NCBI GenBank assembly: GCA_020444175.1
Contig: JAHLLM010000029.1
Span: 1-64,000, forward strand
Source of the DNA: Desulfobulbaceae bacterium
Lineage (GTDB): Bacteria > Desulfobacterota > Desulfobulbia > Desulfobulbales > SURF-16
Direction: 5' to 3'
DNA length: 64,000 nt
In this document: in pieces, positions 1 to 64,000 of the stretch
How the letters are laid out: each line of letters starts with the position of its first letter
How positions within the stretch are numbered: the stretch's first letter is position 1
Notes under the pieces: generated by a model
Told to the model about the DNA's origin: nothing
Databases searched by the model: none
Seen by the model: only the letters and a program-made list of their open reading frames with translations
Position numbers and translations under genes: made by a program

Positions 1-7
1 TCTATGT

Positions 8-52
8 GAGCAGGCCTGATCGTTCAAAGATGAGGTGCAGCTGAATAGTTAC
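8..52. repeat. Copy of the GTAACTATTCAG inverted-repeat element (truncated by window edge)
   Basis: These 45 bases are an exact reverse complement of 47739-47783. The unit ends in CTGAATAGTTAC, and a related, imperfect GTTACTATTCAG terminus follows at 83-94. The left part lies outside the window. It is a non-coding interspersed element; see the fuller copy at 47739-47841. Confidence 0.8.
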
Positions 53-177
53 GTTCACAGTTGATTTATACGAGAGAAACCCGTTACTATTCAGTCAGGT
101 GTTTTTCTCTTCCGCTTAGGATTAAACAGCTTTACCCATTTAAATTTGCCTGTTCGTTATGGTTATGAGGATGCAAA

Positions 178-1245
178 ATGGCTGATAACGTAATGCCACA
201 ACCCCTGTCCGGGGATGAACATGTTGACGCGATTGTAAAAAAAATCTACTCCAACGCTGGTCGCTTCAAAATCGCTCTTACTCCTGAACCCTACGAAATC
301 TGGTACGAATTCTTTTCCGGAATTAATACGGACCTCACAAAAGAGATAAAAACTCTTTTAAAAGCCGGCAAAGAATTCACTCCGGCTCTTCACAAGGAGC
401 TTTACCGCAAATATTTTTCCCCAAAAAATACGGGTGTCATGGATCAGGTCTATCGTGAAACCCAGTCAATGATTTCAAAAATTCTCTCCGAGTTACTTAA
501 GGCTGGTAAGAACACAACTGATTTCGGAGAAAAACTTGATAGTTACTCGCAAAAGGTGCATGGAGCAACTGACGCCACAGCCATCAAGCAGATTATTAAA
601 AATATGGTGCAGGACACATCAACTATGATTTCTTCAAGCAGTCAGCTTGAAGAACAACTCAGTGAAGCAACAAGAGAAGTCGGGAACCTCAAGGCACAGC
701 TCAAGGAAATAAAAAAGGATGCCTCGTTGGATGCGCTTACAGGCATCAATAACCGCAAATCTTTTGATCAGAAGATCAAAAAACTTATGCACAAATACCA
801 GGAAACAAACACTATTTTTTCAGCTATTTTTGCTGACATTGACTTTTTCAAGGAATTCAACGACACCTATGGCCACAAAATCGGCGACCTTGTTTTAAAG
901 ATTGTCGCAACAACACTCCATCGGGGAGTCAAGGGGGGGGATTTTCCAGCCCGCTATGGCGGAGAAGAATTTGTTATTCTCCTGCCGGCAACTCCCCTGG
1001 AAAAAGCAAGGATTGTTGCCGAGCAGCTCCGTGTGCTTATCTCGGTCAAAAAGCCAACCAACCCGCTCACAGGACAGGTCTACAGAAAAATCACTGCAAG
1101 CTTCGGGGTTTCAGAGGTGAGACAGGAGGACACTGCGGCATCACTCATAGATCGGGCCGACACAGCACTTTATCTTGCCAAGCAGTCTGGCCGCAACAAT
1201 GTTAAAACGGAACAGGATGTGGACAAAATTTCCAGTCACTCTTGA
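178..1245 (+). CDS. Diguanylate cyclase (GGDEF) with cytoplasmic helical N-terminus
   Basis: Predicted to make cyclic di-GMP from two GTP in the cytoplasm. The C-terminal GGDEF domain starts near residue 182 (LDALTGINNR) and carries the active-site GGEEF at about 261-265, with the metal-binding DIDFF segment before it. The first 180 residues are helical, have no membrane segment, and end in a coiled coil (about 150-180), so input is probably cytosolic. The product-inhibition I-site (RxxD, five residues before GGEEF) reads KGGD, so feedback inhibition may be weak. The ATG at 178 follows a GAGG ribosome site. No EAL domain is present and the input signal cannot be told from sequence. Confidence 0.93.
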   Translation: MADNVMPQPLSGDEHVDAIVKKIYSNAGRFKIALTPEPYEIWYEFFSGINTDLTKEIKTLLKAGKEFTPALHKELYRKYFSPKNTGVMDQVYRETQSMISKILSELLKAGKNTTDFGEKLDSYSQKVHGATDATAIKQIIKNMVQDTSTMISSSSQLEEQLSEATREVGNLKAQLKEIKKDASLDALTGINNRKSFDQKIKKLMHKYQETNTIFSAIFADIDFFKEFNDTYGHKIGDLVLKIVATTLHRGVKGGDFPARYGGEEFVILLPATPLEKARIVAEQLRVLISVKKPTNPLTGQVYRKITASFGVSEVRQEDTAASLIDRADTALYLAKQSGRNNVKTEQDVDKISSHS

Positions 1246-1323
1246 TGGGTAACTGCTCAACGGCATGAATTTTTTTGCATTCCATTCGGGTTCTGCCGTT
1301 GCCAACCGCGTGCGTCAACCACA

Positions 1324-4300
1324 TTACATCGGCAGGATGTGAACCTCTTCTTTTACTTCATACCGCCCCTCAAGAAAGAGCCCTTTTCTGCCGTCAATAC
1401 TTACCGGATCACCGAACCGAATCTCCTTGCCGCCAATAACGCAACGCTCTTCAGACTCATAAACGTGCAAAGCATGGCACCCCACCACACAGGTTTTTTC
1501 AAGACGAAGCGTTACCACTGAGGCATGGGAGGTCTGCCCTCCTCTGGCGGTCAGCAGGCCGTCCACCTTGGAAATCTCCCGGATATCTTCAGGGACTGTA
1601 TCTTGGCGGATAAGAATGAGAGGCGTCTTGGGATGTGATTGCCTTAACTGCCTGATATTTTCTTCGGTAAAAACAGCAAGCCCGGACAAGGCACTGCCGC
1701 TGACCCCGATACCGTTGCCAAGAACTTTACCGGCAAGGGATTCTTCATCCTTAAAGACAAGAAATCGCTCCTTCTTCTTGATTGTGATCATATCCCTGGT
1801 CTGCAGGATATAGAGATCCGACTCCCTGGGCCCCTCGAAGGTGAATTCCATCTCCTGGGGATTCCAGTGTTTTACGTAGACAAGTTCACGGGCAATGGAA
1901 AGCAGTTTTTCATACACTTCCGGCGCTCTTCTCTCCAGGCTGAATTCCACGGGGCGTCCATCAATTTCCGCCTGCTCCACGGAAATGGGAAAGGTCGTTA
2001 CAAGGCCGCTGACAATATCTTCGCCCTGGTCCCCGGCGGCGTAATCTCCCCATAAGGCCACGCGCCTAACCTTACGGTAGGGATGGGCGGTAAAGACAAC
2101 GCCGCTGCCGGACTCAGGTCCAAGGTTGCCAAAAACCATGGACTGGACAATGACAGCCGTACCCCAGGCGTCGGAAACCCCCATGAGATTCCTGTATTCC
2201 TTGGTTTTTATCGTATCCCAGGAGTCGAATACCATTTCGATGGCCTCAATGAGCTGCAGCCAGGGATCGTCCGGAATACCAAAACCAAGCTCAGTAATCT
2301 TTTTCTCGTAACTGAGGGCAAGCTCCTTCATCTGCTCAGGGCTGAACTGACTTTTTACCGTCACCTCATGTTTTGCCTTTGCATCATTCATGAGTGCCTG
2401 GAAAATGTCACGGTCAGCCCCCTTGGTCATACCCCACGACTGCAGGAAGCGGCGGTAATTGTCCCAGGCCAGGTATTCCTTACCCGACACCCTGGCAACC
2501 GCCTCGACAATTTCATAATTCAGGCCGACATTATGAATGGTCGCCATCATACCGGGCATGGAAATAGAGGCACCGCTCCTGACGGAAACAAGAAGAGGAT
2601 TATCAGGGTCGCCGTAACGGCGGCCGGTTTTTTCCTCAATCTGGTTCAAGGCATTGCGTATCTGCTTCATGAACTCATCCCGGGCCATGTAAAACTTCTT
2701 GACCACGGACAGGCAGCGGAATATTTCAGTGGTAATGACAAAGCCAGGCGGCACAGGATGCTTGTCAATACAGAGCAGGCTCAGGTTAAAACCTTTATTG
2801 CCGAGGAGAATAAGGTTTTTGGCATGGGCGCTTTTTTTGTTAAAACGATGAATGACCTTTTCCGGATTATAGGTCATGAGCAGATCAAGCTGCTTTTCAT
2901 CCAAAAGCTCGCGTTGCCGCTCAAGTACCTGGTAAATCCTGGTGATGAAATTATCAAGATGCTGCAGGCCGAATGTTTCGGCAATAAGGTCGCGCATGAA
3001 TGCCTCGGATAACCGATGGATCGACTCCTTGAGCACCTCTTCACGGTCCTCGCCGTCGCTCTCCTCCCAGAGGTTCCGATACTTGGACAGCAGATTGGTG
3101 GCACCGATCTGCGGTACAATGATCGACAGATTGCTCTGATGGATATTCGTGTAATAGGCGTAAATAAGATCCTTAACTCCTTCCGACAAACCGCGGATGA
3201 TATCAAGGTACTGGGTATAGGAAAAACGTTTGATACCAAGGGAATTTGACAGCAGAGCCACATAGGTTTCCAGCCGCCGGCTGGTAACGCCGTCAATTTT
3301 CAGGGCGCGGAGATAGAGACGGAGACACTTGACAATATGGATAAAAGTCGCCCTGGTGATAAATGACAGATTGAGTGTTGCCGGCAATTTCTCAAGATAG
3401 ATATTGGCCAGGTTTTCCAGGCGCAGCGTCAGGCCCAGAGCGTCGAATTTTTTCTCGCTGTAGCGTCCGTATACAGAAGGAATATCCACGGCAATATGCC
3501 GCTTATGGTAGATATCCTCCTTGGCCTCAAAAACTTCTTCGCTGAGTATAACCTCTTTGAGCAGCTCCAGGTGATCCAGAAGTGAATCCAGACACTGAAA
3601 GGTATCGCATATTTCCAGGTCGGCAAGGAGGTGGGTCATCTCCGGAAAACCGCTGTCAACAGCCTGTTCCAACTGGTGACGCAGCTCCTGGAAACCAAGA
3701 TTGTATTTCAGGTCAAGGAGCTTGTACATCTGGACCAGGGTTGCAAAACGCCGCCGCTCATGGGGGCTGACATCTTCCTGCCGGTTCAGAAATTTCTCCA
3801 TCAGGTTATCGTCCCAATCAAGAAGATCGCTTACTTTTTCCAAGTTGCCGTTGGAAAAAAGTCGTTTGGTGAGGATATGCTGCTCGTCAACAAAGACGCC
3901 GGAAGCACTCACCTGACTGAGCACCTCTTCCGGCAGGAAATCTGCCAGGACACTCTTGTCGCGGGTCAGCCAGAACTGGATAATCCCCTTGATAAAACCG
4001 ACTATCAGGTTCGAACTTTCCACGTGACTCTGCTTGCGAAGAAAATGAATAAGAACATCTTTTCGTTTATGGATCTCGTCAAGCTCGGTGGAAACATCGC
4101 GAAGGTGCCCTTCTGCCCCGATTTCATTGTAAAAAACAGGCATAAGCTTGGTGAACTGCTTGACAAGATTATAGACCGGTTCAATGGGGTTATTGAGCAA
4201 ACGGGTAATGTCTCTCTGAAAGAGGTCCGTATCCTTGAGACAGGTACCTGAAAGTTTCAGGTTGATAATAAGCGCGGAAAAAAGTGTGGCACACCATTTC

Positions 4301-5586
4301 GGTTCCTGCATTATCAAATTCAGCCACACCCTGATATTGGCAAGATGGGCTGGATTTGTAATGGGTTGCCAATCCTCGTCCACACCGGTGACATTGGCGT
4401 ACTGAAAGCCGAAACGCACCGTTTCCCATAAAAATGTTTCAACCAGCCGGCTGCTTTCCCGGTGAAAAACCTCGGTGCCTAAAACCTGGATACACTGCAG
4501 AGATGTGTGCGGATAACGACGGACATTCTCCTTTAACAGCTCAAGAGTCGTCAGCAGGAAAGACTCAATCTCTTCAAACGTCTGCTGGCGGATGAGCAGG
4601 ATGAGACTGCGGTTAATCTCCCGCAAACTTTCTTCATGGATGAGATAAAGTCCGGAGGTGCGCATGATGCGAAACAGGAAAATCAACTTCCGATTTTCTG
4701 CAAATCTGTCGTCAACCTTTTCCTTGTTTCCCTGCACAGCCAGTTTCTCGGGTATCTCGCGATACAGTCTGACCAGATCCATATGGGAAGGCAGCTCTAG
4801 CGTTTTTCGCAAATGAGCCAAATCGCCATCCGCTTCAATGCCCTCAAGGCGCTGCTGATGCTGCTTGATCTGATCATGGGATATAGCATTAAAAAGCTTT
4901 CCGGCATGCCAGTTATCACACATGTCGCTGCACTGCCCCAGAAACCAGGGAAGGGGATCTTCCACCCGAAGCCAGTAAGCATAATTCAAGGTCAGCACCT
5001 TTTTCATCAATCTGGCTGCCGGCTCCAAGTTAAACTCCCCATCCTCTTTCTCTCTGAAATCAAGGAGGGAGAGAGTTATTTTCTTCATTGGATGGTGGCC
5101 TTGGACCATGAGCATGATGATCTCGCTATCAAGGTCGTGTAATCTCCTGAACAGATCACATAAGGCATCCTCATAGCGAAGGAGATCAGCCCCGGCACAG
5201 CTTATAATCCGCTCGACATACGCAAGAAGAGACTCCATGCCCAAATTGAGCAGAGTATTATTCTTTCTGGTTTCCTCAAGGGCCTGCAGAAAAATATCGG
5301 CAAACAGGCCAAATGCCTTTGGCCCCTCAGTGCTGCGACAGAAAAGGGCAACGTTCTTCAGAACGAATGTTCGTAGTTTGGGGAGAATGATACTCCAGTT
5401 ACGGTAAGGATGATGAACCTCATAGAGAAGATCATAAAGATTGTTATGTATACCTTTAAAATCCTTAACAAGATCGAGAAGTTCAAGCCTGATGGGATCG
5501 ATGGCGACATCAGTGACGGCAGTTTCCTGCAGATTTGCCTTTAAGGCACTGGAGGTTTCATAAAGGCTTTTTGTTGTCTGGGTCAT
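1324..5586 (-). CDS. Giant PEP synthase/pyruvate phosphate dikinase-like protein with ~900-residue N-terminal extension
   Basis: A protein of about 1420 residues. Residues ~915-1270 match the ATP/pyruvate-binding domain of PEP synthase and PPDK (LLGNKGFNLSLL, PVPPGFVITTE). The phosphohistidine domain follows at ~1330-1400, with the catalytic His in GGQTSHASVV. The C-terminal PEP-binding TIM barrel of true PpsA/PPDK is absent, since the protein ends about 70 residues after the His domain. The first ~900 residues are helical and unrecognised. It may therefore be a nucleotide-dependent phosphotransferase rather than a PEP synthase. It lies 97 bases downstream of gap in the same direction. The start is uncertain: ATG at 5586 is chosen, while an upstream TTG at 5643 would add 19 residues; neither has a clear ribosome site. 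Confidence 0.82.
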   Translation of the reverse strand: MTQTTKSLYETSSALKANLQETAVTDVAIDPIRLELLDLVKDFKGIHNNLYDLLYEVHHPYRNWSIILPKLRTFVLKNVALFCRSTEGPKAFGLFADIFLQALEETRKNNTLLNLGMESLLAYVERIISCAGADLLRYEDALCDLFRRLHDLDSEIIMLMVQGHHPMKKITLSLLDFREKEDGEFNLEPAARLMKKVLTLNYAYWLRVEDPLPWFLGQCSDMCDNWHAGKLFNAISHDQIKQHQQRLEGIEADGDLAHLRKTLELPSHMDLVRLYREIPEKLAVQGNKEKVDDRFAENRKLIFLFRIMRTSGLYLIHEESLREINRSLILLIRQQTFEEIESFLLTTLELLKENVRRYPHTSLQCIQVLGTEVFHRESSRLVETFLWETVRFGFQYANVTGVDEDWQPITNPAHLANIRVWLNLIMQEPKWCATLFSALIINLKLSGTCLKDTDLFQRDITRLLNNPIEPVYNLVKQFTKLMPVFYNEIGAEGHLRDVSTELDEIHKRKDVLIHFLRKQSHVESSNLIVGFIKGIIQFWLTRDKSVLADFLPEEVLSQVSASGVFVDEQHILTKRLFSNGNLEKVSDLLDWDDNLMEKFLNRQEDVSPHERRRFATLVQMYKLLDLKYNLGFQELRHQLEQAVDSGFPEMTHLLADLEICDTFQCLDSLLDHLELLKEVILSEEVFEAKEDIYHKRHIAVDIPSVYGRYSEKKFDALGLTLRLENLANIYLEKLPATLNLSFITRATFIHIVKCLRLYLRALKIDGVTSRRLETYVALLSNSLGIKRFSYTQYLDIIRGLSEGVKDLIYAYYTNIHQSNLSIIVPQIGATNLLSKYRNLWEESDGEDREEVLKESIHRLSEAFMRDLIAETFGLQHLDNFITRIYQVLERQRELLDEKQLDLLMTYNPEKVIHRFNKKSAHAKNLILLGNKGFNLSLLCIDKHPVPPGFVITTEIFRCLSVVKKFYMARDEFMKQIRNALNQIEEKTGRRYGDPDNPLLVSVRSGASISMPGMMATIHNVGLNYEIVEAVARVSGKEYLAWDNYRRFLQSWGMTKGADRDIFQALMNDAKAKHEVTVKSQFSPEQMKELALSYEKKITELGFGIPDDPWLQLIEAIEMVFDSWDTIKTKEYRNLMGVSDAWGTAVIVQSMVFGNLGPESGSGVVFTAHPYRKVRRVALWGDYAAGDQGEDIVSGLVTTFPISVEQAEIDGRPVEFSLERRAPEVYEKLLSIARELVYVKHWNPQEMEFTFEGPRESDLYILQTRDMITIKKKERFLVFKDEESLAGKVLGNGIGVSGSALSGLAVFTEENIRQLRQSHPKTPLILIRQDTVPEDIREISKVDGLLTARGGQTSHASVVTLRLEKTCVVGCHALHVYESEERCVIGGKEIRFGDPVSIDGRKGLFLEGRYEVKEEVHILPM

Positions 5587-5683
5587 GGAAAAATACGAAA
5601 AGAAAATTGAAAAGTGCTGGCTTACGGCAGAATTCGCAAGCAATGGGGGGACAACGACTGCCTGAGCCGTTGCCCCGGCGATA

Positions 5684-6688
5684 TCATAATGGCTTCTGGC
5701 TCTCCATGAGAAGAATCAAATCCAGAACCCGGTTCGAATAGCCCCACTCATTATCGTACCAGCTGAGAATCTTCACCATGTTACCAAGCACTTTGGTGGA
5801 CATCCCGTCCACCACGGAGGAATGCGGGTTGCCCTGATAGTCGATGGAGACCAGTGGTTCATCTGAAAAGCCCAGATAACGGTTGGCCGCCTTTCTCAAA
5901 GCGTCATTGACTTCGGTAACCGTTGTTTCCTTCTCCACCTCCATGACGGCATCCACCAGAGAAACATTGGGAGTGGGAACCCGCACGGCAAGGCCGTCAA
6001 ATTTGCCTTTCAATTCCGGAATAACCAGAGAGACTGCCGCAGCCGCCCCTGTTTTTGTCGGAATCATGGACACGGCCGCAGCCCTGGCCCGACGGAGATC
6101 ACTATGGGGAAAATCGAGAATTCGCTGATCGTTTGTATAGGCATGAACAGTTGTCATAAGACCCTTTTTTATACCGAAATGATCCATGATCACCTTGGCA
6201 AACGGAGCCAGACAATTTGTCGTACAGGAGGCATTGGAGACGATGTGGTCCTGACTTGGATCATACTCATGATCATTCACACCCATAACAATTGTCTTTA
6301 CTCCGCCCTTGGCCGGAGCGGAAATAACCACCTTTTTGGCTCCGGCCTCTATATGGGCTCCAGCCTTTTCCGCATCAGTGAAAAGTCCGGTGGATTCCAC
6401 TACATACTCAGCTCCCATGGCACCCCAGGGAATATCTGCCGGGTTTCTGTGGTTAAAAATGGTGATTGGCCTGCCATCAACGGAAATACCCTTGTCAACA
6501 ACCTTGACCTCTTTGTCATAAACACCCATGACCGAATCATACTTGAGGAGGTGGGCCAGGGTGGCATGATCAGTGAGGTCATTGACAGCCACAATTTCAA
6601 TATCTTTGAAAGCCTCATCAGCAGAAAGTGCTCTGAAAATATTTCTACCAATTCGGCCGAAACCGTTAATACCGATCTTTATTGCCAT
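5684..6688 (-). CDS. gap: Type I glyceraldehyde-3-phosphate dehydrogenase
   Basis: Glycolytic and gluconeogenic enzyme of the cytosol that converts glyceraldehyde-3-phosphate, NAD(P)+ and phosphate to 1,3-bisphosphoglycerate. The N-terminal [10 protein letters not shown] nucleotide-binding motif and the catalytic SNASCTTNC motif (Cys near residue 153) are intact, as is the C-terminal [13 protein letters not shown]. Length (334 residues) is normal. The start is the ATG at 6688: an AAGGAG ribosome site lies six bases upstream, whereas an in-frame ATG at 6694 sits too close to that site. It is followed by the PEP-synthase-like gene, so both may be in one transcript concerned with central carbon flow. 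Confidence 0.97.
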
Positions 6689-6745
6689 GTCCATCTCCTT
6701 AAATTTTGTAGATTCATCTCCATTAACTCAGAAAAAAAATTCCGC

Positions 6746-7585
6746 CTACATTATACTTTTGGTGACCTGAAGCCTCCCCTCTCTCGCTTCCAGACACTCA
6801 CTATTTATCCGCAATGCTTCATTATAGGCCATATGGGCTTTGTGGTCCCAATTCCCGGCATAATAACTTTTTGCAGCATTACAAAAACCCATTTCCGGAG
6901 CACCCTGATACATATCTGCAAAAATTTCATCCAGCGATTCAAACCAGAGTTCACGAACCACCTCCTCATGTTCAACAAGATATCGCAGAAGGAGATTATT
7001 TTTTGCCTGGGAGGGCAGCATTGAACGAAGCAGATAATTTGTACGGCCAAACAGAAAGCCCATATTTTCCATTTGCCTGTTCATCTCCAGAGAAATTCTC
7101 TCCATGAAACGCTGGCACTCTACTCCGCAGAATTTCTGCATTTCCCCCTGCCAGCCTGATTTCATATGTTGGGCCAAAGGGCCGTAAAACTGATACAGAT
7201 AAACATTTTCTTTCAGCTTCATTGCTTCATGGAAGACGGACCCCAGCGACCAGTCAAGCAGGCAGCCGTTTAATTCAGATTCAGGATCAGCATCCCTCCA
7301 GAGCTGATGACAATCATCTTTTAAGCGCCAGAGCCATCCTTTACTTTTTTCAGAGCCAACAAGGCGATCTATATCCGCATAAGCCAGCTCAGAGGCATTG
7401 AGGTATTGCTGGTAAATTTCTCCGAAAATACAGGACGTTTTGTAGAAAGCCTTCAGCATTCTTGTTACAAAAAAATCACGCCTGTTGTTGAACCAGTCAT
7501 TCTCAGCTTTACCTGCCGGTTTGCCTGCAGATGCCTTGCCCCAGTCTGCGCCAGCCTTTTTATCCCAACTCTGCGTCATGCTCAA
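6746..7585 (-). CDS. Unknown soluble protein whose start lies inside a repeat element
   Basis: A 277-279 residue protein that I do not recognise. It has no signal peptide or membrane segment. The first ~25 residues are low-complexity (Lys, Ala, Gly, Asp rich). The rest is helical and Trp/Tyr/Met-rich with scattered Cys. The C-terminal ~40 residues (AKSYYAGNWDHKAHMAYNEA and following) resemble a single TPR-like helix pair. The start region (TTG 7585 or ATG 7580, after GGAGG) is part of the TAGTGTCTGTCC-family repeat, as the same GGAGGATAATTTTTT and ATGACGCAG string occurs in the non-coding copy at 61572-61740. It lies downstream of glgA, 93 bases away, in the same direction. Confidence 0.8.
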   Translation of the reverse strand: MSMTQSWDKKAGADWGKASAGKPAGKAENDWFNNRRDFFVTRMLKAFYKTSCIFGEIYQQYLNASELAYADIDRLVGSEKSKGWLWRLKDDCHQLWRDADPESELNGCLLDWSLGSVFHEAMKLKENVYLYQFYGPLAQHMKSGWQGEMQKFCGVECQRFMERISLEMNRQMENMGFLFGRTNYLLRSMLPSQAKNNLLLRYLVEHEEVVRELWFESLDEIFADMYQGAPEMGFCNAAKSYYAGNWDHKAHMAYNEALRINSECLEAREGRLQVTKSIM

Positions 7586-7684
7586 AAAAAATTATCCTCC
7601 GGTGAGTGAAGCGGTGAGACCCGGAGATATCGCAGAAAGTGATACGGTATCACGCACAGTCCTTGATTTGGGACAAAATTACTT
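7571..7684 (-). repeat. Degenerate copy of the TAGTGTCTGTCC element in the glgA-downstream gap
   Basis: Read on the minus strand, this stretch aligns along most of its length with the element at 61572-61740. Shared parts are the AAATTTTGT / ATCAAGG segment, the GATATCTC..GTCTC segment, and CCGGAGGATAATTTTTT followed by GAGCATGACGCAG. The terminal inverted repeats are lost. It fills the gap between glgA and the 277-residue gene and gives the latter its ribosome site and start codon. Confidence 0.75.
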
Positions 7685-9310
7685 TTCCCGGAGAACCTCC
7701 TGGTCGCGGCACAAGTGAAGCGCTTCCTTATAAAGTTCACCATATCGTATCACAATTTTATCCCAGGTGTAGGATTTGTGGATAAGTTTTATACTCTCTT
7801 TCTGCATGTTTCTGATTTTTAGAGGCTTTTCACGGAAAACAGCCATGGCTTTCTGCATCGCTCCCATTAAAGCCTTAAAACTGTGGTCATCGTAGGCAAA
7901 ACCCGTTGTCCCGTCTTCAACCTTCACGAGTCCACCAACATGATGGACAATGGGAAGGTTGCCGAAAAGCTGGGCAATATAATCAGTCAATCCGCACGGT
8001 TCATAGCGGGATGGAATAAGAAAGAAATCACCGGCGGCATACACATTGTTGGCCAGCATTGAATCATAGCCGCGAAGAATACAGATTCGGCCCTCATTCT
8101 CTTTACTTTCAGCCAAATCGACAAGACTTTTTTCAATCTCTTTGGAGCCTGTTCCCAGTATGAGCACCTGAAAACCTTTGTCCATCGGCAAAAGGGCCTC
8201 AAGAGCTCCAACCAGCATATCGACGCCTTTCTGTGCGGTCAATCGTCCGATAAATGTAAACAGCGGCTGGCTCTTATCATGTGCCAAGGTGCCGTTTACC
8301 CTGACATGGGTCAGATCCTTGCTTTTTATTGTGTCAATCAGTTTCGCCCGGCATTTTTCCTTGCCGTCCCAGTCTCCCTTTGCAGGAGAATAGGGAGCCG
8401 CTATACCCAGCTTCTGGTAGTCCAGAGGATCAAAATCCTCAGGAGTAATACCATTTGTCACACCCTGGAGCGTTACTCCACGGTCAGCAAGGATATGTCC
8501 CAGCATGCCTGTCAGTTCATCATCACTTGTTTCTCTGAGCTCACGGGCATAATTTTCACTGACGGTATTCATCACGGCGTAAGGAGCCGCAGCCAGGAAA
8601 GGATCAAACCTGCCGTCGAGCAGACTTTTGCCGATTATTCCTGCAGGCAGGGCTGTAACGGCTTTGGCATAAGGCAGATCATCCACCTCCTGATGATACC
8701 CAAGCCCAGCATTATGAATCGTCACAACCATTCCCGTCTTTATGAAAAAATGGCGATACCCCTCAATTTCACGTGCCATTGCCGGCAGCAGGGCAGCATG
8801 TCCATCGTGGCAATGTATGATATCAGGCTGTGTATCCTGACGGAGCAGGAGATTAAGAGTCGCTTTCTGCAGCAGAACATTCATGGCAAAATAATCGTAA
8901 TGACCATTTCCCTGAACAAAATCCGGGTTGTCCGCCTCATCCTCTGCCGTGTAGGTATAAACCCCTTTTTTCTCCTGATACCTGAGGGCATCAATAAGAT
9001 AGATAGTCAATGTTTTCCTGTCATATTTTCTGACAAGAGCCCACATGCTGACATCCTCACGCCTCTCGATACCGACATAATTCATGTCAACCTGAAAAGA
9101 TTGCACTTTTTTAAAACCCAGGGTCTTCGGGTTCATAAAACCGTACATGGGCATACAGACGGATACGTCCGCCTGCTTGACAAGGGACTCGGCAAGTTGC
9201 CTGCAGACATCTTTCACCCCGCCGGCACCGGCAAGTCCCTCATATTCCCTGGTAACTATCCAGACATTCCCTATTTTTTTCTTTCTATTCCCCGTGTTCA
9301 TCTTCTTCAT
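7679..9310 (-). CDS. glgA: Glycogen synthase (ADP-glucose type, GT5)
   Basis: Predicted to extend alpha-1,4-glucan from ADP-glucose. The N-terminal starch-synthase domain starts at [19 protein letters not shown], equivalent to the KxGGLxDV ADP-glucose loop but with Lys moved. The C-terminal Rossmann domain has [12 protein letters not shown] and the typical [18 protein letters not shown] and GGLVKV motifs. At about 543 residues it is slightly longer than E. coli GlgA. The ATG at 9310 lies inside the end of aroC (26-base overlap), which suggests translational coupling. Further in-frame starts exist (TTG 9322, ATG 9301). No glgB or glgC is in the window. Confidence 0.9.
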
Positions 9311-10385
9311 CCGCCTCTTCAAATTCGTCTATCCAGCCCTGGGCACGTTGCCGTAAAAGATGATCCGCCAAAGTCAGGCAGACCATGGCTTCGCAAACAG
9401 GAATTATCCTCGGGATGGCCGAGATGTCATGCCTTCCGCCAATTTTGATCTCCACCGGTTCATTCTCCATATTTACCGTTTGCTGGGGTTTGGCAATGGA
9501 AGGAATGGGTTTTACTGCAACACGGGCCATGATTGGGTCACCATTGGAAATTCCGGCCAGAATTCCACCCGAATTATTGGACCTGAACCCTTGAGGAGTG
9601 AGTTCGTCATTGTTTTCGGAACCGGTCATCCGGGCAGCGGCAAATCCCGCACCTATTTCCACACCCTTGACCGCACCGATGGACATGAGTGCTCCGGCAA
9701 GATCGGCATCAAGCTTATTGAAAACAGGCTCTCCCAACCCAGCCGGACAACGGTCTGCAATTATGCCGACGATTCCGCCAAGGGAGTCCCCTTGTTTTTT
9801 CACCTCTTCAATTCTCTCTTCCATACGGGCTGCTGCTTCATTGTCAGGGCAGAACAATCTGTTCTCCTGGATATCAGAAAGCTCCAGTTTTTCGGCATCT
9901 ATCCCCCCCAATGACAAAGTATAGGCAAGCACATCAATTTCGTGAAAGGCCAATAGTTTTCTGGCAACAGCCCCTGCCGCTACCCGTGCCGCTGTCTCCC
10001 TTGCAGATGCACGTCCACCTCCACGGTGGTCCCGAATGCCATATTTCATCAAATATGAAAAATCACCGTGCCCCGGACGGAAAATATCCTTCAGATGGCT
10101 ATAGGACTTACTGTGCGCATCTTTATTGTAAATAATTAAAGTAAGCGGCGTCCCTGTGGTATATCCCTCAAAAACCCCGGACAGAATCTCAACCTTATCC
10201 GGTTCTTTACGGGGGCTTGCCGCCCCTCCTGTTCCGGGACGCCGCCTGTCCATATCGGCCTGTATATCTTCAGGGCTGAGCGGAATGCCGGGAGGACAGC
10301 CATCTATGGTCGCCCCAATTGCCGTGCCATGGGATTCGCCCCATGTGGTGACGCGAAATACCTGGCCAAATGTATTACCTGCCAT
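9285..10385 (-). CDS. aroC: Chorismate synthase
   Basis: Last step of the shikimate pathway: anti-1,4-elimination of phosphate from EPSP to give chorismate, using reduced FMN. The family signatures are clear: GESHG at residue ~17, [14 protein letters not shown], and [13 protein letters not shown]. The length of 366 residues is normal for the bacterial enzyme. The start has an AGAGGAG ribosome site seven bases upstream. It follows aroK by about 90 bases and its last codons overlap glgA, giving an aroK-aroC-glgA order. Confidence 0.97.
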
Positions 10386-10473
10386 GTTTGCTCCTCTTCC
10401 GAAAATTTTCCGGAAATATTTTTTTTGATTCCCTCTTCATGGGGATCAGAAGTTATATGCTTTTTTCAAATGC

Positions 10474-11010
10474 TCATCTTGAAATTCCGGCCCAATTCGT
10501 CAGAATTTCATCAACAATTTCCTCAAGGGAAGATTCCGTACTGATGCTCAAATGGCACCCATTTTCGTAGAGCGGCTCTCTCTCCAACAAAACGGATTGC
10601 ACTTCTTTTATCATATCCTGCCCTGTTAGAGAAGGCCGTTGACTCGCGGACAAAGCATCCCCTGCAAGTCGTCTGCAGACAGTCTGCACATCGGCTTTAA
10701 GCCAGACCACAAAAGAGGTTTTCATGAGCTTTTCCCACACGTCCTGGTGCAATATAGCCCCACCTCCCGGTGCAATAACAAGATCTGTTCTGTCGATGAG
10801 TGACTCTAAAAATTTTTGTTCAACCTTTCGAAAATAGGCCCACCCATGCTCCGCTACCATATCCGCGATACTCTGCCCGCACTCTCTTTCAATTTCAGGA
10901 TCTGTATCAAGGAAGGCAAACCCTAACTTTTCAGCCAGCAATCTGCCCACGGTAGATTTTCCCGTCGCCCGATAGCCAGTCAGAATTATTTTTGTTTTTT
11001 CTCTTTTCAT
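10474..11010 (-). CDS. aroK: Shikimate kinase
   Basis: ATP-dependent phosphorylation of shikimate. The P-loop GYRATGKST is at residues ~12-20, followed by the shikimate-binding DTD (residues ~37-39) and the GGGAI loop (near 82). The length of 178 residues is normal. It is the first gene of the minus-strand aroK-aroC-glgA run. The ATG has an AGGTG ribosome site. It is divergent from ahpC, so the 150 bases upstream hold promoters for both genes. Confidence 0.96.
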   Translation of the reverse strand: MKREKTKIILTGYRATGKSTVGRLLAEKLGFAFLDTDPEIERECGQSIADMVAEHGWAYFRKVEQKFLESLIDRTDLVIAPGGGAILHQDVWEKLMKTSFVVWLKADVQTVCRRLAGDALSASQRPSLTGQDMIKEVQSVLLEREPLYENGCHLSISTESSLEEIVDEILTNWAGISR

Positions 11011-11098
11011 GCACCTATTTAAGGGAGCCGGAACAAAACTGTCAAGAACCGGTTAATAATAAAAAAATATATTTTTTTCTTTACATTAATTTCAGTAA

Positions 11099-11117
11099 CA
11101 ATTATCATTATCATAAA
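11099..11117. promoter_or_regulatory. Fur/PerR-like box upstream of ahpC
   Basis: The string ATTATCATTATCAT reads on the other strand as ATGATAATGATAAT, which matches repeated NAT(A/T)AT units of Fur-family operators. It lies about 45 bases before the ahpC start in an AT-rich promoter region. Control of a peroxiredoxin by a Fur-family sensor is common. The site is inferred from pattern only. Confidence 0.45.
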
Positions 11118-11159
11118 TACAAATCATTCTTTCATTCTTATAATTGGAGGCTATTACCA

Positions 11160-11771
11160 ATGGGTCATTCATGTATTAAAGCAGCTCGTGTCGGTGAACA
11201 GGTAGAAAATTTTACCATGGAAACGTATATACCCACTGATTTTTCTTTTGGTGAAATTTCGCTTGAGCAATTGAAAAAAGAAGGTAAATGGACAATTCTC
11301 GTTTTTTATCCGGCTGATTTTACGTTTGTGTGCTCCACGGAGCTTGGTGATTTTGCGAATAAATATGATGAGATGAAATCATTGGGCGCTGAACTCATCA
11401 CTGTAAGCACTGACACTCCTCATACACATCTTGCCTGGAAAAGAGAGGAAAAATCCCTTGAAAATGCTCATTTTCCCATGGGCGCTGATCCAACAGGGAA
11501 AGTATCAAAGCTATTCGGCGTTTATGACCATGCAACAGGATTGGCCCTGCGCGGCACCTTTATTATCAATCCGGAAGGAATGATCGTGGCCTCTGAAGTT
11601 AATTATTATAATGTCGGTCGTTGTGCCCGCGAAACCTTGCGCAAGCTGAAAGCCTCTATCCATGTCGCAAGTCACCCTGACGAGGCATGCCCGGCTAACT
11701 GGTGTGAAGGCGAAAAAACCCTGACACCTTCTCCGGAACTGGTTGGCAACGTTTTTGAGGCGCTAAAATAG
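11160..11771 (+). CDS. ahpC: AhpC-type 2-Cys peroxiredoxin
   Basis: Cytosolic thiol peroxidase reducing H2O2 and organic hydroperoxides. The peroxidatic Cys is in DFTFVCSTEL (near residue 58), and the resolving Cys is in the C-terminal CPANW segment, matching the AhpC arrangement (CPAKW). The length of 203 residues is close to the usual ~187-200, with a short N-terminal extension MGHSCIKAAR containing an extra Cys. The ATG at 11160 has GGAGG nine bases upstream. It is followed by a strong terminator, so it is probably monocistronic. No AhpF is adjacent, so its reductant is unknown. Confidence 0.95.
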   Translation: MGHSCIKAARVGEQVENFTMETYIPTDFSFGEISLEQLKKEGKWTILVFYPADFTFVCSTELGDFANKYDEMKSLGAELITVSTDTPHTHLAWKREEKSLENAHFPMGADPTGKVSKLFGVYDHATGLALRGTFIINPEGMIVASEVNYYNVGRCARETLRKLKASIHVASHPDEACPANWCEGEKTLTPSPELVGNVFEALK

Positions 11772-11823
11772 AGCTTTAGTCGTTTTTTTCTTTTTTTTCA
11801 TAGTATCTCTCTCCCTCTCCTCC

Positions 11824-11859
11824 AGGTCACCTGCTGCCGTTAGCAGGTGACCTTTTTTT
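11824..11859 (+). terminator. Intrinsic terminator after ahpC
   Basis: A perfect 12-bp stem (AGGTCACCTGCT with AGCAGGTGACCT), a six-base loop and a run of seven T. Confidence 0.93.
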
Positions 11860-12048
11860 CTGGCCAATTTCTCATTCCCTCCCTGATGATCATTCCCAGC
11901 GGGAATAATCATCCAGCCCCTGCAATCACCAAATTTCTTAAAGTTCATTCCAGTAGACGGCTTACAGCTTGACTTCATGTTCTGTTCATTATACAAAAGA
12001 AAAAATTTTATTTTTTTCCAAGCGAAATGACCCTTCAGGAGAATAATC

Positions 12049-12738
12049 ATGGCTGCCCAAATGACCATCGTGCTGGCCACAGGCAACAAAGGGAAACTTG
12101 CCGAGATCCAGGAACTTCTTAAAGACTTCCCGGTTGAGCTAAAAAGCCTCAATGATTTCGGACCCATACCCGAAGTTATTGAAGACGGCAAAACCTTTGA
12201 CGATAATGCATACAAAAAAGCATCCTTTACGGCTAAAGCCTTGGGGATTCCGGCGATCGCAGACGATTCCGGTCTGGTCGTTGACGCTCTGGGCGGAGCT
12301 CCCGGCGTCTATTCAGCGAGATATGCAGGCCCAAATGCTACTGATCAGGATAATATCGACAAACTCCTTGCCGAATTGAAAGGCGAAACGAACCGAAAAG
12401 CAGCCTTTGAATGTGTTATTTCAATTGCCGTCCCTTCCGGCCCGGCTCTCACCTATGAAGGACGCTGTGAAGGGGAAATTATTGATACTCCACAGGGAGA
12501 TGGAGGATTTGGCTATGATCCTGTTTTTTACAGCCCGCAACTTTCCAAGACATTTGCCGAAGCCGGCATGGCTGAAAAAAACCAGATAAGCCACCGCGGC
12601 AAAGCTTTAACTGATATGGCTGCAGAATTTGACAAAGTGCTTATATGGCTCAGGCAACGCATGGATGAGATGAAGCCACCCAAACCAGATCACACCCAGT
12701 TTGAACACAATGACTGGTCCTTACCTAAAATGGTCTAA
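12049..12738 (+). CDS. rdgB: XTP/dITP diphosphatase (Ham1/RdgB)
   Basis: Removes non-canonical purine triphosphates (ITP, XTP, dITP) by hydrolysis to monophosphate and pyrophosphate. Family motifs are present: LATGNKGKL at the N-terminus, ADDSGL with the catalytic Asp, FGYDPVF, and KNQISHRGKAL. It has a C-terminal tail of ~25 extra residues (KPPKPDHTQFEH and following) beyond the usual ~200. The ATG at 12049 is preceded by CAGGAG. It seems to be transcribed alone. Confidence 0.95.
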   Translation: MAAQMTIVLATGNKGKLAEIQELLKDFPVELKSLNDFGPIPEVIEDGKTFDDNAYKKASFTAKALGIPAIADDSGLVVDALGGAPGVYSARYAGPNATDQDNIDKLLAELKGETNRKAAFECVISIAVPSGPALTYEGRCEGEIIDTPQGDGGFGYDPVFYSPQLSKTFAEAGMAEKNQISHRGKALTDMAAEFDKVLIWLRQRMDEMKPPKPDHTQFEHNDWSLPKMV

Positions 12739-12945
12739 CCTGCATGATCGGTATAACGCCAGCTGCGTAAATTTTTTTTGGGGGGGAATAAAAATGTATG
12801 AAATAAAAATTATTCGTGAATAAGAGCCCTTCTTCCCGGAAGGATAAAAAATAACTTCTTAACAGATCAAAAACTCCATTCTTTTTCATTGGCAATTTAT
12901 GGTATACTTTACTTTATCAACCCCAAAAATCCAGATAGGTGTTTT

Positions 12946-13119
12946 ATGACAAAAGATAAAGTAAGCTGTGAAATCTGCGGCAAAAAAGTAATCTCATCTT
13001 CACTCTGTCAATGTAAAGGCTGCGGCAAAAATTACTGCCCCAAATGCCAGAGTCCCTCATCAAACCAGCAATACTGCAAGGAGTGCGTCAACCTCAGTGG
13101 TGTTGTACCCCATAAATAG
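12946..13119 (+). CDS. Small cysteine-rich putative zinc-binding protein
   Basis: A 57-residue protein with nine Cys arranged as CxxC, CxC, CxxC, CxxC and CxxC pairs (CEICGKK, CQCKGCGK, CPKCQ, CKEC). This is the pattern of a double zinc-ribbon or treble-clef fold. No function can be assigned. The ATG at 12946 follows AGGTG; an upstream in-frame start is less likely because it has no ribosome site. Confidence 0.7.
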   Translation: MTKDKVSCEICGKKVISSSLCQCKGCGKNYCPKCQSPSSNQQYCKECVNLSGVVPHK

Positions 13120-13262
13120 TTTTTCTCTTTTTTCGCACATCCAGGCTGTTGAAAAATGTATTCAGGGGAAGTCTCCTTTATTGACAAACTTGAATGGCCG
13201 CTCAAAGTGTACTCAGGCAGGCAGAAGCCTTCCGGAGACTCGCTTGGCCGGGACAGCGCCCC

Positions 13263-13788
13263 TTATTCACCAGACGAGCAAGCCTGTTCAGGTACCATTC
13301 GTGCATCTTCAGATTTATTTTTTTGCCGTTGCAACCCATTTACCAATATAACGAGTTCATTGACAAAATCCTTCATATGCTCGGCCTGGGCATTCAGTTC
13401 TTCTGCGGCAGCAGCTGATTCCTCAGCATTTGCAGCGTTTTGCTGCGTCACCACATCAATCTCAGAGATGGCAACATTAACCTGGGTGATTCCCTTGACC
13501 TGTTCAACAGAGGAAGTGGTATTTTTTGCAGTCAGGGTTGAGACCTCGCTCACACTCTCTGATATAGCAAGAAAATCTCCTTCTGTAGCCAAAACAAGGG
13601 AAGCTCGCTGGCTGTTTATCAATTGAATTTGAAACATAGACAATCTGTTCGGAGATACTTTTTTTTAATGCTGCTTTTGATTTATAAAAGGCGATTCCAG
13701 CGCTGAAGACCTGACAAAAAAAGACAATACAAAGTGTCGGCACAAGAAATCTGTTTCGCAAACTCAACTTCATAATCCACTCCATCAT
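13263..13788 (-). pseudogene. Remnant of a methyl-accepting chemotaxis protein
   Basis: The N-terminal part (13788 to about 13620) encodes MEWIMKLSLRNRF, one membrane helix and the start of a periplasmic region (KKSISEQIVYVSNSIDKQ). The C-terminal part is in another frame and encodes the tail of an MCP signalling domain ([18 protein letters not shown]). The frames join near 13620-13640 at SNSIDKQ / RASLVLATEGDF. Most of the sensor, HAMP and the conserved signalling hairpin are deleted. A frameshift plus internal deletion makes this a clear relic; intact relatives lie at 22197, 58635 and 61832. Confidence 0.85.
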
Positions 13789-14265
13789 TATACAAGTTCA
13801 GTGTCACACTTGCTGCTGCATCCAGACCCAGCAAGACTAAGTATTACTACCCACAATTACACTTTGCAAAACGTTTCGCCAACCACCTAACACACTGACA
13901 ACACGAACAAAATAAAACCTAACGGTCACCCCCATCTTAAAATTAAAAACACTGATCATACTTTATTTTAAATGCATGAATTTGAATGCTGTAACTGCTC
14001 AAACTGGGCCGGTGAAAACAACGCGCCGAAATCTTACTTTGTTTGCTCGCTGCTGACACTGTGCCAAAATTCAGTTCAAGCTGTTCAGGAAGGCAGATTT
14101 TGTCCCTTTAAGTCCCAGGATTCATGCCCCATATTATTTTTTTGTTATCAATATGAATTACGATCTCTCCTTCATTCAATCAGACACCCAGCCTTTGACC
14201 CAACACGCTAAAAATGATAGAAAAAATAAGAGTAAATACTATCATATTAGACAGGGAGACATTCC
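13789..14265. other. Intergenic region with a doubtful cysteine-rich ORF
   Basis: Between the MCP relic and the LuxR gene. One ORF (13972-14211, plus strand, 79 codons) has eight Cys in its first 60 residues (ECCNCSNW, FCPFKSQDSC), but has no ribosome site and no recognisable family. I do not call it a gene. The rest is AT-rich and should contain the promoter of the 14266 gene. Confidence 0.4.
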
Positions 14266-15123
14266 ATGACGGGGGAAAGCGTCTACAAAGTAGTTATTGA
14301 TTCAATTTCAGCCCATGTGGCAATTCTTGATGAAAATGGAGAAATACTTGAGACAAACAGAGCCTGGCAGGAGTTTGCCCGTGCCAACGGACTTCTTCTG
14401 CCGGCTGATTGCGTTGGCATGAATTACCTGAGTGTGTGTGACAAGGCAAAAGCTGACTCCACTGGCAAGAACAGTAACATTGCCAATGGCATACGAAAAG
14501 TAATGGCAGGTGAACAACAGGAATTTTTTACCCAGTACCCATGCCATTCTCCAAAAGAAAGAAGATGGTTCGCCTTGAGAGCAGTACGTTTCAGAGCTCC
14601 GGGAAAGCCATGCATCATTGTGGCCCATGAGAATATAACCCCCATAATGGAAACTCAGGAAAAACTTCAAGAAAAAGAAAAAGAGCTTGAACAGCAAACA
14701 GAAAAACTTGAAGAAAGCAATATCGCCCTCAAGGTATTACTCAAACACAGGGAAGAGGATCGAATCAGGTTGGAGGAAACCGTTCTTGAAAATATCTCCA
14801 GCCTGGTTCTGCCGTATGTCGAGAAACTGGCTCACGCCAGACTTGAACCGCGGGAAAAGATGCTTGCCGAAATAATAGAAAATCATCTTAAAGATATCAT
14901 TTCACCTTTTTTGAACAGACTTTCAGCCATCAACAAGCTGCTTACCCCTCAGGAAATACAGGTGGCAGCCATGGTTCGTGATGGCAAAACAAGCAAGGAA
15001 ATTGCCGATATGCTCCAGGTTTCTGTGAGCACGGTTGATTTTCACCGAAAGGGACTCAGAAAGAAGCTCAACCTGTCAAATACGGGTTCAAACCTCAGGT
15101 CACATCTTCTTTCGCTGCGTTGA
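14266..15123 (+). CDS. PAS-coiled coil-LuxR transcriptional regulator
   Basis: A 285-residue cytosolic regulator. Residues ~8-125 form a PAS-type sensor (SISAHVAILDENGEILETN). Residues ~125-165 form a Lys/Glu-rich coiled coil. The last ~60 residues are a LuxR/GerE helix-turn-helix (LTPQEIQVAAMVRDGKTSKE, then VSTVDFHRKGLRKKL). There is no receiver domain, so the PAS domain probably senses a ligand or redox state directly. The ATG at 14266 has CAGGGAGA upstream. It stands alone, and its target genes cannot be inferred. Confidence 0.9.
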   Translation: MTGESVYKVVIDSISAHVAILDENGEILETNRAWQEFARANGLLLPADCVGMNYLSVCDKAKADSTGKNSNIANGIRKVMAGEQQEFFTQYPCHSPKERRWFALRAVRFRAPGKPCIIVAHENITPIMETQEKLQEKEKELEQQTEKLEESNIALKVLLKHREEDRIRLEETVLENISSLVLPYVEKLAHARLEPREKMLAEIIENHLKDIISPFLNRLSAINKLLTPQEIQVAAMVRDGKTSKEIADMLQVSVSTVDFHRKGLRKKLNLSNTGSNLRSHLLSLR

Positions 15124-15521
15124 TATCAGAAAGATCTGATTCGGCTTCATGATGTTTAAATACCCCGGGACCATATAGATTTAAAAGCAAAGAATTGAGT
15201 ATGCGCCGGGGTTATTTTGCAATCATCTCAATCACCTCGCGACGTAACAAAAGCCTGTCGCGCCGCTCCTATTCAGCCCCTAAAAGGAGTGACTGGACCG
15301 ACAGTTCACAAAAAACAGCTTGCTTTATTGTAGATATGGAGTAGATAGAAATATTCAAAGTAGAGTATTGTCTATTTTATATAGAAAATAAGTTATATCA
15401 AACGCGCAATCCTCTTTTACAGGATTGCGCGTTTTTTTATAGCTCTTCACGTTTGCAGGACAGTATTCTCGTTATCAAATGGCTCTTGACAGAAAGGGTC
15501 GCACAAAAGGAGTAGTTCGAA
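15124..15521. other. Intergenic region upstream of cspA with an orphan terminator
   Basis: No ORF. The region has a GC-containing segment (15200-15300) with small inverted repeats, then a very AT-rich stretch and a strong intrinsic terminator at 15400-15438. What that terminator ends is unclear: the LuxR transcript 280 bases upstream, a small RNA, or a leader of cspA. Confidence 0.6.
15400..15438 (+). terminator. Strong intrinsic terminator or attenuator between luxR-type gene and cspA
   Basis: A perfect 14-bp stem (AAACGCGCAATCCT with AGGATTGCGCGTTT), a seven-base loop and a run of seven T. It lies 84 bases before the cspA start. It could end the upstream transcript or a small RNA, or act within a cspA leader. 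Confidence 0.88.
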
Positions 15522-15722
15522 GTGAATAAAGGTATTGTAAAATGGTTTAATGCGTCAAAAGGTTTTGGTTTTATCGAACAGGATAATGGAGCGGATATAT
15601 TTGTCCATTATTCTGCAATTCAATCTGATAGCTACAAAACTCTTGACGAAGGTGCATCTGTCAGTTTTGAAGTTGTTGATGGCCCTAAAGGTCCTGCTGC
15701 TGCCAAAGTGGTTCAGCTTTAA
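15522..15722 (+). CDS. cspA: Cold-shock protein (CspA family)
   Basis: A 66-residue single-stranded nucleic-acid-binding beta barrel acting as an RNA chaperone. RNP1 (KGFGFI) and RNP2 (DIFVHY) are intact. It starts at GTG with AAAGGAG nine bases upstream. It is followed by a clean terminator, then by a DEAD-box helicase and an RRM protein on the same strand, a grouping that points to low-temperature RNA metabolism. Confidence 0.96.
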
Positions 15723-15745
15723 ATAACCCCCAAGACAGTCTCTCA

Positions 15746-15774
15746 AATGCCCTGCATTTTGCAGGGCATTTTTT
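15746..15774 (+). terminator. Intrinsic terminator after cspA
   Basis: A 10-bp stem (AATGCCCTGC with GCAGGGCATT), an ATTTT loop and a T run. Confidence 0.92.
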
Positions 15775-15851
15775 AATTAGCCAGCACTCTGGTGCAATTC
15801 CCCAGCTCACTCCTTTTTCCATAAGAATACACATAAAAGAATATAAACATT

Positions 15852-17558
15852 ATGAATACATTTGAAAATATTGGTATCAACAAAGACATACTTAAAGGTC
15901 TTTCATCCCTTGGATTTCAAGAGCCAACCCCGGTCCAGGAAGAGGTCATCCCTCTGATGCTGGAACAAAAAATAGATCTTGTAAGCCTGGCACAAACGGG
16001 AACAGGTAAAACAGCGGCATTCGGCATCCCCTTGCTCCAGTTAACAAACCCCAAAAACCGTCAAACCCAGAGCCTGGTTCTCTGTCCGACTCGAGAGCTG
16101 TGCGTACAGGTGGCCCGAGACATAAAGGCATTTGCCGTGCATGTTAAGGGATTGGAGGTTTTAGCAATTTACGGTGGAGCAAGTATAGAGCAACAGATTA
16201 AATCACTGCGAAAAGGCATCCAGCTTATTGTTGCCACCCCGGGTCGCCTCAATGACCTCATCAACCGCGGCAAAGTGGACATTTCCGGAGTGCGCTATGT
16301 TGTATTTGATGAAGCGGACGAGATGCTGCAGATGGGCTTTCAGGATGAGCTGAACGCTATTCTTGCCAATACTCCTTCAGAAAAAAACACCTTGTTGTTT
16401 TCGGCAACAATGTCAAAAGAAGTTGCTGCAATAGCCGCCACCTATATGAAAAATCCTGTTGAGGTGACAATCGGTAAACGAAATGCCGGAGCTGAAAACG
16501 TACGCCATGAATACTACATGGTTCACGCCAGAGACCGCTATCTTGCCTTGAAACGTATTGTTGATAATTGTCCCAATAATTACTCAATTATTTTTTGCCG
16601 TACCCGTCAGGATACCCATGAAGTTGCCAACAAACTGATTCAGGACGGATACAACGCAGATGCCCTGCATGGCGATCTGTCCCAGGCACAACGGGACCAG
16701 GTCATGAAAAAATTCCGCAGCAAGAACCTGCAGCTCCTTGTGGCAACGGATGTCGCTGCACGTGGTCTGGATGTCAATGATCTGACCCATGTGATCAACT
16801 ATAATCTCCCCGACGATATTGCCAACTATACCCATAGAAGTGGCCGTACCGGGCGGGCCGGGCGAACCGGGATATCAGTTGCTATCGTTCACATGAAGGA
16901 ACAATTCAAGATCAGGGAGATTGAGAAAAAAATCAAAAAGAAGTTTAAGCAATGCCGCATTCCTTCCGGGGAAGAAATTTGCAAAAATCAGCTTGTCAGC
17001 CTGGTGGATATTGTCAAAAATGTTGCAGTGGACCACGACCAGATTGACCCGCTCTATGCCGAAATTTCCGAAAAACTTGGGGATCTGGATCGAGAGGAGC
17101 TTATCAAGCGTTTTGTTTCTTTGGAGTTCACCCGATTCCTTGAATATTACAAAAATGCCCCGGATCTGAATGTAACTCACGGGGTAAAAAAACAGCAGAC
17201 TCGCAAGCAGCGTGTCCAGGGCGAATCTCCTAAAAATTCAAAACACAAACAGAAGTTCACCCGTTTTTTTCTTAATGTTGGCCGCCGTGACGGGATTCTG
17301 CCCCAGGGCCTGATAGGAAAAATCAATGGTGTTCCCGGCGGTGGACGCATTAAAGTAGGAAAGATCGAAATTATGCGCAACTCTGCTTCTCTTGAAGCAG
17401 ACAGCAGATACACCCTTCAAATTCTTGATGCCTTTCAGCATGTTAAAATCAACGGCAAACCCGTCTCCATTGAGGTTGCCAGAAACAGTCATGCCGCAAG
17501 TCAATCTAAACATAACGGGACACGGCAACGTAAAGGGCGTAAATTTAAGACTGCCTAG
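15852..17558 (+). CDS. deaD: DEAD-box RNA helicase, CsdA/DeaD type with DbpA-like RNA-binding domain
   Basis: ATP-dependent RNA unwinding, usually in ribosome assembly and mRNA turnover in the cold. Residues ~1-370 hold the helicase core: Q motif (FQEPTPVQ), AQTGTGKT, PTRELCVQ, TPGRL, DEAD (VFDEADEML), SAT, and HRSGRTGRAG. The C-terminus has a DbpA-type RNA-binding domain (~474-550: FLNVGRRDGILPQGLIGKI) and a basic tail (RQRKGRKFK). The length of 568 residues fits the DeaD family. The ribosome site is weak. It is flanked by cspA and an RRM protein gene. Confidence 0.95.
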   Translation: MNTFENIGINKDILKGLSSLGFQEPTPVQEEVIPLMLEQKIDLVSLAQTGTGKTAAFGIPLLQLTNPKNRQTQSLVLCPTRELCVQVARDIKAFAVHVKGLEVLAIYGGASIEQQIKSLRKGIQLIVATPGRLNDLINRGKVDISGVRYVVFDEADEMLQMGFQDELNAILANTPSEKNTLLFSATMSKEVAAIAATYMKNPVEVTIGKRNAGAENVRHEYYMVHARDRYLALKRIVDNCPNNYSIIFCRTRQDTHEVANKLIQDGYNADALHGDLSQAQRDQVMKKFRSKNLQLLVATDVAARGLDVNDLTHVINYNLPDDIANYTHRSGRTGRAGRTGISVAIVHMKEQFKIREIEKKIKKKFKQCRIPSGEEICKNQLVSLVDIVKNVAVDHDQIDPLYAEISEKLGDLDREELIKRFVSLEFTRFLEYYKNAPDLNVTHGVKKQQTRKQRVQGESPKNSKHKQKFTRFFLNVGRRDGILPQGLIGKINGVPGGGRIKVGKIEIMRNSASLEADSRYTLQILDAFQHVKINGKPVSIEVARNSHAASQSKHNGTRQRKGRKFKTA

Positions 17559-17665
17559 ACAGCAGTCTTAAGAAAGCATCAAAATTGCTTTCGCGCCGCA
17601 AGATCCCGTAGCACATTCAGTTGCAACACGCCCTGGTGCAACTCAAAATTCTGAGGAGAGTAATA

Positions 17666-17944
17666 ATGGATATATATGTTGGACAACTGCCCTTTAATGT
17701 AGACGAAAGTGAATTAAAAGAAATCTTCTCTGAATTTGGTGAAATTGCCAGTATCAATTTGATCATTGATCGTTATTCAGGAAGACCCAAAGGTTTCGGT
17801 TTTATTGACATGCCGAATAATTCAGAGGCAGATGCAGCCATAAAAGCCTTGAATAAAACCATGCTCAAGGGAAGAGAAATTAAAGTAAACCAGGTACAGA
17901 AACAGCGTCGTGATAAACGTTCAAAGCGTCGTTCCCGGTATTAG
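17666..17944 (+). CDS. Small RRM RNA-binding protein
   Basis: A 92-residue protein made of a single RNA recognition motif: RNP2 (IYVGQLPF) at the N-terminus and RNP1 (KGFGFIDM) in the middle, followed by a very basic tail (KQRRDKRSKRRSRY). Such bacterial RRM proteins are often cold-induced. The ATG at 17666 follows GAGGAGAG. It lies 107 bases after the helicase and is probably functionally linked with it. Confidence 0.93.
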   Translation: MDIYVGQLPFNVDESELKEIFSEFGEIASINLIIDRYSGRPKGFGFIDMPNNSEADAAIKALNKTMLKGREIKVNQVQKQRRDKRSKRRSRY

Positions 17945-17963
17945 TTTGATTTGCTAAAAAGAT

Positions 17964-18003
17964 GGATCAGGTCAGAAATTTCCCAGCTGTGACCTGATCC
18001 TTT
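17964..18003 (+). terminator. Hairpin terminator after the RRM gene
   Basis: A perfect 11-bp stem (GGATCAGGTCA with TGACCTGATCC) with a 15-base loop and only a short T run, so termination may be partial. Confidence 0.6.
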
Positions 18004-18395
18004 ACAGAATTCACCCCTATCTTGTTATAACGGGAAGTCTCAGACTCCAAGCCTCTTTCAGAAAAAACAGGCACCTCCAATCAACTCCCCCACAGACTTC
18101 TTACTTCTGATTCTTCAGATGTCCTTGCCAGCCTCTTAAAAGCTATCTATTTCTTTACGCTCTCGTTTTTCAAAAATTAATTTCCAATCCAAAGCTTTTT
18201 TCTTCCAAATTTCCCATCGCCGTTTTCTTCACCCAGCAGGCAAAATCATATATCTAAGGAAAAATCTTCACAAAGGAAAGCCATTGACATAGGATAGAAA
18301 GATGATTGCAACTCGTCTTTTAAAAAAATTGGATTCACATTTTTTCTTTCATAGCAGTTAAACAGGAAACAAGGCTGCACTTATATCAGGGACTC
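18001..18395. other. Intergenic region upstream of the PilB-like gene
   Basis: AT-rich, with no convincing ORF or RNA gene. Presumed promoter region; no clear sigma-54 or sigma-70 pair was found. Confidence 0.4.
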
Positions 18396-20336
18396 ATGAT
18401 GGCAAAAGTACGTGTTGAAATGGAGCATGAAACTCAGAACGACAACAATACTGAACGCACTGTTAGTGTGGAAAATCGAAATGAGATTGCCCAATTGCTC
18501 GTTTCTTCCGGCATTCTTTCGGAAGATCACCTCAAATACGCCCAACGTGTTCATGCCAAGCTGACAAGTAAAAGAAGTCTGCTGAGTGTTCTCGAGGAAT
18601 TACAGTACATATCCCTTGAACAGGTTCGCGAAGCATTGCAGGCAAATCCAGTTTCTGTTCCCCTGGGATCCCTGCTGGTAGAACTTGGCTATATCAGCGA
18701 GCAAGACCTGGCCACTGTCCTGGAAAGCCAGCGTGAAAACAAATCCAACAAGATGGGGCGTCTGCTGGTCGATTTGCACTTGATTGCTGAAAATGATCTC
18801 CTGCGCATACTTTCCTATCAACTTGGATTTCCTTTTATAGAAATGGCTGTCACGGAAATAGACCTTCACCTTGTCCAGAGGGCACCTCAAAAGCTCTACA
18901 GGGAAAATTTATTTTTGCCTCTTTCACAGGAGGAAAACGGCATTCTCATTGCCTTTGCCGATCCGCTGAATCAGGATAGCCTGCGAGCGGCCAGACAAGT
19001 TTTTGGCAAAAACATAGTTTGCGGGATTGCTCGTGAACAGGGCATCCTTGAGGCGTTAAACAGAATTGCCAAAGGTTCCTTAAAGGAAAATGACAAATCA
19101 GACCATACGGAACCCAGTGACAATATTATTGTCCAGGCAGTTAATTCAATTCTGATTGAGGCCAACAAGCAAGGTGCCAGCGACGTACATATCGAACCGA
19201 TGAGAGACCGCCTGCAGGTGCGTTTTCGTCAGGACGGAGTGCTCATTCCTTTTAAAGACCTTCCCCTGGACATGGCGCCTGGCCTGACGAGCCGTATTAA
19301 GATTATGGCTGGCGCGGATATTGCCGAAAGACGGCGTCACCAGGATGGACGGATCTTTTTTGAAGAGCAGGGAGTACTGCTGGACCTGCGTGTTTCAATA
19401 TATGCAACTATTCATGGTGAAAAGGTTGTCATGCGCCTGCTTGGCGCCCAAAATGAGCTGTTGACGATTAAGGAACTGGGCATGGCTCCCGGAATCCTGC
19501 AGCGCTTCAAAGAAGAAGGTCTTGACGCCCCGAGCGGAGTGGTCATCATCACGGGTCCGACAGGATCAGGAAAAACAAGCACCCTTTACAGCGCAGTCAA
19601 CCACCTGAACACACCGACACGCAGTATTATTACGGCAGAAGATCCGGTTGAGTATGTTATCGACGGTATTGCCCAGTGTTCAATCAATCCTAAAATCAAT
19701 GTCACCTTTGAAGAAACATTAAAGCACATCGTCCGCCAGGACCCTGATATCATTGTTATTGGAGAGATCCGGGATAAATTTTCCGCCGAAATGGCCATAG
19801 AAGCTGCCTTGACGGGCCATCAGGTCCTGACAACGTTTCACACTGAAGACAGCACTGGAGCCTTACTGCGCCTGCTGGATATGGACATAGAAGCTTTTCT
19901 CATCGCGTCAACCGTCGTCAGTGTCCTGGCCCAGCGCCTTGTCAGAAAAATCTGCCCGTCATGCAACGAAGACCACCTCCTGACCCCGGATGAATTGAGG
20001 CGCCTCGGCTATAAACCAAAAGAAGCCGCAGGTCTCGTCTTTCAAAAAGGACGGGGTTGTCGCCACTGTAATTTCACGGGTTACAAGGGCCGTATTGCCA
20101 TCCATGAGCTGCTGGTCCCCAGTGAACTTGTCAAAGACGCCGTCATTGCCCGGAAAACATCATATGAAATCAGGAAGGTAAGCACTGAAACGACCGGCCT
20201 GGTTTCTTTGCTGGAAGATGGTATTTTCAAAGCATCCAGAGGAATCACTACTTTTAACGAAATTATCAGGCAGCTTCCACGGCTTGACAGACCAAGACCA
20301 ATTGCAGAACTAAAACGAATGTTAGGGGAAGAGTGA
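18396..20336 (+). CDS. PilB/GspE-type assembly ATPase with MshEN domains
   Basis: Hexameric cytosolic ATPase that powers type IV pilus extension or type II secretion. The N-terminal half holds MshEN-type repeats (LLVSSGILSEDHL, GSLLVELGYISEQDL, MGRLLVDLHLIAENDL) that often bind c-di-GMP. The C-terminal half has Walker A GPTGSGKTST (near 386), the Asp box, Walker B (DPDIIVIGEIRD), the His box (TGHQVLTTFHTED), and a tetracysteine zinc site (CPSC near 520, CRHC near 556). It has 646 residues. The stop overlaps the start of the HDOD gene. No pilin or secretin gene is in the window, so pilus and T2SS roles cannot be separated. Confidence 0.93.
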   Translation: MMAKVRVEMEHETQNDNNTERTVSVENRNEIAQLLVSSGILSEDHLKYAQRVHAKLTSKRSLLSVLEELQYISLEQVREALQANPVSVPLGSLLVELGYISEQDLATVLESQRENKSNKMGRLLVDLHLIAENDLLRILSYQLGFPFIEMAVTEIDLHLVQRAPQKLYRENLFLPLSQEENGILIAFADPLNQDSLRAARQVFGKNIVCGIAREQGILEALNRIAKGSLKENDKSDHTEPSDNIIVQAVNSILIEANKQGASDVHIEPMRDRLQVRFRQDGVLIPFKDLPLDMAPGLTSRIKIMAGADIAERRRHQDGRIFFEEQGVLLDLRVSIYATIHGEKVVMRLLGAQNELLTIKELGMAPGILQRFKEEGLDAPSGVVIITGPTGSGKTSTLYSAVNHLNTPTRSIITAEDPVEYVIDGIAQCSINPKINVTFEETLKHIVRQDPDIIVIGEIRDKFSAEMAIEAALTGHQVLTTFHTEDSTGALLRLLDMDIEAFLIASTVVSVLAQRLVRKICPSCNEDHLLTPDELRRLGYKPKEAAGLVFQKGRGCRHCNFTGYKGRIAIHELLVPSELVKDAVIARKTSYEIRKVSTETTGLVSLLEDGIFKASRGITTFNEIIRQLPRLDRPRPIAELKRMLGEE

Positions 20337-21181
20337 TGCCAGAAACATTTTCACTGCTTGAAAAAATAAACCAATTTGTTGAAAAAGAGAATTTCGAACT
20401 TCCAGTCTTCAACGATGTTGCCATCCGCGTCCTTAAAATTGCACAGCAGGAACATTTCGACATTAAAGAAATGAGCCAACTTATCTACCAGGATCAAGTG
20501 CTCGTTGCGGAGGTGCTGAAAGCCGCAAATTCACCATTTTTCGGCGGTCTTACCAAAATCACAACCATTAAGGACGCAGTTATCAGGCTTGGCGCAAGCC
20601 AGGTGTCGAATCTTGTCCTCATGGCATCGGAAAGAAGTAAATATGCTGCAAAGAACAAAAAATTCAAAAATCTGTTCAACAAGCTATGGAAACATGCTGT
20701 TGCCTGTGCCATCGGTGCCCAATGGCTTGCCAAAAAATTGAACTACCATGAAAAAGACAATGAAGCCTTTATAGGCGGACTTCTCCATGATATCGGCAAA
20801 CTTTTTCTGCTTCGTGTGCTTGACACCATGCAAAGCGATCCCAAAACTGCTCTGGAAATTTCCGAGGACCTCACCCACGAACTCCTTGATTCTTTTCACC
20901 CCCTGCAGGGGTTTAAATTGCTGAACCAGTGGAATATACCTGAACTTTACTGCCAGATTGCCCGGGACCATCATAATGAAGAAATCGACCAGAACAATAT
21001 TCCGCTCATTATGGTCAGGCTGACTGATCAGGCTCTGATTAAACTCGGGATAGGAATACGACATGATCCGTCCATTGTCCTTGTCAGCACAGCAGAGGCA
21101 ATGATCCTGCGCGTGAAAGAAATTACCCTGGCAGAACTTGAAGTGATGCTTGAAGACACCCTGCAGATTGCCACGGCCTGA
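20336..21181 (+). CDS. HDOD-domain signalling protein
   Basis: A 281-residue cytosolic protein. The HDOD fold (residues ~15-215) is a catalytically degenerate relative of HD phosphohydrolases. It shows LPVFNDVAIRVLKIAQQ, the Q(V)L..LKAANSPFFGG segment and GGLLHDIGKL. It has no GGDEF or EAL partner domain. The ATG shares one base with the stop of the upstream ATPase gene and has GGGGAAGAG before it, so the two are translationally coupled. HDOD proteins often act in motility and surface signalling, which fits a pilus-ATPase partner, but the exact role is unknown. Confidence 0.9.
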   Translation: MPETFSLLEKINQFVEKENFELPVFNDVAIRVLKIAQQEHFDIKEMSQLIYQDQVLVAEVLKAANSPFFGGLTKITTIKDAVIRLGASQVSNLVLMASERSKYAAKNKKFKNLFNKLWKHAVACAIGAQWLAKKLNYHEKDNEAFIGGLLHDIGKLFLLRVLDTMQSDPKTALEISEDLTHELLDSFHPLQGFKLLNQWNIPELYCQIARDHHNEEIDQNNIPLIMVRLTDQALIKLGIGIRHDPSIVLVSTAEAMILRVKEITLAELEVMLEDTLQIATA

Positions 21182-21389
21182 CCTCCTTCAGCCCTATACT
21201 TGATCTCTATCAGAACGAAACAGGTGTTTTCAACTCCTATGTGCACGTTTATCCGAACAAATGAGTTGACTTTCTCATTTGCCACAACGTAGCATATACC
21301 CATAGGGCAAATTTTCCTGCGCCCTTTAAACTTTTTGTTTTTTTTATTACATTTCACACATCTTAATTACCTTGGAGGGAGGGATAATT

Positions 21390-21950
21390 ATGAAAAGAGT
21401 TATCTTGCTTTTGGTTGCAGGTTTGTTTTTTGTGGCAAATGCTGCTCTGGTGAATGCTGCGGAAAAAGCTCCCCAAAAAGTCGTCGATCTTGCCCATTCC
21501 ACATTAGCAGCTATCGGTTCGGACCCGGTCATTGTCAATGCGGTTAAGACTGAGAATGCAAAAGGAAAAACCCTTGCCCAGATACAGACAAAAGATAAAG
21601 ATTGGAAGAGTTTTGCCGGTATTGCAGACTACATGAAGGTTATCATGGAATCGGATTGCGCCAAAAAATTAAAACAAATCCAGGAAAGCGCCCCTTATTA
21701 CTCAGAAATTTTCGTTATGGACAACCAGGGAGCCAACGTGGCCATGACTGACAAAACATCAGACTACTGGCAGGGTGATGAGGCAAAATTCCAGAAATCA
21801 TTTGCCGGTGGCGCGGGAGCTGTTTTTGTCGATGACGTTGAGTTTGATGAAAGCAGCCAGGCCTATCTTGTTCAAATTTCCGTGCCTGTTATGGATGGCG
21901 GCAAGGCCATTGGCGCAATTACCTTTGGCATAGATGTGGACAAAATTTAA
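21390..21950 (+). CDS. Secreted single Cache/PDC-like sensor protein
   Basis: A 186-residue periplasmic protein. It has a signal peptide (MKRVILLLVAGLFFVANAA, cleaved near AALVNAAEK) and one small-molecule-sensor-like alpha/beta domain (YYSEIFVMDNQGANVAMTDKTSDY, later VSVPVMDGGKAIGAITFGID) of the kind found in chemoreceptor sensor regions. It is free-standing, with no membrane anchor beyond the signal. The start is chosen at 21390, after GGAGGGAGGG. The chemoreceptor gene begins 246 bases downstream, so it may be a soluble binding partner of that receptor. That link is inference. Confidence 0.8.
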   Translation: MKRVILLLVAGLFFVANAALVNAAEKAPQKVVDLAHSTLAAIGSDPVIVNAVKTENAKGKTLAQIQTKDKDWKSFAGIADYMKVIMESDCAKKLKQIQESAPYYSEIFVMDNQGANVAMTDKTSDYWQGDEAKFQKSFAGGAGAVFVDDVEFDESSQAYLVQISVPVMDGGKAIGAITFGIDVDKI

Positions 21951-22072
21951 CTCAAATAACATTGGCGAGCAGATTCTTTTTAGAAAAATTGCAGGACATT
22001 AAAAAATTAATATGCTTTATAAACAATTCTCAGTTAAAAAATTGCCACTTTCCTGTCGCCAAGTTTCCGATA

Positions 22073-22142
22073 CTGGATTCCCGCCTCCGCGGGAATGACA
22101 TAACCAAGCCCGCCGTCACTCCCGCGGAGGCGGGAGTCTAGA
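22073..22142. repeat. GC-rich palindromic repeat (TTCCCGC..GCGGGAA type)
   Basis: Two inverted arms, GATTCCCGCCTCCGCGGGAA and the near-complement TCCCGCGGAGGCGGGAGTC, flank a short centre with GACATAACCAAGC. This CATTCCCGC-type palindrome is a widespread interspersed bacterial repeat. It sits between the Cache-like gene and the chemoreceptor and could fold as a transcript hairpin. Confidence 0.75.
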
Positions 22143-22196
22143 GGTTGACTACTTAGAATTATATAGAGACTAAAAATTTAAAAAGGAAATGAGCTG

Positions 22197-23822
22197 ATGC
22201 AATGGTTCAATGAATTAAAAGTAGGGACAAAGATTATCTTTGGTTTCTGCATTATGCTTGTCTTTCTAGCTGTTATTGGCCTTGTAGGATTCAGGAGCCT
22301 CAAAGACACAAAACTTCATTTAAATAAAATCTTTTCGGTAAATATGCCGAGTATCGACTATCTGCTCCAGGCTGATCGTGATATGCAGCAGCTTTTGGTA
22401 GCAGAAAGATCAATGATTTTTGCCAGCTCCTCATCAGAGACTTTTCAGGAGCTTGTTAAGGAATTTGAAACCAACCTCAAACAGGCATCGGACCGCTGGG
22501 AAAAATATAAAAAGATTGCCGCCTCTCCTGAAGAAAGGGTTTTGATAGCAAAGTACGAGAAAGACCGCAAGGAATGGCAGGCTATTTCCAGGAAAATTGT
22601 AGACGGCCGAATCGCAGATACAAGGGCAGGCCGCAGAGTAGCCCTCGATCTTTCCCTTGGTATTGCCAAAGAAAAATTTGAAGCAATGCGCGACAATCTT
22701 GACCAACTTACGGAAATTAATCACAAACTGGCAAAAGAAGCGCATCACGCCGCTGAAAAGACCTACCATGGAGCAGCTCGATTTCTTCTCATCAGCATAG
22801 GTGCAGGTTTACTGGCCGGACTTCTCTTAATGTGGGGATTGGGGCGCAGTGTAACCCGGCCTCTTAAGGCGGTTATACAGGGATTATCTCTTGCTGCGCA
22901 ACAAGTATCAGCGGGTTCAGGTCAAGTGTCCAGCAGCAGCCAGAATCTAGCTGAAGGGGCGTCAGAGCAGGCAGCTTCAATTGAGGAAACGTCTGCATCC
23001 ATAGAAGAATTATCGTCCATGACCAGGGCCAATGCAGATAATGCCGGCGAGGCGAAAAGCATGATGGGAACAGCCTCGCAGATCGTCGCCAAAGTGAACC
23101 AACATATGGATGAAATGACCGGAGCCATCAGCGAAATTACCCAAAAAAGCGAAGAAACGAGCAAAATCATTAAAACCATTGACGAAATTGCCTTCCAGAC
23201 AAATCTGCTCGCCCTGAATGCGGCTGTCGAGGCGGCCCGGGCTGGAGAGGCCGGAGCAGGCTTTGCCGTTGTTGCGGATGAGGTTCGAAATCTTGCCATG
23301 CGAGCCGCAGAAGCAGCAAGTAACACATCGACACTCATTGAGGACACCATTAAGGCTGTCCATAGCGGTAGCGAACTCACCACATCGACCCAGGCAGCCT
23401 TTCAGGAAAATGTGGAAATAGCAGGAAAAGTTGCCGAGCTGATTGAAGAAATAGCCAACGCATCAGCCGAGCAGGCTCATGGTATTGAGCAACTGAATAT
23501 AGCAATGTCAGAAATGGATACAGTTGTCCAGCGAGTTGCCGCCAATGCCGAAGAATCTGCCTCGACCTCCGAAGAGATGAATGCCCAGGCAAAACATATG
23601 AATGAAATGGTAACAAATCTTACCACAATGGTCGGACGCGACAAAAAACCGGAAAGCAAAGTGCACAGAACAAATCCGGTAAATACCAGCAAACGCCAAA
23701 GGCATACTTCCGTCAAGAGCAGCCTTCTTCCTCCGGTTTCCAAACCAAATCACAAAAAAGAAGGGCAACAAAAGCCGGAAGATATTATCCCAATGGATGA
23801 GGAGGATTTTCAGGATTTTTAA
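22197..23822 (+). CDS. Methyl-accepting chemotaxis protein (4-helix-bundle sensor)
   Basis: Membrane chemoreceptor of 541 residues. It has a first membrane helix (~13-32), a periplasmic helical sensor (~33-190), a second helix (~191-213), a short HAMP-like linker ([12 protein letters not shown]) and the signalling domain. The kinase-binding tip contains [20 protein letters not shown] (~330-350). The C-terminal region (~500-541) is Lys/Pro-rich and ends in an acidic tail EEDFQDF, with no CheR pentapeptide of the NWETF type. The ATG at 22197 follows AAGGAAATGAG. Confidence 0.94.
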
Positions 23823-23868
23823 GATAAATATCAGCACATTTATCTGCCTGAACTGCACTCTTTTTTGT

Positions 23869-24525
23869 TCACTTCTTAAGAGCCTTCTTGTTCAGGGCAT
23901 TGTCAAGAGCAGAGGTAAAGGATTTCAACTCCACGTCATCCACATACCTTTCGCCATCTATAAACACAGTAGGGGTGGTCCGGATTTTCACTTCAGAGCC
24001 CGACCTTACTTGAAAAGTCAGCATCTTATCCTCCAGATTCTCATCTTCAGCACAAGCCCGAAAGAGAGAGGTGTCGATATCGATACTCTGGGCAATAGAA
24101 ATTGTTTTCTTAAGGAAAATCTCCTCACTAGCGGCATTGGCCCAATCACTCTGTTTTTCAAATAACGCTTTGACAAAGCGCTTTTTCTGCTCATTTTCCC
24201 GGACACAGTAAACCAGCATGGATGCGCGCAATGCCGGCATATTCACAGGGAAGAAACGAAAAACATAATACGCTTTCCCCGTATCAATATGTGTCTTCGT
24301 TATCCGGTCAATAATTTCTGCATGAAATTTTTTGCAATAGGGACAAGACAGAGAGGAATATTCAGTGATGACAACAGGGGCCTCAGGATCTCCATACGTA
24401 ACTTCAAACTCCGTCCCTGCAAGTATCTGCTGTGCATCAACCCCCTTCCCATCACCATCTGCCCGCACCTGTGCGGCAATTAATGCAAAGACTACCACGA
24501 AAACAACCCGAGTCAGATATTTCAT
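23869..24525 (-). CDS. Periplasmic DsbA/BdbD-like thiol oxidoreductase
   Basis: A 218-residue secreted thioredoxin-fold protein. It has a signal peptide (MKYLTRVVFVVVFALIAAQVRA), then the active site CPYC in YSSLSCPYCKKFHAE (~62-66), a helical insertion, and the cis-Pro loop TTPTVFIDG. It probably forms or isomerises disulfides in exported proteins, plausibly the cysteine-rich secreted proteins and c-type cytochromes encoded nearby. The start at 24525 has GAGGTG upstream; a longer frame to 24576 lacks a signal-like start. It is convergent with the chemoreceptor, 46 bases apart. Confidence 0.9.
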   Translation of the reverse strand: MKYLTRVVFVVVFALIAAQVRADGDGKGVDAQQILAGTEFEVTYGDPEAPVVITEYSSLSCPYCKKFHAEIIDRITKTHIDTGKAYYVFRFFPVNMPALRASMLVYCVRENEQKKRFVKALFEKQSDWANAASEEIFLKKTISIAQSIDIDTSLFRACAEDENLEDKMLTFQVRSGSEVKIRTTPTVFIDGERYVDDVELKSFTSALDNALNKKALKK

Positions 24526-24891
24526 AGAATACACCTCGTTTAAATTCACGAAAAAAGACAAGAACACTTCCTGCAACCCATTGCTACTCCCAATTCTAGG
24601 CTATTTTTTCGACCTTGTCATTTTATATAAAACAACGAGTACTTGATTGTGCAGCGTAGTTGCATAATCACGTTCTGTTTCAAATATAAAGCATCCCGCA
24701 TTCAAATATTGTTTTACCAGATTGCTCACCTCACTGTTTTAATATTTTTTCCTGCCTCAAAACTGAATCTTCTGCTAAAATCAATTGAAGAATAAGTTTG
24801 TTCGCCACAACCTCTTTTTACATGCAACTGATTTCAGAATACTTGTCAGGTAACTTTGCTGAAGCAATGCCCGAACATCAGGAGAACAAGA

Positions 24892-26253
24892 TTGAAACAC
24901 GCTTCTTCCAATAGCCTTAGTCTTTTCCTGAAACTTGCATTGGGAGTGGGCACGATCCTTTTTATAAGTATGGGATTTTTTTCCTTGTTCAGCATTGGTT
25001 ATGTTAAAAAAAATATCATGACAAACGTCATCGACGAGGTGGATCGTTTCAGTAATACCATAAAACTTGGCACCCATTACAGCATGATGAACAATGTCTG
25101 GGAAGATATAACCCAAATTATCGACAATGTTGCCAAGCAGAGAAATGTCCAACATATCCGCATATTTCACAAAGAAGGACACATTGTTTTCTCAAATACC
25201 AAAGAGGAATTAGGCAAAGTCTCAGATATCTCTGATTACGCCTGCACGATCTGCCATAAATCAGAACAACCACCCCATACCCTTGCCCTTCCAGCCCGAA
25301 CTCGGTTTTTCTCATCTCCAAAAGGTGAACACTTATTAGGAATAGTTAATCCTATTTATAATGAGACAGGCTGTTCCTCCGCATCCTGCCACGCCCATTC
25401 GCCGGAAACTACTATTTTAGGAATTCTTGATGTCGTGATCTCCCTCGATTATGTTGACCGCGAAATTGCATACCTGGAAAAAATTTATTCGGGCCTGGCA
25501 ATTTTAAGCTTCATAGTCACTTCTTGTCTGATTTTTCTGTACCTGAACAGGTTCGTCAGTCGGCCTGTCAAAAAAATGATTACAGGCACTGAGATGATAG
25601 CCAGAGGTGAACGTTTTAATGCGGATACCTTGAAACGAAATGACGAAATGGGTCTTCTGGCATCTGCCATCAGCTCCATGGGCATAGAAATTGCCAATCA
25701 ACAGGACGAGTTAAAGAAAACCAATGATGAACTGATTCTCGTAAACAAACAGCTGGAAAAACTGTCGACTACAGATCCTCTTACCGGACTTGCAAACCGA
25801 CGTTCTCTTATCGATAGTTTTACAGCAGAATATGAGAGGGCAAAACGTTACAATCATCGTCTTTCCATTTTACTCATTGATGTGGATTTCTTTAAAAAAG
25901 TAAATGATACCTATGGCCACAACTGCGGAGACAAAGTCCTCAGAAAGACTTCTGATGTGTTGAGAAAAACTGTTCGCAGTACCGATCTGGTCTCCCGATA
26001 CGGAGGAGAGGAATTCATTGTTCTACTTCCGGAAACCGACAATGAACAGGCGCATGCAATCGCTGAAAAATTACGACACGAAATTGCCACACATACAATT
26101 CTGTGTGACGATAGTCCACTGTCCATCACAATAAGTATTGGCATTGCCACCCATCCTGACACAGACTCAAATGAGCCAATGCAACTGATCAATGCTGCTG
26201 ACCAGGCCCTGTATAAAGCAAAAAGCAACGGACGAAATCAAGTGGTTTCATAA
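24892..26253 (+). CDS. Membrane diguanylate cyclase with haem-c motif in its periplasmic sensor
   Basis: A 453-residue c-di-GMP synthase. It has a membrane helix (~14-36), a periplasmic sensor (~37-200), a second helix (~205-225), a HAMP-like linker (SRPVKKMITGTEMIARGERF), a coiled coil and a GGDEF domain. The sensor holds one classical haem-c site, CTICH (~118), and a second CX4CH motif (CSSASCH, ~161). This suggests haem-based redox or gas sensing, as in periplasmic c-type haem sensors of Geobacter relatives. The active site is GGEEF (~371), and the I-site RSTD (~362) is intact. The start is the TTG at 24892, because AGGAG lies seven bases upstream; no ATG fits. Confidence 0.88.
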   Translation: MKHASSNSLSLFLKLALGVGTILFISMGFFSLFSIGYVKKNIMTNVIDEVDRFSNTIKLGTHYSMMNNVWEDITQIIDNVAKQRNVQHIRIFHKEGHIVFSNTKEELGKVSDISDYACTICHKSEQPPHTLALPARTRFFSSPKGEHLLGIVNPIYNETGCSSASCHAHSPETTILGILDVVISLDYVDREIAYLEKIYSGLAILSFIVTSCLIFLYLNRFVSRPVKKMITGTEMIARGERFNADTLKRNDEMGLLASAISSMGIEIANQQDELKKTNDELILVNKQLEKLSTTDPLTGLANRRSLIDSFTAEYERAKRYNHRLSILLIDVDFFKKVNDTYGHNCGDKVLRKTSDVLRKTVRSTDLVSRYGGEEFIVLLPETDNEQAHAIAEKLRHEIATHTILCDDSPLSITISIGIATHPDTDSNEPMQLINAADQALYKAKSNGRNQVVS

Positions 26254-26589
26254 AGATCAGCAGCCTTTCTCCAACAAGGTCCATTACCTTTCTTCCCAGT
26301 ATCTCTTATCCCCCAGGTATTTATTTCTTACCTTCTTTATTGCCGTACTGTATCATTCGTCTGAAACACACGTATCTTTCGCAAACAAAGAACTATTTCC
26401 AAAAAAGCGGATTTTTTTCCGTTTTTCCGGAACAAATAAACCTTTTAAACACTTGAAGCACCAACAACAACCTGTTATTACAGGAACTAATTTCCATCTC
26501 TTTCTGGTAATAATATTGCATACACTTTACATACTTATCAAATTAGCCTAACCCTTATTTATACCAATCTGGCTCTCGGAGGAATATCC
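26254..26589. other. Intergenic region before the giant secreted-protein operon
   Basis: AT-rich and without an ORF; presumed promoter of the following operon. A GGAGG ribosome site sits just before the 26590 start. Confidence 0.4.
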
Positions 26590-29500
26590 ATGTCCCGCCA
26601 TGCATGTTTTCAAATAAGTTTTTTCATATTATTGCTACTCCTTATCGTTGGATTTCCTTTAAAAGCCTTCTCATACAGCCTGTCCTTTTCCAATAGTCCC
26701 GAGGTTGAGATAACAGGAACAACAAAGATCTTAGAGGCAAATTCTCCCGGTACACTCAAATATACGACACAAATCTCATGTAGTGGCTTGGGATTTCTGG
26801 AGGATCCTCCCCAAAGTATCAATCTGAGTTTTTCTCTGCTCCGTGATGGCATGACTGTTAAGAGTTCTTCCGCCACTCTCAACCCCCGTTGGGGACTTGT
26901 CATGAAAGGGACAACAACAGCTACGGTGAACTACATCTTCGACCTGCCGGAATCAGGGACCGGCAGCACCCAGATGAGCAGCAATGCCAATTACACAGGC
27001 AAGGCCCGTATTTTAATCGCTAAATTTGAGTACATTGACGGATTCAGTGCCCCTTTTGCCTATACAATCTTTTCCGGCAACCTGTTTTTCAACCAGGTCT
27101 TAACCCAGCTTGGCAGTCTCTCTCCTGGTGCAGTCTGTACGGGCGGGGACTTTACCATTGACTCACCCTCTTCAGCCACCTGGAACTCCGGACATGGCTC
27201 GATTCTTTTTGATCCATCCGGCATCTGTGCCCTGGAAAGTGACAGTGCTGACGGCTACACCACAGATCTATCCGTGGTTTCCGGTACTGTCGGGATGGGA
27301 ACTCTGACTGGCGAAACAGCCGGGCTTGCCTGGGCCCTTTACAGTCTCAGTCTCGATTCCCAAGGCGGCCACTATGCCTATGCAGCGCATCTTCTCCCTG
27401 ACGATGTCACGGCACATGTCATCAATCAGAATCAGGTCTGGCCCAGGGGCTGGCAGACAATAAGCATCTTAACCCCGGGAAGCTTTTCCCAGAGCGTGGG
27501 AGACATTGTCTTAAGCCGCACCGAGAGCCTGTTTTTTCACAGCTACAAACTCCCCTTTTATGTGGCAGCGGACAGCATGAGTCTGTCCTTAAGTGCAGGA
27601 AACATCCAGGGCATTGTTCTTTCCAATCCGACTCCGTATTATGTTCACCAGGACGCCTTCACCTCGCTTCCCGCCGGTCACCGCCGCAGCTACTTCGGCT
27701 TTGCCAGTAATGATGCCATGTTCCGTGAAGGGGACAATGATCCCTTTCACCTGAATACCATACACATGAATGCCGACGGCATGAACGGTCATCTGGAGTT
27801 TGAGGCAAACGCCTGCGACACCGCTTTTCCCAAGGCCCATCTGGAACACCCCACTTACGGGATTGATATCGTGGATGGCGCCTTTGCCGACAACAGTACA
27901 CTGACTGGCTCCAATCCGGTCTACTTTGCCATGTTTTTTGACGGCAACTGTCAAGATGGTGCTTGCGGGGAAACCTCAACCCAGAAATCGTATCGGCTTG
28001 CTTCAGAAAACGGGGCCACTTTTTTTGCCAATGGTGCCCTGGCCGGCAGATTCGATAATCTTGGGGATCCGCGGTTCAGCACATCTTCCGAGCTGTCCTG
28101 GGGCGGCTCCACCGGTACTGACGGCACCTTCTTTCGCCATGATATGGACAAACCCGGCGTCTGGGTCGTACCCGGTTTCATCATGCCTGATACCGCGGCA
28201 ACTCCGACAAGCGAATCGGCCAGCCGCATCGGCCAGACACTGCTCGCCTCGTTCACCTTTGAAGAGCCTCCGGCGGATGCTCCGATTGTCGCTGACTCCA
28301 TGCACCAGCTTAATGATCCGAGCGACTATGCTGCCTACTGGGGCGACGGCTATTTTGCCGGCATCAACATGGGCCCGGAATTCCTCAACGGCCCCTATTC
28401 CGGCGTTCAGACGGTTGACTCAGGGGTTGGAGAAATTCTCGATGCCGGACTCAGTGTCCGTTTTAACGGCAACAGCTCCTTTGCCGATATGGCGGATCGT
28501 CGGGCAACAAAATATAATTTACGCCTCGGCGGCCTTACCGGCGTATTCAACACCGGCTTCAGCGGAGCTGACAGCGGCAACATCAACATCTACGGCTATG
28601 ACATAAATTTCAGCCGTTTTTCCTTCCGTCAGACGCTGAACAGATTATCTCCTGAAACTTTTATCGACGGGGAACTGACCCTGCCTCCGCCGGTGGGAGA
28701 TGCGGACGGCCTGCGGGTCGGCTTTACCAAACTGGCCCTGACCTGCAACGGCAATCTGGGCGGCGGTACCCTGGACAATGAACCGGAACCGACCTGGCCA
28801 AACGGCTCAGCTCCTACAGGATGCGACGGCGAAAAAGGTGATGAGGATACATATATAGATGAGGGCTGCCACGTACTCGGCTACTGGAATATGCCGATGC
28901 TCATGACCGGTATGTCGTTTGAGAACGACCCCGACAGCGCCACCTCATCAGGCGACTGCAATACACGCCCACGCGTACTGCAGCTTAACACCATGAATGT
29001 GGTGGAAAAACTCGGCAGCCCCCTCACCATGTCAGCGGTTTACACCCATGACGGTCTATTGCGTAATCAGGATATCTATGGAACCGTTGACACCTGGTTT
29101 GACAGACCGGACGGGGAATCGAGCCAGCCTGGCTTTAACCTGCGCCTGGCCGATGCCTATCTGAATGAAATAACCGATCCGGCCAATCTTCCGGCCTGGC
29201 AGGGTTTTACCGTCCTGTCCGGCCATGTGGATGTCCCCCTGTTTAATGATGCCAAATTAAAAGGACATTTTGTCAATGGTTCAGGCTCGCAAGCCGTTTA
29301 TATGATGGAAGACGACGCAGATGATGACCATGACGGCATCAGCGCCTCCTTTGACACGAACGATGCCGATGCTGCAGCTGGGAGTGTCAATGATTTCCGC
29401 GACCTGCTTGCCCCCTCTCCCGACACATCAGGCGCGGCACCCAAACCATTATTTGAATACTACTGGCCCCGCCAGGGCGTCATCGATCTGGTTTACCGGG

Positions 29501-32340
29501 CCGATTACCAGCCGGCAGCCGCCAATACAATGGCCAATTTCGCCGGCATTAAAAAGACTGGTACGGCTTTGGCCGGTGTTTTAGAGGTTGATTCCGTGCC
29601 TGATTATATCAACCCGCTGCGTACGAAGTTTTCCTTTGGCGTCAGTGCCAACACAGCCGAACTTGCCAATCTGTCCATTGATGTCGGCGGCATCACAGAC
29701 GGCCTGAATGATTTTCTCCATTCACAACTCGGAGTCGACCTGTCCTTTGACCTGGAGGGTATGCTTGCCGAACTGACCCAGGCTGAACAATACATGCATG
29801 ATATTACCGGCGGCGACATTACCCAGGTCCTGGGCGAAGTTGTCGACGAGGCCCTGCAGGAAGGTCTGAATCAGGGAGGCATGGCTGACTTTATCCGCGC
29901 AGCGGCCAATGGTCTCAATGAGGCCCATCAGGCCCCGTACATGGTTTCCAGCATTCTGACAGAGCCCTTCACCGCCATGCAGGAAGAGATTGTCGACCTG
30001 CTCGACAACCCTGACCTTGATTTTGCCGCCCTTGCCGTTGATCTGAATTCAGCAAGTGAACTCCAAGACGCCCTGGCCCCTTTCCTTATCTATGATGCGG
30101 ATGACCTCAGGGTGTTGTACGAAGATTTTACCGGTGTGGTTGATGATCCTGAATTCGACGACCTGCTCGCCCGCTTTCAAAATCTGCAAAACGGCGTTGA
30201 CGATCTCAAGACCAAACTTGCCATTGTCAAGGATGCCAAAAACAATGCAGTCAATTTCTTAAACAACACAACCGGCGCTGCAACAACAGATATAGACGTT
30301 ATCATAGACCTTGCCATTACGGCCTCGGACAGGGTGCATAATCTTTACAACGAACTCACCGTGGGCCTTGGCAACTATACCACTGCCACTGAAAGCAACG
30401 AGCTCTTGGGCAAACTGGATGAAGCCAAAGACGGGGTGAGGGCCGTCAAGAATGCCATCGAAAGTGTGCATTTGGGCGATATCGCCGATGCCCTGTATAT
30501 TGCTTCGCTTGTTGCCGGATCCCCCATGGATGTTTCCATGCTGCATTCAGCCGAAGATACGGCAAACAACGCGGTCAACCAACTTGACCAGATTATCAGC
30601 GATGCGGAACAGAATCTGACCGCCCTGCTCATGAGTCTGCCCCTGGCCGATATCCTCGCCACATTGGACGGTTTTCTCGGGGACAGCGGCCTCATCCAGC
30701 AAAGCCTGCGCGGAGCGCCCTATGGCGACCCGCCGGCTGGCGGCCTTATCTCTTCTTTGGAAGACATTAAAACCTCACTGCCCACTACCCTGGATTTCCT
30801 GGCAGCAGATCTCGACCGGATTGACCGGATTGTTGATTCCCTTGCCCCCCACTCCCCCAAAATAATTGATGTGCCGTCATGGCATGATGCGGTGGAAAGC
30901 GCCCAGGCTGACCTCGACTCGACTATCGGCGGCATCTACATTGAAATCCAGGCAACCGGCGAGATTGCAAACAGCCTGCTCTTTATAGAACTCTACAACC
31001 TTCCTGAAATAAATTTTACCACTGTTTTCGGGGATCCTGCTGTCCGGGAGAAAATCCTGACAACACCCCTGCAGTATATCGTTACCAACAGCTCCTTGCA
31101 GGGTGATCTCCAGAATATGGTGGATAACGTGGTCAGTTTGCTGCCCAACCCGAGCGAAGAGGATATCCGCAAGATGATCCGTTCAGCTATACTCAATACC
31201 GATCAGATTGAGGCAATGAACCGCATCTTCTTTGAGCAGTTCGGTTTTGTCAGTGACATGGTGGATGATGTGTCCACCATGCTGGCCCACCAGATTAACA
31301 CCATGATCCGTGAGGCCATTGCCAACCTCAATGACAGCACCCTGCAAGATGCCCTGGACAGCATCACAGCGGACATCGGCAGCGACTGGGGCGTAGCATC
31401 GGCCGGCATTGACGGATATGCCATTGTCAGCCAGGATGAAATTGAACGCCTGCACCTGGAAGCTGAATTCTCCTTTGAAGGAGAACCGGACCCGACTTCC
31501 TACAACGCCGCCCTTGATATCGCCACCTGGAACAGCAACAACGAACGCAGCGGCTGTACCGACGGCGGCGACGGCAATATTGATGTTGTTATCTCGACCC
31601 ACGACGTGACGGCGGATATGCTCGGCATGGATGTGGGCCTCAAAGAGGCCCTTCTCGGTTTTACCATGCAGACCGAACCGGTCCTGCCCATTGGGGTTTT
31701 TGGCCGGGTATACCTTCAGGGCGAACTCGGCTTTGAGTCAATGGCTCTCTATGATCTTGGTTTGGAGGCGGCTTTCGGGGCAGTTGAACTTTATTTTGGC
31801 GCCAAGGGAGCTGCCCGTTTTTCAGATTACACCATCCCCATGGCAGCCTTTTACCTGGGCACAAGCTGCGGGGAGAACAACGTTCTTGAACGGCTTGATC
31901 CTGAAGTGGCGGAATTCATCGGCCCCATTAACCCATTGACCGGGGTTTACGTGCGCGGCTCGGTGGAGGTGCCGGTCTGGAATAACGGCTGCGCCCTGAC
32001 CGTTGGTGTCGGAGCAGATGTGGGGGCCTGGTACTTTACCCTGCCGGAACCCGGCACCTTCGGGGGCCTGCTTGGCGGCTCTGCCTATGGACAGCTTGCC
32101 TGTCTTGCTTCTCTTAAAGGATCAATGACGCTGATCGGCCAGAAATCAGGCTCAGCCTACTCATTTGCCGGCAGCGGCTGGGGAGCCGCCGGGGTTGGCT
32201 ATTGCTCCCCAAGTAAATGGAAAAGCGTGCGGGACGCCAGAAAGGATGACTGGTGTCTGACAGGCGAGGCAACGTTTGGCGTTACTTACGTAAACAGTGA
32301 CTGGAATTTTAACGGACCGGATGTCAGTTGCTGTCATTGA
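26590..32340 (+). CDS. Giant secreted protein of unknown function (1916 residues)
   Basis: I do not recognise this protein. It starts with a signal peptide (ISFFILLLLLIVGFPLKAFS). Residues ~30-950 look beta-rich, with Gly/Ser/Thr/Asn-rich loops and paired Cys. Residues ~1000-1600 are strongly helical with many Asp and Leu (TQVLGEVVDEALQEGLNQ, FQNLQNGVDDLKTKLA), like a long coiled-coil bundle. The last ~280 residues are again beta-like, with short alternating strands (VFGRVYLQGELGFES, AAFGAVELYFGAKGAARF) and several Cys, ending in CCH. No anchor motif or secretion tail is obvious. It is the first gene of a three-gene run; the ATG has CGGAGGAA upstream. The block appears more GC-rich than its flanks by eye. 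Confidence 0.85.
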   Translation: MSRHACFQISFFILLLLLIVGFPLKAFSYSLSFSNSPEVEITGTTKILEANSPGTLKYTTQISCSGLGFLEDPPQSINLSFSLLRDGMTVKSSSATLNPRWGLVMKGTTTATVNYIFDLPESGTGSTQMSSNANYTGKARILIAKFEYIDGFSAPFAYTIFSGNLFFNQVLTQLGSLSPGAVCTGGDFTIDSPSSATWNSGHGSILFDPSGICALESDSADGYTTDLSVVSGTVGMGTLTGETAGLAWALYSLSLDSQGGHYAYAAHLLPDDVTAHVINQNQVWPRGWQTISILTPGSFSQSVGDIVLSRTESLFFHSYKLPFYVAADSMSLSLSAGNIQGIVLSNPTPYYVHQDAFTSLPAGHRRSYFGFASNDAMFREGDNDPFHLNTIHMNADGMNGHLEFEANACDTAFPKAHLEHPTYGIDIVDGAFADNSTLTGSNPVYFAMFFDGNCQDGACGETSTQKSYRLASENGATFFANGALAGRFDNLGDPRFSTSSELSWGGSTGTDGTFFRHDMDKPGVWVVPGFIMPDTAATPTSESASRIGQTLLASFTFEEPPADAPIVADSMHQLNDPSDYAAYWGDGYFAGINMGPEFLNGPYSGVQTVDSGVGEILDAGLSVRFNGNSSFADMADRRATKYNLRLGGLTGVFNTGFSGADSGNINIYGYDINFSRFSFRQTLNRLSPETFIDGELTLPPPVGDADGLRVGFTKLALTCNGNLGGGTLDNEPEPTWPNGSAPTGCDGEKGDEDTYIDEGCHVLGYWNMPMLMTGMSFENDPDSATSSGDCNTRPRVLQLNTMNVVEKLGSPLTMSAVYTHDGLLRNQDIYGTVDTWFDRPDGESSQPGFNLRLADAYLNEITDPANLPAWQGFTVLSGHVDVPLFNDAKLKGHFVNGSGSQAVYMMEDDADDDHDGISASFDTNDADAAAGSVNDFRDLLAPSPDTSGAAPKPLFEYYWPRQGVIDLVYRADYQPAAANTMANFAGIKKTGTALAGVLEVDSVPDYINPLRTKFSFGVSANTAELANLSIDVGGITDGLNDFLHSQLGVDLSFDLEGMLAELTQAEQYMHDITGGDITQVLGEVVDEALQEGLNQGGMADFIRAAANGLNEAHQAPYMVSSILTEPFTAMQEEIVDLLDNPDLDFAALAVDLNSASELQDALAPFLIYDADDLRVLYEDFTGVVDDPEFDDLLARFQNLQNGVDDLKTKLAIVKDAKNNAVNFLNNTTGAATTDIDVIIDLAITASDRVHNLYNELTVGLGNYTTATESNELLGKLDEAKDGVRAVKNAIESVHLGDIADALYIASLVAGSPMDVSMLHSAEDTANNAVNQLDQIISDAEQNLTALLMSLPLADILATLDGFLGDSGLIQQSLRGAPYGDPPAGGLISSLEDIKTSLPTTLDFLAADLDRIDRIVDSLAPHSPKIIDVPSWHDAVESAQADLDSTIGGIYIEIQATGEIANSLLFIELYNLPEINFTTVFGDPAVREKILTTPLQYIVTNSSLQGDLQNMVDNVVSLLPNPSEEDIRKMIRSAILNTDQIEAMNRIFFEQFGFVSDMVDDVSTMLAHQINTMIREAIANLNDSTLQDALDSITADIGSDWGVASAGIDGYAIVSQDEIERLHLEAEFSFEGEPDPTSYNAALDIATWNSNNERSGCTDGGDGNIDVVISTHDVTADMLGMDVGLKEALLGFTMQTEPVLPIGVFGRVYLQGELGFESMALYDLGLEAAFGAVELYFGAKGAARFSDYTIPMAAFYLGTSCGENNVLERLDPEVAEFIGPINPLTGVYVRGSVEVPVWNNGCALTVGVGADVGAWYFTLPEPGTFGGLLGGSAYGQLACLASLKGSMTLIGQKSGSAYSFAGSGWGAAGVGYCSPSKWKSVRDARKDDWCLTGEATFGVTYVNSDWNFNGPDVSCCH

Positions 32341-32382
32341 TCGATCATTACATAACATTTCATTATATCTGAGGATTAAATA

Positions 32383-35300
32383 ATGCCTGGAATAAATGGG
32401 AAACAGGCCCTGAAAAAATCGTCGGCCCTTGTATCTGCTTTCTGGCTCATGGCCGTCTTACTGCTGCTTCCTTCTGTTGCGCGGGCGGCCGACCGGCTCT
32501 ATTTTGTCTCCATTGTCGAGGCTGACTCACAACAGGGAGGTACACAGGTACTGCTGGAATGGGGACCGCTGGAGGGAAGCATTCCCACGGAAATTGAAAA
32601 TTTCCGGCTCTACAGATCGATCAACGGCAAACCGTTTGATCCTCTTGCTGAAATCGCCAATCAGGTGGCTGCTCCTTCAGTGATCCGCGGTTATGTGCAG
32701 GGCGACATCAACGAGCAGCGCCGTTCGGAACTGCTGTCGATTTTGCAGGAAATGAGTGATTCTCTGGTTCCTCCGGGACCGCAGGTTACAGAGGACAACT
32801 GCGCAGAGTTTATTCATGACATCATAAGCCCCTCTTCAAATCTCTATAACCCGCTGCAGCGCATGCTGCTCGTGCGGTTTCACCCGGCCGTGGCCCGTGC
32901 TGCAGGACTTGCCTTTATTGACGACAAAATCGAAGGTGAAGCAGCTCAATATATGCTCACCGGAGTCACGGCTCGCGGAGAGTCCCTGCCCATCGGCAAA
33001 ACAGAAGAATTTGACCCGGGCATCCCAACCGTGCTGCCTCCGCCCACAGGACTCAAGCAGGTTGAAATAGGAGGATGCTCCGCTCTGCACAAAAATCTAG
33101 ATGATCTTCGCATTCATCTGCTGTGGGACGTTCCCGCCCAACCGCAGGACATCAGCCTGAACGTGCTGACCTATGGCTATGATGTCTATTGGTCGGAAGA
33201 TGACAAAGGTCTGCTTGATTTCCGGGCGGGGGTTCCTGAAGGACTTTTCAAGGTTAACAGGAAACCGGTGATTGTGTCAGGGGCTGCCCCGGCTGAAGGC
33301 AAAGATGGTTTTCTGGCCCGTGACTCCCAGGAAAACCATCTGACCGGTCCGATTTGGCAGAGGGGGCAGAATTTTTACTACTATCTTGTCTCCAGAGACC
33401 TTGCCGGCAATTATTCATATGCAGGATTACCCATCGAGGCCACGGTGGTGGACACAGAGCCCCCGGTCTCTCCCTGGCGCCTGCACACGGAGGAACTTTC
33501 CGATGTCATCGGCAGTAACGCTACACCCCGGCTTTCCCTGGTCTGGGACAAAATTAATCCTGTGAACTATATAAGATACTTTGGCACCGACAGGGCTGTC
33601 TGCAGCACCACCGACAGTCAGGTCTGCACGGCGCCCACTGATGATGCCTGCACGGATCCTGCCCAGGTCCGCTGTGTGGATCTTAACGTTACCCGCTACC
33701 ATGTTTTCAGATTTTCTTCTCCGGCGGCAGCCTCAGCCTGGGGAACGGATACGGACGGCGACTTGTGGCCGGACAACCTGGAAAACAGCCCTGAAGAGGC
33801 CTGCGACGCCGACACTTACCCTGGTGGTGTAGCCCCTGTGGAGCTTGCCGCCACCTTAGACCAGAATAATCCCGACGTGCAGCGCGACCTTGCAGCCATG
33901 CACCAGCAGATGGTCTTTGTTGACAGCGCCATCAGAGTCGATGACTATAACCATATTTTTTATTACAGGGTTCTGGCCGAGGACGGCAGCGGTAACTTCA
34001 GTGCCCTTTCAGCGCCGATCCGCGGGGTCCTGTATGACCGCAATCAGCCGGATGTCAATGCATCTATGCAGGCCCTGGACTGCGACAATTATTCCACTGA
34101 CCACCTTTCAACAGATGTCTACCGAGAGCCGGGTGATATCCTGACCCTTGTCGACAAGACCGGCAAAGCCGCTTCGTTCCGTCTCGTCCGCCACTGTCAG
34201 GGCACATCGACCTATGTTCCTGATGAAACTCCATTACGCGGCAAATTTATCGATGGTTTTGCCCATATCAACCCTGAATCGTTTGATCCTTCCGGCTGTG
34301 ATGCCCCCCAGTGCACAGGCGGTCTCGTCTCCGACTACCAGGTGTTCTTTTATAATGACAAGGGGCTTCCCATGGCGGCATCAACGGCCTTTGATATGCC
34401 GCAGCTCTGCTCCACTGATTATTATGGGGCAATTCTCCTTGACGATATCTGCCTGTGGACCATGACAACACCGGGCATGGTTGCCCAGGGTCCGGTCATG
34501 GTCTGTGCCGAACTGAGTGATGGCCAGACAGCCCGGGTTTATAATGAAACAGGCGGCGAGATGTCGCCGGTGGCCACCATAGAATATGACTCTGACCCGG
34601 ACAACGGAGGACAATCCTGTATTGAGCTTGCTGATATGGCGGGCCTTGTTACGGCCGATCTTTGTCTTGGCGTCAGGATATTCAGCGCCAACCACGTGGG
34701 ATCGGGCATGTCTTATTTCAACTGTCTGGAAATGGTAAACCCAACAGGGCCGATTCCTCCGCCGCCACTTATTGAAGGCCTCTACAGCAAAGAAACTGCA
34801 GGGGGTGAGCCCTATTTCGATCTGCGCTGGTCTGCCCCGGCCGAGGGACAGGCTGCCTTTGTCATATCCATGACAAGCGGCCAGGAAAGCCGCAATCAGA
34901 CCGTTTTTCCTGAATCACGCGACACCAGCGGACAATTCAGCCAGACCATCAACCTTGACCCGGCAACGGACAGCGGCAAAGAGTGGTGTGTGAAGATGCG
35001 CACCATCGCAACCTCAATGCAGACCAGCGACTGGTCACGGCAAGTCTGTGCCACCTGGACCGCCACTGAACCGGAGAACCTGCCCTGGCCCAGGGTTAAT
35101 GAACCGGTGCCGACCGGAGATGTTTCAGCCTTTTTCATGAAAGAGGGCAGCTACTGGGGACGCCCCGTGCTGATGCTGAGCAGTAATCTTTCCCTTATGC
35201 TTACGGCCTTGCCCTGCACCGACGGCCCCTGTATCAATGAAGTACCGGTCTGCGACGGCACAAACACTTGTATTGGCAGAGGCGAGTATGACGGTGAAAT

Positions 35301-35739
35301 ATATGATGAAGCCGTCAATTTTTCCTCAGCCTTACCGGCCCAATATATTCCGCCCCTGGTATCATTAAAGAATTTCCTGCTCTATCGTCAGGAAGAGGGA
35401 CGCGATTTTATCCAGGTAAGTCCTCTTGTTGAGGGATTCTCCTTCCAGCAGGTCTGGATTGATGTCGGCGGGGGAAGCCATTATGACTGGCGGCTTTTCC
35501 ACCAGTTGCGTGATCCCTTCTATTTTTTGCGTAATTTTTCCGAGGGGGCAATCTCAGGCGTTGACCCGAAGACAGGGTCAGCCATTGATGCGGCAGAGCA
35601 CTCCGGCGTTCGGATGGTATTTCTCGATCGCTATCCCTATGTGGCCGGCAGCACCGTCCGCTACAAACTGGTTCTGTTTGATCCGGCCACTGGAGAGCCC
35701 AAAACAATAAAAACCAGCAACTGGCTGACGTTGCCATAA
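32383..35739 (+). CDS. Large secreted protein with fibronectin-III-like segments
   Basis: An 1118-residue exported protein with a signal peptide (VSAFWLMAVLLLLPSVARAA). Several stretches read as fibronectin-III-like sandwiches (VLLEWGPLEGSIPTEIENFRLYR; RLSLVWDKINPVNYIRYF; YFDLRWSAPAEGQAAFVIS). A Cys-rich insertion lies near residues 405-440, followed by one calcium-type loop (DTDGDLWPDNLE). Many paired Cys suggest disulfides. It begins 42 bases after the 1916-residue gene and is certainly co-transcribed. It is probably a structural or adhesive surface component; the function is unknown. Confidence 0.85.
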   Translation: MPGINGKQALKKSSALVSAFWLMAVLLLLPSVARAADRLYFVSIVEADSQQGGTQVLLEWGPLEGSIPTEIENFRLYRSINGKPFDPLAEIANQVAAPSVIRGYVQGDINEQRRSELLSILQEMSDSLVPPGPQVTEDNCAEFIHDIISPSSNLYNPLQRMLLVRFHPAVARAAGLAFIDDKIEGEAAQYMLTGVTARGESLPIGKTEEFDPGIPTVLPPPTGLKQVEIGGCSALHKNLDDLRIHLLWDVPAQPQDISLNVLTYGYDVYWSEDDKGLLDFRAGVPEGLFKVNRKPVIVSGAAPAEGKDGFLARDSQENHLTGPIWQRGQNFYYYLVSRDLAGNYSYAGLPIEATVVDTEPPVSPWRLHTEELSDVIGSNATPRLSLVWDKINPVNYIRYFGTDRAVCSTTDSQVCTAPTDDACTDPAQVRCVDLNVTRYHVFRFSSPAAASAWGTDTDGDLWPDNLENSPEEACDADTYPGGVAPVELAATLDQNNPDVQRDLAAMHQQMVFVDSAIRVDDYNHIFYYRVLAEDGSGNFSALSAPIRGVLYDRNQPDVNASMQALDCDNYSTDHLSTDVYREPGDILTLVDKTGKAASFRLVRHCQGTSTYVPDETPLRGKFIDGFAHINPESFDPSGCDAPQCTGGLVSDYQVFFYNDKGLPMAASTAFDMPQLCSTDYYGAILLDDICLWTMTTPGMVAQGPVMVCAELSDGQTARVYNETGGEMSPVATIEYDSDPDNGGQSCIELADMAGLVTADLCLGVRIFSANHVGSGMSYFNCLEMVNPTGPIPPPPLIEGLYSKETAGGEPYFDLRWSAPAEGQAAFVISMTSGQESRNQTVFPESRDTSGQFSQTINLDPATDSGKEWCVKMRTIATSMQTSDWSRQVCATWTATEPENLPWPRVNEPVPTGDVSAFFMKEGSYWGRPVLMLSSNLSLMLTALPCTDGPCINEVPVCDGTNTCIGRGEYDGEIYDEAVNFSSALPAQYIPPLVSLKNFLLYRQEEGRDFIQVSPLVEGFSFQQVWIDVGGGSHYDWRLFHQLRDPFYFLRNFSEGAISGVDPKTGSAIDAAEHSGVRMVFLDRYPYVAGSTVRYKLVLFDPATGEPKTIKTSNWLTLP

Positions 35740-35869
35740 ACCATCATGGCCGGCCCAAAAGTGCCGGCCACAGCGAATCTTGAAAGTTTTGCATTGCGGC
35801 TGAATAGTCTCGAAACTCTGCTGGGCTTTCAGGTAAAACAATATGTGTTTTTTATTCAAGGATATTATC

Positions 35870-38800
35870 ATGACCAGGCGGCCATATTTTCTCAGACATT
35901 TTCTCTGGTTTATTCTCTTTGTTTTTCTTTTTCCGGTTTCCGGCTTCAGCTGGGACGAATCCAGCCAGGAGAATGTGCTGGTCTTTGATAACGAAGGGCA
36001 GCCTGTTGCAACCTATCATACAGGCAACTGGTCCACCTCTGTCAATGAAGCCTATGACAAGGTCGGATTTGAGATCTGGAGCCCTGGATCGCCTCCTGTC
36101 CTTACAGGTACAGACGCTGCGCCCGTTCAGATTAATAGCAGTGAGATTGGTATCCCGAATATGACAAATGGCGCAAGCATCCCTCCCCCTTCTGGGGTAC
36201 CGGCCGTCTCCCTGTACAGCTTCGACGAAGCCATCTTCTCATCAACAACGCCGGGTACTATACCCGGACTTGCTGTTTCTCCTTCTCCTGGCAGCTATAA
36301 CCACACCCTGGCTGTTGAACTCCAGGCTTTTGCCCTGTCCGGCACCCCTGTTGTGGAAGTGTGGAACAGTGCTGCAGGAATATGGGAAGATCTGGGTAAC
36401 CCGGCAGTGATCTATGTATCTCAAGCCATGACCATTCGGGCCAGGGCCAACAACAGCGGAGCCTATTCAGAAGAAAGAATCTATGAATATTCAATTTCCC
36501 AGCCAGGCCTGATTGATTCGGATGGGGACGGGTTTCCTGATATCTGGGAAACTAAATTCGGCTTTAATCCGCTGTCAGCCGATGACAATCCCCAGGACAT
36601 TGACAGTGATGGCGATGGTTTTTCTGATTTTGATGAACTCCTGCGCGAATCCCTCCCCGATGATGAGAACTCCATCCCCGCCGATGCAGACAACGACACC
36701 TGGAGCGATATTGATGAAAAACTGCGGGGTACCGATCCGGATGATCCAGATGATTTCCCTGTGGCAACGAGGCTTTATGAGGTGGAAGAACTGCTCTCCG
36801 GCAAGATGGTCGATCACCGCGGCATCTTTCTCAGCGGCAGTCCTTTCAGAATTGAAACAGTGGACAGCGTCGCACTGCTTAAGGGCAGAAGCACCATAAA
36901 CGGAGATTACTCCTGCCGGGTGCCTGTGGGCACTGAGTCTGTTGTCCGCGCCGAAGCCTTAACAGATGCCGACTTTATTATCAAACGCTATCTGCCCACT
37001 GTTCCCGACCCGCAACCTGCGGACATGCCGTTCACCGCGGCTGACTGCTCAGCGGATCTCACGTCCTGCTGGCAGGACTGGCAGCAGGCATGGCTGGATT
37101 TCCTGGAGAGTCATCTTGTGCTGACCAATGCAGGGTTCGACATCACCCCGGCCGACATGCTGCCGGTTGCTCTTGTCGAGCGCCAGCTTGAAATTCTGGC
37201 CGGTGCCATTCCCGAGGATATTGCCGCACTTCTCCCTCCGGGAACTGATGATGAACCGTGGCTTGCCTTTGCCTCCACCGGTCACAGGCCCCAGCCTTCT
37301 CTTGTAACTGCGCTTCGTTTGGTCCTGGAACAGGAAAAAGAACACAAGTGGCTGCCAGCAGATGATCAACTGCAGCCCGTCAGAACGTTAAACATAGTAG
37401 TAAAAGATTTTAGTACGTTGGCAGCTAATCCCTGCCTGAGCCTTTTTAGCGAAGTTGCCGCTCTTTATGGAACAACGAGCCCCGCTTCCATTGAAGAAAG
37501 GGTATCCCGCCTGCTGCAGCAGGAACAAGGAACCTACCTTGCCGGACTCTCACTCCTTTACTCCCCGGCGACCCTCAGTTCTTATAGCGCCGATCTCTGT
37601 ACCGTCCTGGATCCCTTTGCAGACAGCGACGGCGATGGTCTGCAAAACAGCGAGGAAACCCCGACTGCCGCATCACCCTCAGGTTTCGCCGATCCTCTCT
37701 ATGCTGACTCCGACGGCGACATGGTCGGCGACAATGTTGATAACTGCCCGCAAGTCGCCAACCCCGGGCAGCACGACAGGGACGGAGACGGCCTTGGTGA
37801 TGCCTGCGACCCGGATGATGACGGGGATGGACTTGATGATGATATCGAAGGGGCCTTCGGATCAAGCCCTTACAATCCTGATACGGATGGTGACGGCATT
37901 AATGATTACGATGAATGGCAGGCGGCAAGCGACCCAGGCATCGCCGTCTACCTGACGGACTATATTTCTCCTCATAATCGAAGCAGCCAGCTTATCACCG
38001 GTTACCGGGAAGCTGGGGCCGCAGTAACTGCAAGCATTGACAACGGCGCTTCGACAGGAGTTGTCTCAATGCCGACACCCACGACATGGACCTGCCAGCT
38101 TTCCGGAATGGCAGTCGAAACAACGTATCACGTGACTCTTGAAGCAGGCGACCATTCCGGACGCGTGGGCTATGGGTCTGAGACAATTGTCATCGATACC
38201 ACAGCGCCACAGGTCTCCATCACCTCCCCGGTGGATGGCTCCCTGATCGAAGACAACACTCCACGGCTTGTTTTCTCCGTGAATGGAGGTATTGTTGAGG
38301 TTCTGGTTGACGGGTCCCCTGTTCTCAAAGCCTCTGGAGAAGAACTGGAGCTTCTGGCCGATGGTGAACATACAGTGACGGTTACCTCAACTGACGAGGC
38401 CGGCAATATCGGCAGCGACCAATCAGCCTTTACTGTTGATGCAAACAAAGCACCTCTGGCAGATGCCGGACCGGATCAGCTTGTGGCCAATGGAAGCCAT
38501 GTGACCTTGAGCGCTGTAAACTCGATTGAGCCTGATGATGTGATCACCTCTTACACCTGGACACAGGTTGACGGGCCGCCAGTCACTTTGCTCAATGACG
38601 ATACTGACAGAGCCTCTTTTGCCGCCCCGGCTTCAGGAGACTGGTCTCTTGCCTTTGAGCTGACCGTCACCGATTCCTTTGGTGAATCCTCAACAACAAA
38701 CTGCCTGGTCAATGTCTCAGACACCAATAGTGCCCCGGTGGCAGTTGCCGGAGACGATGCTTCAGTCTTTACCGGGGAAACCGTGCAGCTTAACGGCTCT

Positions 38801-39412
38801 GCCTCCTTTGATCCGGATCTTGATGCCATCAGCTATTTGTGGCAGCAGGTTCAAGGCCCGGTTGTCTCCTTAAATGATGCAACCCTGGCCAATCCGCAGT
38901 TTACTGCCATTACAACTGGTCCAGAGGGAGCTTCGCTCATTTTTGAACTTACTGTTGCAGACACCAATGGGCTGCGCGGCCGCGACCAGGTCGTCATTAC
39001 CATTGAAGAGACAAACATGCCTCCAGTAGCCGAAGCCTGCCTTGACCGCACTGTTGAAGTGGGTGATGAGGTTACCCTTTCCGCAACCCATTCGTCTGAC
39101 AGTGACGGCATGATAGAACACTATTTATGGCATCAGCTTTCAGGGCTTCCCGTGACAATTGCCGATCCTGGGGCTGCCTTGACATCATTTTCCGCCCCTG
39201 TTATCTCTACATACCAGAAGCAGTTTGCCTTCAGGGTACTCATCGAGGATGACGGCGGCCTCTTGGACCAGGACGAATGTATGATTACCATACTGAAACT
39301 TGACCAGGATAATGACAATGATGTTGATGGTCTTGATATAAGTCAGCTTGCACAGGATCCGGCATTAAACAATGAGGTGCTCCAAGCATTTGCGGCCAGA
39401 TTCGGTCAATAG
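35870..39412 (+). CDS. Secreted protein with thrombospondin-3 calcium repeats, PKD-like domains and a dockerin-like end
   Basis: A 1180-residue exported protein. It has a signal sequence (FLWFILFVFLFPVSGFS) and two blocks of calcium-binding thrombospondin type 3 repeats (DSDGDGFPD, DIDSDGDGFSD near 220-300; DSDGDGLQN, DRDGDGLGDACD, DTDGDGIND near 585-680). An Ig-like domain lies near 780, then three PKD/K319-like domains (PLADAGPDQ, PVAVAGDDA, PVAEACLDR; ~860-1140). The end DQDNDNDVDGLDISQL resembles one dockerin/EF-hand loop. It probably forms a calcium-stiffened surface stalk. The ATG at 35870 follows AAGGA. It is the third gene of the operon, 130 bases after the second. Confidence 0.88.
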   Translation: MTRRPYFLRHFLWFILFVFLFPVSGFSWDESSQENVLVFDNEGQPVATYHTGNWSTSVNEAYDKVGFEIWSPGSPPVLTGTDAAPVQINSSEIGIPNMTNGASIPPPSGVPAVSLYSFDEAIFSSTTPGTIPGLAVSPSPGSYNHTLAVELQAFALSGTPVVEVWNSAAGIWEDLGNPAVIYVSQAMTIRARANNSGAYSEERIYEYSISQPGLIDSDGDGFPDIWETKFGFNPLSADDNPQDIDSDGDGFSDFDELLRESLPDDENSIPADADNDTWSDIDEKLRGTDPDDPDDFPVATRLYEVEELLSGKMVDHRGIFLSGSPFRIETVDSVALLKGRSTINGDYSCRVPVGTESVVRAEALTDADFIIKRYLPTVPDPQPADMPFTAADCSADLTSCWQDWQQAWLDFLESHLVLTNAGFDITPADMLPVALVERQLEILAGAIPEDIAALLPPGTDDEPWLAFASTGHRPQPSLVTALRLVLEQEKEHKWLPADDQLQPVRTLNIVVKDFSTLAANPCLSLFSEVAALYGTTSPASIEERVSRLLQQEQGTYLAGLSLLYSPATLSSYSADLCTVLDPFADSDGDGLQNSEETPTAASPSGFADPLYADSDGDMVGDNVDNCPQVANPGQHDRDGDGLGDACDPDDDGDGLDDDIEGAFGSSPYNPDTDGDGINDYDEWQAASDPGIAVYLTDYISPHNRSSQLITGYREAGAAVTASIDNGASTGVVSMPTPTTWTCQLSGMAVETTYHVTLEAGDHSGRVGYGSETIVIDTTAPQVSITSPVDGSLIEDNTPRLVFSVNGGIVEVLVDGSPVLKASGEELELLADGEHTVTVTSTDEAGNIGSDQSAFTVDANKAPLADAGPDQLVANGSHVTLSAVNSIEPDDVITSYTWTQVDGPPVTLLNDDTDRASFAAPASGDWSLAFELTVTDSFGESSTTNCLVNVSDTNSAPVAVAGDDASVFTGETVQLNGSASFDPDLDAISYLWQQVQGPVVSLNDATLANPQFTAITTGPEGASLIFELTVADTNGLRGRDQVVITIEETNMPPVAEACLDRTVEVGDEVTLSATHSSDSDGMIEHYLWHQLSGLPVTIADPGAALTSFSAPVISTYQKQFAFRVLIEDDGGLLDQDECMITILKLDQDNDNDVDGLDISQLAQDPALNNEVLQAFAARFGQ

Positions 39413-39502
39413 CCGCGATTTTTAGCACCAGGGGAACAGCCGACTTTTCATTTCCGCCGAAAAATCATTCTCTCAGAAAAAAACTGAAAGGAGATTTTTC
39501 TA

Positions 39503-40513
39503 ATGAAATACCAGTTCGTAATTTTTTCAGCTTTATCTCTCTGCTTGGGCAGTATTTCATCGCAAAACGCCTTGTCCGATGAAATACTGCTTAAAAATGG
39601 CGACCGCATAACCGGCAAAATTGGCAACAAAGATGACGGCACGGTCACCCTGAAAACGGATTATGCAGGGACGCTGAAAATCAAGTGGCAGAAGATTGAA
39701 AAGATAGTTTCTGACGCCCCGCTGGAGATCGTGACCGATAAAAACACATTCAGCAAGGCGTCTCTTTTTGTGTCTGACAAAGAATACACCCCTTCCGCTG
39801 AAGCTGTCGCACTCAGCGATGTCAAATACATCAACCCACCCACCTACATGACGGGAAGTGGCGTGTCCTGGAAGGGCAGGGTCAACCTTGGTGTATCCAT
39901 TACCTCCGGCAACACGGAAACGGAAAAGAGCCGTCTTGACGGCGAGCTTATAGCCCGAACCCAGAAGAGGCGCTACACCCTGGCCTCGACTCTCAACTAT
40001 GCAACAGACAATGATGTTGAAACCGAATCAAATATAGAAGGCTTATTCAAGCTTGATCATTTTATCACTGACAAATGGTACGCCACCGGCAATCTCAATC
40101 TCTTAAAAGATAAATATAAAGATTTGAATCTCAGGACAAAATTGGGAGCCGGTGCCGGATATCAGTTCTGGGAGTCCAGACTCTTGAATCTCTCCGCTGA
40201 AGCAGGAATTGATTATATCAAGGAAGATTTCATCAGCAGCGAGGATGAAGAGTATCCAGCAGCGCGCTGGGCACTTAATTATGATCAGTACCTGTTTGAC
40301 GAACGTGTACAGATTTTCCACAACCACATTGTCAATGTCGGCCTGGAAGACACCAAGGATATCCTTATCTCTGCCCAGACCGGGCTCAGAATACCGATTG
40401 TCTCCAATCTGAATGCAAACTTCCAGATTGATATTGATTGGGACAACAGTCCGGGCACGGATAAGAAAAATACAGATTCAACCTATCTCCTTGGACTTGG
40501 GTACACTTTTTAA
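39503..40513 (+). CDS. DUF481 outer-membrane protein (YdiY-like)
   Basis: A 336-residue exported protein with a signal peptide (FVIFSALSLCLGSISSQNALS). It has a small N-terminal domain (EILLKNGDRITGKI, KIKWQKIEKI), then from ~120 a DUF481 beta-barrel region starting VNLGVSITSGNTETEKSR and ending in the C-terminal aromatic signature LLGLGYTF typical of barrels inserted by Bam. The ligand is unknown. It lies 90 bases after the giant-protein operon on the same strand and could be part of it. The ATG has AAAGGAG upstream. Confidence 0.9.
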   Translation: MKYQFVIFSALSLCLGSISSQNALSDEILLKNGDRITGKIGNKDDGTVTLKTDYAGTLKIKWQKIEKIVSDAPLEIVTDKNTFSKASLFVSDKEYTPSAEAVALSDVKYINPPTYMTGSGVSWKGRVNLGVSITSGNTETEKSRLDGELIARTQKRRYTLASTLNYATDNDVETESNIEGLFKLDHFITDKWYATGNLNLLKDKYKDLNLRTKLGAGAGYQFWESRLLNLSAEAGIDYIKEDFISSEDEEYPAARWALNYDQYLFDERVQIFHNHIVNVGLEDTKDILISAQTGLRIPIVSNLNANFQIDIDWDNSPGTDKKNTDSTYLLGLGYTF

Positions 40514-40522
40514 AAAACTGAG

Positions 40523-41407
40523 TCAGCGCCGTTCTGTTGCCTGCCGTTTCTTCTCAGCATAAAACTGGTCGTAAATAACTGTCAGAAGCAAAGCAAATAT
40601 TGCCGATGTCGCACCGATCAGAACATTGTAAAAAGAAGGAGCCGTCAGTGCCAGACGGATAAGAAGGGTGGCCAGGGCATAGCCTGAATTACGGAAAACA
40701 GCACGAAATCCTGGCTGGAAACACTGAGCAATGAGCACCAGCAGGATATCACTGAAAATCAGCACCGTGTAAAAGTTCTGAAAGAAATGAAACAACTCCT
40801 TGCCAGTTAGAAGTAGCCAGCCATTAAATCCTCCCATCACCAAAAAAATGATAAGCAGAAAAAAGGCGACCATCTTCTTTGCTGCAATGAAACGGTACAG
40901 GTCCACACTTGACTTGATGGAATCGTGCGAGGGGCGTTGCAATTTAATGTAAAGCCCCAGGAGGGCAAAAATAACAATGGAACCACCACCGTCAGCAAGT
41001 ATCCGCCAGAAGACGTCAAGCTGGCCGACTATGGAAATTGGCTCCGGCAGCTTAACAAGCTCTTTAAAGGAATTTCTTAAAAAAATGAGGGCCAGGATCT
41101 CAAACTGCTTGCCCAGTGCCTTTGAAATGGAACAGGGCAGGGTGAAGATGAGACTGACCACTTCCAGGATAAGAACAAAGGTAAAGGCCAGACTGATGGC
41201 CATGTAGTGTCTAATCGGGATATGGGAGGAAAATGCTGCAGGCAGAAACCCTTGGCGGTTGAGTTCTATTGTTCCCAAAGCAAGCAAGAAAAAGACGACG
41301 AGTATGCCGGCCACAACACGCTGGGTGCTGTCTCTTTCCCAAAAAGCGTGAAGTGGGTCAAAGGCATAGGTTATTGTGTCAGAAATCTTATCAATAATGT
41401 TGGACAT
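40523..41407 (-). CDS. Unknown polytopic inner-membrane protein
   Basis: A 294-residue protein with about six membrane helices (near 30-48, 68-92, 140-156, 178-200, 208-230 and 245-283) and a basic C-terminus (YAEKKRQATERR). I do not recognise the family. The N-terminal MSNIIDKISDTITYAFDPLHAF segment is amphipathic and cytosolic. It converges with the DUF481 gene (9 bases apart) and stands alone. Confidence 0.8.
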   Translation of the reverse strand: MSNIIDKISDTITYAFDPLHAFWERDSTQRVVAGILVVFFLLALGTIELNRQGFLPAAFSSHIPIRHYMAISLAFTFVLILEVVSLIFTLPCSISKALGKQFEILALIFLRNSFKELVKLPEPISIVGQLDVFWRILADGGGSIVIFALLGLYIKLQRPSHDSIKSSVDLYRFIAAKKMVAFFLLIIFLVMGGFNGWLLLTGKELFHFFQNFYTVLIFSDILLVLIAQCFQPGFRAVFRNSGYALATLLIRLALTAPSFYNVLIGATSAIFALLLTVIYDQFYAEKKRQATERR

Positions 41408-41803
41408 AAGAGAAGACCCATCTGAATATTGGAAGGCAGCAAGAAGCAGTTATTTCGACATTTCCCAAACAAAAAAGCATATACGTATTTTTACGGGCAA
41501 AGCAATTTCCACGCAAGAACAAATTTCTTATAACGGTCTGGACCTATGATATCCCTAATTTACTTCTATCTTATCACAAATTCCCCATTGATTCTTAAGC
41601 CGATAAATTTATGATCTTCTCCTTATTACCACGCAATTATTTGTTAGAAATAATTTGACAATCCCCTCCACAGCATTGATATACTACGAAGTAACACTGA
41701 CCTGACTTCATTTGTTCATCAAAGCAGATCCTGAGCTAGACAGATGAAAGTCTATCATCAATGGCCTTAAAAACTTAAGGTCTCTAGGCTATGGAGGGAA
41801 TTT
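41408..41803. other. Intergenic region upstream of the cytochrome cluster
   Basis: AT-rich, no ORF. TTGACA at 41655-41660 and TATACT at 41680-41685 (19-base spacing, wider than ideal) form a possible sigma-70 promoter for the plus-strand cytochrome genes. Confidence 0.4.
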
Positions 41804-43903
41804 ATGAAAAGGAAGATGTTTTTTTTCGGTCTGGGAGCTCTTACCAGCTCCCTGATACTGTCGGGCTCCACCTTTGCGCAAGACACGTATCTGTCCAATC
41901 TGGATTCGATTATCAACAAGTGGCTGGGATCTGCCCATGCTGATGCCGATGCCGAGGCATTCTCCCACTGGGACGAAGATGGAGAAATTCCGACAAGTTG
42001 TGCCAGATGCCACAGCAGTTCAGGGTACCAGGACTATCTCGGTGCTGATGGGACAGCAACCGGGCAAATAGACAACGCAGCGCCAATCGGCGAAGTTGTT
42101 GAATGTCTCACCTGCCATAATGACTCAACATCCTATCTGGACGAGGTAACCTTTCCTTCAGGAATTACAATTACTGATTTAGGCCCGGAAGCCCGCTGCA
42201 TGGTCTGTCACCAAGGACGAGAATCCGGACTTGACGTTGATGCAGATATAGAGGATGCAGGTGTGACCAATGACGATGAAGTCTCCAGTGATCTGGGCTT
42301 TATCAATATCCATTACTTTGCCACCGCGGCAACCCTCTACGGAGGAGAAGTTAAAGGCGGCTACCAGTATGACGGCATGGTTTATGATCTCAAATTTGAC
42401 CATGTAGAGGGATACAATACCTGTATTGGATGCCATGATCAGCATTCCCTGGAAGTGAGAATAAATGACAGTGCCAGAATGAGCCAGTGTGATGATTGTC
42501 ATGCCAATGTTTCTGCCGAAGAAGACTTGCGGGACATACGGATGAACGGCTCCAGGGTCGACTATGACGGTGACGGCAATACCAGTGAGGGCATTGCCTA
42601 TGAGATTGAAACACTGCAGGTAAAACTCTACCAAGTTATCCAGCTCTATGCTGCCAATATGATAGGCTCTCCGATTATTTATGATACCACGTCTTACCCA
42701 TACTGGTTTATTGACAGCAATGCCAACGGGGCAGTGGATTTGGGCGAGGCCTCCTTCGGCAATAGGTATGGGTCTTGGTCCGCGCGTCTGGTCAAGGCCA
42801 CTTTCAATTACCAGGTCTCTTTAAAAGACCCGGGAGCCTTTGCTCACAACGCCAAATACATAATCGAGCTGCTCTACGATTCCATTATAGACGTCAATAA
42901 CGCCTTATCCATTTCAAATCAAATCGATACCAGCATCCTGAGCCGAGGTGACGGCACCCATTTTGACGGTTCAAAAGAGGCCTCCCGGCACTGGGACGAA
43001 GACGGTGAAGTTTCAGCAAGCTGCTCTAAATGCCATGGTAAAAACGGTCTGGCGGAGTTCCTGACCTACGGCAACACCAGATCCACTGAAATCAGGACAG
43101 ACGGCATGGCCTGCAGCAACTGCCATACCGTTGATTCTGACGACCGACCAGTTTTCACTGAAATACGCGATACCGGCAGCAGCGTAGCCTTCCCATCCGG
43201 AGATGAGGTCTCCCTGAACAACAGCAGCCAGCTGTGCATGAACTGCCATCAGGGACGAGAATCCGGGGTCGATGTGGATAATTCAATTGCTGAAAGCGAC
43301 TTCAGGTTTCTCAACATTCACTATTATCCTGCCGCCGCTGTATTTTTTGGAACAGATGTACGTGGAGGGTACGAATATACTGACAATGGTTATTCAAGTC
43401 AGAACCTTTTCCTCAGTCATCCTGCAGAGTTAAGCACTTGCACTGGGTGTCATGTTCAGGAAGACAATCAGGCGAAGCATGAGTTCGAGCCGTCACTTGA
43501 TGTCTGTAACTTTTGTCATACAGGGGACTCCTTTGAAACGCTGAGTGGTTCGCCCTCTGCAAATTATACAAGAATCCAAACACTTGGCGGGCAACTCTAT
43601 ACGGCATTGCAATCCTATGCAACGAATACCCTTGGAGCACCAATTGTTTATGACAGCCAATCATACCCATACTGGTTCGCGGACAGTAACGGCAACGGAG
43701 TGGTGGACAGTGGCGAAAACGGCAGCAGCAATCGGTACTCAAACTTTGACGCTAAATCCATGAAAGCGGCCTACAACTACCAGGTTTTCCAGAAAGAGCC
43801 TTGTGGATACATACACAACGGATCGTATATGAGCCAGTTGCTTTATGACTCCATTGCGAACCTGGGAGAGACACCTGCGGCAACGCGGCCATCGACAAAC
43901 TAA
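41804..43903 (+). CDS. Exported decahaem cytochrome c made of two duplicated pentahaem halves
   Basis: A 699-residue periplasmic or surface cytochrome. A signal peptide (LGALTSSLILSGSTFA) is followed by ten CxxCH sites: CARCH, CLTCH, CMVCH, CIGCH, CDDCH, then CSKCH, CSNCH, CMNCH, CTGCH, CNFCH. The two halves are clear repeats: HWDEDGE before the first site of each, CHQGRESG(L/V)DVD at the third, NIHY(F/Y) plus GGY(Q/E)Y after it, and SYPYWF(I/A)DSN near each end. It has no membrane anchor. The ATG follows GGAGGG. It sits upstream of an MtrA/MtrB-type pair and may be the soluble or outer-surface partner in electron transfer. Confidence 0.95.
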   Translation: MKRKMFFFGLGALTSSLILSGSTFAQDTYLSNLDSIINKWLGSAHADADAEAFSHWDEDGEIPTSCARCHSSSGYQDYLGADGTATGQIDNAAPIGEVVECLTCHNDSTSYLDEVTFPSGITITDLGPEARCMVCHQGRESGLDVDADIEDAGVTNDDEVSSDLGFINIHYFATAATLYGGEVKGGYQYDGMVYDLKFDHVEGYNTCIGCHDQHSLEVRINDSARMSQCDDCHANVSAEEDLRDIRMNGSRVDYDGDGNTSEGIAYEIETLQVKLYQVIQLYAANMIGSPIIYDTTSYPYWFIDSNANGAVDLGEASFGNRYGSWSARLVKATFNYQVSLKDPGAFAHNAKYIIELLYDSIIDVNNALSISNQIDTSILSRGDGTHFDGSKEASRHWDEDGEVSASCSKCHGKNGLAEFLTYGNTRSTEIRTDGMACSNCHTVDSDDRPVFTEIRDTGSSVAFPSGDEVSLNNSSQLCMNCHQGRESGVDVDNSIAESDFRFLNIHYYPAAAVFFGTDVRGGYEYTDNGYSSQNLFLSHPAELSTCTGCHVQEDNQAKHEFEPSLDVCNFCHTGDSFETLSGSPSANYTRIQTLGGQLYTALQSYATNTLGAPIVYDSQSYPYWFADSNGNGVVDSGENGSSNRYSNFDAKSMKAAYNYQVFQKEPCGYIHNGSYMSQLLYDSIANLGETPAATRPSTN

Positions 43904-43919
43904 GGAATGTTAAAACCGG

Positions 43920-43952
43920 AAAATGGCTGTCCACAGAGGGATGGCCATTTTT
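43920..43952 (+). terminator. Hairpin terminator after the 699-residue cytochrome
   Basis: An eight-bp stem (AAAATGGC with GCCATTTT), a 16-base loop that can pair further (GTCC with GGAT), and a T-rich 3' side. It may separate the cytochrome gene from the downstream pair. Confidence 0.6.
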
Positions 43953-44080
43953 CAAATACTGCCAAGTCCCTTACTGCCTGTAGCACCAGAAAACTACAGA
44001 GGAACGACTACCAGTTTCTAACTAAATGAAGAGAAGCCTTATTCGGCTTCATTCCATATTTTTGTGAGAAGGAGAAGAGT

Positions 44081-44962
44081 ATGCCCAACACAGGGAAAAA
44101 GAGTCTTTTATTAATTATTGTGATGACGCTTTTCTGGGGAGTATCTCCAGCCATGGAGGTCCAGGCCGACTCTATAGCCTGTGCAGACTGTCATGAAAAG
44201 ATCACCGCAGATTTCCAAGATTCCTACCATGGTCGAGCCTGGACAGGGAAAAAACATAGCTGCCAGTCCTGCCATGGAGATACGGCTCGTCACCTTGACG
44301 ACCCGTCTCAGGAATCCATATTATCCTTTGGTGAAAAATCTCGCCAAACTGCTGATGAACTCAACAAAATGTGCCTTGGCTGCCATGAGTCCTCTTCCCA
44401 TATTTCATTATGGGACATGAGCAAGCATAACAGTAATGACCTCGCCTGCATTAACTGCCACGATATACACACAAGAAAATCCGAAGTTGCGCAACCCAAA
44501 GTTTGTTTCAACTGCCACAGTTCAGTCCGCATGGATGCCGGTAAAATCTCCCACCATCCAATCGTTGAAGGAAAAATCGAGTGCAGTGACTGTCATAATA
44601 CCCATGGCAGCCTTTCCCACGGCATGCTGGTTGAAGACGACATCAATCAGCTCTGTTACCGCTGCCATGCTGAAAAAAGAGGACCTTTTGTCTGGGAACA
44701 TCCACCGGTTGAAGAAGACTGCTCCATTTGCCACGCTCCCCACGGCAGCAGACATGAAAATTTGATGAAAGAGAAGGTTTCCAACCTTTGCCAGGATTGC
44801 CATAATGCCAACCTCCATTCAGGACGCGCCTATGACGGGGATGCAGGTTTTGCCGCAACCGGAAGGGCAGGCAACATCGGCTTTATTGCCCGTTCCTGCC
44901 TCAATTGTCACGGCAATATTCACGGCAGCACCCATTTTGAAAACCACGTCTACACACGATAA
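44081..44962 (+). CDS. MtrA/DmsE-type decahaem cytochrome c
   Basis: A 293-residue periplasmic cytochrome with a signal peptide (LLLIIVMTLFWGVSPAME) and ten CxxCH motifs (CADCH, CQSCH, CLGCH, CINCH, CFNCH, CSDCH, CYRCH, CSICH, CQDCH, CLNCH). Size, haem number and distal His pattern match the MtrA/DmsE/PioA family, which threads through an MtrB-type barrel to wire the periplasm to the cell exterior. The next gene, 11 bases downstream, is such a barrel. The ATG has AAGGAGAAG upstream. Confidence 0.94.
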   Translation: MPNTGKKSLLLIIVMTLFWGVSPAMEVQADSIACADCHEKITADFQDSYHGRAWTGKKHSCQSCHGDTARHLDDPSQESILSFGEKSRQTADELNKMCLGCHESSSHISLWDMSKHNSNDLACINCHDIHTRKSEVAQPKVCFNCHSSVRMDAGKISHHPIVEGKIECSDCHNTHGSLSHGMLVEDDINQLCYRCHAEKRGPFVWEHPPVEEDCSICHAPHGSRHENLMKEKVSNLCQDCHNANLHSGRAYDGDAGFAATGRAGNIGFIARSCLNCHGNIHGSTHFENHVYTR

Positions 44963-44973
44963 GGGAGGCAAAG

Positions 44974-47007
44974 ATGAAAAAAGGTGTTTATTCGCTCGTT
45001 ATATTTTCCCTGCTTACCTCCCCGGCATTTGCTGCCGAAGATGAGGAAGCCAAGGTTCGGGGTTCTATTGAGGCTGGTTATCGTGTTGTCGATGATCAGG
45101 ACAACAACAGAGCTCATTTTATTGAATTCAAGGATAGAGATGACGATTTCTTCACGAGTTTCGACCTGTCCGTTCAAAAAGGATCCTACTATCTTGATTT
45201 CATGGGCAACGAACTGGGCCTTAACGACCAGTCCTACCTGCTCAAAGGCACTAATTATGGGAAATTTTCTTATGAGTTTTTCTATGAAGAAACCCCTCAT
45301 AATATGAGTTTTGATGCCAAAGCTCCATACACAGGAATCGGATCTCAGGATTTAGACATTGACAACAGTACCATCGGCTCAGTTGCCGATTGGTCCTCTT
45401 TCGACTATTCAGTGGATCGTAAAGAGTTTGGCGCCCAGGTGGAAATATCCATGGACACCCCGTTTTATGTTAATGTGGGCGTTCAGCGCCGCCAGCAGGA
45501 TGGCATCAAGCCCCTGGGAGGCGGAAGTTTTTGGCTGAATATGGAAATGCCGGAACCGGTTGATTACACCACCGATGACATTACTTTCCAGGGAGGCTAT
45601 AGAAACAAAAATCTGCATGCTTCGGTGCAAGGTTACTGGAGCACATTTGACAACACCAACAAATATCTTACCCAACCAAATACCGGTGAAAGCCAGACCC
45701 TTCCCCCGGACAACGACTACAGAAAACTGTCAGCGAACCTGAGCTGGCGTGGGCTGCCTTATCAATCCATGCTTGCTGTTCGCACCAGCTATTCCAAAAT
45801 AGAAAGCCATTTTTCCGTTGATGACCTTAACCTTACTGCACCAGCCGCGTTAAACACTGATACCTTTGATGGGGATGTCACCTATACCCAAGGCTCCATC
45901 GCTCTCTCATCCCGCCCCATTGCTGATTTGGACACCAAGATTTATTTCAATTTCCTGGACAAGGAAAATGACTCAAGTGTCATCCGCTATCAAGATGTGC
46001 GGGGGCTGGATGTCAGTAACGCCGACCAGATTTTTGACTATGAAAAAAATAACGCAGGTCTGGATGTCGGTTACGATCTGGCAAGACATACCAAGTTAGC
46101 TGCAGGCTACGAGTATCTGGATGTTGATCGCCGCAACCGTGACGACGCAGAAGCCAATACTGACCACAGTCTTTTCTTTCAGATCAAAAACACCAGCCTG
46201 GATTTTCTTACAGCAAAGCTCCGCTACAAGCGACTGGAACGAAACTCAGACTTTGACAACAAATCTGCAGGAGTCAACGACCCTACTGATGAAGATTATA
46301 TTAAACGTTATATAAGGCGCTATGATGCAACGGATAAGAGCATGGATGAGATCAAACTTTCCCTGGAGATTTATCCCATGGACCAGCTTGATTTCGGCTT
46401 TGAATACGCTTACAAAATCAATGACTATGATGAAACGAATCTTGGTCTTACCGAAGACAAGCACCATGAATTTTACGCAGACTTTGTCTGGCGAGCCGCG
46501 AAAAAAGTAACTCTGAGCGGCTTTGCCGGCTATGAAATGACGGAAGCCGACAGTAGCCATCGACAATTCGGAGCAGGCGATTCCGCCTCCATTGACGCAG
46601 TTCCTACGTCCACCTCCTTCAACTGGAGCAATGAAAGAGATGATGATTTTATCACCTATGGACTGGCCATAAATCTACCCGATATAATAGAAAAAGTGAG
46701 CCTTAATATTTCCTGGCAGTATCAAGAATCGGACGGAGAGATCAACTTCAGCAGTCAGGACGGTACACTTGAAGACATCAACCAATCCGACGATTATGAC
46801 AAGCAGGAATTAGAGATCAAAGCTATCTATGCCTTAAGGCAGGATACCGACATCACCCTTGGCTACCTCTACGAGAAGTATGACTATGACGATCTGCAAT
46901 ATGACGATTATGAGTACAGCCAAACAGGCAGCTATCTCACTGGAGCTTATTATGAACAGAGCTATGAGGCAAATGTCGGCTATCTCATGGTAGCCTATCG
47001 CTTTTAA
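44974..47007 (+). CDS. MtrB/PioB-family outer-membrane barrel
   Basis: A 677-residue exported protein with a signal peptide (SLVIFSLLTSPAFAA) and then a long series of amphipathic beta strands with acidic turns, typical of the 26-28-strand MtrB/PioB barrels. It ends NVGYLMVAYRF, with terminal Phe as needed for Bam insertion. It would sheath the decahaem cytochrome encoded just upstream (11-base gap, GGGAGG ribosome site) to form a porin-cytochrome conduit for extracellular electron exchange. The N-terminal CxxC motif of Shewanella MtrB is absent. Confidence 0.9.
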   Translation: MKKGVYSLVIFSLLTSPAFAAEDEEAKVRGSIEAGYRVVDDQDNNRAHFIEFKDRDDDFFTSFDLSVQKGSYYLDFMGNELGLNDQSYLLKGTNYGKFSYEFFYEETPHNMSFDAKAPYTGIGSQDLDIDNSTIGSVADWSSFDYSVDRKEFGAQVEISMDTPFYVNVGVQRRQQDGIKPLGGGSFWLNMEMPEPVDYTTDDITFQGGYRNKNLHASVQGYWSTFDNTNKYLTQPNTGESQTLPPDNDYRKLSANLSWRGLPYQSMLAVRTSYSKIESHFSVDDLNLTAPAALNTDTFDGDVTYTQGSIALSSRPIADLDTKIYFNFLDKENDSSVIRYQDVRGLDVSNADQIFDYEKNNAGLDVGYDLARHTKLAAGYEYLDVDRRNRDDAEANTDHSLFFQIKNTSLDFLTAKLRYKRLERNSDFDNKSAGVNDPTDEDYIKRYIRRYDATDKSMDEIKLSLEIYPMDQLDFGFEYAYKINDYDETNLGLTEDKHHEFYADFVWRAAKKVTLSGFAGYEMTEADSSHRQFGAGDSASIDAVPTSTSFNWSNERDDDFITYGLAINLPDIIEKVSLNISWQYQESDGEINFSSQDGTLEDINQSDDYDKQELEIKAIYALRQDTDITLGYLYEKYDYDDLQYDDYEYSQTGSYLTGAYYEQSYEANVGYLMVAYRF

Positions 47008-47019
47008 ACCCTTTCAAGA

Positions 47020-47043
47020 AAAATCAGACGTGCTCCTGATTTT
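47020..47043 (+). terminator. Possible terminator after the MtrB-like gene
   Basis: An eight-bp stem (AAAATCAG with CTGATTTT) with an eight-base loop directly after the stop codon. The T run is part of the stem only, so it is a weak candidate. Confidence 0.4.
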
Positions 47044-47171
47044 AGAGCACAGGGATCGTTACCGAGAAGAGGGGGAAAGCCAATTGGTTTTCCTCCTCTG
47101 TTTGTTTGGATTATCTAAAAAATATCTAAAAGTTGAGAGAAACTTCCTTTCTCATAATTTGAAAAAAACTC

Positions 47172-47516
47172 TCAGCCCTGATTCTCCTCAAAATGAGAGA
47201 TGTAATAGCGCAATGCTTTCAAAGAGGTGTCATCAAGGTCAGTAAACGAAATACCGGTGTGGAAAATCGTACCGGATTCGACATGGCAGTAGATAGCCTT
47301 ACCACGCAGGTCCACAAGGGTGTCTTCGAAAGCAATTTCCAGAATCAAGGTATGAGCGGGATTAATCTTAAAATTCGTCTCTAAAAGAATACCGCTCTCC
47401 GACACATTCAAGGTTCTTCCTATCCCCTCCAGAACGATATCACCATCCTCATCCTCACAGACATAGGAGATATTCAGGGAATCCAACCTCTGCTGTTTTC
47501 TTCGCTCCTCAGACAT
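47172..47516 (-). CDS. PilZ-domain c-di-GMP receptor
   Basis: A 114-residue cytosolic protein consisting of one PilZ domain. The c-di-GMP-binding arginine motif (RRKQQR, residues ~5-10) and the second motif NVSESGIL (a D/NxSxxG variant, ~38-45) are present. It would read the c-di-GMP made by the GGDEF enzymes of this window; its output partner is unknown. Convergent with the MtrB-like gene. Confidence 0.9.
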   Translation of the reverse strand: MSEERRKQQRLDSLNISYVCEDEDGDIVLEGIGRTLNVSESGILLETNFKINPAHTLILEIAFEDTLVDLRGKAIYCHVESGTIFHTGISFTDLDDTSLKALRYYISHFEENQG

Positions 47517-47950
47517 AAATTTCCCTATTCGTTTGTAATTGTTTGGAAAATGCCTCTTCGCATTATTTTGTACCGGATTTCAGCAGTCAATATTCTGCCT
47601 TAATAGTAGCCTATAAGTGATCATTTTTCCTGTCAAGCGCAAACCTTTGACAAATGGACCAAAGCCTCTCATTGTCTGAAACATTTGTTGACTTTTTGCC
47701 TTTTCATTATAAAAGGAGCATTATATATTCCTTTTTTGGTAACTATTCAGCTGCACCTCATCTTTGAACGATCAGGCCTGCTCGGAGTCTCCACTTCGTT
47801 GCGCTTACCTGTCCAAATCTAAGGCACATCTGAATAGTTACGGCCTGGAGTTAAGGCCCATTTCGAGACCTCGCTGAATAGATACCTTTTTTGTGACAAG
47901 ACGCCCTGAATATGAACCTGGCCACCTGAAATACCGGTATAAAAATCACA
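47517..47950. other. Intergenic region holding an inverted-repeat element
   Basis: No gene. The GTAACTATTCAG element occupies 47739-47841; the rest is AT-rich and includes promoter sequence for the PilZ and peptidase genes. Confidence 0.5.
47739..47841. mobile_element. MITE-like element with GTAACTATTCAG terminal inverted repeats
   Basis: A 103-bp unit bounded by GTAACTATTCAGCTGCACC and the inverted CTGAATAGTTAC. Its first 45 bases recur exactly, inverted, at 8-52, and its left end recurs imperfectly at 51184-51204. There is no coding capacity, so movement would need a transposase in trans. Confidence 0.65.
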
Positions 47951-49165
47951 ATGGATAATATCCCTCTCCTGGAACTCAAATCTCGTTGGAACAACTGCCG
48001 TCATCTTCTTAAGATGCATCTCCCTGATGTCGAAGGACTTTTGATCTTTTCTCGGCTTAATATTTATTACATGACAGGAACCTTTGGTAATGGCGTGTTC
48101 TGGCTGCCGTTAAGTGGAAATCCAATTCTCCTGTGCAGACGGGGGCTGGAGAGGGCCGGACTGGAATCCCCAGTCAAAGATTGCTATGCCTTTCGCGGCT
48201 ACGGAGACATCCAGGGTATTTTAAAAAATGCAGGTTCTGCCCTGCCGAAATCGCTTGCCGTTGAAATGAATGGCCTGTCCTGGACTCTGGGCAACAGCCT
48301 TGTCAAACATCTCCCGGACAAAAACCTTTTTCCCGGAGACAGGATTATCTCCATGGCACGGGCGGTGAAATCCGATTTGGAACTGAGCATCATACGCAAG
48401 GCCGGCATTCAACATGACAGGTGTTTCAGGCAACTCCTCCCGGCCCAACTTTCAGCCGGCATGACGGAAAGAAACATCTCCCACGCCATTTGGAAAATTT
48501 TCTTTGAACTCGGCCATCAAGGACTTTTACGTATGGAAAATTACGGGGAAGAAGTCTTTCTCGGTCACATCGCTGCCGGCAATAACGGCAATTATCCCAG
48601 TGTATTTAACGGCCCGGTCGGCCTGCGGGGCGAGCATCCTGCAGTCCCGCATATGGGCTCCAATGAAACGGTCTGGCAGCAGAACACTCCCCTGACCTGC
48701 GACGTGGGCTTCATGCTCGCCGGATATCATACAGACAAAACTCAGGCATACTGGCTTGGGGAAAAGAAAGACATTCCGGAAAACGTCAATTCAGCACACA
48801 ACTTCTGCATTGAAATGCAGGAATGGATACGTCAACATCTCAAACCTGGAACCCTGCCGAGCAGCATATGGGAGCATTGCCTGTCCTGGGCACAAAAGGA
48901 AGGATGGAATGAAGGATTTATGGCACTGGGAGGGAACAAAGTCAACTTTGTCGGCCATGGCATCGGTCTTGCCATAGATGAATATCCGGTTCTTGCCAAA
49001 GGATTTGATCTTCCGCTTGAGGAAAAAATGGTCCTTGCAGTTGAACCCAAAATAGGCATTCCGGGCATAGGCATGGTGGGAGTTGAAAACACCTTTGAGG
49101 TAACGGCTTCCGGGGGAAAATGCCTGACTGGCGAGGAATACGATATTCTCTGTATTCCCGGCTGA
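47951..49165 (+). CDS. M24-family (Xaa-Pro) metallopeptidase
   Basis: A 404-residue cytosolic aminopeptidase P/prolidase relative. The N-terminal creatinase-like domain (~1-160) is followed by the pita-bread domain. The five metal ligands are in place: Asp in DVGFM (~251), Asp in HTDKTQA (~262), His in GHGIGL (~336), Glu in VEPKIG (~365) and Glu in VENTF (~379). It probably cleaves the residue before proline; exact substrate unknown. The ATG at 47951 has no good ribosome site and lies 110 bases after the repeat element. Confidence 0.9.
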   Translation: MDNIPLLELKSRWNNCRHLLKMHLPDVEGLLIFSRLNIYYMTGTFGNGVFWLPLSGNPILLCRRGLERAGLESPVKDCYAFRGYGDIQGILKNAGSALPKSLAVEMNGLSWTLGNSLVKHLPDKNLFPGDRIISMARAVKSDLELSIIRKAGIQHDRCFRQLLPAQLSAGMTERNISHAIWKIFFELGHQGLLRMENYGEEVFLGHIAAGNNGNYPSVFNGPVGLRGEHPAVPHMGSNETVWQQNTPLTCDVGFMLAGYHTDKTQAYWLGEKKDIPENVNSAHNFCIEMQEWIRQHLKPGTLPSSIWEHCLSWAQKEGWNEGFMALGGNKVNFVGHGIGLAIDEYPVLAKGFDLPLEEKMVLAVEPKIGIPGIGMVGVENTFEVTASGGKCLTGEEYDILCIPG

Positions 49166-49390
49166 TTTTCTTCATTTTTCTCAGTACTCCGGCGCACTCT
49201 AACATAAGAATGGAAAGATTGAAGATCCTCCCCTTACAGAGAAAGGCCTCATATTTCCACTCGTTAATGCAGCAACACACAGTCACCAAGTCGTCAACCA
49301 CCTGACTTATTGCACCTTCCTACTCTAGCAGGAAGAGGGCAGAATACGTACTGCCCCCTCCTTCGAAATCAGGTTTACTCATGGCGCGCG

Positions 49391-49747
49391 TTAACAGCAT
49401 TCCTCCATGCGATAATGTTGCCCGTCCAGGGTCACGAAATGAACACCGCTGAGTTTAGGCAAACCTGCTACCTTCCATGCCTTTTCAGGGTTAATAAACT
49501 GTTCGTTGACACATTCCCGCGGCTGATGAATATTTTTACATACCTGATTCAGAATAGGAAATGCGTTAAATTTCTCATAATAACTTCTCATGAATTTAAT
49601 TATTTCCATCTGTTCATCAGTCAAGGATTCAAGACCTTCCTGCAAAGCAAGGGTCTTGGCAACATCTTCGCTCCACTCATCAGGGTTGGAGAGAAACCCT
49701 TCATCATCTAATGTTATTGTTTTTCCTTTATATTTAAGAGCTTTCAT
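49391..49747 (-). CDS. Divergent DsrC/TusE-family protein with a terminal CC
   Basis: A 118-residue cytosolic protein with the DsrC fold (SLTDEQMEIIKFMRSYYEKF, KVAGLPKLSG). In DsrC two C-terminal Cys carry the trisulfide in sulfite reduction. Here the equivalents in (A)CKVAGLPKPTGC are Trp and Val. Instead the chain runs on about 15 residues and ends RMEECC. Sulfur relay by the terminal Cys pair is possible but unproven. The start at 49747 has GAGGAGGT six bases upstream. It follows a small unknown gene on the same strand. Confidence 0.85.
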   Translation of the reverse strand: MKALKYKGKTITLDDEGFLSNPDEWSEDVAKTLALQEGLESLTDEQMEIIKFMRSYYEKFNAFPILNQVCKNIHQPRECVNEQFINPEKAWKVAGLPKLSGVHFVTLDGQHYRMEECC

Positions 49748-49845
49748 AAGGTACCTCCTCTTTATAAACTCAATTATGCGAGGAAAACCTGCCTGTGGCC
49801 TGTTCCTTGTCAAGCGGCTTTAGCCTGAATCAGCGCACGACTCTC

Positions 49846-50148
49846 TCAGCCACCGAAGTCATAGTCAAAAAATTCATTGCCGCTCTTCTCCTGTTTTCGG
49901 CTCCTTGTAAAAGATGAGCCTATAACCTCTTGTTCATACGGGCCCTCAACAATATGACATTCATTCATCAAGCTTGAAATGCGGTCATCCAGCTCGGTCA
50001 TAATGATATGCAGATCTTGAATTTGAGGGGTTAATTTGTATTTATCGATAGATGGAATATGGTCTATCCCGTCGGAAAGCTTATGGAGTTTTTCACTTAA
50101 AGCCTTCAGCTCCAAAGCAACGCTTGAACAATATATTCGACTTGCCAT
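49846..50148 (-). CDS. Unknown 100-residue protein upstream of the DsrC-like gene
   Basis: A small soluble, helical protein with heptad-like spacing (ALELKALSEKLHKLSDGI; DLHIIMTELDDRISSLM) and a polar, Gly/Asp-ending tail. I do not recognise it. The AGGAGG ribosome site before the ATG supports expression. It lies 98 bases before the DsrC-like gene and probably shares its transcript. Confidence 0.7.
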   Translation of the reverse strand: MASRIYCSSVALELKALSEKLHKLSDGIDHIPSIDKYKLTPQIQDLHIIMTELDDRISSLMNECHIVEGPYEQEVIGSSFTRSRKQEKSGNEFFDYDFGG

Positions 50149-50419
50149 ATAAAACCTCCTTTCCTGAGGAAGGTATCAGATAGATTTGATTAATATCGGC
50201 ACATTTGCCGGAAGAAAAAACTTCCTTCTACTAAATAAGGTATATCTCATTTGTCTATTTACAAGCTTGATGCCATGCCATTGCTCATTTGAGAGCAGCT
50301 GGCATTAAATAAATTCATTCCAGTATGGATTAAATGGAATAGCCATTGTGCCTGGGCACCCCTTTCTGCTACATTTTTCTTATAAACTTCTTTTACTTAC
50401 AAACTTTGGAGACCCCGCC

Positions 50420-51028
50420 ATGAACAAAGGGATGTTTTTGACAGCACTCCTTTCCTATTTTGTCATCGTAGATCCGCTTGGGGTGTCACTCGCCTTTGCC
50501 GCTCTGACTGAAGGCAAAGAGGATTCCTACTGCCGCAAAATGAGATTCAGATCAATTTTTCTCTCAACGATCATTATTCTGGGATTCGGTTTTTTTGGAG
50601 CAAACTTGCTGGCAACACTTGGAATTTCCATTGAATCTTTCCGGATAGCCGGCGGCTTACTCCTTTTTTATGCGGCATTCGACATGATTACCAAACAAGA
50701 GGAGTTGGCGATAGAAAAACCCAGCCATCCCCCGGAAGACATTTCAGTCTACCCTTTGTCCTTTCCGCTCATTGCAGGTCCGGGCTGTCTGACTTTGACT
50801 GTTCTGTTGTTTGCTGATGCGGGGAAGAAGCTGGAGGATATAACAGCCTTGGTTGTTGCTGTTCTTCTGGTCGCGGCCGCAACGTTTTTCTGTTTTATGA
50901 GCGCCCATAAAATATCTCATTTTCTGGGGGAAACCGGCAACAACATCGCACGGAGACTGGTGGGCGTTCTGCTTGCCTCTCTTTCAATTCAGTTCATTGC
51001 CGATGGTATTATGGGCTTCATTAACTAG
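50420..51028 (+). CDS. MarC-family integral membrane protein
   Basis: A 202-residue inner-membrane protein with about six helices and the MarC/SNARE-like signatures FVIVDPLGVSLAFAAL and SLSIQFIADGI. The function of the family is not settled, and it is not the multidrug pump its name suggests. The ATG at 50420 has GGAGA upstream. The stop codon TAG is the first three bases of a TAGTGTCTGTCC element. Confidence 0.9.
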   Translation: MNKGMFLTALLSYFVIVDPLGVSLAFAALTEGKEDSYCRKMRFRSIFLSTIIILGFGFFGANLLATLGISIESFRIAGGLLLFYAAFDMITKQEELAIEKPSHPPEDISVYPLSFPLIAGPGCLTLTVLLFADAGKKLEDITALVVAVLLVAAATFFCFMSAHKISHFLGETGNNIARRLVGVLLASLSIQFIADGIMGFIN

Positions 51029-51170
51029 TGTCTGTCCATAAATGGCCCTTTTGCCCGATATCTGCGTCATGCTTAAAAAATTATCCTCGGAATATCGCAT
51101 ATATGCCTCCAGTAATTTTTTGCGCAATCCTTGATCTCGAACAAAATGCCCTATTTCTGGACAGACACTA
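51026..51170. mobile_element. MITE-like element, TAGTGTCTGTCC terminal repeats, copy A
   Basis: A 145-bp element bounded by TAGTGTCTGTCCATAAAT and the inverted ATTTCTGGACAGACACTA. It is in opposite orientation to, and closely similar to, the copy at 61572-61740, from which it lacks about 24 central bases. It carries the conserved GGATAATTTTTTAAGCATGACGC string on its minus strand. It abuts marC and supplies its stop codon. No transposase is encoded. Confidence 0.85.
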
Positions 51171-51573
51171 ACTATCAGTAATTGTGACTATTCAGCTGCA
51201 CCCAATTCCTTTGCAACGACGGAAACAAGAAGCAACACCCGCCGACATCTCTGAATTACAAAACGCTCCTCTAACAAAATATTTATTTTGTGCCCCGCAA
51301 TAGGATTTTCCAATTCAAGCAGAAAACATTGCGGAATTAACTATTGGACAAATTGCCGCACTTACTTTAGGAATTTTTGTATTGATCCAGCAATCAATAC
51401 ACCAGCATATTTTGATGCCTTGGTCAAAACCAGCTCAACTGCCGCCGACACGTTTCATTCTTTCCAAGAGTACGTATTCGCCGGAATTTCTTGTATTTTT
51501 TTGGTGTATTTTCAGATAGATAAAAAAAACATACTGTACTGGTTGCGACCAGTTTGAACGAGACACATATTAC
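51171..51573. other. Intergenic region before the selenoprotein cluster
   Basis: It contains a fragment of the GTAACTATTCAG element (51184-51204), then AT-rich sequence. An open frame at 51288-51557 has no ribosome site or family features and is not called. The promoter of the 51574 cluster should be here. Confidence 0.45.
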
Positions 51574-53412
51574 ATGCCTTCAAAAAACCAAAGCCATCCT
51601 CACCAAAAAACAGCTTTAAGATCTGAACTCCGGGAGCAATTAAAATTACATTCTGAAAAATGCATTGAATGCAAACTGTGTCGAAAGGAATGTAAATTTC
51701 TGCGTAAATACGGCAATCCCAAACAGATAGCCGATACGTACGCCCCAAGCTCTGCAAAAGATCTGGCACTGCCTTTCGAATGCAGCCTCTGCGGGCTGTG
51801 TGCAGCAGTCTGCCCGGTGGGGGTGAATCCCGCAGCCATGTTTCTGGAAATGCGTCGCGAGGCGGTTGCCGCCGGAGGACAGGATTTCGCTGACTATGGC
51901 GTTATCTTAAATTATGAAAAAAGAGGAACATCCAGGCGCTATTCATATTATGCCCTGCCGGAAAACTGTGATACCGTGTTGTTTCCTGGTTGCGCTCTTC
52001 CCGGCACACGACCCGACAAGGTAAAGGGCCTTTTTGATCACCTCCAAAAGACATTTCCCGCACTCGGCATCGTGCTGGACTGCTGTACCAAGCCGTCTCA
52101 TGACCTGGGCCGTGATAGCCATTTTCATGCCATGTTCACCGAAATGAAGGAATACCTTCGGCAACATGGCGTGAAAAACGTTCTGGTTGCCTGCCCCAAC
52201 TGCTACAGGGTTTTTAATGAGTACGGAAGCGGCCTGCATGTCAAAACCGTCTACGAATATCTGGCAGATACCTCACTGCCCCAAACCGCTCATATTCCTG
52301 CAACTGTGACGATCCATGACCCATGTGGAACCAGAAATGAAAAACAGGTTCACACTGCCATCCGCAGGCTGGCAACGAACAAGTCCTTAACAGTCGAAGA
52401 AATGAAACATCATGGACCGAAAACCATCTGCTGCGGCGAAGGCGGTTCCGTGGGCTGCATTAATCCCGCTTATTCCAGGAACTGGGGAATCCGCCGGAAA
52501 GAAGAAGCCGCTGGCCAGAGAATTCTCACCTATTGTGCCGGATGTGCCAACTTTTTAGGTGGGCTGAATCCAACCAGTCATATTCTTGATGTGCTTTTTG
52601 AGCCTGAAAAGGCCTTGGCCGGTCAGGCAAAAGTATCAAAAGCCCCCTGGACGTACCTCAACCGATTGCGCCTCAAAAGCTATTTCAAAAAGAACATCAA
52701 TGCAGCAGTATCCCGGGAAAGAACGTTTAGCGGCGAAAACAGGCCTCAGGGCGGGATGCTCAAGCGCCTTGCCATTCTTTCAGCTCTTATCGGTTTCATC
52801 ATTGCCGTTCGCATGACAGGCGCCACTCAGTATATTGAGCAGGAAAAACTTCGGGCTTTAATTGAAGGCTATGGGGCAATGGCACCGGTTATCTTCATGC
52901 TGACATATGCCGTGGCACCAGCTCTTTTTCTTCCCGGGCTCCCCATTACCATAGTCGGCGGCATTCTTTTCGGTCCGTTCTGGGGGGTTGTCTACAGCAT
53001 CACCGGTGCAACAACAGGAGCCTGTATCGCTTTTCTTATTTCGCGATATGTAGGCAGGGAATGGATAGAAGGGAAACTGAAAAGCCCCAAGTGGAAGCAG
53101 CTTGATACCATGGTTGAACAACATGGCTGGAAAGCGGTTGCCTTTACCCGCCTCATCCCTCTCTTTCCTTTTAATCTCCTTAATTATGCTTTTGGCCTTA
53201 CCAAAGTCAAATTCCTCCACTATGCCCTTGCCTCATTTATCTGCATGCTGCCGGCCTGCATCGCTTTTATTGTTTTTTCAAGCTCGCTGCTTGAGATTAT
53301 TAAGGGCAATGTGACGCCTTCTTTTATATTCGGCATTGTGCTTATCATTACTGTCTCTATGATACCCTTTATTTATAACCGTTTTAAAGCCCAAAAAGAG
53401 AAAACAAGTTGA
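51574..53412 (+). CDS. Fusion of HdrD/GlpC-type Fe-S reductase domain to a VTT (DedA/TVP38-like) membrane domain
   Basis: A 612-residue inner-membrane protein. Residues ~30-90 hold two [4Fe-4S] motifs (CIECKLCRKEC and CSLCGLCAAVCP). Residues ~130-350 hold two CCG-type cysteine-rich domains (DCCTKPSHDLG; CCGEGG..C and CAGC), as in heterodisulfide reductase HdrD and GlpC. From ~395 a VTT membrane domain follows (LPGLPITIVGGILFGPFWG, RYVGREW, FTRLIPLFPFNLLNYAFG). The fusion suggests that a thiol/disulfide or metal redox step is joined to transport. It is the first gene of the plus-strand cluster; its stop overlaps the next gene by four bases. The ribosome site is weak. Confidence 0.9.
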   Translation: MPSKNQSHPHQKTALRSELREQLKLHSEKCIECKLCRKECKFLRKYGNPKQIADTYAPSSAKDLALPFECSLCGLCAAVCPVGVNPAAMFLEMRREAVAAGGQDFADYGVILNYEKRGTSRRYSYYALPENCDTVLFPGCALPGTRPDKVKGLFDHLQKTFPALGIVLDCCTKPSHDLGRDSHFHAMFTEMKEYLRQHGVKNVLVACPNCYRVFNEYGSGLHVKTVYEYLADTSLPQTAHIPATVTIHDPCGTRNEKQVHTAIRRLATNKSLTVEEMKHHGPKTICCGEGGSVGCINPAYSRNWGIRRKEEAAGQRILTYCAGCANFLGGLNPTSHILDVLFEPEKALAGQAKVSKAPWTYLNRLRLKSYFKKNINAAVSRERTFSGENRPQGGMLKRLAILSALIGFIIAVRMTGATQYIEQEKLRALIEGYGAMAPVIFMLTYAVAPALFLPGLPITIVGGILFGPFWGVVYSITGATTGACIAFLISRYVGREWIEGKLKSPKWKQLDTMVEQHGWKAVAFTRLIPLFPFNLLNYAFGLTKVKFLHYALASFICMLPACIAFIVFSSSLLEIIKGNVTPSFIFGIVLIITVSMIPFIYNRFKAQKEKTS

Positions 53413-54053
53413 ATCAGCAAGACCGGGCGCTTTCGCATAATTTCAAAAAATCCCTAACAGTTAAGGCGGCAATTCTCCTTCTACTGGCATGCCTCCTTTT
53501 TATTGTTATTTTTCTGGTCAAACGCTATTTTTATATCCTTGATGCCTATGTGTATACCTGGGAATTTCACCTTCTCTTTGCAGTGAATAATCTCAAAAAA
53601 GCAAATCTTGAACTCTACACTGAGTATTTACAATCCTTGGGCGCTTTGGGTTCTTTGCCTTTTCTTTTTTTGGCCCACTCCATTCAGAATGTTTATCTCC
53701 CCTTTTCCAAGCACATTTTATTTGCCGCATCAACCCAGGCCTTTGGATTTCCCATTGCAATCGTTGCCAGCCTTCTTTCCTTTTTAATATTAGGCTGCAC
53801 TTCCTATGGCATTGGCAATTTTTTCCTTGGAGACTTGGTACCCCTGGTCAGTGGGGAAAAATATAAAAAGTTCAGAAAAAAAATGACGGTTAGCGCTTTA
53901 TTCTTCCTGCCGGCAACCTTTGCTGTTCCTGCAATTCCAATTTCTCTTCTTGCTCTGCTCAGCGCCTTTCTGAAAATCCCTTTTATACGAACAATACAAT
54001 TTATGGCTATCGGATTTTCCATAAGAATTATCTGGCTCGCTGTGGCTGGATAG
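53409..54053 (+). CDS. Small VTT-like membrane protein (YdjZ-like)
   Basis: A 214-residue membrane protein with about five helices (near 20-38, 80-95, 110-135, 160-185 and 195-212). The arrangement, including TVSALFFLPATFAVPAIPISL, resembles a diverged VTT domain such as YdjX/YdjZ of E. coli, but the canonical FxxxRFIP-type motif is weak, so the family call is tentative. It starts at TTG 53409, which overlaps the stop of the upstream gene; no suitable ATG exists, so translation is coupled. Confidence 0.7.
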   Translation: MNQQDRALSHNFKKSLTVKAAILLLLACLLFIVIFLVKRYFYILDAYVYTWEFHLLFAVNNLKKANLELYTEYLQSLGALGSLPFLFLAHSIQNVYLPFSKHILFAASTQAFGFPIAIVASLLSFLILGCTSYGIGNFFLGDLVPLVSGEKYKKFRKKMTVSALFFLPATFAVPAIPISLLALLSAFLKIPFIRTIQFMAIGFSIRIIWLAVAG

Positions 54054-54087
54054 AATTTTCTTGAATAACAATATCAGGAGATCAAAC

Positions 54088-54969
54088 ATGAAAACTGAGA
54101 ACGAAACAAACTGTTCCTGTGGTTGCTGTTCACAGGACTCAAAATCCAATCTTATCAGAAAACGTGAAGTTTCAATGGATAACAATGCCGCAACTCAAGG
54201 AGGCATGACCCGCGCGGAATTTCTTAAAGTGGTCGGCCTCGGTATGGTTGGTTTAAGTACTATTCCAGGAACAAAGGCCTTTGCTGCCGTAGAAAAAAAC
54301 AGCAATGTCAAGGTTATCCAGGGGAAAAAAGACCGTATGGTTGTTGATCTCGGCAACAGAGAAATCAGAATATCAGCCGATGTGACAAAAGATCCCTCCA
54401 AACCTGCAGTGGTTGATTGGGGAAGGCGATTTCAGGCTTTTTTCGGCTGTTACGGAGGCAAAATGGAAAAATGGTTTGTTTTCAGCACCGATGTTTCCCG
54501 AACAGATATCAATAACGCCATTCAGGAGCTTGGTATCACCTCCAGGAGGCATATTCCCATGAGCGAGGTTGAGCAGAGAAAAGGCCTGAAAGCGACCACA
54601 ACCATAGAAGATTATCTTACTGGTGATCCCGTCATTGTCACGGTTCGCTTTGAAAAGGATGGCAAAATTGTTGAAACTGCCCTGGAAGATCTTATTGAAG
54701 AAAAGATAATGGTTGATGGTGCCGAAGTGATTAAGCCGTATACCCCCCACTGGATCTATCATGGCACAGCGGAGGAAATTGCCTTCCCTTCAGGCTGCTG
54801 CGTCTGCCCCTCGGACTGCAACGGCGGCATCATAACCGATAATGTCCTGCCGCTGAAAACCACAGTCAATTATTACAGGGTGAATTGGGAAAGAATGCCT
54901 GCAGTGGGTTCCAAGGCGGAAGTTGTCATCAGATCAATCTACAGCTCAACCCAGCACGCCACCATTTAG
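54088..54969 (+). CDS. YdjY-like exported protein with N-terminal CSCGCC motif
   Basis: A 293-residue protein. A Cys-rich leader (NCSCGCCS at ~8-15) precedes a Tat-like export signal (MTRAEFLKVVGLGMVG, ~41-70), which has only one Arg (TRAEFLK) and is cleaved near KAFA. The mature part has a YdjY-type fold (KVIQGKKDRMVVD; LVVD-type strands; later YHGTAEEIAF) and a second Cys cluster, SGCCVCPSDCNGG, near 250. YdjY is encoded between two VTT proteins in E. coli; here it follows two as well. The ATG at 54088 has AGGAGA upstream; an internal ATG at 54175 would remove the Cys leader. Confidence 0.82.
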   Translation: MKTENETNCSCGCCSQDSKSNLIRKREVSMDNNAATQGGMTRAEFLKVVGLGMVGLSTIPGTKAFAAVEKNSNVKVIQGKKDRMVVDLGNREIRISADVTKDPSKPAVVDWGRRFQAFFGCYGGKMEKWFVFSTDVSRTDINNAIQELGITSRRHIPMSEVEQRKGLKATTTIEDYLTGDPVIVTVRFEKDGKIVETALEDLIEEKIMVDGAEVIKPYTPHWIYHGTAEEIAFPSGCCVCPSDCNGGIITDNVLPLKTTVNYYRVNWERMPAVGSKAEVVIRSIYSSTQHATI

Positions 54970-54997
54970 ATTTTTTCTGCCGGAATAGTCATGCTGC

Positions 54998-55041
54998 TGC
55001 CAACAAAACGTTTCCAGCCCGACGGAAGCGTTTTGCTGGCA
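54998..55041 (+). terminator. Long imperfect hairpin between ydjY-like and merB-like genes
   Basis: An 18-position stem (TGCCAACAAAACGTTTCC with GGAAGCGTTTTGCTGGCA; one A-C mismatch and one G-U pair) and an eight-base loop. No T run follows, so it may be an attenuator, mRNA processing site or partial terminator rather than a full stop. It lies just upstream of the MerB-like start at 55105. Confidence 0.6.
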
Positions 55042-55104
55042 AGAAAATATCTGAATGGCACCGGAATATCTCATCACCTCACTCCTTCCCACGGAAACGG
55101 AATA

Positions 55105-55701
55105 ATGCAAATCAACAGTATCTATTCAAGACTTACTTCGGCGGAGCGCTCCCTGAGAGACGAAGTCATGGCCCGGATGATTAGTCAACACAAGCCAGTC
55201 GATGTCGACTCCTTAACTGGCAGTGACTCATTAAAAATAGAAACCGTCTCTTCACTCATTAATAAAAAAGTTCTGGTCATAGGTCAGAATGGTTCTATAG
55301 ACTTTTCATATCCAGTCTCCGCTCTGCCTTCCAGTCACCGGGTAACTCTCAATGATGGAAAATGGTTTTATGCCATGTGTGCGGTTGATGCCCTGGGATG
55401 TGCTTTTACTTTTCGGCAGGACACGAAAATATCCTCCAAATGCCACTATTGCAAGGAACCAATCGATGTGCAGATAGTTGAAGGAGAAATCGCCTCACTG
55501 GATCCGCCTGAAACCCATGTCCTTCATGTTGATCTGAGCAAATTTGATGATTGGTCGGCAACCTGCTGAAATATCATGAATTTCTTCTGTACGAAGAAAC
55601 ATTATGAAAAATGGCTGGCATCAGAGACAATTTCAAAGCCCCATTACTGTTTAACAGCCCAGGAAGCCCTGCATGTGGCTAAAATGCTTTTTGGGCGGTA
55701 A
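55105..55701 (+). CDS. MerB-like alkylmercury lyase selenoprotein (UGA = Sec155)
   Basis: MerB cleaves C-Hg bonds by protonolysis with Cys96, Asp99 and Cys159. This protein has Cys92 and Asp95 in YAMCAVDALG, matching AWCALD, and an in-frame TGA at 55567-55569 (residue 155). It aligns as UNIMNFF with the MerB segment CNHVHFF, so the UGA replaces catalytic Cys159; all three residues keep the same offset of four. Homology continues after the UGA (KKHYEKWLA, LTAQEALHVAKML). A hairpin at 55581-55599 fits a bacterial SECIS. Product: 198 residues. I choose the ATG at 55105 because a start at 54991 would run through a stable hairpin. The substrate could be organomercury or another organometal(loid). 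Confidence 0.8.
55581..55599 (+). promoter_or_regulatory. SECIS-like hairpin after the merB-like UGA
   Basis: A perfect seven-bp stem (TTTCTTC with GAAGAAA) and a five-base TGTAC loop. The loop starts 19 bases after the UGA and contains GU, as SelB-binding loops do. Confidence 0.7.
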
Positions 55702-55817
55702 TAATTTTGCCTTGCCTCTAGGCATTTCTCGCCGCAAGTCTGTATACTGTGTAATAGAGGAATAATTTTCCCATTGACCGCAAAAGAATTCCCCCACAGC
55801 ATCAAAACGAGGGTGTT

Positions 55818-56675
55818 ATGGCTGATCTTAAAAAGTGTAATATCAATTCAAGCTGTTGACCACCAGCCACAGAAGCTGGCGGTCGCCAGGATGTTTCTCC
55901 GCAGTCAACATGTGCTCTTAGCCAAGTAAATGGCCATGATTTCAGCCCAGAAGAACTCCTGCAGATTCGCAGTACCATAAGAATAAAATACGCGGAAGTC
56001 TCCATTTCCGCTGAAGGAAAATTTCAGTACCTTACAGGCAAGAAAGGCGCTGAGGCACTCGGCTATGCACCTTCAGCCTTAAAAGACATCCAACCTGAAC
56101 TGGTAAACGCGTTTTGCGGCGTGGGCAATCCATTTTCCATTGAAGACATAAAGCAGGGAAGCACTCTACTTGATATAGGCTGTGGGGCAGGATTTGATTT
56201 ATTTATTGCCAGTAAGCTCACAGGCCCTGGAGGTCAGGTTTACGGTATTGATTTAACCCAGGAGATGATTGACAGAGCCCAAAAGAATATTAAAAAGCTC
56301 GACACCACAAACATCACGATAAAACATGTTGATTCCGAGAAAATACCTTTTAAGGACAATATGTTCGACGTGGTCATTTCAAACGGCGTCATCAACCTCT
56401 CGCCCTGCAAGCAGGATCTTTTTCAAGAAATCAAGCGGGTTTTAAAGCCAGGAGGCCGACTTCAGTTCGCCGACATTGTAGCAGAAAACGAATTGCCTTC
56501 AAATCTGACAGGGAGCCTTGAAGCCTGGGCACAGTGAATAGGCGGCACGATTCCGGTCAGGGATCAGATAAGCTTAATGAAACAAGCCGGCTTCTCAGAT
56601 GTTGCCTATCTCGGCACAACAGGCACCAGCACTTCGAAATATACTATTGGCGCTTTGTTTCGGGCTGTTAAATGA
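55818..56675 (+). CDS. ArsM-like SAM methyltransferase selenoprotein with two UGA codons (Sec14, Sec240)
   Basis: Read through two in-frame TGA codons (55857-55859 and 56535-56537), this frame gives a full-length 285-residue class I methyltransferase. Features: N-terminal KKCNINSSCU; a mixed domain (~40-90); FCGVGNPF; SAM motif I LLDIGCGAGFD (~110); a VVISNGVINL core; RVLKPGG; and C-terminal WAQUIGG, which aligns with the conserved WAGC(I/V) cysteine of ArsM-type enzymes. The tail RDQISLMKQAGF also fits. The ArsM Cys174 position is Gly, so arsenite is not certain to be the substrate. GAGGGTG precedes the ATG. Hairpins with GGUC loops follow both UGAs. Confidence 0.82.
55876..55889 (+). promoter_or_regulatory. 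SECIS-like hairpin after the first ArsM-like UGA
   Basis: A perfect five-bp stem (CTGGC with GCCAG) and a GGTC loop starting 22 bases after the UGA. GGUC is the SelB-contacting loop of E. coli fdhF. An alternative, overlapping stem (CCAGC with GCTGG, 55863-55879) sits closer to the UGA. Confidence 0.65.
56549..56565 (+). promoter_or_regulatory. SECIS-like hairpin after the second ArsM-like UGA
   Basis: A six-bp stem (GATTCC with GGGATC, one U-G pair) and a GGTCA loop starting 18 bases after the UGA. The GGUC loop is shared with the first site. Confidence 0.68.
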
Positions 56676-56985
56676 TGGCCTTTACCTGTCCTCGCTTTAT
56701 CACTCACTGCCTGCAGCTTCACAAGGCAAGGATGCGCTGTCCTGCAGTGCATGACTTTACCCTTGCCAGCCTCAATTGCATCTTGATCTTTTGTGAGATA
56801 ATCCACCCGAGTCCGGTCTCATAAAAACCGCCTCCTTCCTTCTATGCTTCTCCTTTCCCGATAGAATATGGCGAAGGCTGATCAAGCAGTTCAAAATATA
56901 GTTTTTTCTCCTATACATATTTTCTCCCCACCCGGTATTGACATTTTTTTTGTTCGCGATATCTATATGGTCAGGTTAAAAAAGT
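56676..56985. other. Intergenic region after the selenoprotein cluster
   Basis: No gene or terminator is obvious. A weak minus-strand frame at 56606-56806 overlaps the ArsM-like gene and is not supported. Confidence 0.4.
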
Positions 56986-58608
56986 GTGAGTATCACCAAC
57001 AAGGTGATACCGCATGAAATTTATTGCCACAGCCTGGAGGACTTTGGCAAACAGCATCATTTTTTTACCATGGCACCCAGTAAGGCAGCAAAAAAAACTA
57101 AATTTATACGAAAACATCTCCGGAAACAGACAGACCGGCTTCTGCAGCGGGCAATAACCTTGCACCAGGAAGGGAAACTGACAGAGGCACAAAATACCTA
57201 CGAAAAAATTCTGTCTATCAATCCTCGAAACAGTGATGTGCTGGGCAACCTCGGCCTTTTAAAGCACAGTCAGGGCAGTACATCCAGGGCTGTGGAGCTC
57301 TACCAGCAGGCCTTGTCTCTCTCCCCCAATCAGGACCACCTTTACTATTTTCTTGGTAACGGCCTCAAAGAACTGGGCCAGAATGAGAAAGCCGTTGCCG
57401 CTTACCAGAAAGCCCTTGCGGCCAACTACGATTCGCTCAACACCCTGCTTCACCTTGGCATGTCCCGGCAAAATCTCGGCCAGTTATCCCAGGCCAGAGA
57501 GTGCTATGAACAAATCCTCAGGCTATCCCCCAAGTCTACGCAGGCAGCGTATCACCTCGGCCTCCTGGCTTTTCAACAGGGACGCTACAAGGAAGCGGCG
57601 GACCATTTTTCCACTGTCCTCCAATATGAGGCAGAGAACATCGATGCCAGCTTTAATCTTGCCCTGTGCCACAAGGAACTTGGTCAGAGGAATACGGCTC
57701 TTGAACTTCTTAAAAAGGCCGGTAAACTTGCTCCTGAGGACTCTGACATTTCATATAATATCGGCGTACTGTATAAGGAAGAAGGCGAATTCAATGACGC
57801 TGAGGAAGCATTTTTACATGCCTTGACCCTCAGTCCGGATAAAGGTATCTGCCTGACAGATCTTGCCATTCTGTATCACATGCAAAATCGTCTTGAAGAG
57901 GCAGTGTGCTTCTATAAACGAGCATTGGAGGTGGGATATCATAGCGAGGCGGCGACCCACATGATAGCGGCCTTAAATGGACAAAAAACCGACAGTGCGC
58001 CTCATCAATATATCCTTGATATCTTTGACAATTACGCCTCTGACTTTGAGCTGATTCTTACTCGCGACCTCAACTACGATATACCGCGCCAACTGGCTCA
58101 TATTTTTCAGGAGTATCATGATAAGCCCCTGCACACGGCCCTGGATCTTGGTTGCGGCACCGGCTTATCCGGATTGCCGTTTCGGGAAACAACCACCCAC
58201 CTGACAGGTGTTGATCTGTCCCAAAAGATGCTCGCAGTGGCCGAAAAAAAACAGATTTACGATCAGCTTCATTGCCGTGAACTCATAGACTTCCTGCAAT
58301 CAACAACAGATGATTACCAACTGGTGATTGCCGCTGATGTCTTTGTCTACCTTGGTCGCCTTGAACCATTTTTTACCGCACTCAACACCTCTCTCAGCCA
58401 TGGCAGTTACGTGCTCTTTTCGGTGGAGCGCTGTTCGGGTGAGAGCTATTGCCTTCGCCAATCGGGCCGCTATGCCCATTCTGAAAAATATATTGGCAAT
58501 CTCGCTGAAACCTTTGACTTCAGGATCAAACACCAACAGGAAGCAGGAATTCGAAAGGAACGCGGTGCATGGATTCCCGGGGATATCTACCTCCTGCAAC
58601 GTGGTTAG
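56986..58608 (+). CDS. TPR-repeat protein fused to a SAM-dependent methyltransferase
   Basis: A 512-540 residue cytosolic protein. About eight tetratricopeptide repeats (~45-330; for example YEKILSINPRNSDVLGNLG, YQQALSLSPNQ) form a protein-binding superhelix. A class I methyltransferase follows (ALDLGCGTGLSG, ~385-397; LTGVDLSQKML). The TPR part probably selects a protein substrate, which cannot be identified here. Start: GTG 56986, or ATG 57070 (which drops 28 residues); neither has a good ribosome site. The two ends of the gene are isolated from its neighbours. Confidence 0.87.
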   Translation: MSITNKVIPHEIYCHSLEDFGKQHHFFTMAPSKAAKKTKFIRKHLRKQTDRLLQRAITLHQEGKLTEAQNTYEKILSINPRNSDVLGNLGLLKHSQGSTSRAVELYQQALSLSPNQDHLYYFLGNGLKELGQNEKAVAAYQKALAANYDSLNTLLHLGMSRQNLGQLSQARECYEQILRLSPKSTQAAYHLGLLAFQQGRYKEAADHFSTVLQYEAENIDASFNLALCHKELGQRNTALELLKKAGKLAPEDSDISYNIGVLYKEEGEFNDAEEAFLHALTLSPDKGICLTDLAILYHMQNRLEEAVCFYKRALEVGYHSEAATHMIAALNGQKTDSAPHQYILDIFDNYASDFELILTRDLNYDIPRQLAHIFQEYHDKPLHTALDLGCGTGLSGLPFRETTTHLTGVDLSQKMLAVAEKKQIYDQLHCRELIDFLQSTTDDYQLVIAADVFVYLGRLEPFFTALNTSLSHGSYVLFSVERCSGESYCLRQSGRYAHSEKYIGNLAETFDFRIKHQQEAGIRKERGAWIPGDIYLLQRG

Positions 58609-58634
58609 AACATAAACAGAAATTAAGGAGGTGA

Positions 58635-60401
58635 CTACAAATGGAATTTACTGACCATATCCTCCAGCCGACTGGCAAGTTGCGATAGTTCACTGGCCGC
58701 ATCAGAAATCTGATGGATACCTGTGTTGCTTTTGACAACCACCTCATTGACTTCTTTGACATTTGATGAGGCCTCATTTGCCCTTCCAGCCAGTTCGTCA
58801 ATGGAGGAGGCAATATCGTTTGCACCTTCATTGGCATGAGCGACATTGGAAGCAATATTATTGGCCTCCCTGGCCTGCTCCTCCACTGCCTGACTGATCT
58901 TGTTTGACGATTCATTGACCTTCTTGATTGTCTCTGCAACCTCTGAAATAACATTGACCGATTCATCAGTACCGCTCTGAACCTGACTAATCAAAGAGGC
59001 AATATTTTCAGCGGCAACAGCGCTCTGTTTGGCAAGCTCCTTCACCTCTCCGGCAACAACGGCAAATCCCTTCCCAGCCTCTCCGGCCCTGGCAGCCTCA
59101 ATGGTTGCATTCAAGGCCAGCAGTTTCGTCTGTTCAGTAATCTCATTTATGGCAGTGGTCACCTTGCCGATTTCTATGGCAGTATCATGAAGGGACATGA
59201 TGGTTGTTGTAGCTTTTTCAGACATTGAAATTGCGGATTCCGTCACTTGTGCGCCATCCCGGGCACTGCTGCCGATTTCCATGATTGCAGCTGACATATT
59301 TTCTGTCGTCCGGGCAACGGCCCCCATATTTTCCGACATCTTGCGCGCTGTTTCCGAAACGTTCTGGGCATAGTTGTTGATATCTTCTATCCGCGCAGCA
59401 GCGTTTGCCGTCTGGCCGGTCATCTGCTCCGCTCCTCCAGCTAATTGCAGGGAAAGGCCTGTCATCGACTCAGAAGAATCGGACAACTGCGTGGCATTGT
59501 TCTGCACGTGTTCGATCATCTGGGCCAGATTTTCCACCATCTTCTTCAGAGAACGGCCCAAAGCATCCTTTTCCGAAGTAACCTGCACATCACAGGTTAA
59601 ATCTCCTCTTGCTATGGATTCGGCTACAGCTGCCTTATGGGCCAGAGCCTGGACCATTTCGTTAAGCGATTTACTCATCACACCTATCTCGTCGCTGCTG
59701 TCAATATCCAGATGGTTGGACACATCGCCTGCAGCTACCTCCCTGGCAAAATGCACTGTTTTCTCGAGAGGACGAGTAATTGTAATAAAGGTAATAATGG
59801 AAACAACAAGCACAAAAGGCACAATGACCCCAAAAAATACAAAGTTGAGCCGTATGCTATGATGCGAAAGATCATGGATTGCATCCAGTGAAGCCTCAAG
59901 ATCGCTGCGGGCAATTTTCTGCAATGCTGCAATAAGCGTGAGATATTTCTTCTTCTGCTTTTTAAAGGCCTCCTCGGCATTGTAGGCTTCAGCATAATCC
60001 TGGTCAACAGCCAGCTGAACCCAGCTTGTTCCCAGGGCGCACATTTGTCCGCACATTTCCGTGAGTCGGTTGAGGTAGTCCTGCAACTCTTCATTCTTCG
60101 TATTGCTGGCCAAGTCCGAAATTTCAGATGCAAAATCACCCCGTTTTTCTATTACCTTTTCAAAATTTGTCAGCGACTCGCTGCGCGCACTCAGTTCCAG
60201 TTCGCTTAACAGCTTCTGGGCACCAAAACTGATTTTTTCAATTTCAATGGCTGAAACAAACTTTTCACCCTTAACCTGTTCAGATATATCAATATTTCTA
60301 TTTAACGCATTATTTCCATTATAAAAAAGAATAAACATGCCCAACAGAGAAGCACAAATCATGACAACAATTCTTACTTTGATACTTGGCATTGTAAACA
60401 T
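58635..60401 (-). CDS. Methyl-accepting chemotaxis protein with HAMP
   Basis: A 588-residue chemoreceptor. It has a first membrane helix (~8-28), a periplasmic helical sensor (~30-185, including paired Cys in [10 protein letters not shown]), a second helix (~186-208) and HAMP ([20 protein letters not shown], ~209-262). The signalling domain carries the hairpin [20 protein letters not shown] (~420-440). No C-terminal pentapeptide is seen. The ATG at 60401 follows GCGAGGA. It converges with the TPR-methyltransferase gene, 26 bases apart. Confidence 0.94.
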
Positions 60402-60805
60402 GAAAATCCTCGCATTTTTTATTTAAAAACAAGCGAATGAGTCAAACTGCAGCAGGTTTGCTGGCGCTTAATGTAGTATTATAGGGGGCAACTTATCGGA
60501 ATGAAAGTTTTTTTTCAAGGATCATGCATTACGGAACAGCGCGCAATGGCGAAGGGAAATTACAATGTTGCGTTATCGGAACCCCTTTCTTTATGTCCTG
60601 CGAAGAAATAATTCATGCTTTTTTGTGTTTTCGCTTCTTTCTCATCGCGAATTTTTTTGTAAATATTTTTTGCTTTTCTCTTTTTTTTCCCCCATACTTT
60701 AAATAATGTTGACTACTTATAACAAGCATTCACCTCACTTTTGTCTCTTTCAAGAACAATAAGTGTACTTATGTCAGATAATCTTTATTCTAGCGGGAGG
60801 GTTTG
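60402..60805. other. Divergent intergenic region between chemoreceptor and rhodanese genes
   Basis: No supported gene. AT-rich, with promoters for both neighbours expected. A 60-codon frame at 60524-60706 has no ribosome site. Confidence 0.4.
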
Positions 60806-61534
60806 ATGAAAAAACTTAATTTCAGTCGTGTACTTTGTTTTGTTGCCTGTTTTTTTCTCATTCATTCAGCAGCAATGGCTGCTGAAGACTTTACAATGAT
60901 CACCACCGATGAATTGAAAGCCAAAATGGATGCAGGTGAGACTTTTACCCTGGTTAACGCCCTGAGTCCCATTGAATTTAAGGAATTAACAATCAAAGGA
61001 TCTGTAAATATTCCCAGCAGCAGAGTTACAGCAGACAATCCCCTGCTTCCAGCTGACAAATCCAGCCTGCTCATTTTTTTCTGCAAGGGTCCTAAATGTT
61101 CAAAAAGCAAAAAGGCCGCTAAGATTGCCATGAAATTCGGCTACTCCAATGTCATGGTTTATAATGAAGGCCTTCCTGCCTGGGCAAAAAAAAGATATCC
61201 CATTGAAAGCCAGGTAAAATACCCAAAAGTTAAACTAACCCGCCTCAGTCCCCAGGAAGTAAAGGGCCAGATGAATTCCGCGGTTCTGCTTGATATCCGA
61301 GGAGAAGAAGTGAAAAAAGTTGGAAAAATTAACGGAGCTATCAGTATTCCACTCGATGACATGGAAGACAAATACGCCACTTTGCCCAAAGGCAAAAAAA
61401 TTATTATTATTGACCATGCAGGAAAACAGGTCAACATCTGCGGCAAGTTTCTGCATATGAATGGCTATGAAGATCTTGCTGCCATGGATGGTGGCGTCCT
61501 GGCCTGGAAACGTGCAGGTTTACCGGTAGAATAA
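60806..61534 (+). CDS. Exported tandem rhodanese-domain protein
   Basis: A 242-residue periplasmic protein with a signal peptide (VLCFVACFFLIHSAAMAA). Domain 1 (~30-130) has the persulfide-forming Cys in FFCKGPKCSKS (Cys near 93). Domain 2 (~140-242) has the fold (AVLLDIRGEE; GGVLAWKRAGLPVE), but its active-site loop reads IDHAGKQVNIC, with no Cys at the catalytic place, so it is probably structural. It may move sulfane sulfur outside the cytoplasm. The ATG at 60806 follows GGGAGGG; a TTG three bases upstream is less likely. Confidence 0.9.
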   Translation: MKKLNFSRVLCFVACFFLIHSAAMAAEDFTMITTDELKAKMDAGETFTLVNALSPIEFKELTIKGSVNIPSSRVTADNPLLPADKSSLLIFFCKGPKCSKSKKAAKIAMKFGYSNVMVYNEGLPAWAKKRYPIESQVKYPKVKLTRLSPQEVKGQMNSAVLLDIRGEEVKKVGKINGAISIPLDDMEDKYATLPKGKKIIIIDHAGKQVNICGKFLHMNGYEDLAAMDGGVLAWKRAGLPVE

Positions 61535-61571
61535 AAAAAGTTTACCTCAGGAAAAGGAGATGGCTGCCAGT

Positions 61572-61740
61572 TAGTGTCTGTCCAGAAATAGGTCATTTTG
61601 TTCGAGATCAAGCATTGCGCAAAAGATTACCGGAGGCATATATACGATATCTCGGTGTCTCGCAGGCTCGCTTACCGGAGGATAATTTTTTAAGCATGAC
61701 GCAGATATAGGTCAAAAGGGCCATTTATGGACAGGCACCA
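61572..61740. mobile_element. MITE-like element, TAGTGTCTGTCC terminal repeats, copy B
   Basis: A 169-bp element bounded by TAGTGTCTGTCCAGAAAT and the imperfect inverted ATTTATGGACAGGCACCA. It contains CCGGAGGATAATTTTTTAAG followed by CATGACGCAG, a ribosome-site-plus-ATG module that opens no long frame here but does at 7585. It is the longest of three copies. Confidence 0.85.
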
Positions 61741-61831
61741 GATAACGTGCAGGATCTCTTTTTTTCATGCATCTGCCGTCTTTTAGGCTCCAGCATGGAG
61801 CCTCGATATTAAACATAAGAGAGAATTCAAT

Positions 61832-63271
61832 ATGAAAATTGGAAGCAAAAAAAAACTATACCTCTTTTTTCTTCTACTTTTCACCATATCCGGCATTATC
61901 GTCTCTTACGCCCTGCTTGCAACGAACCAATTTTCGCGGGATATCAAAAAAGTAAGCAGGCAGATTTTTCCGGAAAGTAAAATTGCTCTGGAAATGAAAG
62001 GCCTTGTCTCCATTGTCATTGAAAAATTCAATGTTTCACGGGCAGCGGGAACGGAAGCAGAGCTTGAAAACATCGACAAACTGAACAAACAGATCCTTTC
62101 ACTCTTCAAAAAATTACAGGATTTATCAAAAGATGAGCCCCCTGCCGCGAAAGAGGTTGCTTTGATACACAAGACCTTTGAATCCTCATATCAGGCAGGC
62201 TTGAAGATGATTAGCGCCAGCGTTAATCAGGAATATGAAGACGAGGCAATATGGACCGGAACCTTTGACAGTCAAAACAAAAAATTATTTCAGTCGTTAA
62301 ACAAGATTGTTGCCAATAATTCAGCAAGTCACACCGAGGCAATGACTCATGTCCTTGATGTCAGTCGGCGTTTAAATACCATCCTGCTCTTTTCCATTGT
62401 CCTCCTGGCAGCAGTTGGTGCAATGACCTTCTATCTCATTATGCTCATGTCCCGTCAGCTCGACAAAATGTCAGTGGAATCCACCCTGGCGACAAACGGG
62501 CTCCTTGACGCCATAGCAAATATTAATTCCATGTCCGTGCAGCTGGCCAATGAAACCAGCTCCTCCTCGTCTTCTCTTGACGAAATAGTCAGCACCATGG
62601 ATAGCATGTCGGAGCAGACGAAAGAGAGCCTGGAAGCTGCTCGTACAGCTGATAAAACGGCAAATGACCTCCATGAAACAGCCACCCGTTCCAATAAATC
62701 CATTGCCGATGTAGACGAATCCATGACAGCCATGGTCGAGGCTGACAGGGAAATTTCATCTCTTGTCAAGGATATTGAAGATATCGCCTTTCAGACAAAC
62801 CTCCTTGCCCTTAATGCAGCAGTGGAAGCAGCAAGGGCTGGAGAGGCTGGTGCCGGTTTTGCTGTGGTGGCGGATGAAGTCCGCAACCTGGCCATCCGCA
62901 CGGCAGATACTTCTAGTCAGGTCGCCACCATAATCCAGCGACTTGATGAAAAGGTGACACAGGGCGTAGAAGTTGTCGAAAATCTGAAGAAAATCTTCTC
63001 AGAGGTGACATCAGCTTCCGATTTCGTGGTTGAACAGATGTCAAAAATCAAAGAAACTGGAAACCGCCAGGCTGATACAGAAGAACAAATAAGGACCTCG
63101 GTAACAAGCATAGACGACATGGTTCAATCCCAGGCTGCCATGTCTGAAGAGGCATCCGCAACTGTACAGGATGTACAGGACCAGGTAGAAAAACTCCACC
63201 GGATGCAGGAAGAACTGATGCTTTTCTGGGAAGGCTCGGTTGCCGAAAAGCTCCAGGCAAAAGAAAATTGA
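61832..63271 (+). CDS. Methyl-accepting chemotaxis protein without HAMP
   Basis: A 479-residue chemoreceptor. It has a membrane helix (~10-30), a periplasmic helical sensor (~31-188), a second helix (~190-213) and then the signalling helices directly, with no recognisable HAMP linker. The kinase-contact tip has [20 protein letters not shown] (~315-335). The lack of HAMP suggests a rigid or unusual transmission path. The ATG follows AGAGAGAA. Its stop overlaps the start of the MauE-like gene, implying co-translation. Confidence 0.93.
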
Positions 63272-63747
63272 AGTTAAAATCAGTTTGCAGATTTTTCATA
63301 CTCTCTGACTATTACCTGGCAGCGCTCCTCCTCCTCTGGGCTGGAATCAGCAAAATGCGAAATCCGGGTGTGGGCGATGTGCTGGAAGGTCTGCTTGAGC
63401 ATGACGTATTAAACATTGACCAGCTTATTTTTATTTCCCGCTGGTTTCCTCCTCTGGAAATCATGCTTGCCATATTCGCATTAACCGGAATCTTCGCGGC
63501 TCTTTTTTCGCGATTCATGGCCTTGCTTTATCTTTTCTTTGCCGTTCTTATCCTGTATGTCTCTGAAGGCTTTCTTCTGCTGCCCATCGATTGCGGTTGT
63601 TTTGGCGAGGGGAATCAGACACCAGCCTATCTTCTCATAATGCGGAACGTTTTCATTGCCCTCCCGCTTATCTTTTTCCCGAAACCAGTCGGATATTTGA
63701 AACGACCTCATTTTCTTTTGCTGCAAAGCACAACCAATGGCTTTTAA
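63268..63747 (+). CDS. MauE/DoxX-like membrane protein with CGCFG motif
   Basis: A 159-residue protein with four membrane helices (~12-27, 60-80, 83-102 and 121-138) and a Cys pair in DCGCFGEG (~108-115), which is the signature of the MauE/DoxX-like redox membrane proteins. Relatives support disulfide or quinone-thiol chemistry in the periplasm. It starts at TTG 63268, overlapping the chemoreceptor stop by four bases; there is no early ATG. Pairing with a chemoreceptor is unusual and may mean that the receptor reports on a thiol or redox state. Confidence 0.83.
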
Positions 63748-63799
63748 GGAATAGAAAGGCCGCAGAAAAAAAAGAAATTTTCTTCTCAAAATCCAATTG

Positions 63800-64000
63800 T
63801 TAATCTGATGAAAGAGTCACGGCCTCAGACTCAATGGAAACAGCAACGGTGTCGCCAATCCCAGGGCGGAGGAAATTATAATTTTCGCGTTTCAGCAGAA
63901 CAGTAAGCAGAAAGCCGATATTGACTACCGCGCGCACCCTGTCAGATTCTTCCATAAGCTGAACAACTTTCCCCTCTATACAGTTGGACACCTCTGATCT
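63800..64000 (-). CDS. C-terminal TOBE (Mop-like) domain, partial at window edge
   Basis: The frame stays open to the window end, so only the last ~65 residues are seen. They form a TOBE/Mop-type oxyanion-binding domain (SNCIEGKVVQLMEESDRVRAVV; LRPGIGDTVAVSIESEAV), as at the end of ModC or ModE molybdate proteins. It probably belongs to a molybdate or tungstate ABC ATPase whose body lies beyond 64000. The GTG at 63991 looks internal, since the frame continues upstream of it. Confidence 0.75.
   Translation of the reverse strand, partial: RSEVSNCIEGKVVQLMEESDRVRAVVNIGFLLTVLLKRENYNFLRPGIGDTVAVSIESEAVTLSSD

Follow-up and report, generated by a model that had tools for sequence, protein, structure and literature searches.

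In MerB, mercury is bound by Cys96 and Cys159, and Asp99 donates a proton. Selenocysteine (Sec) has already been described in proteins of this kind: a MerB-like selenoprotein is among those of a 2022 review (PMC9312934), and a 2026 review (PMC13188914) describes the Sec-assisted organometallic operon (SAO) and includes SaoL, with its 'CU' motif, among the selenoproteins; MerB is not named in the main text of the 2008 GOS paper. In the window that we analysed, a stretch of 64,000 nucleotides from a Desulfobulbaceae bacterium, ORF read-through, profile searches and a structural model outlined a saoL-like coding sequence on the forward strand (55105–55701), predicted to encode a MerB-fold selenoprotein of 198 amino acids with Sec at residue 155. 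Like the SaoL of SAO operons, the protein scored above the equivalog cut-off of NF040728 ('MerB-like organometallic lyase SaoL'; 172.4 bits against 140), keeps the Cys96 and Asp99 columns, carries the predicted Sec in a CU motif and groups in the tree with the SaoL of genomes G130 and G503. The original prediction had proposed a MerB with Sec at the Cys159 position and knew of no described example; the family and the position of the residue held, whereas its undescribed status is ruled out by the NF040728 match and by both reviews. The window gene belongs, as an ordinary member, to a selenoprotein family that is known but little studied; what is unusual is its gene setting.

The reading frame runs from the ATG at 55105 through an in-frame TGA at 55567–55569 (residue 155) to the TAA at 55699–55701; an ATG further upstream in this frame (54991) is another candidate start and would lengthen the product. 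When read through, the product matched PF03243 (MerB) with 103.5 bits over residues 72–197, which covers almost the whole profile and exceeds the gathering score of 27, compared with 64.7 bits for the part preceding the TGA alone; since reading through raises the score, the likeness to MerB continues over the 43 residues that follow the UGA. In the alignment Cys92, Asp95, Cys113 and residue 155 fell on Cys96, Asp99, Cys117 and Cys159 of MerB. The codons of Cys92 to Asp95 occupy 55378–55389, the recoded codon lies within the motif SATC-UGA-NIMNFF, both on the forward strand, and 63 residues separate the two catalytic positions in the window protein, as in MerB. Congruently with what had been predicted, the frame stays in sense beyond the TGA with a MerB-like remainder, and Cys92, Asp95 and the UGA keep the MerB spacing.

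The closest solved structures by sequence were MerB2 (5c17) and MerB. An AlphaFold2 model of the window protein made with 33 family sequences (pLDDT 92.7) matched Hg-bound MerB2 with a Z of 22.8 over 193 residues and the MerB crystal structures with a Z of about 20, and the predicted fold is that of MerB. The likeness to MerB and MerB2 (PF03243; PDB 3f2f, 5c17) extends to the fold, the Cys96 and Asp99 columns and the spacing to residue 159, whereas the window protein has a predicted Sec for Cys at 159, an identity of about 17–20% and scores far below the cut-offs of the classical MerB models (69.6 against 193 for NF009710 and 60.9 against 200 bits for NF033555).

The same UGA is found in three genomes of the same order (G242, G243 and G130) and in two others of the same phylum (G379 and G503), which makes the codon common to six SaoL-clade genomes, the window included, at 42–55% protein identity. 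A scan of genome contigs with the window protein as sole query confirmed no relatives. The window holds 11 TGA-interrupted open stretches without other ORFs; the saoL-like gene alone showed a recognised domain across the TGA, the other candidates being judged by eye. Folding, shuffling and comparison with relatives outlined a SECIS-like hairpin on the forward strand (55574–55607), in which a 7-bp upper stem stands on a 6-bp lower stem and the loop UGUAC (55588–55592) starts 18 nt after the UGA. Its stability of −9.8 kcal/mol (z −3.05) was equalled by 1 of 200 shuffles, and across the six SaoL-clade sequences 89.7% of the cells were paired, against 38–65% when the structure was slid by 1–3 columns, with slight covariation. 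The window genome contains selA (621.9 bits), selB (367.8), tRNA-Sec (67.2) and selD (379.1). Thus, the seven-bp hairpin at SECIS distance, the sel genes in the genome and the column of Cys or Sec throughout the aligned homologues, to which the original prediction had pointed, were all found, and none of the observations that it had named as counting against it turned up. The selD of this genome has an in-frame TGA of its own (L194; G000:C79:89271–90194, minus strand) and for this reason is probably a selenoprotein itself. From conservation and homology, the machinery and the hairpin, we infer that the UGA at 55567–55569 is translated as selenocysteine; by all the sequence evidence, the window gene is a selenocysteine MerB homologue.

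In the window genome saoL lies outside its usual gene cluster. In G130 it is found with saoA, saoE, saoX, saoC and saoB and in G503 with saoA, saoE, saoT and saoD, and both genomes hold a saoP with its own TGA (348 and 396 bits, respectively, against the NF040733 cut-off of 295). Unlike the SAO system, the window genome has no SaoP above the cut-off (best match 66.8 bits), as is also the case for G242, G243 and G379 in the NF040733 search, and the neighbours of saoL are not SAO transport genes. Instead, three conserved genes lie upstream on the forward strand, encoding an Fe-S/cysteine-rich (CCG)/VTT membrane protein (51574–53412; 77% identical in G242), a VTT-type membrane protein (53409–54053; sub-threshold Pfam match, 42% identity in G242) and a YdjY-domain protein with a Tat-like signal and a CCVCPSDC motif (54061–54969; 76% identical in G242). 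The order of these genes followed by saoL is the same in G242, and the short contig of G243 shows YdjY and then saoL, a gene-order link drawn from two or three related genomes. The Fe-S part of the 51574–54969 cluster also matches NF045663 ('diclust_near_Sec'), a model named for its proximity to selenoproteins, with 225 bits, below the cut-off. Elsewhere in the window (41804–47007), an MtrB/PioB outer-membrane porin comes after multihaem cytochromes, and together they likely form an extracellular electron-transfer cluster.

The next gene downstream of saoL, 116 bp away on the forward strand, encodes an ArsM-like methyltransferase (55818–56675) with two in-frame TGAs, one at 55857–55859 in an N-terminal UPP motif and the other at 56535–56537 in WAQUIGG. 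The latter is a known UxxG site, while the N-terminal UPPxxxxGG motif is outside the NCBIfam models; the two motifs occur together in over 20 relatives within the class, and the gene is a separate selenoprotein candidate. A conserved saoL-ArsM operon is not supported, because the two genes are on different contigs in G242 and G243.

To place the window protein in the wider family, we built an alignment of 65 MerB-like proteins from genomes, with MerB and MerB2 as references. The Cys96 and Cys159 columns contained only Cys or UGA, in the combinations UGA/UGA (40 proteins), Cys/UGA (9) and Cys/Cys (18, two reference proteins included). All 89 in-frame UGAs of the 65 genomic homologues fell in one of these two columns, a count that applies to the MerB domain since the upstream ORF extension was stopped at TGA. 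The double-UGA genes form two clades, B with Glu and C with Asp at position 99; examples are found at L047:531–1235, L054:1279–1992, L075:941–1681 and L080:1182–1943 (minus strand). When these two columns are left out of the tree, the double-UGA state needs two changes and the Cys/UGA state four, on a topology with numerous weakly resolved forks and with long branches that join. A GTDB genome scan with clade B returned 150 relatives; of these, 80 were kept (L102–L181), and every one of them carries both UGAs. Clades B and C are mainly from Desulfobacterota, and also from MAGs labelled Dehalococcoidia and others; clade B was found in Olavius symbionts and in MAGs labelled Spirochaetes as well, with MAG labels that may be wrong. 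Every UGA-bearing genome tested has selA, and the two of 58 genomes without it (G324 and G346) both hold Cys/Cys forms. At column 96, 31 of 40 UGA codons against 2 of 25 Cys codons are followed by a hairpin whose loop has G in its first two positions; the two codon types differ less at column 159 (45 of 49 against 10 of 16).

Clades B and C resemble the window protein in the UGA at the Cys159 column and, judging from a clade B model (pLDDT 89.2, Z 17.8 to 5c17), in the MerB fold, and differ from it in a UGA at the Cys96 column too and in the Glu (B) or Asp (C) at 99. None of three clade B/C members reached an NCBIfam cut-off; they matched the SaoL/MerB models only, far below the cut-offs, which argues against their being MbdU or a different double selenoprotein that already has a name. 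Models of double-selenocysteine MerB forms are absent from NCBIfam, and we found no paper on them in a search whose scope excluded Haft and Gwadz (2023) and Haft and Tolstoy (2025); the double-selenocysteine homologues are apparently a larger, undescribed set. Two further sequences, L045 with Cys and L065 with UGA at the Cys159 column, are nearly identical otherwise; L065 is cut in its 3' part by the contig end, and the difference may be due to sequencing error close to that end, or else to recent exchange of Cys and Sec.

In a phylum sample of 395 genomes, HgcA was above the cut-off in 18 of the 27 genomes with a two-UGA gene against 95 of the 368 others (Fisher p 2.3e-5). The gene for mercury methylation, hgcA, is thus commoner where double-UGA genes are found, an association that is a lead only because these are raw genome counts with phylogeny, completeness and habitat uncontrolled. 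The profile search found no HgcA above the cut-off in the window genome, and we rejected the idea that the window organism is a mercury methylator. On balance, we consider it probable that the window protein stands at the single-Sec end of a series in which the catalytic Cys of MerB became Sec several times, and that clades B and C are undescribed double-selenol proteins handling organomercury or mercury in hgcA-enriched genomes.

With a probability of roughly 0.7, sequence and analogy suggest that the product of the window gene is a cytoplasmic organometal lyase with a MerB fold, which belongs to the SaoL clade, has Sec155 at the Cys159 position and probably works with the products of the upstream genes. 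Sec incorporation at the UGA would put a selenolate at this position. By analogy with MerB, Cys92 and Sec155 would together bind the metal atom of the substrate, an organometal that is most likely R-Hg+, and Asp95 would then protonate the carbon leaving group, so that R-H departs and the metal ion stays bridged by S and Se. Compared with a thiol, a selenolate is the softer and more acidic group and should therefore bind mercury more readily at neutral pH. The original prediction had likewise proposed tight Hg binding, together with a changed substrate range (C-Hg, C-As, C-Se, C-Te), and both may follow from a selenolate at this site. As the genome has no SAO-type permease SaoP, gene order points to the Fe-S/CCG-VTT, VTT and YdjY proteins as the probable partners, and not to a dedicated importer.

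A Sec-containing MerB-fold protein could also act on another compound (organo-As, -Sn, -Te or -Se), or leave organomercury uncleaved and only bind and traffic a soft metal, Hg(II) for example. The SAO literature has an organometal with no proven substrate, an ArsM-like selenoprotein candidate lies 116 bp downstream and the genome has no HgcA, all of which fit this alternative, but the columns of the MerB catalytic triad are all preserved (C/D/U) and the ArsM gene is unlinked to saoL in the relatives that have both; we regard it as rather unlikely, and the lyase reading as the better one. A reading of the TGA as a Trp codon is not favoured, because UGAs are restricted to the Cys columns and the genome has the full Sec machinery. 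Finally, although other genes do use TGA as an ordinary stop and the NF040728 model ends at the UGA point (159/159), a true stop, a sequencing error or a pseudogene leaving a functional product of 154 residues is highly improbable and was rejected on the PF03243 read-through score, the alignment and the UGA columns, given the strong MerB homology of the 43 further residues, the codon common to six genomes at such protein divergence, UGAs confined to two catalytic Cys columns, and the full Sec machinery of the window genome. Since the NF040728 model ends there, annotated relatives may be cut at the UGA.

The window gene places SaoL, a catalogued, predicted lyase, in a genome that lacks the SAO permease, an indication that this lyase can function with different partners. 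Across the family, Sec appears to occur repeatedly in anaerobes at one or both of the positions by which MerB holds mercury. If this is true, bacteria capable of making methylmercury may also have a protein that uses selenium to bind or break organomercury, and this would bear on the net methylmercury level in sediments.
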